Shown here one piece after another: positions 1 through 37,297 of a stretch of DNA of 37,297 nt. This DNA is from Flavobacteriales bacterium (GTDB taxonomy: Bacteria > Bacteroidota > Bacteroidia > Flavobacteriales_D > Crocinitomicaceae): the NCBI GenBank assembly GCA_947488235.1, contig CANLAQ010000026.1:1-37297 (forward strand), written 5' to 3'. Each line of letters opens with the position of its first letter. Positions within the stretch are counted from its first letter, which is position 1. The notes beneath the pieces were generated by a model. The model was not told the origin of the DNA. It worked only from the letters and a program-made list of their open reading frames with translations, and did not search any database. The position numbers and the translations under genes are program-made.

Positions 1-2
1 TT

Positions 3-533
3 CTTTTTGTACTTTCTATTCTTTTCACTGCTTGTTCTGATTTAGCCAAAGAAAAACAACTTAAATCAATTGCTGTCTTACAAAATAAATTATCGCAATT
101 GGACCTTAACTTATCTGCAAATAAAATTGACACTCTGGCAGGTCTGCGTTGGGCTTGTAATGCAGTTGAAATACGAATTAAAAATAATTTATATCAAGAT
201 ACAGTAGACAATGTTCTTGGCAAGAAAATGGATGATTATAAAAGGATGCGCCGTAGTTTTGGACCTATTAGCAAAGCCTATTTTCAATTGCAAGGAGCCG
301 TAAAAGAAGAAAATTTAGCCTTAAAAAACTTAAAATTTGATATCGAAAACGGAAGCGGTCAACGCGATAAATACGACGAATTTATTGCTTTTGAAAGAGA
401 TAAAATTGATCAAATAAATTTACTTTATGAAGACTACGCCTCTAGAAAAAAAGAAGCGATGTTTACTTTTGATCGACTTCATGCAAGTTTAGATTCATTT
501 TCTAGAAAATTATTATTGGATCATAAAAAATGA
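3..533 (+). CDS. Putative lipoprotein of unknown function, 5' end outside window
   Basis: The reading frame is open from position 3, upstream of the first possible start in the window (TTG at 99). The upstream codons read LFVLSILFTACSDLAKEKQ, the hydrophobic end of a signal peptide followed by a lipobox (FTAC) with the lipidated Cys near base 33. The gene therefore begins a few codons before the window, and a start at 99 would remove the signal. The mature part, about 165 residues, is charged and mostly helical (many K, D, E and L), with coiled-coil character. I recognise no domain. The last codons overlap the ATG of the next gene (ATGA at 530-533), so the two are probably translationally coupled. 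By inference it is an inner- or outer-membrane lipoprotein working with the TPR protein that follows. Confidence 0.75.
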   Translation, partial: LFVLSILFTACSDLAKEKQLKSIAVLQNKLSQLDLNLSANKIDTLAGLRWACNAVEIRIKNNLYQDTVDNVLGKKMDDYKRMRRSFGPISKAYFQLQGAVKEENLALKNLKFDIENGSGQRDKYDEFIAFERDKIDQINLLYEDYASRKKEAMFTFDRLHASLDSFSRKLLLDHKK

Positions 534-2347
534 AGGGACTCCTCCTATTGATTTTCTTGTCCATTCAAATAATTGATTTTGCTCAAACTGAATCGGATAT
601 AAAGTTAGCCCAATACTATTATTCTAATGGTGAATTTGATAAAGCCGTAGGATATTTTGAAAAAATCTATTTAGGCAATCCATCTAAAGTAGTATATACT
701 CAGTATATAGATTGTTTGATGGCCATTAAAGATTATAAATCCGTTGAAAAAATAATTAAGAAGCAGATTAGTTTGAATAAAAACAATCCTGAATTCACCT
801 TGCAATTGGGATTTTTTTATGAAGAACTTAAAGAAGACGAAAAAGCTAGAAAAGTATTTTCTTCCGTAATAAAAGATTTGACTTACAACCCCAATCAAGT
901 CAAGGATGTGTTTTCGCTATTCTTAAAAAACAAAAAATTAGATCTTGCCAAAGAAACGCTTGATAAAGGGAGTAGAATGATGTCAGATGTTCCCTTTGAA
1001 ATGCAATATGCGCTCCTATTTGAAGCACAAGGAGAGAAAGGAAAAATGTTTCAAGCGTATTTTAAACTTTTAGAAAAATATCCAGAATACGCAAGCACTG
1101 TTCAAGAAGCTTTAGCGCTAAAGTGTAATTTTCAAAATGAAAGTCAAGATTATATATTGCTTAAAGAAATCTGTTTAGATAAGATCCAAAAGGGCGACAA
1201 TAACACGATATATAATGAGTTTTTAATTTGGCTTTTCCTTCAAAATAAAAATTTCCTTTCCGCCTATACACAAGTTTTAGGACTTGAAAGAAGATACAAG
1301 GGTTCGGGCGAAAGACTTATGAATTTAGGTTCGGTTTGTATCGAAAACAAAGAGTTTTCCGTAGCCAGAAAATGTTTTCAAGCAGTTTTAGCCATCGGAC
1401 AAGAAGCGCCTTATTATTTTGAGGCCGAGACAGCTTTGTTAAATGCAAGTTATATCGAGATTACAACACAAAGAACCTTTACTAAGGAAGAGATTAACAC
1501 GGTAATTCAAGATTATAAATTGGTTATTTCTAGATTAAATAATACTAGAAAATCCTTTCCAATTCAAATGGAGCTGTCCTATATTTTGGCTTATTATGCT
1601 GGAGAGGAATCAGAAGCGCTTACCATGTTGGAGGCATTACTGCTTACTCCAGGTTTGACAGACATGCAAAAAGCACAGGTTAAAATGAAGATTGCTGATA
1701 TCAATGTGTTGAAGGGCGAGATCTGGGATGCTTCTATTCTATATATGCAAATCGATACTGATTTCAAATATGAATTGATAGGAAATGAAGCAAAATACAA
1801 GAATGCTCGCGTTTTTTATTTTGATGGCGAATTTGATTATGCTCAATCTCAATTAAATATTTTAAAAGAATCTACTTCAAAACTTATTGCGAATGACGCG
1901 ATGCAATTATCCATAGCCATTACAGATAATTTCGGTTTAGATAGTAATTATCAAGCCATGATGTGGTATGCAAGCGCTGAATTACTTATTGAGCAACATA
2001 AATATATAGAGGCATTTACTTTGTTTGATAGTATTAAAATAAATTATCCCTTTCATTCTTTGATGGATGAAATATTATTTAAAAAAGCCCAAGTAATGGA
2101 GAAGCAGTCTTTGTGGACAGATGCCTTAGGGTTTTATGATCTCATCATTTCAAAATACCCAAAAGATATTCTTGCAGATGATGCTTTATTTAAGAGCGCA
2201 AAGATTTACGAGAACCAACTTAATAATAGTGCCAAAGCTTTAGAGCTTTACATGAATCTATTATTAAACTACAGCGGAAGTTTATTCACTGACGACGCAA
2301 GGAAGCAAACAAGACTCCTTAGGGGTGATAAAATAATAGAAGACTAA
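530..2347 (+). CDS. Exported tetratricopeptide repeat (TPR) protein
   Basis: The 605-residue protein begins with a signal peptide (about residues 1-19, MKGLLLLIFLSIQIIDFAQ), so it is exported to the periplasm. The remainder is built of degenerate TPR-type helical pairs. Clear examples are residues about 22-60 (AQYYYSNGEFDKAVGYFEKIY), 80-115, and the C-terminal repeats near 490-590 (EQHKYIEAFTLFDSIK..., WTDALGFYDLIISKYP..., NSAKALELYMNLLLNY). TPR arrays are protein-protein scaffolds; the partner is unknown. It overlaps the preceding lipoprotein gene by 4 bases, suggesting a shared envelope role. Its stop codon directly abuts the stop of the convergent acyl-CoA dehydrogenase gene, leaving no intergenic terminator. 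Confidence 0.85.
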   Translation: MKGLLLLIFLSIQIIDFAQTESDIKLAQYYYSNGEFDKAVGYFEKIYLGNPSKVVYTQYIDCLMAIKDYKSVEKIIKKQISLNKNNPEFTLQLGFFYEELKEDEKARKVFSSVIKDLTYNPNQVKDVFSLFLKNKKLDLAKETLDKGSRMMSDVPFEMQYALLFEAQGEKGKMFQAYFKLLEKYPEYASTVQEALALKCNFQNESQDYILLKEICLDKIQKGDNNTIYNEFLIWLFLQNKNFLSAYTQVLGLERRYKGSGERLMNLGSVCIENKEFSVARKCFQAVLAIGQEAPYYFEAETALLNASYIEITTQRTFTKEEINTVIQDYKLVISRLNNTRKSFPIQMELSYILAYYAGEESEALTMLEALLLTPGLTDMQKAQVKMKIADINVLKGEIWDASILYMQIDTDFKYELIGNEAKYKNARVFYFDGEFDYAQSQLNILKESTSKLIANDAMQLSIAITDNFGLDSNYQAMMWYASAELLIEQHKYIEAFTLFDSIKINYPFHSLMDEILFKKAQVMEKQSLWTDALGFYDLIISKYPKDILADDALFKSAKIYENQLNNSAKALELYMNLLLNYSGSLFTDDARKQTRLLRGDKIIED

Positions 2348-3547
2348 TTAAGAAAGATCAGGCATTTCTCGAGTAAAGGCTGGTATACCAGTTATATCCA
2401 TTCCTGTGATAAGTAAATGAATGTCATGTGTTCCTTCATAAGTTACAACAGATTCTAAGTTTGCCATATGGCGCATCATAGAATATTCACTTGTGATACC
2501 CATTCCACCATGAATCTGTCTAGCTTCTCGTGCAATATTTATAGCAATTTCAACATTGTTTCTTTTTGCCATTGAAATTTGTGCCGTTGTTGCTTTGCCT
2601 TCATTTCGAAGTTGACCCAATCTAAAGGTAAGCAATTGCGCTTTCGTGATTTCAGTAAGCATTTCTGCTAATTTCTTTTGAATCAATTGAAAAGAACCAA
2701 TTGGTACGCCAAACTGACTTCGCTCCTGTGCATAACGAACCGCCTGATCATAGCAATCCATCGCTGCACCAAGGGCACCCCAAGCGATTCCATAACGAGC
2801 AGAGTCCAAACATCCAAGTGGTGCTCCTAATCCTGATTTATTTGGTAAAATATTACTTTTCGGTACGCGAACATTTTCAAAAATCAATTCACCAGTTGAA
2901 GAAGCACGCAAAGATAACTTACCATGCATTTCTGGAGTTGAAAACCCTTCCATTCCTCTTTCAACAATGATTCCATGTATGCGACCAGTTTCATCTTTTG
3001 CCCAAACTACAGCAATCGCTGCAAATGGAGCATTGGATATCCACATTTTGGCACCATTCAAAATAACATGGTCTCCATCATCTTTAAAATTGGTGATCAT
3101 TCCACCCGGATTAGAACCGAAATCTGGTTCCGTCAATCCAAAACAACCCATCATTTCGCCAGTGGCTAATTTGGGTAAATATTTCATTCTTTGTTCCTCA
3201 GACCCATATTTCCAAATAGGATACATCACCAAGGAAGATTGAACAGAAGCGGTAGAACGAAGTCCTGAATCACACCTTTCTAATTCTTGCATAATCAAAC
3301 CATAGGAAATGTGATCTAATCCAGCGCCACCATATTCCACTGGAATATAAGGACCAAAGGCTCCAATTTCTCCGAGTCCAGGCAATATATGCATAGGAAA
3401 AGTCGCATTTTCATAATGCTCATCAATTATTGGAGACATTTCTTTTTTCACCCATTGTCTAGCCGTATCCCGGATTAATTTATGTTCATCAGTATATAAA
3501 TCATCTAATGCGTAATAATCAGGGTGTTTATAAAGATCTGTTTTCAT
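2348..3547 (-). CDS. gcdH: Glutaryl-CoA dehydrogenase-like acyl-CoA dehydrogenase
   Basis: This 399-residue flavoenzyme matches the acyl-CoA dehydrogenase fold throughout and looks closest to glutaryl-CoA dehydrogenase, which oxidises and decarboxylates glutaryl-CoA to crotonyl-CoA in lysine and tryptophan breakdown. Visible signatures are RSTASVQSSLVMYPI (about 97-111), the FAD/substrate loop CFGLTEPDFGSNPGG (135-149), and YEGTHDIHLLITGMDITGI (370-388), in which E371 is the expected catalytic base. The usual length is 390-400 residues. The ATG at 3547 is preceded by a -7-like TACTTTTG on the minus strand. It is monocistronic and convergent with the TPR gene. Distinguishing it from another short-chain acyl-CoA dehydrogenase rests on the C-terminal motif, so the subfamily is likely but not certain. 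Confidence 0.88.
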   Translation of the reverse strand: MKTDLYKHPDYYALDDLYTDEHKLIRDTARQWVKKEMSPIIDEHYENATFPMHILPGLGEIGAFGPYIPVEYGGAGLDHISYGLIMQELERCDSGLRSTASVQSSLVMYPIWKYGSEEQRMKYLPKLATGEMMGCFGLTEPDFGSNPGGMITNFKDDGDHVILNGAKMWISNAPFAAIAVVWAKDETGRIHGIIVERGMEGFSTPEMHGKLSLRASSTGELIFENVRVPKSNILPNKSGLGAPLGCLDSARYGIAWGALGAAMDCYDQAVRYAQERSQFGVPIGSFQLIQKKLAEMLTEITKAQLLTFRLGQLRNEGKATTAQISMAKRNNVEIAINIAREARQIHGGMGITSEYSMMRHMANLESVVTYEGTHDIHLLITGMDITGIPAFTREMPDLS

Positions 3548-3567
3548 TATGAATATTTTTGTTTGGA

Positions 3568-3575
3568 CAAAAGTA
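3568..3575 (-). promoter_or_regulatory. -7 promoter element of the acyl-CoA dehydrogenase gene
   Basis: On the minus strand this reads TACTTTTG, an exact match to the Bacteroidota -7 consensus TAnnTTTG, about 20 bases before the ATG. No TTG is present 19 bases further upstream, so the -33 element is weak or absent. Confidence 0.35.
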
Positions 3576-3644
3576 CTGAATAAATAAAATCTAATTTAAC
3601 GGACTTTCTAATTAATTTTGCACCAAGTAATTATTTAACAAGAA

Positions 3645-4319
3645 ATGGATCATAAAATGATATTGCAATTAAGGGAACCGCAAATCACAAATGGACTTTT
3701 GTTTTGTGCCTTATTGTGTTTGGCATTAATTGCTTTGGCACGCTTAAATAAAGAAAGACTTTTTGTGTTGGTTCTGCAAGGGTTTAAAAGATTAAAGTGG
3801 CAAGATCAATTGATTAATGAACAAGAACGGATTGAAAATGGCACCGCCCTCGTGTTAATATTGAATTTTTTAATAAGTGGGGGATTAACGATTTTTCAAA
3901 TTATCCGAAGAACTCCCTGTTCGGATTTAGATTTTTATATACTATTAGCCATTCCATTATTTATTTTATTGTATTGGAAATCTGGACAATGGTTAATTAC
4001 CTTATTGGTCGGGAAACATGAAGTAACACGGCAAATTAAATTTAATACCAGATTCTCATTTTTTTTCGGAGGCTTCTTATTTTTGGGACTTGCTATTTTT
4101 TCATTGCTAAATGTTAAACTACTCGACCATCTGATAATTATTGCGCTAGTAGTATTTGTAATATTGTTAACAGCTCGAATTTTAAAGGGCATCTGGAGCG
4201 CTTATCTTCTTGCTGTACCATGGTATTACATAATTTTGTATCTTTGCACCTTGGAAGTACTTCCTATGCTGGTTTTATTTGGACTATATGGTGCTCGTTT
4301 TTCCAGTTTTGTTAAGTAG
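3645..4319 (+). CDS. DUF4271 family integral membrane protein
   Basis: A 224-residue polytopic membrane protein with about six hydrophobic segments (near residues 17-31, 66-80, 97-112, 135-151, 157-175 and 183-215). The family (DUF4271) is restricted to Bacteroidota and has no established function. It typically sits immediately upstream of the Bacteroidota-type uroporphyrinogen-III synthase, as here (23-base gap), so a link to haem biosynthesis or to an envelope process is plausible but unproven. The ATG at 3645 has a -7-like TAATTTTG at 3613-3620. The family call comes from the topology, the length and the hemD neighbour. Confidence 0.75.
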   Translation: MDHKMILQLREPQITNGLLFCALLCLALIALARLNKERLFVLVLQGFKRLKWQDQLINEQERIENGTALVLILNFLISGGLTIFQIIRRTPCSDLDFYILLAIPLFILLYWKSGQWLITLLVGKHEVTRQIKFNTRFSFFFGGFLFLGLAIFSLLNVKLLDHLIIIALVVFVILLTARILKGIWSAYLLAVPWYYIILYLCTLEVLPMLVLFGLYGARFSSFVK

Positions 4320-4342
4320 TGAATTATTAAAATAGATTATCC

Positions 4343-5092
4343 TTGGCAATTAAAACCATTTTAGTGTCTCAACCTCAACCTGAAGGAGATAAATCTCCTT
4401 ACTTTGATCTTGCGGCCAAGTATAAGTTAAAAATCGATTTTCGTCCCTTTATTAAAGTGGAAGGAATTGACGCGAAAGAGTTCCGTGCGCAAAAAATAAA
4501 TCTAGCAGATCATACCGGCATTATTCTAACTTCAAAAGTAGCTGTTGATCATTTTTTTAGAATTGCACTTGAAACCCGATTTGAAGTTCCAGAATCAATG
4601 AAATATTTCTGTATTTCAGAAGCTGTTGCCTTATATCTTCAAAAATATGTTCCTTACCGCAAACGCAAAATCTTTTTCGGAAAGCAGACTATCGAAGAAT
4701 TAACGGAATTAATGAAGAAACATAAGGGTGAAAACTTTTTACTTCCTTGTACTGATATCCTTAGAGATAACATTCCTCAAACGCTTGAGCTACAAAAGAT
4801 GCAATTCTCTAAAACAATATTATACAGAACTGTAGCATCAGATTTATCTGACTTAGAGGATGTGTATTATGACTTATTGGTTTTCTTTAGTCCAGGTGGG
4901 ATTGAATCTTTATTTAAAAATTTCCCTGACTTTAAACAAAATGAAACAGCAATCGCAGCTTTTGGAGCAACTACCGCTAATGCAGTAGTTAAACATAACT
5001 TGCGTTTAGATGTCCATGCCCCACACCCCAAAGCCCCTTCAATGGTAGGCGCAATTGAGCTTTTTATCAAAGATCAACTCAAGAAAAAATAA
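4343..5092 (+). CDS. hemD: Uroporphyrinogen-III synthase
   Basis: A 249-residue cytoplasmic enzyme expected to cyclise hydroxymethylbilane to uroporphyrinogen III, with inversion of ring D, in the haem/sirohaem pathway. The family is poorly conserved. Recognisable features are the N-terminal TILVSQPQPEG strand-turn, LADHTGIILTSKVAVDHFF (about residues 54-72), FCISEAVALYLQKY, and the C-terminal IAAFGATTANAV (about 204-215), which matches the HemD motif. The start is TTG at 4343, in line with the usual N-terminus of Bacteroidota homologues; no ATG lies at a suitable position. It is probably co-transcribed with the DUF4271 gene. Confidence 0.87.
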   Translation: MAIKTILVSQPQPEGDKSPYFDLAAKYKLKIDFRPFIKVEGIDAKEFRAQKINLADHTGIILTSKVAVDHFFRIALETRFEVPESMKYFCISEAVALYLQKYVPYRKRKIFFGKQTIEELTELMKKHKGENFLLPCTDILRDNIPQTLELQKMQFSKTILYRTVASDLSDLEDVYYDLLVFFSPGGIESLFKNFPDFKQNETAIAAFGATTANAVVKHNLRLDVHAPHPKAPSMVGAIELFIKDQLKKK

Positions 5093-5111
5093 CATTTTAA
5101 GTTTATTTACT

Positions 5112-5137
5112 ATTATTCAATGCGAAAATTGAATAAT
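5112..5137. other. Perfect A+T-rich inverted repeat with GCGAAA loop
   Basis: Ten-base arms ATTATTCAAT (5112-5121) and ATTGAATAAT (5128-5137) flank GCGAAA, between hemD and the secreted thioredoxin-fold gene. There is no T-run directly after the hairpin, so it is a poor intrinsic terminator. It may be an operator or an mRNA 3'-end hairpin of hemD. Confidence 0.5.
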
Positions 5138-5152
5138 TATGCCTAAAAAGTT

Positions 5153-5182
5153 TTGTTTGATAGAAATTTGGAGGTATTTTTA
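5153..5182 (+). promoter_or_regulatory. Promoter of the secreted thioredoxin-fold gene
   Basis: TTG (5153-5155), a 19-base spacer and TATTTTTA (5175-5182) fit the Bacteroidota pattern TTG-N19-TAnnTTTG with one mismatch. The ATG lies 23 bases further on, at 5206. Confidence 0.5.
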
Positions 5183-5205
5183 CCGATAACTTAAATCTAT
5201 TTAAA

Positions 5206-6663
5206 ATGAAAAAACTAATACTTTCTATTGCTGTATTTGCTGGAGTGTTAAGCGCAAGCGCACAAACACCCGTTGGTACAGTTGTTTCCAATTTCAATTT
5301 GACTGACATCAATGGAAACACACAAAATCTTTTTGCTATCCTTGATGCTGGTAAAATGGTTGTAATTGATGTATCTGCAACTTGGTGCGGTCCATGTTGG
5401 GGTTACCATAACACTGGTGCATTAAATTCATTCTATGCTGCTCATGGTCCTGCTGGAGCAAATGATGCTATGGTATTATTCGTTGAAGGTGACCCTCAAA
5501 CTAATGCTGCTGATTTAAATGGTACAGGTGCAAATACTCAAGGTGACTGGGTAACAGGAGAGAATTTCCCTATTATCGATTTAACAACACAAGCATCATT
5601 TGAAAATTCAGGACTTGATATTGCTTATTTCCCAGTAATGTATGTAATTTGTCCTAACCGTACGGTAATCCAATCAGGAGTTGCTGGTGGAATTGGAACA
5701 GTTGCTTTATTAAACAGTTATGTTGGAACTTGTCCAGCGCCTCCATCTAGCCCTGCTGATGTTGCTGCTTTAGGATACAAAGGTTCTTTAGTTCATTGTG
5801 AAGGTTCTTATACTCCAATGGTACAAATCCAAAACAATGGTACTTCTGCATTAACTTCTGCAACTATTACAGTTACTCAAGGTGGAACAACAGTTTCTAC
5901 TGGATCTTACACAGGTAGTTTAGCTACTTATGGAGTTGCTACTGTAAACTGTACTCCAATCGCTGCTTTTGGTGGTGGTGCTTTGACAGTAACGGTTACT
6001 ACAACAGGTGATGCTTTAGCTACAAACAATGCTGTTACAGCTAACATTGCAACTGCTTTAATCGCAGTTTCTCAATATGCTACTGTTAATATTACTACAG
6101 ATCGTTATGCTTCTGAAACTACATGGAAAATTAAAAATAGTACAGGTACAGTAGTTTCTCAAGGTGGTCCTTGGACAGATTTAACTGCTATTGGACAAAC
6201 AGTTCAAACTCCAGTATCTGTTGCATTAAGCCCTTCTCAATGTTATACATTCGAAATCTATGATGCATATGGTGATGGTATTTGTTGTAACTATGGTGAT
6301 GGAGCTTACTCTGTTACGGATGCTCAATCAAACACTTTAGTTTCTGGTGGTGAATTTACTACTATGGAAGCTTCTGTATTCAAAACAGGTGTTCTTGGAT
6401 TGAATGAAATGGAATTGATGGCGGTTAATGTTTATCCAAATCCTGCTGCTGATGTTGTTAATGTTTCTTTTGAAGCAAACAATCAAGATGTTGCAGTTGC
6501 TTTGATCGACATTCAAGGTCGTACAATTGCTACTAAAAACCTTAGTAATTTATCTGGAACACAAGTTGTTTCTTTCTCAACTGAAAATGTTGCAAAAGGA
6601 AGCTACATTGTTTCTATTACTGCTAATGGATTCACTTCTACTAAGAATGTAATTGTTAAATAA
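5206..6663 (+). CDS. Secreted thioredoxin-fold protein with T9SS type A sorting domain
   Basis: This 485-residue protein has a signal peptide (residues 1-19, cleaved after SASA). A TlpA/redoxin-like domain (about 21-175) carries the redox motif WCGPC (Cys61, Cys64). A middle part (about 180-395) is rich in Thr, Val and Ala and looks like beta-sandwich modules. The C-terminal domain (about 408-485) has the features VYPNPAADVVNVSF, DIQGR and GSYIVSI of the T9SS type A sorting signal. It should cross the outer membrane through the type IX system and be released or anchored at the surface, where the CXXC domain could form or reduce disulfides. G/T-rich, regular codon use suggests high expression. 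It has its own promoter at 5153 and a strong terminator at 6680. Confidence 0.88.
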   Translation: MKKLILSIAVFAGVLSASAQTPVGTVVSNFNLTDINGNTQNLFAILDAGKMVVIDVSATWCGPCWGYHNTGALNSFYAAHGPAGANDAMVLFVEGDPQTNAADLNGTGANTQGDWVTGENFPIIDLTTQASFENSGLDIAYFPVMYVICPNRTVIQSGVAGGIGTVALLNSYVGTCPAPPSSPADVAALGYKGSLVHCEGSYTPMVQIQNNGTSALTSATITVTQGGTTVSTGSYTGSLATYGVATVNCTPIAAFGGGALTVTVTTTGDALATNNAVTANIATALIAVSQYATVNITTDRYASETTWKIKNSTGTVVSQGGPWTDLTAIGQTVQTPVSVALSPSQCYTFEIYDAYGDGICCNYGDGAYSVTDAQSNTLVSGGEFTTMEASVFKTGVLGLNEMELMAVNVYPNPAADVVNVSFEANNQDVAVALIDIQGRTIATKNLSNLSGTQVVSFSTENVAKGSYIVSITANGFTSTKNVIVK

Positions 6664-6679
6664 TTACACTTAATAAATT

Positions 6680-6712
6680 AAAAAGGGGGAAGCTTGCTTC
6701 CCCCTTTTTTTT
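6680..6712. terminator. Strong, probably bidirectional Rho-independent terminator
   Basis: The 14-base arms AAAAAGGGGGAAGC and GCTTCCCCCTTTTT are perfectly complementary around a two-base centre and are followed by more T. The A-run on the left serves as a T-run for the opposite strand, so it can end both the secreted-protein transcript and the convergent hflX operon. Confidence 0.92.
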
Positions 6713-6736
6713 GTGCCTAAAATTTAAGTTAAGATT

Positions 6737-7927
6737 CTAGTATAGAAAATTATTATAAGGATATCTGATTTTGAAGATGGTTTTAACTTCTTCGTATAGT
6801 ACAGATTTAAGTTCTTCGATATTCTCTTTGTCCTGTGCGGAGATAAATACGCATTGAGTTTTGCCCATCTTTGCCATCCAAGTTTTTTTCAAATCAGCTA
6901 AAGATTCAGATCCATCTTCTTCCTCATTACCTTCAATTGGATCGGGGTGATAGGCATCAATTTTATTGAATACAATGATACAGGGCTTTTCAGTTTTATC
7001 AATTTCATTTAATGTTTCATTGACTACTTGAAACTGCTCTTCAAAGTTGGGATGAGAAATATCAAGTACATGCACCAATAAATCCGCCTCTCTTACTTCA
7101 TCAAGGGTTGATTTAAACGACTCCATTAATTGTTGTGGTAATTTTCTAATGAAACCAACGGTGTCGGTTAAAAGCATAGGCATATTCTCTACCACTACTT
7201 TTCTTACTGTGGTATCAAGAGTAGCAAACAACTTATTTTCAGCAAATACATCTGACTTAGCCAACAGATTCATTAAGGTACTTTTTCCAACATTGGTATA
7301 TCCAACTAATGCAACACGCACCAATTGACCTCTGTTGCCTCTTTGAACGGCCATTTGTTTATCAATGTCTTGTAATCGTTCTTTCATTAAGGAAATACGC
7401 ATTTGAATAATCCGTCTGTCTGTCTCGATTTGAGATTCTCCAGGACCTCTCAATCCAATACCTCCTTTTTGTCGCTCAAGGTGGGTCCACATGCGCGTTA
7501 ACCTTGGTAACATATATTGTAATTGCGCCAATTCTACTTGTGTCTTTGCATGAAATGATCGTGCCCTGCTTGCAAAGATGTCAAGAATCAGAATAGGCCT
7601 ATCAATTACCTTACATTCTAATTCTCTTTCAATATTTCTTAATTGTGAAGGAGATAATTCGTCGTCAAATACAACCAATTCGATATTCGTTGCGTTGATA
7701 TATTGTTTAATTTCTTCTAATTTTCCTTTTCCAACATAAGTTTTTGGGTGTGGATGAGGTAAACGCTGCATGAATCTTTTTTTTGAGAATGCTCCCGCGG
7801 TTTCCGCTAAAAATTCTAATTCATTCAAATATTCGATTTCAATTGCTTCGGTAATGTCCGCGCTAATTACACCAACTAAAACGCAATCTTCTTCCACAGC
7901 GTCAATGGTACTATGTCCCTCTGTCAA
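6737..7927 (-). CDS. hflX: GTPase HflX, ribosome rescue/splitting factor
   Basis: A 396-residue P-loop GTPase that binds the 50S subunit and splits stalled 70S ribosomes under stress. The N-terminal HflX domain (about 15-200) includes YVGKGKLEEI and the glycine-rich GGIGLRGPGESQIETDRR. The GTPase domain shows G1 GYTNVGKS (209-216), G3 DTVGF (255-259) and G4 NKID (321-324). The length is normal for the family. The start is a TTG at 7927 whose last bases overlap the TGA stop of the cytochrome c gene, so translation is probably coupled. It is the last gene of the lepA-cytochrome-hflX run and ends just before the bidirectional terminator. Confidence 0.95.
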   Translation of the reverse strand: MTEGHSTIDAVEEDCVLVGVISADITEAIEIEYLNELEFLAETAGAFSKKRFMQRLPHPHPKTYVGKGKLEEIKQYINATNIELVVFDDELSPSQLRNIERELECKVIDRPILILDIFASRARSFHAKTQVELAQLQYMLPRLTRMWTHLERQKGGIGLRGPGESQIETDRRIIQMRISLMKERLQDIDKQMAVQRGNRGQLVRVALVGYTNVGKSTLMNLLAKSDVFAENKLFATLDTTVRKVVVENMPMLLTDTVGFIRKLPQQLMESFKSTLDEVREADLLVHVLDISHPNFEEQFQVVNETLNEIDKTEKPCIIVFNKIDAYHPDPIEGNEEEDGSESLADLKKTWMAKMGKTQCVFISAQDKENIEELKSVLYEEVKTIFKIRYPYNNFLY

Positions 7928-8253
7928 TGTCTTAGTTTTTTAATATGCGCAATAACCAGATCCATATTTTTTCTAGTTTCTAAATTAGCTTTCATCGAAG
8001 GCATTGAATTTTTTCCTTCCTTGAGAATTTTTATAATCTCATGATCCTTTAAACGCGACATCGTCAAATCTTTAGCTCCGGACGCTCCTAGTTTTCCATT
8101 ATCTCCATGGCAAGCGGCACAATTCATAATAAATAAATTCTCCCCTAATACTTCTGGAGTTTCTGGGGGGCCAGATTTTATCTCATTGGATGACAAGGTG
8201 CAAGCGCCTATAAATACCAAGCAAAAACTAATATAAAGACTCCTTAAAACCAT
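7924..8253 (-). CDS. Monohaem cytochrome c lipoprotein
   Basis: A small class I cytochrome c, 109 residues from the ATG at 8253. The haem-binding motif is CAACH (residues 45-49), and Met84 or Met87 in NSMPSMK is the likely axial ligand. The N-terminus MVLRSLYISFCLVFIGAC is a lipoprotein signal with lipobox IGAC (Cys18), so the protein is tethered to a membrane facing the periplasm. An upstream TTG at 8283 would add ten residues before the signal (MALQNQSWWW) and is less likely. The gene overlaps the preceding membrane gene by 10 bases and the hflX start by 4. It is probably an electron carrier paired with the cytochrome b-like protein next to it; the partner oxidase is not in the window. Confidence 0.88.
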   Translation of the reverse strand: MVLRSLYISFCLVFIGACTLSSNEIKSGPPETPEVLGENLFIMNCAACHGDNGKLGASGAKDLTMSRLKDHEIIKILKEGKNSMPSMKANLETRKNMDLVIAHIKKLRH

Positions 8254-8696
8254 CCACCACCAAGATTGATTCTGAAGGGCCAAGGAATAAATAAGAGTAT
8301 AAGGATAAATCCAATTAAGTAAAATAAACGAATAGTTTTGAATTTATCCGCATCGTTTTCCTTCCTTTTGGACTTACTATATCCTATAGTAATCAACACT
8401 ATAGCAAGTAGCATTCCAATAAGATGTTCCATTCCGTAAAAACGATGTAATGGGTTTTTCATCCATCCCGCAGCAAAGGTTACTTTTTCAGATAAAAAGT
8501 ATTGCACTATTCCAATTACAAATTGCAAATGCAAAGTAACCATCGCAAAAAGGGTAATCATTTTATGTTTTTTCTCAAATTTCTTAGCCGTAAAAGCATA
8601 AAAAATTGCTAAAATCAATAAAATAAGCGCTACCCATCTAAGGCCAGAATGGGTGTGATTTAAAATACTTTCAAAAGTTGAAATGGTAGTTGTCAT
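8244..8696 (-). CDS. Four-helix cytochrome b-like membrane protein
   Basis: A 150-residue integral membrane protein with four hydrophobic helices (about residues 19-37, 45-68, 90-106 and 122-140). Conserved His residues lie near or in them (H14 and H16 in LNHTHSGLRW, H44, H56, H84, H91), a pattern suited to bis-His haem b. Such short proteins are annotated as cytochrome B in flavobacteria. It begins at an ATG (8696) 11 bases after the lepA stop and overlaps the cytochrome c gene, so a small membrane redox pair is likely. Haem binding is inferred from the histidines and the neighbour. Confidence 0.65.
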   Translation of the reverse strand: MTTTISTFESILNHTHSGLRWVALILLILAIFYAFTAKKFEKKHKMITLFAMVTLHLQFVIGIVQYFLSEKVTFAAGWMKNPLHRFYGMEHLIGMLLAIVLITIGYSKSKRKENDADKFKTIRLFYLIGFILILLFIPWPFRINLGGGWF

Positions 8697-8707
8697 CGTT
8701 ATATAAT

Positions 8708-10504
8708 TTAATCGTTAAGTTTTAGAACAGCTAAAAATGCTTCTTGTGGCACTTCAACACGACCCACTTGTCGCATTCTTTTTTTACCTTCTTTTTGTTT
8801 CTCTAATAATTTTCTTTTTCTAGAAATATCACCACCATAACATTTAGCAGTAACATCTTTTCTTAATGCTTTAATGGTTTCTCTTGCAATAATTTTTGCT
8901 CCAATAGCAGCTTGAATAGGAATTTCAAATTGTTGTCTAGGGATGAGTTCTTTTAATTTTAAACAAATCCGTTTTCCTAAATCAAAGGCATTGCTTCTAT
9001 GAACTAAAGCTGATAAAGCATCTACTTGTTCAGCATTTAATAATAAATCCATTTTTATCAAATCAGATTCTCTATATCCAATTGGATGATAATCGAAAGA
9101 GGCATAACCTCTTGATACAGATTTTAATCGATCATAAAAATCAAATACGATTTCTGCTAAAGGCATTTCAAATGAAATTTCTACTCGGTCTTGCGTCAGA
9201 TAGACTTGATTTTTTAATTCACCTCTTTTCTCAACACATAAAGTCATAATAGATCCTACATATTCTGTCTTTGTAATTACTTGTGCTTGAATGTAAGGTT
9301 CTTCTATACGATCCATTCCTGATGGGTCAGGTAATTCAGATGGGTTGTTTACAATAATAAATTTTTCAGGATCTTTTTTCATGTAAGATTTATACGAAAC
9401 ATTGGGTACTGTTGTAATAACAGTCATATTAAATTCCCTTTCCAATCTTTCTTGTATGATTTCCATGTGCAACATGCCCAAGAAACCACATCTAAATCCA
9501 AAACCTAGAGCTGCAGAAGATTCAGGTTCAAAAACTAAAGAAGAATCATTGAGTTGTAGCTTTTCCATCGAATAGCGCAATTCTTCATAGTCTTCTGTAT
9601 CAACCGGATAAATACCAGCAAAAACCATTGGCTTTACATCTTCAAATCCTTTGATTGCTGTCTCACAGGGATTCTCTGTCAAAGTAATGGTGTCTCCAAC
9701 TTTAACCTCGTTGGCTTGTTTAATTCCTGAAATAATATACCCAACATCTCCAGCACGCACTTCTTTTCGAGGTGAAAGGTCCATTTTTAATATACCAATT
9801 TCATCTGCATTATAATCTTTTCCAGTGTTAAAGAATCTAACCTTTTGCCCCTTTTTTAACACCCCATTTCTGATACGGAAATATGCAATTATTCCTCTAA
9901 AAGGATTAAAAACTGAATCAAAAATCATGGCTTGTAAAGGCGCATTTTCATCTCCTTGAGGTGCAGGAATTCTGTTGATTACAGCATCTAAAATTTTATC
10001 AACGCCCAGTCCAGTTTTACCTGATGCTTGAATGATGTCCTCTAAATCGCATCCAATTAACTCCATGATTTGATCAGAAACCTCCTCAGGCATCGCCCCC
10101 GGCAGGTCCATTTTATTTAAAATCGGAATTATTTCTAAGTTATGATCCAATGCTAAATATAAATTAGAAATAGTTTGAGCCTCAATTCCTTGCGACGCAT
10201 CAACTATTAATAAAGCTCCTTCACATGCAGCAATAGACCTAGAAACTTCATAAGAAAAATCAACATGCCCTGGTGTGTCTATCAGGTTAAGAATGTAGTC
10301 TTGACCTTCATGAGTATAGTTCATTTGAATTGCATGACTTTTAATGGTGATTCCGCGTTCCCGCTCTAAATCCATATCATCCAAAGCCTGAGCCTTCATA
10401 TCTCTATCAGAAATAGTACCTGTTGTTTGTAATAATCTATCAGCAAGGGTACTTTTACCGTGATCAATATGGGCAATTATGCAAAAATTTCTTATGTTTT
10501 TCAT
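8708..10504 (-). CDS. lepA: Translation elongation factor 4 (LepA)
   Basis: A 598-residue translational GTPase that acts on the ribosome in initiation/back-translocation. The N-terminus [19 protein letters not shown] is diagnostic, with the P-loop at residues 11-19; DTPGHVDF and NKMDLPGA follow. The LepA-specific C-terminus ([21 protein letters not shown] in part) is intact. I chose the ATG at 10504; a TTG at 10522 would add six residues that fall within or next to the promoter and do not belong to the family. A good promoter lies immediately upstream. The cytochrome b-like gene starts 11 bases after the stop, so lepA appears to head a four-gene operon. Confidence 0.97.
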
Positions 10505-10511
10505 ACGATTG

Positions 10512-10541
10512 CGAAGGTACAATTAATGCTACAATGTACAA
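10512..10541 (-). promoter_or_regulatory. Promoter of the lepA operon
   Basis: On the minus strand: TTG (10541-10539), exactly 19 bases, then TACCTTCG (10519-10512), against the consensus TTG-N19-TAnnTTTG. The lepA ATG begins 7 bases downstream, so the leader is very short. Confidence 0.5.
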
Positions 10542-10569
10542 GAAGTTTCGGAGATAATTCCTATTGTAA

Positions 10570-12963
10570 TTATCGGATCACATTTACATGACCTTCCATA
10601 TGTTCCTCTTCTCTGTGAGGTCTTGTATAAGTAAGATGCCAAGTGTAAACACCATCTTGAACTGGATGACCTCTATATAATCCGTCCCATGCAAAATCTA
10701 GTGCATCGGAACTAAAAATGAGTTCCCCCCAGCGGTTATAAATATTCATTAGTATGCGATCAACACCAATAAAACTTCCTTGAAATACTTCATTGATGCG
10801 ATTACCATCTGGAATAAAACTATTTGGTATATATATGTAAAACTCAGGTGAAATATAAATAGGTTTTGTAATGCTATCGGTACAACCAAACATATCTGTT
10901 GCAATCAAAGTTACTAGATAAGTACCTGTACTATCATAGATATTAATTGGATGAACATCATAAGAACTATTTCCATCTCCAAAGTCCCAAGTGTAACCAT
11001 ACCCATTGATGGTTTGATTTAAAAATGAAACAGGCAAGCCTTCTGTAATACCTCCACTATTCAAAATAGAAAAATCTGCGGCTGGTTTTACAATATTTAC
11101 ATATGCAAAACCATTTACGGTAAATGTTTGACATTCATCTGATACCATTACTTGATAGACAGAGTTGGCGGAAGGATAAACCCAAATACCCGTTGTTGTT
11201 GCTCCGTTGGAAGGCCAATAATAATAGTAATTTCCATATCCACCCGATGCACTTGCGCTAACATAGGCGCTATCTCCAGGACAAATTTTAATGGTAGGAC
11301 TGACATTTACTATAAGCGGCGCACTCGTTATGGTATATGTTACGGTATCACTTAGCATATTCCCACAATTGTCCATTAAAGTCACTATGTAGGTAGAACT
11401 TGCAGATGGCGTAACTACAATGCTATCTAAATTGCTAATGACAGTATTATTTTTCTTCCAAACAAAAGTATAAGTTCCACTTCCGCCTCCCGCTACTGCA
11501 TAAAAAGTATGGGTGATATAAGGGCATGTTTCAGTGATATCATTTGAAACTTGAAGCGTAAGTGGAGGATTAACGGGTACTGTAATAAGCGCCGAGTCAA
11601 TGACTGTCTGCCCCAAGCAATTATCAACCACGGAAACCGTATATATTTCAGTTGAGTTGGCAGTAATAGAAATAGAGCTGCTGGTGGCTCCATTGCTCCA
11701 TAAATAGGTGTAGGGAACTACTCCGCCGCTGACAAGAGGGGTCAATACCAAACTATTTCCTGGGCATTGAACTGCACTGTCATTTAAGGTTACAGAAAGA
11801 GGAGCAACATCTTGAATATAAACTGTAATAGGAATTGGCGTAATATTTCCACAAGGATCAGAAACGGTAAAATTTAATATTATGGACTCTAAACCCTCCG
11901 TTAAATTGTCCATCATTACATTGATAGGGAAGGAAACAGTGCCTTGTCCGACACCAAAACTTATCGAGGTGGGAACGCTTGAATAGTCAATATTATTGGT
12001 GGCGCTTCCTGTTATCGCAATTGGAATTGTTAATGGGGAATTTAAATTACTATTCCTTTGAAGGGTAACTATGGCATTTACGCAACCCTCAGCCATCCAG
12101 TCCGGATTTGCATATACTTGTTGAGAAATCGCAATACTGATATCTATGGGTGTTTGTGAACTTAAACTATTGGCTTCTAAAAATATCCCAGAGTCCCAAC
12201 TTCCATCTGTAACATCAGCAACTGCAATTACTAAATGATAAGTCTGTCCGCATTGAACCCTTGAAACAGCTTCTAGCACATCGGTAAATCCATCATATTG
12301 AATATAATTGGGTGACGCATTATATGGGGCCATATTTCCATCCCCATTGTCATTAAAAAAAGATGAATTAGTTATGGCATTTACATTGTTTATTGAAACG
12401 ATTCCGGCATTTCCAGGTAATTGCGCAATGTTTTGCATGCCAACAATTCCAGGTCCAGAAATAAAAAATCCAAACACATCATTATAACTAGAATTGTTTG
12501 GTGGTGCAAACTCTGGGTATTCATCTGAACCAAAGACATATTTAAACTTTACCGTATCAGAATAGGGAATAAAGTCGAACTCTAAAGTCGCTGCATTATA
12601 GGTAGTGGCTCCTCCTCCAATCAAATTGGAAAGAATATTTGAGCCTCCCATATTATTATCAAGGCCTGCACTTTGGAGATTATTAGGGCCTTGCGGACCA
12701 GAAGGATTATTTGCCACTGTTCCAGTGGTCATTACAATGCCTTGATTGATGCCTAAATTTGTACCGGTCGCGGTAAAAGATCCGATAGCTGTATTGCTAC
12801 CATTATACATTACATTGGAGACAATCACTCCGGGACCTAAAAGGACATTTTGTACAAGACTAGGAGGTGATTGTAGTGAATTGGTTATTAACTGTCCGTA
12901 TCCTTTTGAATAGAAAAGAATAGAAACTAATAAAACCAGGTATTTTGAATAAAAATTCACCAC
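10570..12963 (-). CDS. Large secreted T9SS type B protein with choice-of-anchor L and PKD domains
   Basis: A 797-residue surface protein. The signal peptide covers about residues 1-23 (ending SKGYGQ). A choice-of-anchor L type domain follows (about 25-260, with NQGIVMTTGTV and FKYVFGSDEYPEFAPP). Then come a Calx-beta-like stretch (about 275-385, with LTEGLESIILNFTV), Ig/SprB-like beta modules (about 390-620), and a PKD domain (about 625-705, with YTWDFGDGNSSYDVHP). A gliding-motility-associated/T9SS type B C-terminal domain ends the protein (713-797, with PNSFIPDGNRINEVF and IYNRWGELIF). Such proteins are exported through T9SS and displayed as adhesins. The start is GTG at 12963 or 12960. A -7-like TACTTTCG lies at 12981-12974 on the minus strand. 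Confidence 0.88.
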   Translation of the reverse strand: MVNFYSKYLVLLVSILFYSKGYGQLITNSLQSPPSLVQNVLLGPGVIVSNVMYNGSNTAIGSFTATGTNLGINQGIVMTTGTVANNPSGPQGPNNLQSAGLDNNMGGSNILSNLIGGGATTYNAATLEFDFIPYSDTVKFKYVFGSDEYPEFAPPNNSSYNDVFGFFISGPGIVGMQNIAQLPGNAGIVSINNVNAITNSSFFNDNGDGNMAPYNASPNYIQYDGFTDVLEAVSRVQCGQTYHLVIAVADVTDGSWDSGIFLEANSLSSQTPIDISIAISQQVYANPDWMAEGCVNAIVTLQRNSNLNSPLTIPIAITGSATNNIDYSSVPTSISFGVGQGTVSFPINVMMDNLTEGLESIILNFTVSDPCGNITPIPITVYIQDVAPLSVTLNDSAVQCPGNSLVLTPLVSGGVVPYTYLWSNGATSSSISITANSTEIYTVSVVDNCLGQTVIDSALITVPVNPPLTLQVSNDITETCPYITHTFYAVAGGGSGTYTFVWKKNNTVISNLDSIVVTPSASSTYIVTLMDNCGNMLSDTVTYTITSAPLIVNVSPTIKICPGDSAYVSASASGGYGNYYYYWPSNGATTTGIWVYPSANSVYQVMVSDECQTFTVNGFAYVNIVKPAADFSILNSGGITEGLPVSFLNQTINGYGYTWDFGDGNSSYDVHPINIYDSTGTYLVTLIATDMFGCTDSITKPIYISPEFYIYIPNSFIPDGNRINEVFQGSFIGVDRILMNIYNRWGELIFSSDALDFAWDGLYRGHPVQDGVYTWHLTYTRPHREEEHMEGHVNVIR

Positions 12964-13029
12964 ATTTCTTTAACGAAAGTATACTAAAATAGTTGTCGAT
13001 TTTATGGAATTTTTAACGATTTTTTTATT

Positions 13030-14871
13030 TTAATTTTTCAATCCTTGCAATGCGCAAAATCGAGCATAAAATCCATTCAATAAAAGCAATTCTTTATGAT
13101 TGCCCCTTTCTACAATTTCTCCTCGAGATAAAACAATAATTTCATCCACATTTTTAATCGTACTTAAGCGATGCGCAATAATAAAAGTAGTCTTCCCAAC
13201 CATAATTTTTTCTAATGCTGATTGCACTAATAATTCTGATTCAGTATCTAGAGCAGAGGTAGCCTCATCGAGGATTAATATTTTTGGATCCAAATACACT
13301 GCCCTCGCAATGCTTAGGCGTTGTTTTTGTCCACCAGACAATTTATTCCCTCTTTCACCAATAATGGTATCAAAGCCATTTTCTAGCTCAAGAATAAAGT
13401 CATAAGCATTTGCGATTTTTGCTGCTGCAATAATTTTATCTCTATTTGGATTATCGTCCCCAAATGAAATATTGTCTGCTACGGTGGTATTAAATAATAT
13501 AGACTCTTGAGAAACAATTCCAATAAGACCACGAAGATCTTTAATTCTTAAATCTTTTATATCAGTATCATCAATAGTTATCTTGCCGTCTTGCACATCA
13601 TAAAATCTAGGAAGTAAATCCATCATAGTAGATTTTCCACTTCCAGATTCACCAACTATTGCTATAGACATCCCCTTATTGACACTCAAATTAATTTGTT
13701 TCAATATAGGCTCATTAACATATTGAAAGCCGACATTTTTAAACTCTATTTTATCATTAAAATCATTTATTTCTTTCGCGTATTGCTGCTCAATAATTTT
13801 CTCATCTTCAGCAAGCACGGTATTTATTCGATCTAATGAAACTTGAGCTTTTGCCATATTTGCAAGGGCCGTTGAGATACCTGTTATGGGTCTTAATAAT
13901 TGAGAGAAAACGATAATAAAGGTGATAAATACTTCTCCAGTTAAACCATTGTCTTTATGATCTAAAATTAGATTACCCCCGAACCAAACCAGGCATAACA
14001 TTACGCAAGCACCTAATGTTTCATTGATTAAAGGAGATAAATCTTTTTTTCTGAAAGTTTTAGTGATTAATTTTTGATGTCTTAAATTGTTATTTTTAAA
14101 TGAATTAAAAATATAACCAATCGCATTATAAGCTTTAATAATTCGGATTCCCGACAATGCTTCTTCCATTGCTGAAAATAACAATCCCGTTTGCTCTTGA
14201 CCCGCTTTGGCAGTTCTTTTCAAGCTTTTACTTATGCTAGAAATTACAAGAGCTGAAATAGGGAGAAGAAACAGGGAAATTAAAGTTAATTCAGGACTCA
14301 AATAGATAAGTGAAACTACATTTATAATCACTGCAATCGGTTCTCTAAATAGCAGTTCTAACATACTAACCACTGCAATTTCAACTTCGCCAACATCGCT
14401 ATTCATGCGGGCCATAAGGTCCCCTTTTCGTTCATTTGAGTAATAGGAAAGAGGTAGAACAAGTATTTTATGAAATAATAAATTTCTAACATCTCTAACA
14501 ACGGCCATGCGCAACTGCGACTGAAACCATACGGCACCATAACGGAACAGATTCTTAAAGAAAAAGGCCAGCATTACAGTAATACATACAAACAGAAGAG
14601 CACTTTTCGGATCATGTGACACCAAATCATACATGGTATAATTGTAGGCGTCTTTAATATAATTGGCTATTCCAAAAAGTGATCCATCCCAATGCGGTTC
14701 AGCGACGCTAATAATTTCTTCAGGTTTCCTGAAAATTAATTGTAGCACCGGAATAAATAGAATGAGTGATAAAAGATTGAAAATAACAAACAATAGATTG
14801 CATAGCACAACGAGTATTGCCGTACCTCGATAGGCAAATGTGTAATAAAATATTTGTTTTAGACCACGCAA
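13030..14871 (-). CDS. MsbA-like ABC exporter (transmembrane and ATPase domains fused)
   Basis: A type IV half-transporter with six transmembrane helices followed by a nucleotide-binding domain. Counting from the longest frame (TTG at 14919, 629 residues), the Walker A GESGSGKST is at 423-431, LSGGQ at 527-531, Walker B ILILDEATSALD from 547, and the H-loop AHRLSTI near 582. It is closest to lipid/MsbA-type exporters; the substrate is not determined here. The start is uncertain: no ATG is present, and the family usually begins just before (R/K)GLKQIFYYTFAYRG, which favours the TTG at 14871 (613 residues). GTG at 14880 and TTG at 14919 are alternatives. A -7-like TATCTTTG on the minus strand (14887-14880) would exclude the longest start. 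The gene is divergent from rbfA. Confidence 0.88.
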   Translation of the reverse strand: MRGLKQIFYYTFAYRGTAILVVLCNLLFVIFNLLSLILFIPVLQLIFRKPEEIISVAEPHWDGSLFGIANYIKDAYNYTMYDLVSHDPKSALLFVCITVMLAFFFKNLFRYGAVWFQSQLRMAVVRDVRNLLFHKILVLPLSYYSNERKGDLMARMNSDVGEVEIAVVSMLELLFREPIAVIINVVSLIYLSPELTLISLFLLPISALVISSISKSLKRTAKAGQEQTGLLFSAMEEALSGIRIIKAYNAIGYIFNSFKNNNLRHQKLITKTFRKKDLSPLINETLGACVMLCLVWFGGNLILDHKDNGLTGEVFITFIIVFSQLLRPITGISTALANMAKAQVSLDRINTVLAEDEKIIEQQYAKEINDFNDKIEFKNVGFQYVNEPILKQINLSVNKGMSIAIVGESGSGKSTMMDLLPRFYDVQDGKITIDDTDIKDLRIKDLRGLIGIVSQESILFNTTVADNISFGDDNPNRDKIIAAAKIANAYDFILELENGFDTIIGERGNKLSGGQKQRLSIARAVYLDPKILILDEATSALDTESELLVQSALEKIMVGKTTFIIAHRLSTIKNVDEIIVLSRGEIVERGNHKELLLLNGFYARFCALQGLKN

Positions 14872-14929
14872 GATAAGCACAAAGATACATTTTGTCTGCT
14901 CGTTTTCCGAATCAAGCAACGAACTTTCT

Positions 14930-14937
14930 TAACTTTG
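14930..14937 (+). promoter_or_regulatory. -7 element of rbfA
   Basis: TAACTTTG matches TAnnTTTG and lies only four bases before the ATG at 14942. No clear TTG is seen 19 bases upstream. If used, the transcript would be leaderless or nearly so. Confidence 0.35.
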
Positions 14938-14941
14938 TGTT

Positions 14942-15283
14942 ATGAGTAGTATTAGACAAAGTAAAATAGAGGCAGCAATTCAAGGTGAATTATCTGTATT
15001 GTTGCAACGGTTATCCGCTGAGGTTTGCCTAGGGGCGATGGTTTCCGTTACTGTTGTAAGGGTAACAAAAGATCTTTCGATAGCCAAGTGTTATTTAAGT
15101 GTTTTTGCTCACCCCGACGCAAAGGAGGTCTTAAAATGTATTCAAACCAATCAAGGTAAAATTCGTGGTCAAATCGGAATCAGATTAAAAAATCTCAGAA
15201 AAATACCTTCTTTATCTTTTTATATTGATGATTCAATGGAATACGCAAGCAAGATTGATCAACTTTTAAAAGGTAACGATTAA
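14942..15283 (+). CDS. rbfA: Ribosome-binding factor A
   Basis: A 113-residue KH-like protein that binds the 30S subunit and helps 16S rRNA 5'-end maturation. Family features are the N-terminal SSIRQSKIEAAIQGELSVLL helix, VTVVRVTKDLSIAKCYLSVF (about 37-56), and the C-terminal RKIPSLSFYIDDSMEYASKIDQLL, with the typical (V/I)P.L.F..D.S motif. The length is normal. The start is ATG at 14942. Its stop codon overlaps the likely ATT start of the permease gene that follows (ATTAA at 15279-15283), so the pair is probably translationally coupled. Confidence 0.95.
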   Translation: MSSIRQSKIEAAIQGELSVLLQRLSAEVCLGAMVSVTVVRVTKDLSIAKCYLSVFAHPDAKEVLKCIQTNQGKIRGQIGIRLKNLRKIPSLSFYIDDSMEYASKIDQLLKGND

Positions 15284-16490
15284 ATTCCCTTTTTACATAG
15301 CGCTTAGATATCTTCTTTCCCCTAAAAAGAAGCAGGCGGTTACCGTAATTACTAGGATATCTGTAGTTGGCGTAATGGTGATTTCTGCTGCGCTTGTGAT
15401 TTTGCTCTCTGCTTTTAATGGGATAGAATCCATGATTAATTCCTTGTACACTGCATATGATCAAGATATTACTATAAGTTCCCGTGAAGGAAAAACTTTT
15501 CCGCAATCACAAATAGATTGGAAACAACTTGAGCAAGTGCCAGGAGTTTTTCGCATGTCACAAGGACTCGAGGAAATGGTGATTTTGCGTCATGAAAAAA
15601 GTTGGATTAATGCCACATTGGTGGGTGTTGAGCCTGACTTTTTAAATATGATAGAAATTTTGAAGCAGGATCATTTATTGCTCGGTCAGGCACGCATCAA
15701 AACGCAATCCAATTATAATTATGGAATTATTGGTGCTGGCCTTGCCAATAAGCTTTCACTTGGATCTGTTCAAGAGGAACCCGAGAACACGATCATATAT
15801 GCACCAAAATCAAATATGAAATTGAAATTCGGTAAAAATCCTTTTCATCAATCTACCTTTTTAATAGGAGGGATCTTTAATTACAATAAAGAAACGAACG
15901 ATCAAATCATCCTTACTAATCTAAAATTTACGCAAGAGCTCTTAAATAAAGAAGCCTCCATTTCACATATATATATTCAAACAGCATCTTCTTCAGACAA
16001 CGAGCAGGTTAAAACGGAAATAAAAGATGCTGTAGGAGATAGCTTTGTGGTAAAAACCAATGCAGAAAAAAACGAACTTATCTACAAAACAAGCAAGAGC
16101 GAAAAATTAATTGTTATCGCTATTTTATTTTTTATTTTTCTGCTTGCGTCTTTCAATCTTGTTGCTTCAATTACCATGTTATTTATTGAAAAGAAAGATA
16201 ATTTACTAGTTCTTCAAACCTTAGGGCTTAATGAAAGAAAGGTTTTTTCAATATTTTTTTATGAAGGAATCCTAATTTCATCACTTGGCCTTTTGCTTGG
16301 TATATTTCTTGGAACCCTAATTTGTTGGCTGCAAATTAAGTACCATTTATTAACGCTTCCGGGGTCTAATCTTTCTTTTCCAATGGTTATTTCATACCAA
16401 GAAATAGCATTAATTGGGATAGCCCTCGTTGCAACAAGTACTTTTTTCTCCTTTTTAACCGCTAAATATTTAATAAGAAATCTTAAATAA
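15279..16490 (+). CDS. LolC/FtsX-like ABC transporter permease, probable ATT start
   Basis: An inner-membrane permease of the MacB/FtsX/LolC type: one N-terminal helix, a periplasmic domain and three C-terminal helices (about residues 275-400). It probably works with a separate ATPase in lipoprotein release or a related envelope process. The first ATG (15375) would cut through the first helix. The frame is open back to 15270 and, translated from ATT at 15279, reads (M)KFPFYIALRYLLSPKKKQ, then VITRISVVGVMVISAALVIL, the expected family N-terminus. No ATG, GTG or TTG lies between, so ATT is the best start. AAAAGG at 15268-15273 sits at ribosome-binding distance. The result is 403 residues, normal for LolC/LolE. 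The ATT overlaps the rbfA stop. Confidence 0.85.
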   Translation: MKFPFYIALRYLLSPKKKQAVTVITRISVVGVMVISAALVILLSAFNGIESMINSLYTAYDQDITISSREGKTFPQSQIDWKQLEQVPGVFRMSQGLEEMVILRHEKSWINATLVGVEPDFLNMIEILKQDHLLLGQARIKTQSNYNYGIIGAGLANKLSLGSVQEEPENTIIYAPKSNMKLKFGKNPFHQSTFLIGGIFNYNKETNDQIILTNLKFTQELLNKEASISHIYIQTASSSDNEQVKTEIKDAVGDSFVVKTNAEKNELIYKTSKSEKLIVIAILFFIFLLASFNLVASITMLFIEKKDNLLVLQTLGLNERKVFSIFFYEGILISSLGLLLGIFLGTLICWLQIKYHLLTLPGSNLSFPMVISYQEIALIGIALVATSTFFSFLTAKYLIRNLK

Positions 16491-16515
16491 TTATTAAAGA
16501 TTTGTCTTTTTTGTA

Positions 16516-16545
16516 TTGCTATACACAAGGAAATAGTTATATTTG
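16516..16545 (+). promoter_or_regulatory. Promoter of atpD-atpC
   Basis: TTG (16516-16518), exactly 19 bases, then TATATTTG (16538-16545), a full match to the Bacteroidota consensus TTG-N19-TAnnTTTG. The atpD ATG is 23 bases downstream. Confidence 0.7.
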
Positions 16546-16562
16546 CACCCAAATTAAAATGA

Positions 16563-18071
<1,509 letters not shown>

Positions 18072-18072
18072 C

Positions 18073-18354
18073 ATGAGATTAGAAATTCTTAGCCCTGTGG
18101 CTGTACTTTTTGAAGGAGATGTGATTAGCGTTTCTTTGCCGGGTATTGATGGTGAATTTCAATTATTGGATCACCACGCTGCTATAATTACGGCATTGAA
18201 AGCTGGTGAATTGAAAATAAAATTATCCGGGAATCCGCCAGAAATTGAAACAGCTGTTTCTTTTGATGGGTCCGACAAATCAATTGGAACTTATTCTATT
18301 AAAGGAGGCGTTGTGGAGATGGCGGACAATAGAGCTGTAGTTTTAACAGAGTAA
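18073..18354 (+). CDS. atpC: F1F0 ATP synthase subunit epsilon, short form
   Basis: The ATG at 18073 is one base after the atpD stop; an in-frame upstream start inside atpD is unlikely. The 93-residue product MRLEILSPVAVLFEGDVISV... consists of the N-terminal beta-sandwich (LPGIDGEFQLLDHHAAIITAL is the conserved core) that contacts gamma and the c-ring. The C-terminal helical hairpin, which inhibits ATP hydrolysis in longer epsilon subunits (about 130-140 residues), is absent. Short epsilon subunits occur in Bacteroidota, so this is not a truncation. The frame ends at TAA shortly before a terminator. Confidence 0.93.
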   Translation: MRLEILSPVAVLFEGDVISVSLPGIDGEFQLLDHHAAIITALKAGELKIKLSGNPPEIETAVSFDGSDKSIGTYSIKGGVVEMADNRAVVLTE

Positions 18355-18374
18355 AAAATTCTTATATTATATGG

Positions 18375-18406
18375 AAAGGGAAGGTGCTTGTCGCTTCCCT
18401 TTTTTT
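18375..18406 (+). terminator. Rho-independent terminator after atpC
   Basis: The arms AAAGGGAAG (18375-18383) and CTTCCCTTT (18394-18402) form a perfect nine-base stem, followed by a T-run to 18406. Confidence 0.88.
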
Positions 18407-18488
18407 GTTAAGAATGGTTAAGCTAGGCACTATATTTTTATAGACTAAATACTTTGATTATATTCGCCTTGAATTAAATTCAAATACA

Positions 18489-19229
18489 TTGATTGAACAA
18501 ATAAATTTGCAAAATGTCCCTCAGCATGTCGCCATAATAATGGACGGTAATGGTCGATGGGCAAAACAGCAAGGTTTAGATCGATTATTTGGACATTCGC
18601 AAGGGGTAGAATCCGTTAGAGACACCTTAAAAACGGCACGAGAATTAGGGATTAAATACCTCACCCTGTATGCATTTTCTACTGAAAATTGGAATCGGCC
18701 TAAATTAGAAATTGATGGTTTAATGGACCTGCTTATTGAAGCAGTTACCCATGAATTAATGGAATTAAATAATAATGGCGTTCGTTTATTGACCATTGGT
18801 GATTTAAATGCTTTGCCTGAAAATTGTCAAAAAAGCCTAAGAGATGCAATTCAAAAAACATCCAATAACAATGACATCACGCTAGTTTTAGCACTTAATT
18901 ATAGTTCTCAAAGTGAAATTACAACAGCAATAAAAAATATTATTGCGGACAATAATTCGGGAAAAATTACGATTGATGAAATTAATCCAGAATTAATAGA
19001 CACTTATTTATATACTAAAGACATTCCTGATCCTGAATTGTTAATTAGAACCAGCGGAGAACATAGAGTGAGTAATTTTCTTCTTTGGCAAATTGCCTAT
19101 GCTGAATTTCATTTTACTCCTGTTTTTTGGCCGGATTTTAGACGACAACATTTAATTGACGCTATTATAGATTATCAAAAAAGAGAAAGAAGATTCGGAA
19201 AGACATCAGATCAAATTAATAAAGCATAA
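18489..19229 (+). CDS. uppS: Isoprenyl transferase / undecaprenyl diphosphate synthase
   Basis: A 246-residue cis-prenyltransferase that extends farnesyl diphosphate with isopentenyl diphosphate to the C55 carrier used for peptidoglycan and surface glycans. It shows HVAIIMDGNGRWAKQQG (about 13-29, with catalytic Asp19), YLTLYAFSTENWNRP, and the C-terminal LLIRTSGEHRVSNFLLWQIAY and FWPDFRRQHL. The start is TTG at 18489; no ATG is available before the conserved core. The stop overlaps the bamA ATG by one base (TAATG), indicating coupling. It starts the envelope-biogenesis run uppS-bamA-ompH-ompH, which is typical of the phylum. Confidence 0.96.
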   Translation: MIEQINLQNVPQHVAIIMDGNGRWAKQQGLDRLFGHSQGVESVRDTLKTARELGIKYLTLYAFSTENWNRPKLEIDGLMDLLIEAVTHELMELNNNGVRLLTIGDLNALPENCQKSLRDAIQKTSNNNDITLVLALNYSSQSEITTAIKNIIADNNSGKITIDEINPELIDTYLYTKDIPDPELLIRTSGEHRVSNFLLWQIAYAEFHFTPVFWPDFRRQHLIDAIIDYQKRERRFGKTSDQINKA

Positions 19230-21784
19230 TGCGTAGAATTGCACTTTTATTTTTCATTTTAATGGGCAGTTTTGCTTTCTCACAAAATGAGCCAATGAGT
19301 ATAGGGGGTTTAGACTTTTCCTATAAGAATCCTCAAGAATATGAAATTGGACCTATCAGAATTGTTGGAGCCGATAATTTTGACCATCAAGGAATAAAAC
19401 TTATTGCTGGCTTAAGACAGGGACAAAAAATTACTTTACCAAGCGATCAAATCACAAAGTCAATTCGAAAATTGTGGGAGGAAGGTCTTTTTTCTAATGT
19501 TTCCATTTATGCAGAAAAAGAAATCAGTGGTATAGTTTATTTGGTTATTGAGTTAGCGCCGCGCCCTAAATTGTCTAGATTCAAATTTATTGGCGTTAAT
19601 AAACGGGAAGCCGATAAGGTTCGTGAAGAAATTACTTTGTTTTCGGGAAAAACAATAACTGAGAATTTAGTTTTTCAAACCAAAACTAAAATCATGGGAT
19701 ACTTCCGTGAAAAAGGTCATTATGGGATTCAGGTTGGTATCAATAGGGTTAAGGATACACTGATGAATAATGCGGAAATCTTTATTATTACGATTGAAAA
19801 AGGAAAAAAAATTGGAATTGAAAAATTGATTATTAGTGGAAATGATAATGTGCCTACTTGGAAATTGAAGTTGGCGATGAAAGACACCAAGCAAAAGTCG
19901 ATTTTGAGAATTTTCAAAAGATCTAAATTCACCGAATCTACTTATGAAAAAGACAAATTAGCCTTACTGGGTAAATTTAACGCTTCAGGCCTCCGCGATG
20001 CTGCCATTTCTTTTGATACGGTTTATCAATTAGACAATAAAAATTTAGTAATTCAAATAAACATAAGCGAAGGAAATAAATATTTCTTTGGCGATGTCGA
20101 GTGGGTTGGTAATACTAAATATAGATCTAGTTTTTTAGATACAGTTCTTGGAATTAAAAGAGGCGATATTTTCAATAAAACATTGTTGGATCAGCGTTTA
20201 ATGGGAAGCGGAGATGGTCGTGATATTTCGTCACTTTATATGGATAGAGGTTATTTATTCTTTCAAGTGATTCCAGTTGAATCTAATGTTTCCAATAATT
20301 TTATTAATTATCAGGTTAGAATAATCGAAGGTAAGGAAGCAAGAATTGGTCAAATCACCATTCGTGGAAATGCTAAAACCAACGATTTTGTTATTATGAG
20401 AGAAATCCGAACAAGACCCGGAGATTTATTCAATAAGCAAGATATAATGCGTACACAACGCGAATTAGCTCAATTGGGCTTTTTTAATGAACAAGGATTT
20501 CAGGTAAATCCAATGCCAGACCCTGCTAACGGAACGGTAGATATCGAATATGTAGTGGAAGAAAAATCCTCAGATCAAATTGAACTTTCAGGTGGTTATG
20601 GTGGTGCGGGGCCTACTACATCAGGTAGAATCATCGGAACTTTAGGACTTACTTTTAATAATTTTTCAACTAAAAAATTCTTTAAGAAAGAAGCATGGTC
20701 GCCTCTTCCTGGCGGAGATGGACAAAAATTATCAATCAGAGCACAGTCAAATGGTCGCTATTATCAAGGATATAATTTCTCTTTTACAGAACCTTGGTTA
20801 GGCGGAAAAAAGCCCAACTCTTTATCTTTTTGGGTTAACAATACTGCACTTTCTTCTAATGGTTTATTAAGATCTAATCCTGCATATACAGGCTTGTCTA
20901 TTACAGGGACAGGATTTGGACTCCAAAGGCGTAAAAAATGGCCGGATGATTATTTCACTGCATATTATGAGTTGAGTTACCAATATTATGATGTCGTAAA
21001 GGATTTTCGTTTTCCTCTATTTCCTCAGGGTTATGCCAATGATATAGCTTTAAAATATGTCTTACAAAGAAGTTCTGTTAGTGCTCCAATTTATCCTCAA
21101 AGTGGTTCCCAATTTACTTTAACCGCTAAAGCTACAGTGCCATACTCTTCTTTTGGAGAGGATAAAGATTATAGCGCTATGAGTCCGGCGGATCGTTACC
21201 ATTATTTGGAGTATTATCGTTTTAAGTTCACTGGAGAATGGTTTGTTCCTTTGACAGCGGATAAAAAACTTATCTTAATGCCACGATTTGGTTTTGGATA
21301 TATTGGCTCTTATAATAAATCCAAGGGGATAACACCTTTTGATCGTTATTCATTGGGAGGAAGTGGTTTGTCAGGAACAAATCAATTGGGTGGTAGAGAA
21401 ATCATCGCGCTTCGAGGTTATGAAGACCAATTTCTCTCTTCCACAGGCGGAGATCCTATCATTGCAAAATACACTCTTGAATTGCGTTACCCAATTTCAT
21501 TAAATCCGCAAGCTACTTTTTATGCGATGACTTTTTTAGAGGCAGGAAATACTTTCCCTTCTTTTGCTAAATTCAATCCGTTTAATGTTAAAAGAACAGC
21601 AGGAGTCGGTATCCGTGTATTTTTACCAATGTTTGGTATGCTAGGATTAGATTATGGACTTGGCTTTGATAAATTAGATATTTGGTCGAGTGGATTTGGC
21701 AAGTCGACTGATATTTCAATTGATAAAAAAGGTTTTTATCCGAAATTGAGTTTTACCATTGGGATGAACTTGGGTGAGTTATAA
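19229..21784 (+). CDS. bamA: Outer membrane protein assembly factor BamA
   Basis: An 851-residue Omp85 protein that inserts beta-barrel proteins into the outer membrane. The signal peptide covers residues 1-19 (MRRIALLFFILMGSFAFSQ). POTRA repeats follow (about 35-430; for example IGPIRIVGADNF and ARIGQITIRGNAKTNDFVIMREIRTRPGDLFN), then the C-terminal 16-strand barrel (about 455-851). Barrel signatures include LRGYEDQFLSSTGGDPIIAKYTLELRYPI in part, corresponding to the lid-loop motif region, and a final strand KLSFTIGMNLGEL. The start overlaps the uppS stop. The size is normal for Bacteroidota BamA. Confidence 0.96.
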   Translation: MRRIALLFFILMGSFAFSQNEPMSIGGLDFSYKNPQEYEIGPIRIVGADNFDHQGIKLIAGLRQGQKITLPSDQITKSIRKLWEEGLFSNVSIYAEKEISGIVYLVIELAPRPKLSRFKFIGVNKREADKVREEITLFSGKTITENLVFQTKTKIMGYFREKGHYGIQVGINRVKDTLMNNAEIFIITIEKGKKIGIEKLIISGNDNVPTWKLKLAMKDTKQKSILRIFKRSKFTESTYEKDKLALLGKFNASGLRDAAISFDTVYQLDNKNLVIQINISEGNKYFFGDVEWVGNTKYRSSFLDTVLGIKRGDIFNKTLLDQRLMGSGDGRDISSLYMDRGYLFFQVIPVESNVSNNFINYQVRIIEGKEARIGQITIRGNAKTNDFVIMREIRTRPGDLFNKQDIMRTQRELAQLGFFNEQGFQVNPMPDPANGTVDIEYVVEEKSSDQIELSGGYGGAGPTTSGRIIGTLGLTFNNFSTKKFFKKEAWSPLPGGDGQKLSIRAQSNGRYYQGYNFSFTEPWLGGKKPNSLSFWVNNTALSSNGLLRSNPAYTGLSITGTGFGLQRRKKWPDDYFTAYYELSYQYYDVVKDFRFPLFPQGYANDIALKYVLQRSSVSAPIYPQSGSQFTLTAKATVPYSSFGEDKDYSAMSPADRYHYLEYYRFKFTGEWFVPLTADKKLILMPRFGFGYIGSYNKSKGITPFDRYSLGGSGLSGTNQLGGREIIALRGYEDQFLSSTGGDPIIAKYTLELRYPISLNPQATFYAMTFLEAGNTFPSFAKFNPFNVKRTAGVGIRVFLPMFGMLGLDYGLGFDKLDIWSSGFGKSTDISIDKKGFYPKLSFTIGMNLGEL

Positions 21785-21837
21785 TTTTTTACAATAAATA
21801 TGTAACTTAGCCGTTCGGATGCCTCAAAAAAAATCGC

Positions 21838-22353
21838 ATGAAAATTGTACTTTTTAGTTTACTATTAATTTTTGGCACAGGCTTTGTCAAGGCACAATCC
21901 TATGCATTTATTGATTCGGATTACATTATGAAAAATGTACCTGAATATTTAGAAGCCAAAGAGAAATTGGATAAGTTATCTGAGAAATGGACTAAAGAAA
22001 TTGAAGATAGATATCAATTTATTAAAGTTAAAAGAGATAATTTTAATAAAGAAGAAGTTCTTTTACCAAACGAGGAAAAAGAAAAAAGAAGGGCTGAAAT
22101 AGATAAGTTAGAAAAAGACGCTATTGAGTTACAAACTTTACATTTTGGAGTAAATGGAGAGTATTTTCAGAAAAGACAAGAATTTGTTAAACCAATTCAA
22201 GATCGTGTCTTTACTGCAATGAAAAAAATAGCCAAGAGAGAGGGATATGCATTTGTTTTTGACAAAGCCAATCAAAGTAACTTGGTGTATGCTGAGAAAG
22301 AGTACGACATTAGTAATACTGTTTTAGAGGAAATGGGAATAAGTAAAGAGTAA
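21838..22353 (+). CDS. OmpH/Skp family periplasmic chaperone, first copy
   Basis: A 171-residue protein with a signal peptide (about residues 1-20, ending VKAQ) and a long charged coiled-coil (about 40-115), as in Skp, the trimeric chaperone that carries unfolded outer-membrane proteins to BamA. The N-terminal strand SYAFIDSDYIMKNVPEY and the C-terminal strand YAFVFDKANQSNLVYAEKEYDIS form the body domain. It lies 53 bases after bamA and is followed by a related gene, the usual Bacteroidota arrangement of two ompH genes in tandem. Confidence 0.92.
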   Translation: MKIVLFSLLLIFGTGFVKAQSYAFIDSDYIMKNVPEYLEAKEKLDKLSEKWTKEIEDRYQFIKVKRDNFNKEEVLLPNEEKEKRRAEIDKLEKDAIELQTLHFGVNGEYFQKRQEFVKPIQDRVFTAMKKIAKREGYAFVFDKANQSNLVYAEKEYDISNTVLEEMGISKE

Positions 22354-22383
22354 GAGTAGAGTGTTAATTTTTAAAAAGTAATA

Positions 22384-22899
22384 ATGAAAAATGTAATTCT
22401 GGTTATCGCGTTGTTTTTAGGTGGTTTTGTCGCAAATGCACAAATGAAAATCGCTCATGTTAATTCACAAAAATTATTAGACACACTTCCTTCAAGAAAA
22501 ATTGCCATGGGTGATTTGAAAAAGTTTGAGTCTGACGGAATGAAAGAACTTGGTGAGATACAGAAAGATTTAGAAGCTGCTTATGCAAGATATGAGGCGA
22601 ATAAAGCTACCTGGTCACCAGTTATTTTGAAAATCGAAGAAGAAAAAATCATGAAAAAGCAGCAAGCTTTAGAAGATCGTCAAGGTCAACTACAACAAGA
22701 AATGCAAATTTATGGTCAAGAATTAAATCAACCCATTTTAGAGCGTATTCAAAAAGCAGTTGAATTGGTTGCTGATAGAAAGAAAGTAAATTATGTAATC
22801 GATGAATCTCAAACGCTTTATTTTAAAGCCGGAATAGACATGACAGCTGAAGTGATGGTAGAATTACTTCGTATGGATGCAGAAGCATTGAAAAAATAA
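22384..22899 (+). CDS. OmpH/Skp family periplasmic chaperone, second copy
   Basis: Also 171 residues and organised like its neighbour: signal peptide (residues 1-20, ending VANAQ), strand MKIAHVNSQKLLDTLPS, a Gln/Glu-rich coiled-coil (about 45-120) and the closing strand VNYVIDESQTLYFKAGIDMT. It differs in sequence from the first copy, so the duplication is old. It probably delivers outer-membrane proteins to BamA. A terminator follows at 22917. Confidence 0.92.
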   Translation: MKNVILVIALFLGGFVANAQMKIAHVNSQKLLDTLPSRKIAMGDLKKFESDGMKELGEIQKDLEAAYARYEANKATWSPVILKIEEEKIMKKQQALEDRQGQLQQEMQIYGQELNQPILERIQKAVELVADRKKVNYVIDESQTLYFKAGIDMTAEVMVELLRMDAEALKK

Positions 22900-22916
22900 A
22901 TTATTTCAAATTATCG

Positions 22917-22946
22917 AAAGGGCAATCTTATGATTGCCCTTTTTTT
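22917..22946 (+). terminator. Rho-independent terminator after the ompH pair
   Basis: The arms AAAGGGCAATC (22917-22927) and GATTGCCCTTT (22932-22942) form a perfect eleven-base stem with loop TTAT and a T-run to 22946. Confidence 0.92.
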
Positions 22947-22961
22947 ATGTAGTTTTAAAAA

Positions 22962-23783
22962 ATGAAAAAGAGTCCAATTGGTGTTTTTGATTCCGGGTAT
23001 GGCGGACTAACCATTCTGTCGTCCCTACGAGAGCATATGCCGCAATATGACTTCATTTATTTTGGCGATAATGCCAGAGCTCCCTATGGAAATAGGTCTT
23101 TCGATGTAGTTTATGCATATACTTTAGCAGCAGTAGAATTTTTATTTTCAAAAGGATGTAATTTGATCATAATAGCATGTAACACCTCATCAGCAAAGGC
23201 CTTAAGAACAATTCAGCAAAATGATTTGCATCGTTTCGGACCGAATAAAAGAGTTCTTGGGGTTATTCGCCCGAGTACTGAGAAAATAGGAGATTTAACA
23301 AAAACTAATTGTGTCGGAATTCTAGGAACATTAGGCACTATTAATTCCTCCTCCTATCCGATTGAATTAGCAAAGTTAGCGCCCCATATTACAGTTGAAC
23401 AACACGCTTGCCCATTATGGGTTCCATTAATTGAGAATAATTCATTTGACTCAGTTGCTGGGAAATTGATTATTGAGGAAGATGTCACTGCTCTCATGCA
23501 TAAAAATAAAAATATTGACACTATTATTTTAGCCTGTACCCATTATCCTGTTGTACAAACTTATATACAATCTTTGGTTGGTGAGCACTGTCAGGTAATA
23601 GCGCAAGGTCCAATTGTCGCTGAAAAGCTGCAAGAATATCTTGCTCGACACCCATGGATGCAAGAGCAAATTAGTACCTCAGGCCAAGTCACTTACTTTA
23701 CTTCAGAAAATAAATTAATTTTTGATCAGACAGCCTCTATATTTTTAAACCAAGAAGTTAATTCAAGCCACATTACAATTTAG
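22962..23783 (+). CDS. murI: Glutamate racemase
   Basis: A 273-residue cofactor-independent racemase making D-glutamate for peptidoglycan. The two catalytic cysteines are visible: Cys73 in IIIACNTSSAKAL and Cys192 in ILACTHYPVV, with IGVFDSGYGGLT at the N-terminus (Asp10, Ser11) and YFGDNARAPYGNRS (residues 33-46). The length is normal. It begins 15 bases after the T-run of the ompH terminator, so its promoter must overlap that region or some read-through occurs; I see no clear promoter. Confidence 0.96.
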   Translation: MKKSPIGVFDSGYGGLTILSSLREHMPQYDFIYFGDNARAPYGNRSFDVVYAYTLAAVEFLFSKGCNLIIIACNTSSAKALRTIQQNDLHRFGPNKRVLGVIRPSTEKIGDLTKTNCVGILGTLGTINSSSYPIELAKLAPHITVEQHACPLWVPLIENNSFDSVAGKLIIEEDVTALMHKNKNIDTIILACTHYPVVQTYIQSLVGEHCQVIAQGPIVAEKLQEYLARHPWMQEQISTSGQVTYFTSENKLIFDQTASIFLNQEVNSSHITI

Positions 23784-23874
23784 ATGAGCTTGTTGCCTAC
23801 TACTTTTTTCTTTTCCTAATTCCACTAAGATTTTCCTGTTATTTTTAGTAATTTCGAAGTGTAAAACGCTAACC

Positions 23875-24831
23875 ATGGAAATTACTCCCGAAATTCAAAA
23901 TCGTCTTGATTTATTAAATGATAAATATGCCTCAATGGGGCAAGATTTATTGTCTTATTTAGATGGTCTATTGTATGCAGATGTCACCACTTATTGGGAT
24001 TATATTGAATTGGAAACGCTGCTAAGTTTGCAAAAACCAAAGACTAAGTTTCCAGATGAGCAAGTGTTTATTATGTATCATCAGATAACAGAATTGTATT
24101 TTAAATTGGCCTTAAATGAATTCGAACAAATAGGCGAAAAAGAGGCTTTAGATGCTAAGTTTTTTATCAGTAGGGTTTCTCGAATAAATCGTTATTTTGA
24201 AGCGCTGATTAATAGTTTTGAAATAATGGTTGGCGGAATGGAACGCGAACAATTTTTGAAGTTTAGGATGTCTTTGCTACCAGCAAGTGGCTTTCAATCT
24301 GCTCAATATAGGGATATCGAAATCTACAGCACCTCTTTTGTGAATTTAGTAGATAAAGATCTAAGAAATCAATTAAAGGGCACAGAATCAATTACTGAGC
24401 TTTTTGAGAATATTTATTGGAAGGCTGGAGCAACTGAGGTAGCTACAGGTAAAAAAACCTTAACATTAACGCAATTCGAGGATAAATATAAAGAGCGTTT
24501 TATTGCTTTGGCAAACAAGGTAGAGCATAAAAATTTATGGGCTTCCTACAATAGATTATCTAAAGATGACCAAGCAAATCCTGAAGTAATTCAAACACTG
24601 CGTGACAATGATTTGAATGTTAATGTCAAATGGCCATTAGCACACTATAAATCTGCAGTGAGGTACTTGGTTAAGGCAGATGAAGACATTGCAGCTACTG
24701 GCGGAACCAATTGGCAGAAATATTTACCTCCAAGATTTCAAAAAAGAATCTTTTATCCTTCTTTATGGTCGGAGCTTGAAATTGAGAATTGGGGAAAAGC
24801 ATGGGTAGAAGAGACGCTAAAATCTTTGTAG
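23875..24831 (+). CDS. kynA: Tryptophan 2,3-dioxygenase
   Basis: A 318-residue haem enzyme of the tryptophan 2,3-dioxygenase family, opening the indole ring to N-formylkynurenine. Signatures are VFIMYHQITELYFKL (His69 matches the active-site His of the bacterial enzyme), MSLLPASGFQSAQYRDIE (132-149, substrate carboxylate region), WPLAHYKSAVRYL (253-265, with His257 as likely proximal haem ligand), and ATGGTNW (274-280), a variant of the GTGGS loop. It diverges from the canonical family in length and sequence, so specificity for tryptophan is probable rather than certain. No other kynurenine-pathway gene is adjacent. It ends 4 bases from the convergent solute-binding gene. Confidence 0.82.
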   Translation: MEITPEIQNRLDLLNDKYASMGQDLLSYLDGLLYADVTTYWDYIELETLLSLQKPKTKFPDEQVFIMYHQITELYFKLALNEFEQIGEKEALDAKFFISRVSRINRYFEALINSFEIMVGGMEREQFLKFRMSLLPASGFQSAQYRDIEIYSTSFVNLVDKDLRNQLKGTESITELFENIYWKAGATEVATGKKTLTLTQFEDKYKERFIALANKVEHKNLWASYNRLSKDDQANPEVIQTLRDNDLNVNVKWPLAHYKSAVRYLVKADEDIAATGGTNWQKYLPPRFQKRIFYPSLWSELEIENWGKAWVEETLKSL

Positions 24832-24835
24832 ATTA

Positions 24836-26545
24836 TTATTTTAAGTCTTTTTTATATACTTCAGTAAAGTTCACTAATCCTAAAGGATTAAGTTCAAGAT
24901 TCCTCACTTTTAAATTGATTACAGCAACAAAATCATCTATTACTACAGGTAAAATAATATAATTTTCTTGTAGGATCTTATCACAATAGAGGAACAACTC
25001 GTTTCTTTTTTTATTATTTGTTTCAATTGCAGCTTTAGAAAAAGCAGTGTTATAAGCAACATTTTGTAAGCGCGGAATTGCTATTTGATTACTATTCTTG
25101 TTTTCAGAATTATAAAATAAATTAAAATAACTTTCCGGATCTGGATAATCTGCCACCCAGCCAACTTTCCATACATCAGCCTTTTTATTTTTAATTGCTG
25201 CGTCTCGTGTTTTAAAATCGCAGTTCACAATTTTTAAAGAAATTCCCAAGCTTGTTTTTAAATCTTTACAATATGCTTCGCACCATTTACTTGAAAGAGA
25301 ATTTTTAGGCCCAACTATATAAAGCAAGCTCTCTGGAAATGGATTATTAGGATTAAATCCAGCATCCTTTAGAAGGTTTTTCGCCAAGTTAAGATCTAGT
25401 TTTTTATGCTTGAGGTCACTATTATTATAATACTGTGAAGGCGGCACGAAGCCCTTGTCTGCAGGTGTCCCGTCACCATTTAATATTTCTGAGCAAAGTC
25501 TTCCTCTATCTAATACAAGCTCAAAAGCTTGTCTAACCTTCGGGTTATCGAAAGGTTTTTTATCACAATTGAAAGCGAGAAAAGATATGCGCGTACCAGG
25601 AGCAACCAAGACACGGTGTGGGAGCGTATTACCTTGCTGTGCCTCTTGTAAATCGCCCAAAATACCGCTTAAATTTTCTGCGGGAACTTCAAACAAAAGG
25701 TCTAATTTATTATTTCTGAAGGCAATAAATTCATTTTCCTTATTGTTAATAATGCGAATATTTAAGGCATCTAAATAGGGGAGTTTGTTTCCGAATTTAT
25801 CGAATTTCCAGTACTCCTTATTTCTAATAAGAAAAATTTTTTCTTTGTCAAACCAACTCAGTTGAAATGCTCCACTTCCTATAGGGTGTTTAGCAATCGT
25901 ATTTTGGTAATAATTATATGCAATTTTTGAAAATATACCATAATTACTACTGGTAAGTAATTTTTGAAAATTCACGAAGGCTTGGTTTAAGGTAATTTCA
26001 ATGGTATAATCGTCAATTACTTTTATCCCTTTCACCCCTTTTTCATTTGGAATTCCATTGTTTTTTATATTAAATTCCTTGCCCCCTCTTATTTTTTCGA
26101 ATAATGCAGACCCTGAGTTATTTAATGGATGATTAGAGCAAGCAAAGTCTAAAGTGAATTTTACATCATAAGCTGTTAGTTTATTAGATTTCCCTCTATA
26201 GCAGATGTCTTCGTGAAATAAAACATCATCTCTAAGTCGAATAATAATTTTTTTTCTGTCTTTACTATATTGAAAAGTTTTTGCTAAATGAGGAAGAACT
26301 GTATCTTTCTTTAGATCTTGAATAAAAAGGGTTTCAAAAATTTGAGAACCTACTCTGTGTGCATAAAGATCTGTTGCATCTAAAGGAAATAGTGATTCAA
26401 TTGGAGCGGTAGATACAAAATTTAAAGTATCCCCATAATGCACAGGCCCCTTAGCTTCTTTTGACGCTGGTCCGTTCTTAAAAATATAAAAAACAACTAG
26501 AAGTAGTGTTATAAAGATCAGACCTATTTTTATATTTTTATGCAT
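24836..26545 (-). CDS. ABC transporter substrate-binding protein, peptide/nickel (SBP family 5)
   Basis: A 569-residue extracytoplasmic solute-binding protein of the OppA/DppA type. An N-terminal hydrophobic segment (residues 5-24) serves as signal or anchor, without a clear lipobox Cys. The family core includes the motif beginning TAPIESLFPLDATDLYAHRVGSQIFETL in part, LTAYDVKFTLDFA, HPIGSGAFQLSWF, FLAFNCDKKPFDNPKVRQAFELVLDR, and the C-terminal KVGWVADYPDPESYFNLFY. It likely binds short peptides. No permease or ATPase gene is beside it, so it is an orphan or its partners lie elsewhere. The start is ATG at 26545. Confidence 0.9.
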   Translation of the reverse strand: MHKNIKIGLIFITLLLVVFYIFKNGPASKEAKGPVHYGDTLNFVSTAPIESLFPLDATDLYAHRVGSQIFETLFIQDLKKDTVLPHLAKTFQYSKDRKKIIIRLRDDVLFHEDICYRGKSNKLTAYDVKFTLDFACSNHPLNNSGSALFEKIRGGKEFNIKNNGIPNEKGVKGIKVIDDYTIEITLNQAFVNFQKLLTSSNYGIFSKIAYNYYQNTIAKHPIGSGAFQLSWFDKEKIFLIRNKEYWKFDKFGNKLPYLDALNIRIINNKENEFIAFRNNKLDLLFEVPAENLSGILGDLQEAQQGNTLPHRVLVAPGTRISFLAFNCDKKPFDNPKVRQAFELVLDRGRLCSEILNGDGTPADKGFVPPSQYYNNSDLKHKKLDLNLAKNLLKDAGFNPNNPFPESLLYIVGPKNSLSSKWCEAYCKDLKTSLGISLKIVNCDFKTRDAAIKNKKADVWKVGWVADYPDPESYFNLFYNSENKNSNQIAIPRLQNVAYNTAFSKAAIETNNKKRNELFLYCDKILQENYIILPVVIDDFVAVINLKVRNLELNPLGLVNFTEVYKKDLK

Positions 26546-26679
26546 CTAAATAATTCAAATTAATACAACTTCATACCAATCCAAATGTAGGTGTTTTCTT
26601 TTAATAGTTGTATTGCTCCATTCTAATTATTACTACAAGTACTTACTAAAGTTTAAGATCTTTATTCTAAAATTAATAC

Positions 26680-26687
26680 TAATTTTG
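26680..26687 (+). promoter_or_regulatory. -7 element of the tRNA-Arg gene
   Basis: TAATTTTG matches TAnnTTTG and ends 10 bases before the tRNA 5' end. There is no TTG at the ideal -33 distance. Confidence 0.45.
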
Positions 26688-26697
26688 TCGCTCAATC

Positions 26698-26771
26698 GGC
26701 TCCGTGGCGCAACTGTATAGCGCATCAGATTTCGGCTCTGAGGGTTGGGGGTTAGAATCCCTCCGGGGTCA
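26698..26771 (+). tRNA. tRNA-Arg (anticodon TCG)
   Basis: A complete 74-base cloverleaf. The acceptor stem GGCTCCG/CGGGGTC has two G-T pairs, the D stem is GCGC/GCGC, and the anticodon stem TCAGA/TCTGA carries the loop TTTCGGC (anticodon TCG at 26732-26734). The T stem GGGGG/CCCTC contains one G-T pair, and the discriminator is A. CCA is not encoded. The D-loop AACTGTATA has T instead of G at position 19 (26716), and the T-loop TTAGAAT has A instead of C at position 56 (26754), so the universal G19-C56 tertiary pair would become U19-A56. The gene is followed by a terminator and is the anchor of the accessory region. Confidence 0.9.
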
Positions 26772-26772
26772 C
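26759..26772 (+). repeat. tRNA 3'-end repeat, copy 1 (putative attachment site)
   Basis: CCCTCCGGGGTCAC, the T-stem/acceptor end of tRNA-Arg plus one base. The same 14 bases recur exactly at 34927-34940, and shortened forms ending GGGTCAC occur at 36775-36781 and 37019-37025. Copies of a tRNA 3' end bounding a block of accessory genes are the usual footprint of site-specific integration. Confidence 0.7.
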
Positions 26773-26777
26773 AAGCT

Positions 26778-26809
26778 AAAACCCATTCCCTCAAGGGAAT
26801 GGGTTTTTT
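26778..26809 (+). terminator. Rho-independent terminator of tRNA-Arg
   Basis: The arms AAAACCCATTCCCT and AGGGAATGGGTTTT form a perfect stem with a two-base centre, and the T-run extends to 26809. Confidence 0.92.
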
Positions 26810-26861
26810 GTTTTTAACGCGGTCAAAACTTGTTTTGATAAGCATGTAAAAAGAAAAAAAC

Positions 26862-26933
26862 CAAGAACTGCGCAGCAGTTTGGGGTTTTACTTGGATTGA
26901 ACAAATCCTTGGGAACACGCGCAGCGTAATCCC
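26862..26933. repeat. Structured repeat R1 (GCA-triloop hairpins), left island edge
   Basis: It contains AACTGC-GCA-GCAGTT (26866-26880), GGATT/AATCC (26894-26908) and ACGC-GCA-GCGT (26917-26927). It aligns over about 80 bases with 36865-36944, and its last part with 36980-37013 (30 of 34 bases identical). The rest of the 26810-27021 stretch is A+T-rich with no gene I can support. Confidence 0.6.
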
Positions 26934-27021
26934 ACTGAAAAAATAATCACGAAGTAATTAAGTTTATTTCTCAAATAATGTAATTATTTAAGTGTTTTTA
27001 ATCGCTTTTAAATGAAATTAC

Positions 27022-27059
27022 ACAATTTTGTCACTGGAATAGCACAAATCTGTTTTGTG
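27022..27059. promoter_or_regulatory. Two palindromes upstream of the helicase gene, operator candidates
   Basis: ACAA-TT-TTGT (27022-27031) and CACAAA-N5-TTTGTG (27043-27059) lie 40-75 bases before the ATG at 27098. They share the half-site ACAAA/TTTGT, as expected of a repressor or activator site, but no regulator gene is in this unit. Confidence 0.3.
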
Positions 27060-27097
27060 ATATGATTTACTAATAAATACGATAACCTCAATTTCTA

Positions 27098-29815
27098 ATG
27101 CTAGAATCCGTTTCCAGTTTCCAAAATTTCACCAATTTATTATCTGAAAAGAACAACAAGGAAAAAGGTAATGCTTTTGAGCAATTGGTTTATGCCTATT
27201 TCAAATTAGAACCTAAATATGCATTTTACGATGAAGTTTGGCCGTTTGCGGAGGTGCCGACACTTGTTTTAGAAGAATTGCAATTACCTAGTCAGGACAT
27301 TGGAATTGATTTAATTGCAAAGATGGGTAATGAATATCATGCCATTCAATGTAAGTACCACCAGGACAATTCACAATCGGTCACGTTCAAAGAAGTAGCA
27401 ACGTTCATTTCATTGCTAGAGTCAAATCCTAAAATCACACAAGGATACATTTGTACAACAGCTGATATTACCTCAAGGGTATTTAATAAGCTGAACACAA
27501 AGCCAATTAATCTTTTATTGAACGACACTTGGGCTGAACTGGATGAATTGTTTTTTGCTCGTTCCAAAGCATTCCTTGAGGGTAAAAAGCCTAAAGAGCT
27601 GGTTTCGTTCAAACCAAAAGAACATCAGAAGAAAGCACTAAAAAATGCCAAAAATTATTTCCTAAAGGAAAACAATAGTCGAGGTAAATTGATTTTCCCT
27701 TGTGGGGCTGGAAAGAGTTTGACTGGTTATTGGATGACTACAGAATTGCAAGCGAAAAAAACAATTGTTGCTGTTCCTAGTTTATCTCTTGTCAAACAAA
27801 CCCTAGAAGTTTATCTTCGAGAGGTCGTTGCCTCAAAGCGATCTGTGAAATGGCTTTGCATCTGTTCAGATGAAGGAATTGGTAAAGACGATGACATTGT
27901 ATATTTCACTGAAAACATTGGTGTTCCTTGTCAAACGGATGCACTGTATATTCAGAATTGGTTAGAAGCTAATAAAGACGAGGAAATTTTCATTTTTACT
28001 ACTTATCAGAGTGGACGAATCATTGCCGATATTTCAAAGCAATTGGGAATCACTTTTGATCTTGGGATATTTGATGAAGCGCATAAAACAGTTGGAGCAA
28101 ACAAAAAGCTGTTTAGTCATTTGTTGTTTGAAGAGAACATCTCGATAACCAAGAGAATTTACATGACGGCAACAGAACGCTTTTACAAAGGTTCTAAGGA
28201 TGATATTATTTCGATGGATGACGAAGATATCTATGGGGATACATTCGCTCAAATGAGCTTTAAAGAGGCAATCGAGACAGGATTGCTAACCGATTACAAA
28301 GTGATTACCATAGAAATTCAAAAATCTGAAATTGCCGAGTTTATCCGTGAGAATAATTTGGTTCAGTTAAACGATAAATGGAAGAAAGAAACGGAAGCAA
28401 GGTCAATGGCTTCGATGCTTGCCTTAAGGAAAGCGATGAAAATGTTTCCAATAAAAAACGCCGTTTCCTTTCACTCATCCATTGAAAAAGCTGTTCGAAA
28501 CAAAGAACTTCAACAATACATTACAGACACATACGATTATCAGCCGATTGACACTTTTACTGTTTCAGGTAAGCAAGCCACTTCAAAAAGAAATAGCATC
28601 GTTCAAGAATTCGCTCGCTCGGAACATTCACTGATTACGAATGCACGCTGTTTAACTGAAGGTGTGGATGTTCCAAACATTGATTGCATCATTTTCTCTG
28701 ACCCAAGAAAAAGCAAGGTTGACATTGTTCAAGCCTTGGGACGTGCACTACGTAAAAAAGAAGGAAAGGATTGGGGTTACGTCATTTTACCCATCATTTA
28801 CGACGACACAACTCAAGAAATAGATAACGATAACTTCCAAGAAATACTCTCAATTGTCAGAGGATTAGCGTCCAACGACGAACGAATAGTAGAATTTTTC
28901 AAAGACAAGGAACAAACTAACAACAGAAAAGAAACAAAAGATGGTCAGTTTCATTTAGAAGTCTTTTCGGATTATATGGATGCCTCTGATTTAGCATCCC
29001 AACTCCAAATCAAACTCTGGGAAAAGCTTTCTCGATTTTCATGGATGCCGTTTGAGGAGGCGAGGGAATACGTGAGAAGGTGGGGTTTAAAAAACCAATT
29101 TGAATGGCGTATATTTTCACATTCTAAAAATCGTCCTTTAGATATTCCAGCTAATCCAATGGTTGTATACAGTAGTGAAGGATGGGTAAATATGGGTGAT
29201 TGGTTAGGGACATATAACATTAGAAATTCCGATAAATCCTACAGAAACTTTTCTGAAGCTAGGGAATTTGTGCACACATTGAAATTTCAGAAAGTTGAAG
29301 ACTGGACAAATTATTGTAAGTCGGGAAAAAAACCAATTGATATTCCATCAGTTCCATCAAGGCCCTATAAAAATAATGGCTGGGTAAATTGGGCAGACTG
29401 GTTGGGAAAGAATACTTTTCAAGGTAGTAGTAAAAAACTATCCTATTTAGAAGCCAAGAAAATTGTACAAGAGTTCAATTTGAAAAGCACTAAAGAATGG
29501 GCTAACTTCTGCAAAAGTGGTGATAAACCTACAAATATACCTAATCGACCATCTGCTGTATACAAAGAAAAAGGTTGGAATGGATGGGGAGATTGGTTAG
29601 GCACTAAAACAATTGCACATTTTAACAAGGAATATATTTCATTTAAAGAATTGAAAATTCTTGTCAAAACCAATAAAATTAATACTCAACTACAATGGAA
29701 TGAGTATTATAAATCATTAAAGGATAAAACAAATATTCCATCTAATCCACAAAGAACATATAAGGAGAAAGGATGGATTAATTGGGCAGATTTTCTTGGA
29801 AAATCTGACAAATAA
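27098..29815 (+). CDS. Mrr-like nuclease / DEAH helicase with C-terminal GW-DWLG repeats
   Basis: The 905-residue protein has three parts. Residues about 22-130 form an Mrr-type restriction endonuclease domain with Glu28, Asp71 (GIDLIA) and QCK at 84-86, the D-QxK active site. Residues about 170-600 form a superfamily 2 helicase: Walker A PCGAGKS (201-207), DEAH (326-329), TAT (357-359) and motif VI QALGRALR (545-552). Residues 651-901 hold four repeats of about 55 residues (651-705, 718-771, 782-836, 848-901) with the pattern EA..(Y/F)V..., (E/D)W..(Y/F).KS...., IP..P...Y...GW..W.D(W/F)LG, like the so-called phage-integrase repeat unit, probably a DNA-binding or spacing module. The architecture suits DNA restriction by a translocating nuclease. 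No methyltransferase is adjacent. It is followed 6 bases later by a second nuclease gene. Confidence 0.88.
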   Translation: MLESVSSFQNFTNLLSEKNNKEKGNAFEQLVYAYFKLEPKYAFYDEVWPFAEVPTLVLEELQLPSQDIGIDLIAKMGNEYHAIQCKYHQDNSQSVTFKEVATFISLLESNPKITQGYICTTADITSRVFNKLNTKPINLLLNDTWAELDELFFARSKAFLEGKKPKELVSFKPKEHQKKALKNAKNYFLKENNSRGKLIFPCGAGKSLTGYWMTTELQAKKTIVAVPSLSLVKQTLEVYLREVVASKRSVKWLCICSDEGIGKDDDIVYFTENIGVPCQTDALYIQNWLEANKDEEIFIFTTYQSGRIIADISKQLGITFDLGIFDEAHKTVGANKKLFSHLLFEENISITKRIYMTATERFYKGSKDDIISMDDEDIYGDTFAQMSFKEAIETGLLTDYKVITIEIQKSEIAEFIRENNLVQLNDKWKKETEARSMASMLALRKAMKMFPIKNAVSFHSSIEKAVRNKELQQYITDTYDYQPIDTFTVSGKQATSKRNSIVQEFARSEHSLITNARCLTEGVDVPNIDCIIFSDPRKSKVDIVQALGRALRKKEGKDWGYVILPIIYDDTTQEIDNDNFQEILSIVRGLASNDERIVEFFKDKEQTNNRKETKDGQFHLEVFSDYMDASDLASQLQIKLWEKLSRFSWMPFEEAREYVRRWGLKNQFEWRIFSHSKNRPLDIPANPMVVYSSEGWVNMGDWLGTYNIRNSDKSYRNFSEAREFVHTLKFQKVEDWTNYCKSGKKPIDIPSVPSRPYKNNGWVNWADWLGKNTFQGSSKKLSYLEAKKIVQEFNLKSTKEWANFCKSGDKPTNIPNRPSAVYKEKGWNGWGDWLGTKTIAHFNKEYISFKELKILVKTNKINTQLQWNEYYKSLKDKTNIPSNPQRTYKEKGWINWADFLGKSDK

Positions 29816-29821
29816 TTAGCA

Positions 29822-30520
29822 ATGAATAAACCAAACATAAAGTTTAACGAGGATATTACTCATCAATACACAGCTAAAATTGAGTATTTAACAGTTGAAG
29901 CAGAGGAGACAAAGAATAAATCAAAGTCACTTTATAAATTGAAAGGAGAATTTCACCAAGTGGAAGAGTTTGGTCGATTATTTTTCAAAGAGAATGGATA
30001 CAGTTGTGTTGACGGTGTAGATTTTACACAAGTTTTTTCACATATATCCTTTAATTTTGATTACGATACACAAGTTCATGAAAATTACATTTTAGGAAGT
30101 CAATTGATTGATAAAAAGACTCTTGATGGTGTTTTCAAAACCTTAAGGGGTCTCAGAGATAAAGTATTAAATGAAGATGTGTTTTCGACTCAATTATTTG
30201 AAATAACCCAGCACTTGATTGAATTATACTATTCAACTTTTGAACCCAAAAGAACTCGTCTTTTAAATGTCCTAGAATTCATTAAAACCATTCCAGATAA
30301 GGAACTCATAAAGTTGGTGAAGTTTTATTATCGAATAAGCGGATTGAAGCGAGGAAGTCCAGATTTAGTAATCTATAAAGATGACAAATATTGGCTCGTT
30401 GAGGTCAAATCTTCAAATGACTCGCTTAGTAAATATCAAATTTTCTACTTCAATTACTTTCAAGAAATAGTTGGTGAGAATATTTTTGTTTTAAGCGTGG
30501 TTGATAAAGATTGGTATTGA
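29822..30520 (+). CDS. VRR-NUC-like PD-(D/E)XK nuclease
   Basis: A 232-residue protein whose last 65 residues form a VRR-NUC-type nuclease core: GLKRGSPDLVIYKDDKYWLVEVKSSNDSLSKYQ, shown here by its key positions Gly178, Asp181, Glu194, Lys196 and Gln206. The N-terminal 170 residues are helical and not recognised. VRR-NUC enzymes cut branched or single-stranded-flap DNA and often act with SNF2/DEAH helicases, which fits the helicase gene six bases upstream. The ATG at 29822 is the natural start. It probably shares a transcript with both neighbours. Confidence 0.78.
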   Translation: MNKPNIKFNEDITHQYTAKIEYLTVEAEETKNKSKSLYKLKGEFHQVEEFGRLFFKENGYSCVDGVDFTQVFSHISFNFDYDTQVHENYILGSQLIDKKTLDGVFKTLRGLRDKVLNEDVFSTQLFEITQHLIELYYSTFEPKRTRLLNVLEFIKTIPDKELIKLVKFYYRISGLKRGSPDLVIYKDDKYWLVEVKSSNDSLSKYQIFYFNYFQEIVGENIFVLSVVDKDWY

Positions 30521-30555
30521 AAAAAATAACACGATGTCTCATAGATTAAAAGCTA

Positions 30556-32004
30556 ATGGATTACTATAACGATTATTGTATTGAGAGTCTTGAAAATTTA
30601 GAATCGAAATTGAGTTCAGGTTGTGTAATTAATCAAGATGTAAGAATTCGAGGTGAATTCTCATCACTTGGAAAAGTCATTAAAATAAATGGTCATTTAA
30701 ACATAGATAACGATCATTTAACTGACCTTGGTGAACTCATTTATGTAAAAACTGATTTCTGGTTAAATAACAATTCGAGTAAACTTAAATCTCTTTGTAA
30801 ACTAGAAAGAATAGGTGGTAATTTGTCTTTAAGGTATTCAAATGTTTCAGATCTCGGTAAACTTCAACGTGTTAATGGAAACGTGAACTTAAGAGATACT
30901 TTAATTTCCAATTTAGGAAATTTGAAATATATAGGAGGCAATCTTTACCTTCCTAAAAGATTGGAAGGAATTAGTTTGGAGAATGTTGAAATTAAGGGGG
31001 AAGTTCGTATTTGGAATGATGTCAAAGATTCTAAAATTGAAGTATTAAAACAAATAATAGATTGGAAATTTGATGATTACTTCTCTGATTTGCATTCTAA
31101 AGAAATAGAACTTAAAAAGAAATGCCTTACTGGAGAATATTTAGTGAAAAGATGTTTCACGCTTTCGCAGTATAATCAATATACCATAGAAAACATTCAT
31201 GATTTTATAGATTTTGTGGATCATCATTTAAATAGTTTATATGGTGATAAATTCTCCTTTTACCATGTGCTATTTGACGAATTAAAATTAATCCATCAAA
31301 TAAATAATGAGTTTCCAACTTTTAAGGTTGACAAAAGGCAAGAAAGGTCAGTACAAATTGAAAAAATAAAAAAGTTTTCTGACAATTTTCTAAATGAAAA
31401 TTATAACAAGCCTTTCATATTCAAATATGATAGGATAATTGATGACTATAAAAGTAATCCTAATTGGAACGGAAATAAATCTACTATTTGGTTAAGGTAT
31501 GATGAACACGAATTAGGATATTCTGAATATGGCGGCAGATTTGAATGGGACCCTTACAAAGGACAAAGTATTTTTAGTAATTCTTTTATTTATTTTGTTG
31601 AAAATAAATTACTAGAGATATTTTCAATTCTCATTGACACACTTCAAAATGAATTTAGGATTTCAAGGGGATTGCCAAGGATTGGAGAGGGATGGATTGG
31701 AGAAACCAATTTGTTTTATCAATTGAAGGAAAAATTATTCGGATATGAAATCATTCAACATGGTAGGCCGTTGTGGCTAGGTAGACAGCATTTAGACATT
31801 TGGATTCCTGACTTAAAAATTGGTATTGAGTATCATGGAGCTCAACATGATCGACCAATAGATTTTTTTGGTGGTCAAGAAGCATATGAGAAAAACGTTG
31901 AACGAGACAATAGAAAAAAGGAGCTGTGTTATGATAATGGAGTCAAATTAATAGAAGTAAGGGAGGGGTATGATTTGGATGAAATAATAGCTCAAATTAT
32001 TTAA
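30556..32004 (+). CDS. Leucine-rich-repeat protein with C-terminal Vsr/PD-(D/E)XK-like nuclease domain
   Basis: A 482-residue protein. Residues about 30-150 contain regular solenoid repeats of about 22 residues of the form LG.L..I.G.L.L (SDLGKLQRVNGNVNLRD, SNLGNLKYIGGNLYL). The middle, 160-375, is unrecognised. Residues about 378-482 form a nuclease-like domain with GRQHLDIWIPDLKIGIEYHGAQH (key residues Asp414, Glu425, His427, His431), then RDNRKKELCYDNGVKLIEV, the layout of Vsr-like and related PD-(D/E)XK nucleases. The same core occurs in the next gene. An ATG at 30556 starts it, 35 bases after the VRR-NUC gene. The solenoid may recognise a phage product or partner; this is inference. Confidence 0.75.
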   Translation: MDYYNDYCIESLENLESKLSSGCVINQDVRIRGEFSSLGKVIKINGHLNIDNDHLTDLGELIYVKTDFWLNNNSSKLKSLCKLERIGGNLSLRYSNVSDLGKLQRVNGNVNLRDTLISNLGNLKYIGGNLYLPKRLEGISLENVEIKGEVRIWNDVKDSKIEVLKQIIDWKFDDYFSDLHSKEIELKKKCLTGEYLVKRCFTLSQYNQYTIENIHDFIDFVDHHLNSLYGDKFSFYHVLFDELKLIHQINNEFPTFKVDKRQERSVQIEKIKKFSDNFLNENYNKPFIFKYDRIIDDYKSNPNWNGNKSTIWLRYDEHELGYSEYGGRFEWDPYKGQSIFSNSFIYFVENKLLEIFSILIDTLQNEFRISRGLPRIGEGWIGETNLFYQLKEKLFGYEIIQHGRPLWLGRQHLDIWIPDLKIGIEYHGAQHDRPIDFFGGQEAYEKNVERDNRKKELCYDNGVKLIEVREGYDLDEIIAQII

Positions 32005-32118
32005 GATGTTAATATTTCTACAAACGGTGAATTTAAAGGAAATAACTTATCTTCTGAATAAAAAAAGACAAATACTTTAACAAATATTTTAGCAAGTATA
32101 AAAAAATAGTAGTTGATT

Positions 32119-33792
32119 ATGACAAAATCGTACGATATAAATTATTTCAAAAATCTTGCAGTACAAAAAAATGGTAAGTGTCTATCTATTGCATACCAAA
32201 CATTAAACACAAAACTAAAATGGCAGTGCTCGAAAGGTCATACTTGGGAAAGTGTACCTAACAGCATACTTCGAGGCACTTGGTGCAAAGTTTGCGCTGG
32301 TAAAGCAAAAAAAAACATCCAAGATATGCAGGAATTAGCTGTTGCACGAGGAGGTCAATGCTTGTCTAAGAATTATATTAATGGCAAAACTAAATTAATT
32401 TGGGAATGTGCAAATGGTCATATTTGGGAAGCAAAATATGACAATATTCAACAAGGGAAATGGTGTCCTGATTGTTCGACTGGTTTGAGCGAAAGAATTT
32501 GTCGTACATATTTTGAAGAAGTATTTAAAGTCCCTTTCCCCAATACAAAAGGGATTTCTTGGTTACGTAATGACAAAAGTAATTTCCTTGAACTGGATGG
32601 GTATAATAACATTATTCAACTGGCTTTTGAACATCAAGGCGCTCAACATTATGAAGGTGAAAGTTATTTTGAAAAAGCTAAATATGATGATATCAAATCC
32701 CAATTATGCAAAGAAAATAATGTTCTATTAATTCAAATACCTCAGCTTGGGGTCTTACTACCTCATTCCAAACTACATACTTTTCTAAAAGAAGAATTCA
32801 AGAATACTCGATTTGAGCACTACAAATTACCGCGATTAAAAGATGTAGATTTAAGTAGAGCCTACAGTAATAGGGTAGATCTGGAAATGAAGCGTCTTGC
32901 AGAAGATAAAGGCGGGGAATTTCTATCAAAACATTATTTAGGAAGCACGATAAAGCATGAATGGAAATGCGCAAATGGTCATGTTTGGAACACGACACCT
33001 GCCGCAATTAGATCTGGAAACTGGTGTCAAAAGTGTGGTGTTAGTGATTCATCAGAAAAAAGAAAGGCAGACTTTGACGAAATACTATCAGTTATTCACG
33101 AAAAAGGTGGTCAGTGTTTATCCTCAGAATACATTAATTCAAAAAATAAGTTGAAGATTATATGTCATGAAGGACATACGTGGGAGGCTCTTCAAGCAAG
33201 TTTAAAAAGGGGGCATTGGTGTCCAGCTTGTGCTGGGCAAGAAAAACTAAAAATTGAAAACCTTAAGTTGATAGCAGAATCAAGAGGGGGTAAATGTCTA
33301 AGTGAGAAGTATGTAAATGCTAATGAACTGATGATATGGAGATGTAAGCAGGGCCATGAATGGCAGGCGTCAGCAGGTAGAATCAAGAGCGGAACATGGT
33401 GCCTAAAATGTTCGGGATCAGAAAAATTATCGTTATCGGTATTTCAAGAAATTGCACACGAAAGGAAGGGAAAATGTCTTAGTATTAATTATAAGAACGC
33501 GAATTCTAACTTAGAATTTGAATGTTCTGAAGGTCACAAATGGACGGCAAGGGCAAATCATGTTAAAAGAGGAAGCTGGTGCCGTACATGTCGCATGGCT
33601 GAAGGTACTAAGAAACGCTCTTTAAGTATAAATGACATGAAACAGTTAGCAGAACAATTTAATGGAAAATGCTTATCTACTGAGTATTTTAATAATAAAA
33701 CAAAGTTATCTTGGGAATGTGAGAGTGGACATCTATTTGAAAAAAGCCCAGTTGAAATTAAAAAAGGAAAATGGTGTCCAAAATGTAAATAA
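32119..33792 (+). CDS. Seven zinc-ribbon repeats (DUF4379-like) with an inserted nuclease domain
   Basis: From the ATG at 32119 (a TTG at 32113 is less likely) the product has 557 residues. Seven copies of a zinc-binding unit of about 50 residues occur at 9-59, 70-119, 257-306, 321-371, 381-431, 441-491 and 506-556. Each reads GG.CLS..Y.N...KL.W.C..GH.W.......(K/R).G.WC..C, with four likely ligands (for example C37, H41, C56, C59). This matches the DUF4379 'probable zinc-ribbon' family. Between repeats 2 and 3 (about 120-245) sits a nuclease-like domain with FLELDGYN, FEHQGAQHYEG (Glu171, His176) and DDIKSQLCKENNVLLIQIP, homologous to the end of the preceding gene product. It is likely a DNA- or RNA-binding nuclease. 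It stands 114 bases after the previous gene. Confidence 0.8.
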   Translation: MTKSYDINYFKNLAVQKNGKCLSIAYQTLNTKLKWQCSKGHTWESVPNSILRGTWCKVCAGKAKKNIQDMQELAVARGGQCLSKNYINGKTKLIWECANGHIWEAKYDNIQQGKWCPDCSTGLSERICRTYFEEVFKVPFPNTKGISWLRNDKSNFLELDGYNNIIQLAFEHQGAQHYEGESYFEKAKYDDIKSQLCKENNVLLIQIPQLGVLLPHSKLHTFLKEEFKNTRFEHYKLPRLKDVDLSRAYSNRVDLEMKRLAEDKGGEFLSKHYLGSTIKHEWKCANGHVWNTTPAAIRSGNWCQKCGVSDSSEKRKADFDEILSVIHEKGGQCLSSEYINSKNKLKIICHEGHTWEALQASLKRGHWCPACAGQEKLKIENLKLIAESRGGKCLSEKYVNANELMIWRCKQGHEWQASAGRIKSGTWCLKCSGSEKLSLSVFQEIAHERKGKCLSINYKNANSNLEFECSEGHKWTARANHVKRGSWCRTCRMAEGTKKRSLSINDMKQLAEQFNGKCLSTEYFNNKTKLSWECESGHLFEKSPVEIKKGKWCPKCK

Positions 33793-33956
33793 CGGACATG
33801 AAAAATCTTGTTTGCAACTAATAGATATTAAGTAATCTCGAAAACGGGGAAATTAAAGTAACAGAAATCAAACTAGGAAATTTAAGTTGTAAAATGGACC
33901 TTAATTCTATACATTTTTGCCCGAATATATTATTCTTTATCCGTATACTATTTTAA
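33793..33956. other. Intergenic stretch with a possible coding remnant
   Basis: No complete gene. In the + frame, 43 codons are open from 33825 to the TAA at 33954, including NLENGEIKVTEIKLGNLS, which has the composition of real protein. The frame has no start before 33894, so it may be the relic of a lost gene. The next ATG follows directly at 33957. Confidence 0.3.
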
Positions 33957-34832
33957 ATGAGTACCCCTAAAAACCACCACTTTTTATCAAAGGTTCTAAT
34001 AAAGAAGTTTCTTGATTCTGATGGAAAGTTAAATTACTATAGCAAGTTTGAAGATCGCATTATTAACAAAGAATATAGCAGATTTGATTTTGCAGAGGAT
34101 TTTCTCAATTCGATTGTGGATCATAACGGCTTAATTGATCATAAATCGGTTGAAGACAATCTTAATCAAAATTTTGAACAAGGCTTCAATCGTTATTATG
34201 AATCCTTTTTTAGTGCATTGAAAAAGGAAGATAATGAAATGTTAACTGACTCTATTAAATTCATGATTCGCATGGGTATTATTGGCGACATGAGAACACC
34301 TGAGCATCAAATTGAAACACAGTATGCAATTTTCAACGCTTTTGATAAAATAAGTCATTTAGCAGATTCAAAACTTCAACAAGAGATTGAAGCGTATTAT
34401 AGTCGAGTTTCAGTTATTAAAAATAAATTTCCTGTTGATTATAATGAGATTGCCGAAAAAATTCAGGAATTAATGAGTGATTGTATTTATTCAGTATTTC
34501 TTGCGGATGACAACAATTACTTTTTCCTGCCTGACAATAGCGCTGTAACAATCCGTTCAAAATTGGATTCAGACATAGATTTTAATGGAGAAATATTAGA
34601 AAGTTTGAGTAGACCTATTTCCACAGTGATTTTTCCAATAAATAGCCAAACAATAATTGTTTCACAATCAACAAAAATCTGCCCTCAAAAATCCCATGGA
34701 ATTTATAACCTAAACAGTGAAGCAGTTTTTCAATATAATAAGATGTTTTTAGCAAGTGCAAGAGATAAAGTTATTTGTGCTAAAAACGAATATCTCCAAA
34801 CCTTTATATCTAAGTTAGGCGAAGAAGGATAA
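33957..34832 (+). CDS. DUF4238 family protein
   Basis: A 291-residue protein beginning STPKNHHFLSKVLIKKFLDSDGKLNYYSK. This matches the N-terminal pattern of DUF4238, in which a His-His pair (here HH at 7-8) is followed by an aromatic (L/F)..F......G.L..Y motif. The C-terminal half also fits (NNYFFLPDNSAVTIR, then a long strand-turn STVIFPINSQTIIVSQ). The function of the family is not established; members are common in accessory and defence-rich regions. There is no signal peptide or membrane segment, so it is cytoplasmic. It is the last gene of unit 1, on the same strand as the rest but 164 bases away. Confidence 0.68.
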   Translation: MSTPKNHHFLSKVLIKKFLDSDGKLNYYSKFEDRIINKEYSRFDFAEDFLNSIVDHNGLIDHKSVEDNLNQNFEQGFNRYYESFFSALKKEDNEMLTDSIKFMIRMGIIGDMRTPEHQIETQYAIFNAFDKISHLADSKLQQEIEAYYSRVSVIKNKFPVDYNEIAEKIQELMSDCIYSVFLADDNNYFFLPDNSAVTIRSKLDSDIDFNGEILESLSRPISTVIFPINSQTIIVSQSTKICPQKSHGIYNLNSEAVFQYNKMFLASARDKVICAKNEYLQTFISKLGEEG

Positions 34833-34901
34833 TACGAATATTATCTCTTTTCACTGGATTTTGGCTTACTCTGAAATTTCCATTCAGTCACCCTTTCTAT
34901 G

Positions 34902-34940
34902 TCCCCATAAAAGTTAGATTTTTCGACCCTCCGGGGTCAC
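34902..34940 (+). repeat. tRNA 3'-end repeat, copy 2, with 28-bp arm
   Basis: The 14-base tRNA end (34927-34940) is identical to copy 1. It is preceded by a 28-base arm (34902-34929; starts TCCCCATAAAAGTTAGAT) that recurs at 36744-36771 with one mismatch. The sequence GACCC-TCCG-GGGTC (34925-34938) is also a perfect short inverted repeat. The rest of the 34833-35160 gap holds the terminator at 34951 and no gene I can support. Confidence 0.65.
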
Positions 34941-34950
34941 GCCCAAAGCT

Positions 34951-34985
34951 AAAAGTCCCATTCCATATAGGTTTGGGACTTTTTT
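34951..34985 (+). terminator. Rho-independent terminator after tRNA-end copy 2
   Basis: The arms AAAAGTCCCA (34951-34960) and TGGGACTTTT (34974-34983) form the stem, with a partly paired 13-base interior and a T-run to 34985. It has the same relative position as the terminator after the true tRNA, with a different stem sequence. Confidence 0.8.
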
Positions 34986-35166
34986 GTAGCTTAACGCTAG
35001 GCGAATGGTTTTGAGCGCATTTGAAGTCTGTATCCCTTTATCTTATTGTGTTTGATGGGGAAATTGAAAAGTTAGAACTTCTCGTAAGGGTTCCGTCTCA
35101 TGTTAAGATTGATTGGCAACTTCGTTTCCCTAATTCATCGTTTTATAAAAAAATATGTCATAATAA

Positions 35167-35201
35167 TTGTATATAATCGGAAAAAAACCGATTATTGTAT
35201 A
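35167..35201. promoter_or_regulatory. Operator candidate of the abiE operon
   Basis: The inverted repeat ATAATCGG (35173-35180) / CCGATTAT (35188-35195) around seven A residues lies within a direct repeat TTGTATA (35167-35173 and 35195-35201), 14 bases before the abiEi start. AbiEi antitoxins are known to repress their own promoter by binding inverted repeats, so autoregulation is likely. Confidence 0.55.
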
Positions 35202-35214
35202 AAATAATAACAAC

Positions 35215-35853
35215 TTGGGCTTTTCAAGACTTATAAAAGATTATACCAATGCGCCAATCTCGAGGCATGTCCTTCTGGAAGTCCTCAGTGGATATAAACG
35301 CCCTAATGACAAAATTAGCGAATTGATCCAAAATGGTGAACTTGTTTCTTTAAGAAGGGGATTGTACGTGCCAGGTCCTGCAACGGGTTTGCCAATACCA
35401 GCATCTTTTCTTATTGCTAATCATCTTCGTGGCCCAAGCTATGTATCATTAGAAGCGGCCTTGTCCTATTGGGGATTCATCCCTGAACGAACGTATGAGA
35501 TAAGTTCTATTACAATTAAAACGACTAAAAAAATCAAGACACCTTTTGGAAGATTTGGATATCAGCATCTTCCTTCACCGTACTATTCATTTGGTATTAG
35601 AAGTGTAGAATTGTCAACAAATCAACTTGTACTTCTGGCTTCGCCTGAAAAGGCAATTTGTGATAAAATCGTACTTACGCCTATGATCAATCTCAGGAGT
35701 ATCAAACAAACCCGTGCCTTTTTATTAGAGGATCTTCGTATGGATGAACAGCTATTGCGGACATTAAATTTGGAAATGATAAGCACTTGGCTAGAAAACG
35801 CTCCGAAAAAAAATAGTTTAAAAATGCTCATCTCAACTATCAAGGAACTATGA
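35215..35853 (+). CDS. abiEi: AbiEi-type antitoxin / transcriptional regulator
   Basis: A 212-residue protein with an N-terminal winged helix-turn-helix (about 15-52: ISRHVLLEVLSGYKRPNDKISELIQNGELVSLRRGLYVPG, key part LIQNGELVSLRRGLYV). The AbiEi core follows (SYVSLEAALSYWGFIPE at about 75-91, and a C-terminal region with SPEKAICDKIV). The family neutralises the AbiEii toxin by a type IV mechanism and represses the operon. The start is TTG at 35215; an ATG is not available near the N-terminus. It overlaps the toxin ATG by 4 bases. A palindromic operator candidate is directly upstream. Confidence 0.85.
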   Translation: MGFSRLIKDYTNAPISRHVLLEVLSGYKRPNDKISELIQNGELVSLRRGLYVPGPATGLPIPASFLIANHLRGPSYVSLEAALSYWGFIPERTYEISSITIKTTKKIKTPFGRFGYQHLPSPYYSFGIRSVELSTNQLVLLASPEKAICDKIVLTPMINLRSIKQTRAFLLEDLRMDEQLLRTLNLEMISTWLENAPKKNSLKMLISTIKEL

Positions 35854-36716
35854 TCAAAGAATGGATTACCGAATATAACCCAAAGAATGAAGAGGAGATT
35901 TTGGATGCACTGCGAGAAATAATGCAGGAGATCACCTTGGCAGCCTTATCGCGAACTGATTTTTTTGAAAAAGCTGCGTTTTATGGCGGGACAGCCCTTC
36001 GAATTTTCTACGGGCTCGATCGGTTTTCTGAAGACCTCGATTTTTCACTTTTGAAAGTTGATGAAGGGTTTACGCTGGAACCTTATTTTTTAGCAATTCA
36101 TACAGAATTCGAATCATTAGGAATAAAAGTAAGCATCAACGAAAAGGAAAAGGCAAAACGTTCTTCAATTGAGTCGGCTTTTTTGAAAACAGAAACAATT
36201 TGGAAAGAATTGGTACTTGAAGATGTTTTAAAACAAACAGGCGTTAAATCTAATAAGCCAATCAAGATAAAAATCGAAGTAGATCGTAAGCCACCATTAG
36301 GTTTTCATACAGAAGAAAAGCTATTGATTCGTCCATTTTCCTTTTATGTGCGGTGTTTTACACTCCCTAGTTTGTTTGCAGGGAAATTGCATGCGCTCCT
36401 CTATCGAAAATGGAAAAATCGAGTTAAGGGTCGTGATTGGTATGACTTTGAGTGGTACATAAAAAAAGGAATTCCGTTGGATGTTGGTCATTTCTTAAGT
36501 AGAGCCAAAGATACTAGAGACTGGGAAGCGGAATTCATCTCTGGAGAAAAGATCATTGAATTATTAAATCACAAAATTGATTCGGTATCCTTTACAAATA
36601 TCAAAGAGGATGTCATTCGATTCATCAAAGACGAAAATGTACTATCTATTTGGAGCGCTAAGTATTTTAAGGATTTAGTTGAAAAGATGAAGTTCGAAAA
36701 TACATCGGCTGATTAA
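35850..36716 (+). CDS. abiEii: AbiEii-type nucleotidyltransferase toxin
   Basis: A 288-residue DNA-polymerase-beta-fold nucleotidyltransferase. The catalytic motif is FYGGTALRIFYGLDRFSEDLDF (about 44-65), with Gly46, Gly47 and Thr48 and the metal-binding pair Asp62 and Asp64. The C-terminal AbiEii signature LFAGKLHALLYRKWKNRVKGRDWYDFEWYI (key residues K..H, GRDWYD) is intact. AbiEii toxins inhibit growth by modifying tRNA 3' ends or related targets, giving abortive phage resistance. It is translationally coupled to abiEi (ATGA overlap at 35850-35853). All key residues are present, so the toxin is probably active. Confidence 0.9.
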   Translation: MIKEWITEYNPKNEEEILDALREIMQEITLAALSRTDFFEKAAFYGGTALRIFYGLDRFSEDLDFSLLKVDEGFTLEPYFLAIHTEFESLGIKVSINEKEKAKRSSIESAFLKTETIWKELVLEDVLKQTGVKSNKPIKIKIEVDRKPPLGFHTEEKLLIRPFSFYVRCFTLPSLFAGKLHALLYRKWKNRVKGRDWYDFEWYIKKGIPLDVGHFLSRAKDTRDWEAEFISGEKIIELLNHKIDSVSFTNIKEDVIRFIKDENVLSIWSAKYFKDLVEKMKFENTSAD

Positions 36717-36743
36717 TCAACCCAACCCATCACTCCCTCCAAA

Positions 36744-36781
36744 TCCCCATAAAAGTTAGATTTATCGACCCCTAGGGTCAC
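36744..36781 (+). repeat. tRNA 3'-end repeat, copy 3, with 28-bp arm
   Basis: The arm 36744-36771 equals 34902-34929 except for one T-to-A change. The tRNA-like part is eroded to GACCC-CTA-GGGTC followed by AC, keeping GGGTCAC at 36775-36781. The inverted repeat GACCC/GGGTC is preserved although the middle has changed. Confidence 0.6.
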
Positions 36782-36787
36782 AAAAGG

Positions 36788-36816
36788 AAACCCTGATGGT
36801 TGCATCAGGGTTTTTT
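36788..36816 (+). terminator. Rho-independent terminator after tRNA-end copy 3
   Basis: The arms AAACCCTGATG (36788-36798) and CATCAGGGTTT (36803-36813) form a perfect stem with loop GTTG and a T-run to 36816. It probably also ends the abiE transcript. Confidence 0.9.
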
Positions 36817-36828
36817 GTGTTTAATGTG

Positions 36829-37014
36829 GCACCAATTTATTGGTGTGAACAAATAAAAACAAAAAACACAGGCTTGCGCAGCAAGGCTAGGGTTTCTATG
36901 TTTGGATTGAACCAATTTATTGGAAAACGCGTCAGCGTAATCCCGTAAATCGTTTTATGTGTCACCAATTTATTGGGGTGAACAAATCCTTGGAAACATG
37001 CGCAGTATAATCCA
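36829..37014. repeat. Structured repeats R2 and R3 and triple CCAATTTATTGG, right island edge
   Basis: This is most of the 458-base gene-free stretch 36717-37174. CCAAT-TT-ATTGG occurs at 36832-36843, 36912-36923 and 36965-36976. R2 (36865-36944) matches R1 at the left edge, with hairpins CTTGC-GCA-GCAAG (36873-36885) and ACGC-GTCA-GCGT (36927-36938). R3 (36980-37013) matches the end of R1, with ATGC-GCA-GTAT (36998-37008). I see no gene here. Confidence 0.6.
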
Positions 37015-37018
37015 ACTT

Positions 37019-37025
37019 GGGTCAC
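37019..37025 (+). repeat. tRNA 3'-end repeat, copy 4 (short)
   Basis: GGGTCAC followed by AAAAG, as in copy 3 (GGGTCACAAAAG), and then by a terminator. Only these 12 bases are shared, and the 28-base arm is missing, so this copy is the weakest. It marks the likely right edge of the accessory region. Confidence 0.4.
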
Positions 37026-37049
37026 AAAAGCCATCCGTTTTAGAGGAGT

Positions 37050-37080
37050 GAAGCGTTTTTAATATTCACGCTTCTTTTTT
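37050..37080 (+). terminator. Rho-independent terminator at right island edge
   Basis: GAAGCG (37050-37055) and CGCTTC (37069-37074) form the stem, with a 13-base loop and a T-run to 37080. An alternative stem, GTGAA/TTCAC, shares the same bases. Confidence 0.7.
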
Positions 37081-37174
37081 GAATTATGTGCGTATTTATA
37101 AATGATGAGGTTTTTATAATAAATCTCTTTTTTAGGGTTACTTTAGTCAAAGATTGTTCATTTAAATAAAAGTT

Positions 37175-37297
37175 ATGGTGTTTGAAGAAAAAATGGAGGT
37201 AATCAAGTCCGTTGAGCCTTTTGTGGAGCAATTCATCGAAGAGAAGATGAATATTCCTCAAGAATGTTGGCAGCCCAGTGATTTTTTGCCTGATTTT
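37175..37297 (+). CDS. Acyl-ACP desaturase, N-terminal part (continues past window)
   Basis: The ATG at 37175 opens a frame of 41 codons to the window end, reading MVFEEKMEVIKSVEPFVEQF, then EEKMNIPQECWQPSDFLPDF. The motif CWQPSDFLPD is typical of the start of soluble acyl-ACP (stearoyl-ACP type) desaturases, di-iron enzymes that introduce a double bond into ACP-bound fatty acids. The catalytic ExxH motifs lie beyond the window, so the call rests on the N-terminus only. It marks the return to core genome after the accessory region. Confidence 0.72.
   Translation, partial: MVFEEKMEVIKSVEPFVEQFIEEKMNIPQECWQPSDFLPDF

What the first reader, a model, noticed from the sequence alone, without database searches (positions are those of the whole stretch)
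27098..34832. Candidate undescribed defence system: helicase-nuclease plus three more nuclease-type proteins and DUF4238
Five same-strand genes, the first three tightly spaced (6 and 35 bases): an Mrr-like nuclease fused to a DEAH helicase and GW-DWLG repeats, a VRR-NUC-like nuclease, an LRR nuclease, a zinc-ribbon nuclease, and DUF4238. No methyltransferase, integrase or replication gene is present, so this is neither a normal restriction-modification system nor a phage replication module. The mix of one translocase, several nucleases and two different solenoid/ribbon recognition modules resembles multi-gene anti-phage systems, but I do not recognise the combination as a named one.
Basis: partly seen in the sequence, partly recalled or inferred. 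Interest (0 to 1): 0.75.

Follow-up and report, generated by a model that had tools for sequence, protein, structure and literature searches.

The report
Nuclease-helicase with exchangeable repeat array
The five genes do not recur together as one defence system but look like mixed cargo beside a tRNA gene; the first belongs to a family of DNA-cutting motor proteins whose engine stays nearly constant while a tandem-repeat tail looks swapped wholesale between close relatives, as if to change what the enzyme recognises.

Summary
The five genes are real and mostly as described, but the set was not found elsewhere. A scan returned 55 loci for gene A (Mrr nuclease + SF2 motor + GW-DWLG repeats); no ORF there matched B, C or E, and one matched D, in a locus that also holds a 40-residue C remnant. 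B had no convincing relative in any collection searched.

The interesting object is A. It matches the nuclease-motor half of Type ISP restriction enzymes (LlaBIII), but 4-12 tandem repeats replace the methyltransferase/recognition half. Among 29 pairs with cores at least 80% identical, inner array units are about 42% identical in register and 40% out of register. One pair keeps core and last unit but has unrelated units between. I read the array as a swapped specificity module. Homologous repeats in GmtZ, beside a recombinase, favour DNA recognition. Defence activity and DNA binding are inferred, not tested.

The parts
26698..26772 (+). tRNA-Arg (UCG); its 3' end CCCTCCGGGGTCAC (26759-26772) is the left boundary of the island
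   Evidence: ARAGORN; sequence
27098..29815 (+). Gene A, 905 aa: Mrr-type nuclease + SF2 helicase-like motor + 4 GW-DWLG repeats; Type ISP-like without methyltransferase/TRD
29039..29812 (+). GW-DWLG array of A (residues 648-905), four units of 63-66 residues; PF14882-like
29822..30520 (+). Gene B, 232 aa, VRR-NUC-type nuclease, no convincing relative in the collections searched
30556..32004 (+). Gene C, 482 aa, weak LRR-like N-terminal part + C-terminal nuclease-type domain (IGIEYHGAQH)
32113..33792 (+). Gene D, 559 aa, treble-clef (DUF4379/CapR) repeats with an internal nuclease-type stretch (LAFEHQGAQH)
33957..34832 (+). Gene E, 291 aa, DUF4238
   Evidence: a protein of this domain was tested in PMC9122126 (passage)
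34888..34940 (+). Right boundary of unit 1: 42-nt repeat, then exact 14-nt copy of the tRNA-Arg 3' end (34927-34940)
35215..35853 (+). AbiEi antitoxin (unit 2)
   Evidence: PADLOC AbiEi 1.9e-75
35850..36716 (+). AbiEii toxin (unit 2)
   Evidence: Pfam 1e-31; PADLOC 3e-118
36730..36781 (+). Right boundary of unit 2: 42-nt repeat, then GACCCCTAGGGTCAC (a looser copy); from 36775 on the sequence continues as in cargo-free relative G188
37019..37025 (+). Further GGGTCAC, possibly the end of a gene-less unit
37176..37297 (+). 5' end of a gene (acyl-ACP desaturase, my naming from the sequence, no family scan) that follows the tRNA-Arg in G188 and G600

Best explanation
Genes A-E are cargo of one unit inserted at the 3' end of a tRNA-Arg gene, followed by a second unit carrying AbiE; they are not a functional five-gene system. 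The working object is A: a single-protein nuclease-translocase in which the Mrr nuclease, SF2 motor and following helical region of a Type ISP restriction enzyme are joined to a tandem array of GW-DWLG repeats instead of a methyltransferase and TRD. Inferred mechanism: the array recognises a feature of invading DNA (most likely sequence, read in a modular way), the motor then translocates along the DNA, and the nuclease cuts on stalling or collision, as in LlaGI/LlaBIII. Specificity is renewed by replacing the array wholesale while the core is kept. Shown here: domain content, homology to LlaBIII, absence of the set elsewhere, array-core decoupling, island boundaries. Inferred: defence role, DNA as target, cutting mechanism, and how self DNA is spared without a linked methyltransferase.
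For: LlaBIII 4xqk is the top PDB match by profile (1.6e-106 over positions 10-613) and by Foldseek of the A model (1.3e-36; model pLDDT 81.3). Absence of the set: 55 loci, one D-like ORF, none like B, C or E. Repeat number 4-12 in 31 of 40 database homologues. 29 pairs with core identity >=80%: inner units in register 42.7% counted from the N-terminal end and 40.1% from the C-terminal end, out of register 40.0% (41.8, 40.0 and 39.9 without the exception L062/L067); class means stay between 40.1 and 43.4% from cores of 90-98% down to 40-50% (pairs share proteins and are not independent). L054/L091: core DNA 94.6%, about 800 unalignable bases inside A, then 88% from the last unit on; last unit 98%, inner units 37%. 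Window gene against G194: core 78%, last unit 73%, the units before it 44, 39, 35%. Six of the eight repeat-less relatives align to their C-terminus (tail). Repeats homologous to those of VPA1269/GmtZ proteins beside recombinase GmtY (E 1.8e-81). Island edges.
Against: No phage or DNA-binding experiment. The array model is confident (pLDDT 92.1) but has no PDB match, so DNA binding rests on context. L062/L067 keep colinear arrays (68%, core 85%). Around L054/L091 only the upstream flank is colinear (82.8%); the downstream block is inverted (78-82%). In most other high-core pairs the last unit is as different as the inner ones (30-55%), so a conserved last unit is not the rule. The A scan needed two short core peptides, and many loci end near A: 29 of 54 have 5 kb or more downstream. 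A Type ISP enzyme needs methylation to spare its host; none is linked here, although the genome has two strong N6_Mtase matches on other contigs.
Confidence: 0.6

Rival explanations
1. The array senses a phage protein or another macromolecule rather than DNA sequence, as repeat arrays of STAND-type sensors do; ligand binding releases the motor-nuclease.
For: STAND NTPases with C-terminal repeats, whose effector can be an Mrr_cat nuclease, are described in PMC9122126 (passage). No structural match ties the repeat to DNA binding.
Against: The same repeats occur in VPA1269/GmtZ next to GmtY recombinase genes and in free-standing ORFs near genes annotated as terminus site-binding proteins on five plasmids, both DNA-transaction settings; the motor is of the Type ISP kind, whose missing half is a DNA-recognition module.
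Confidence: 0.25
2. The five genes form one undescribed multi-gene anti-phage system.
For: Same strand, short gaps A-B-C; all lie in one tRNA-bounded unit; G194, same genus, has A, a 40-residue C remnant and a D-like gene in that order; in G024 a D-like gene lies about 4 kb from a Type ISP-like gene.
Against: No other of 55 loci repeats the set; B has no convincing relative; in G083, A and C relatives are on different contigs; G194 keeps A with C truncated and no B.
Confidence: 0.06
3. A belongs to the mobility machinery of an element: the array picks an integration or homing site, as GmtZ may do in gamma-mobile-trio elements.
For: Shared repeat with VPA1269/GmtZ; a tRNA gene at the island edge in the window and a tRNA-Lys near the D-like gene in G194.
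Against: No recombinase among the seven island proteins; the nuclease-motor core matches a restriction enzyme. Neighbours of the other A genes were compared only with the window's proteins, not scanned for recombinases.
Confidence: 0.1
4. A is a chromosomal DNA-repair helicase (RadD/XPB-like) unrelated to defence.
For: Weaker matches to RadD and XPB.
Against: The match of nuclease plus motor to LlaBIII is far stronger; A-specific matches occur in about nine of 200 family genomes, several of them fragments; decoupled arrays are unlike housekeeping.
Confidence: 0.04

Closest known systems
Type ISP restriction-modification enzymes (LlaGI, LlaBIII)
   Same: Mrr-family nuclease followed by SF2 helicase-like ATPase in one chain; best sequence and structure match
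   Different: No methyltransferase and no TRD; a tandem GW-DWLG array stands there instead; 905 residues against 1,578 for the LlaBIII chain
VPA1269 family / GmtZ of gamma-mobile-trio elements
   Same: Two such proteins carry eight homologous GW-DWLG repeats each
   Different: No recombinase found in the island; their repeats lie at the N-terminus and the gene stands between GmtY and GmtX (the name GmtZ is recalled, the records say VPA1269 family)
DUF4238 single-gene anti-phage protein (Rousset et al. 2022, PMC9122126)
   Same: Gene E has the domain
   Different: Relation to the tested protein was not measured; E was not found near A elsewhere
AbiE (type IV) toxin-antitoxin
   Same: AbiEi/AbiEii at 35215-36716, strong model hits

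Membership tests
Type ISP restriction-modification enzyme | Single chain with Mrr-family nuclease and SF2 helicase-like ATPase | tested here: met
   features as stated in the abstract of PMC4666363
Type ISP restriction-modification enzyme | Methyltransferase domain and TRD in the same chain | tested here: not met
   Four GW-DWLG repeats fill residues 648-905; no methyltransferase domain found, PADLOC REase_MTase models match only over residues 9-606
Type ISP restriction-modification enzyme | ATP-driven translocation and cleavage between head-to-head sites | not testable with these tools
   needs biochemistry
Multi-gene anti-phage system | Conserved gene set recurring in unrelated genomes | tested here: not met
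   within contig limits stated in the report
Multi-gene anti-phage system | Proteins match PADLOC models of one system | tested here: not met
   A: partial RM-type and PbeA hits; B, C, D none; E only Cas11a at 0.03. AbiE pair matches its own models
Gamma-mobile-trio element | GmtY recombinase, VPA1269/GmtZ and GmtX together | tested here: inconclusive
   No recombinase hit in seven island proteins; no dedicated GmtY or GmtX comparison was run
DUF4238 single-gene defence | DUF4238 domain over most of the protein | tested here: met
   PF14022 over residues 6-274 of 291, E 6.8e-13
DUF4238 single-gene defence | Protection against phage | not testable with these tools
   experiment needed
AbiE toxin-antitoxin | Adjacent AbiEi antitoxin and AbiEii nucleotidyltransferase genes | tested here: met
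   overlapping ORFs

The most novel reading that the evidence does not exclude
The GW-DWLG repeat is a modular DNA-reading unit: each ~62-residue unit contributes to recognition of a long site, and bacteria reprogram a methyltransferase-free restriction motor by exchanging whole arrays, while the same units steer the recombinase partner GmtZ of gamma-mobile-trio elements to its target. This would be a bacterial, naturally reshuffled counterpart of TALE-like recognition.
Probability: 0.25. Interest if true: 0.9.

Novelty: new variant of a known kind. Interest (0 to 1): 0.6.

Why it matters
If the array sets specificity, this is a restriction-like enzyme without a linked methyltransferase that changes target by swapping a block of repeats, seen between genes with 90-98% identical cores. 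It gives a ready test set (same core, different arrays) for whether the repeat reads DNA and by what rule, and it links a defence-type nuclease to a component of a mobile element family. It also shows that short gaps between genes in an island need not mean one system.

Tried and rejected
Five-gene system: rejected on co-occurrence. Conserved A-B pair: no convincing B relative in the scans (the contig scans depend on short peptide patterns). Of 44 A loci with a complete 3' end, 11 have a same-strand ORF of 90 aa or more within 60 bp downstream; by eye these are mostly unlike one another (L054 and L091 share theirs), and one has weak NucS_C similarity below the curated cut-off. Viral carriage: nine viral-contig loci match the helicase part at 26-34% identity. 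Plasmid matches to A cover at best 66% of it at 30-32% identity, several annotated type ISP; two phage records are similar (65%, 30%), the other listed ones cover 42-46% at 23-25%. Array alone in phages: four records, all large phages. Repeat fold: no PDB match by sequence, Foldseek or VIA. Dispersed-repeat caveat: sequence just after the tRNA (repeats D2, D6, D14) also follows tRNA-Arg in other genus members and recurs in L026 and L135; I did not use it as a boundary. With up to 3 mismatches the 14-base tRNA end is found only at the tRNA and after E, so the ends at 36781 and 37025 are looser. In one search the flanking-gene query was translated in the wrong frame; I rely instead. Papers: passages of PMC9122126, PMC10855318, PMC12629846, PMC8078820, PMC12715929, abstract and passages of PMC4666363, abstract and section list of PMC4872093; the rest only in search listings. 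The gamma-mobile-trio paper (10.1038/s41564-024-01840-5) is not held; I know it from one citing passage and recall. Not in print, as far as ten searches of this library show: no listing on a restriction motor with GW repeats; most subscription papers are absent. Rows dropped: one search left out A proteins under 700 aa and five loci (L047, L051, L052, L053, L057) that duplicate family-genome copies; searches used 36 proteins with complete C-termini and cores of at least 400 aa. The printed neighbour table was cut; the count rests.
Full report
WHAT IS THERE. Family scans give A = Mrr_cat_2 + ResIII + Helicase_C, B = VRR_NUC, D = treble-clef repeats (DUF4379, CapR) with endonuclease PHROGs, E = DUF4238. 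C ends in a nuclease-type domain by PHROG matches; its leucine-rich part is weakly supported. Downstream lies an AbiEi/AbiEii pair that the finding does not mention, and just upstream a tRNA-Arg gene. The window is a whole contig of a 2.45-Mb, 100-contig genome, 89% complete.

THE ISLAND. The 14 bases at the tRNA-Arg 3' end recur exactly after gene E (34927-34940); 100 shuffles gave no exact match. A looser copy follows AbiEii (GACCCCTAGGGTCAC, to 36781), and GGGTCAC recurs at 37019; neither is within 3 mismatches of the 14-mer. The first two copies are preceded by a 42-nt repeat, 83% alike. Each copy is followed by a terminator-like hairpin, judged by eye. In the same genus, G188 has the same tRNA (77 of 77 bases), then about 165 bp, then sequence 93.9% identical to window 36775-36987, starting at the GGGTCAC, and a flanking gene start 94.6% identical. 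G600 also has the tRNA followed by that flanking gene without cargo. G100 is 90% identical to the window up to 26932, just past the tRNA, and then differs. So about 10 kb, A-E and AbiE, occupy a site that is nearly empty in two relatives: unit 1 carries A-E, unit 2 AbiE. None of the seven island proteins scanned is an integrase. Gene-less spacers between two tRNA-end copies (copies 173, 173 and 154 bp apart in L130, L135 and L136) suggest repeated use of this tRNA end.

NOT A FIVE-GENE SYSTEM. In 200 genomes of the family 74 match A at E <= 0.001, but most of these are weak helicase hits; A-specific matches are in about nine genomes besides the window's own (G101 at two places, G194, G058, G117, and partial ones in G083, G111, G066, G132, G081). 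In the stretches fetched for them, ORFs like B or E were absent, and a D-like gene adjoins A only in G194; a further D-like gene lies about 4 kb from a Type ISP-like gene in G024. A scan of the species-genome collection gave 55 loci, partly overlapping these; 54 have an A ORF. No ORF in any of the 55 matched B, C or E, and one (G194 again, L051) matched D. Limits: 22 of 55 loci exceed 20 kb and 29 of 54 have at least 5 kb downstream of A. In G194 the order is A, a C fragment of about 40 residues, then the D-like gene (30% identity), so A persists with C truncated and B absent. B found no convincing relative in 395 genomes of the class (own genome plus two weak VRR-domain hits), the species scan, viral contigs, plasmids or phages. 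C has one full-length relative in 200 family genomes (55%, G083; 6 of 200 match at E <= 1e-8, own included); it lies on another contig than the A fragment of G083, about 2.8 kb from a tyrosine-integrase ORF beside a tRNA-Met, and its 5' side ends at the contig edge. D-like sequence occurs in 52 plasmid records, 159 places, where repeats of one gene may count more than once.

GENE A. The profile of 39 A proteins matches LlaBIII (E 1.6e-106) and LlaGI (2.9e-79) among PDB sequences. The AlphaFold2 model (pLDDT 81.3) has LlaBIII as best Foldseek match (1.3e-36). Type ISP enzymes are single chains of Mrr nuclease, SF2 ATPase, coupler, methyltransferase and recognition domain (abstract of PMC4666363); A keeps the first parts and has a repeat array in place of the last two. 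D71, Q84, K86 and K206 are at least 90% conserved and D326, E327, H329 invariant in the 39.

THE ARRAY. A unit model finds 4 units in the window's A and 4-12 in 31 of 40 database relatives; eight have none and one, cut by its contig end, shows one. In all, 257 units from 40 proteins, fragments included, were compared. The consensus is roughly [YF]-x-x-F-E-E-A-R, L-x-L-K-S-x-x-E-W, I-P-x-x-P-x-x-x-Y-K-x-x-G-W-x-G-W-x-D-[WF]-L-G; the most variable positions are 20, 42, 34, 41, 25 and 10. Pfam PF14882 matches the window's array just under its cut-off (26.1 of 26.5 bits) and the L050 array above it (40.9).

ARRAY-CORE DECOUPLING. Among 36 proteins with complete C-termini, 29 pairs have core identity of at least 80%. 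Their inner units are 42.7% identical in register from the N-terminal end, 40.1% in register from the C-terminal end and 40.0% out of register (41.8, 40.0 and 39.9 without one exception, L062/L067, whose arrays are colinear at 68%). Class means lie between 40.1 and 43.4% from cores of 90% or more (6 pairs) down to 40-50% (105 pairs); pairs share proteins, so these are not independent. The clearest pair, L054/L091, has a colinear upstream flank (82.8% DNA), core DNA 94.6% up to L054 base 11919, no alignment for about 800 bases, and 88% from 12717 through the last unit and a little beyond; the block further downstream is inverted (78-82%). The last units are 98% identical, the inner ones 37%, with 6 and 5 units. 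The window's A against G194 shows the same shape: core 78%, last unit 73%, the units before it 44, 39 and 35%. In most other close pairs the last unit differs as much as the rest, so how far the exchange reaches varies. Point mutation does not easily explain a near-constant core (and, in two pairs, last unit) next to unrelated units; replacement by recombination does. In six of the eight repeat-less relatives (five titled Prochlorococcus, one SAR116) the C-terminal part stays alignable, so the variability goes with the array.

WHAT THE ARRAY MAY READ. Searching the array alone found 37 plasmid records, some annotated VPA1269 family, and four large-phage records. In three plasmids these VPA1269 genes lie between GmtY recombinase and GmtX genes, that is, gamma-mobile-trio elements. 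The unit model finds eight repeats in each of two such proteins (E 1.8e-81 and 3.1e-67) and none in the neighbouring GmtY. In five other plasmids the match is a free-standing ORF of 195-301 aa just downstream of a gene annotated as terminus site-binding protein and near a traG-like gene. These settings favour DNA recognition, but the array model (pLDDT 92.1) has no PDB match and no binding was tested.

MECHANISM AND STATUS. Most likely: array recognition, motor translocation and nuclease cutting as in Type ISP enzymes, with targets changed by array exchange. Shown: domain content, homology, absence of the gene set elsewhere, decoupling, island edges. Inferred: defence, DNA as target, cutting. 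Self-protection is open: no methyltransferase is linked, though the genome has two strong N6_Mtase matches on other contigs (PF01555 gave only sub-threshold matches). A is not filed as a Type ISP member because the methyltransferase/TRD test fails; it may still work like one. Gene E is a plausible separate defence gene, since a DUF4238 protein gave resistance to T7 in the passage read.

CHANGES AFTER RECHECK. Corrected against the calls: the downstream block at L054/L091 is inverted; the last unit is not conserved in most pairs; G083 contigs limit the A/C statement; the G024 D-like gene is now told.

Noticed in passing
window 26759-26772, 34927-34940, 36767-36781, 37019-37025; L135 9602-9781; L136; L130: tRNA-Arg(UCG) hotspot in the genus: short gene-less stretches between copies of the tRNA 3' end, each followed by a terminator-like hairpin (by eye); cargo units without an integrase in the window.
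   Followed up: partly
L112/L136 just upstream of tRNA-Arg: Two truncated copies of the tRNA 5' part in tandem before the intact tRNA, which a simple 3'-end integration does not explain.
   Followed up: no
L134 9221-9247: Same unit-end sequence (GTTAGATTTTTCGACCC...GGGTCAC) in G163 about 1.1 kb from a treble-clef D-like gene, with no tRNA found in the stretch.
   Followed up: partly
L144, L145, L146: GW-DWLG repeats of A are homologous to repeats at the N-terminus of VPA1269-family proteins beside GmtY.
   Followed up: partly
L147-L151: Free-standing GW-repeat ORFs of 195-301 aa downstream of genes annotated as DNA replication terminus site-binding protein on Vibrio, Shewanella and Photobacterium plasmids.
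   Followed up: no
LR745208.1, AP018399.1, OP883945.1, OP752703.1: GW-DWLG-like repeats also occur in four phage records of 320-485 kb.
   Followed up: no
L042 13286-14245; L068 3' of A: Some A genes have a tightly linked downstream ORF (11 of 44 loci): weak NucS_C similarity in L042, an HNH-like motif by eye in L068.
   Followed up: partly
L026 10270-10394: Remnant of gene C (first ~40 codons) directly after A in G194, followed by a D-like gene.
   Followed up: yes
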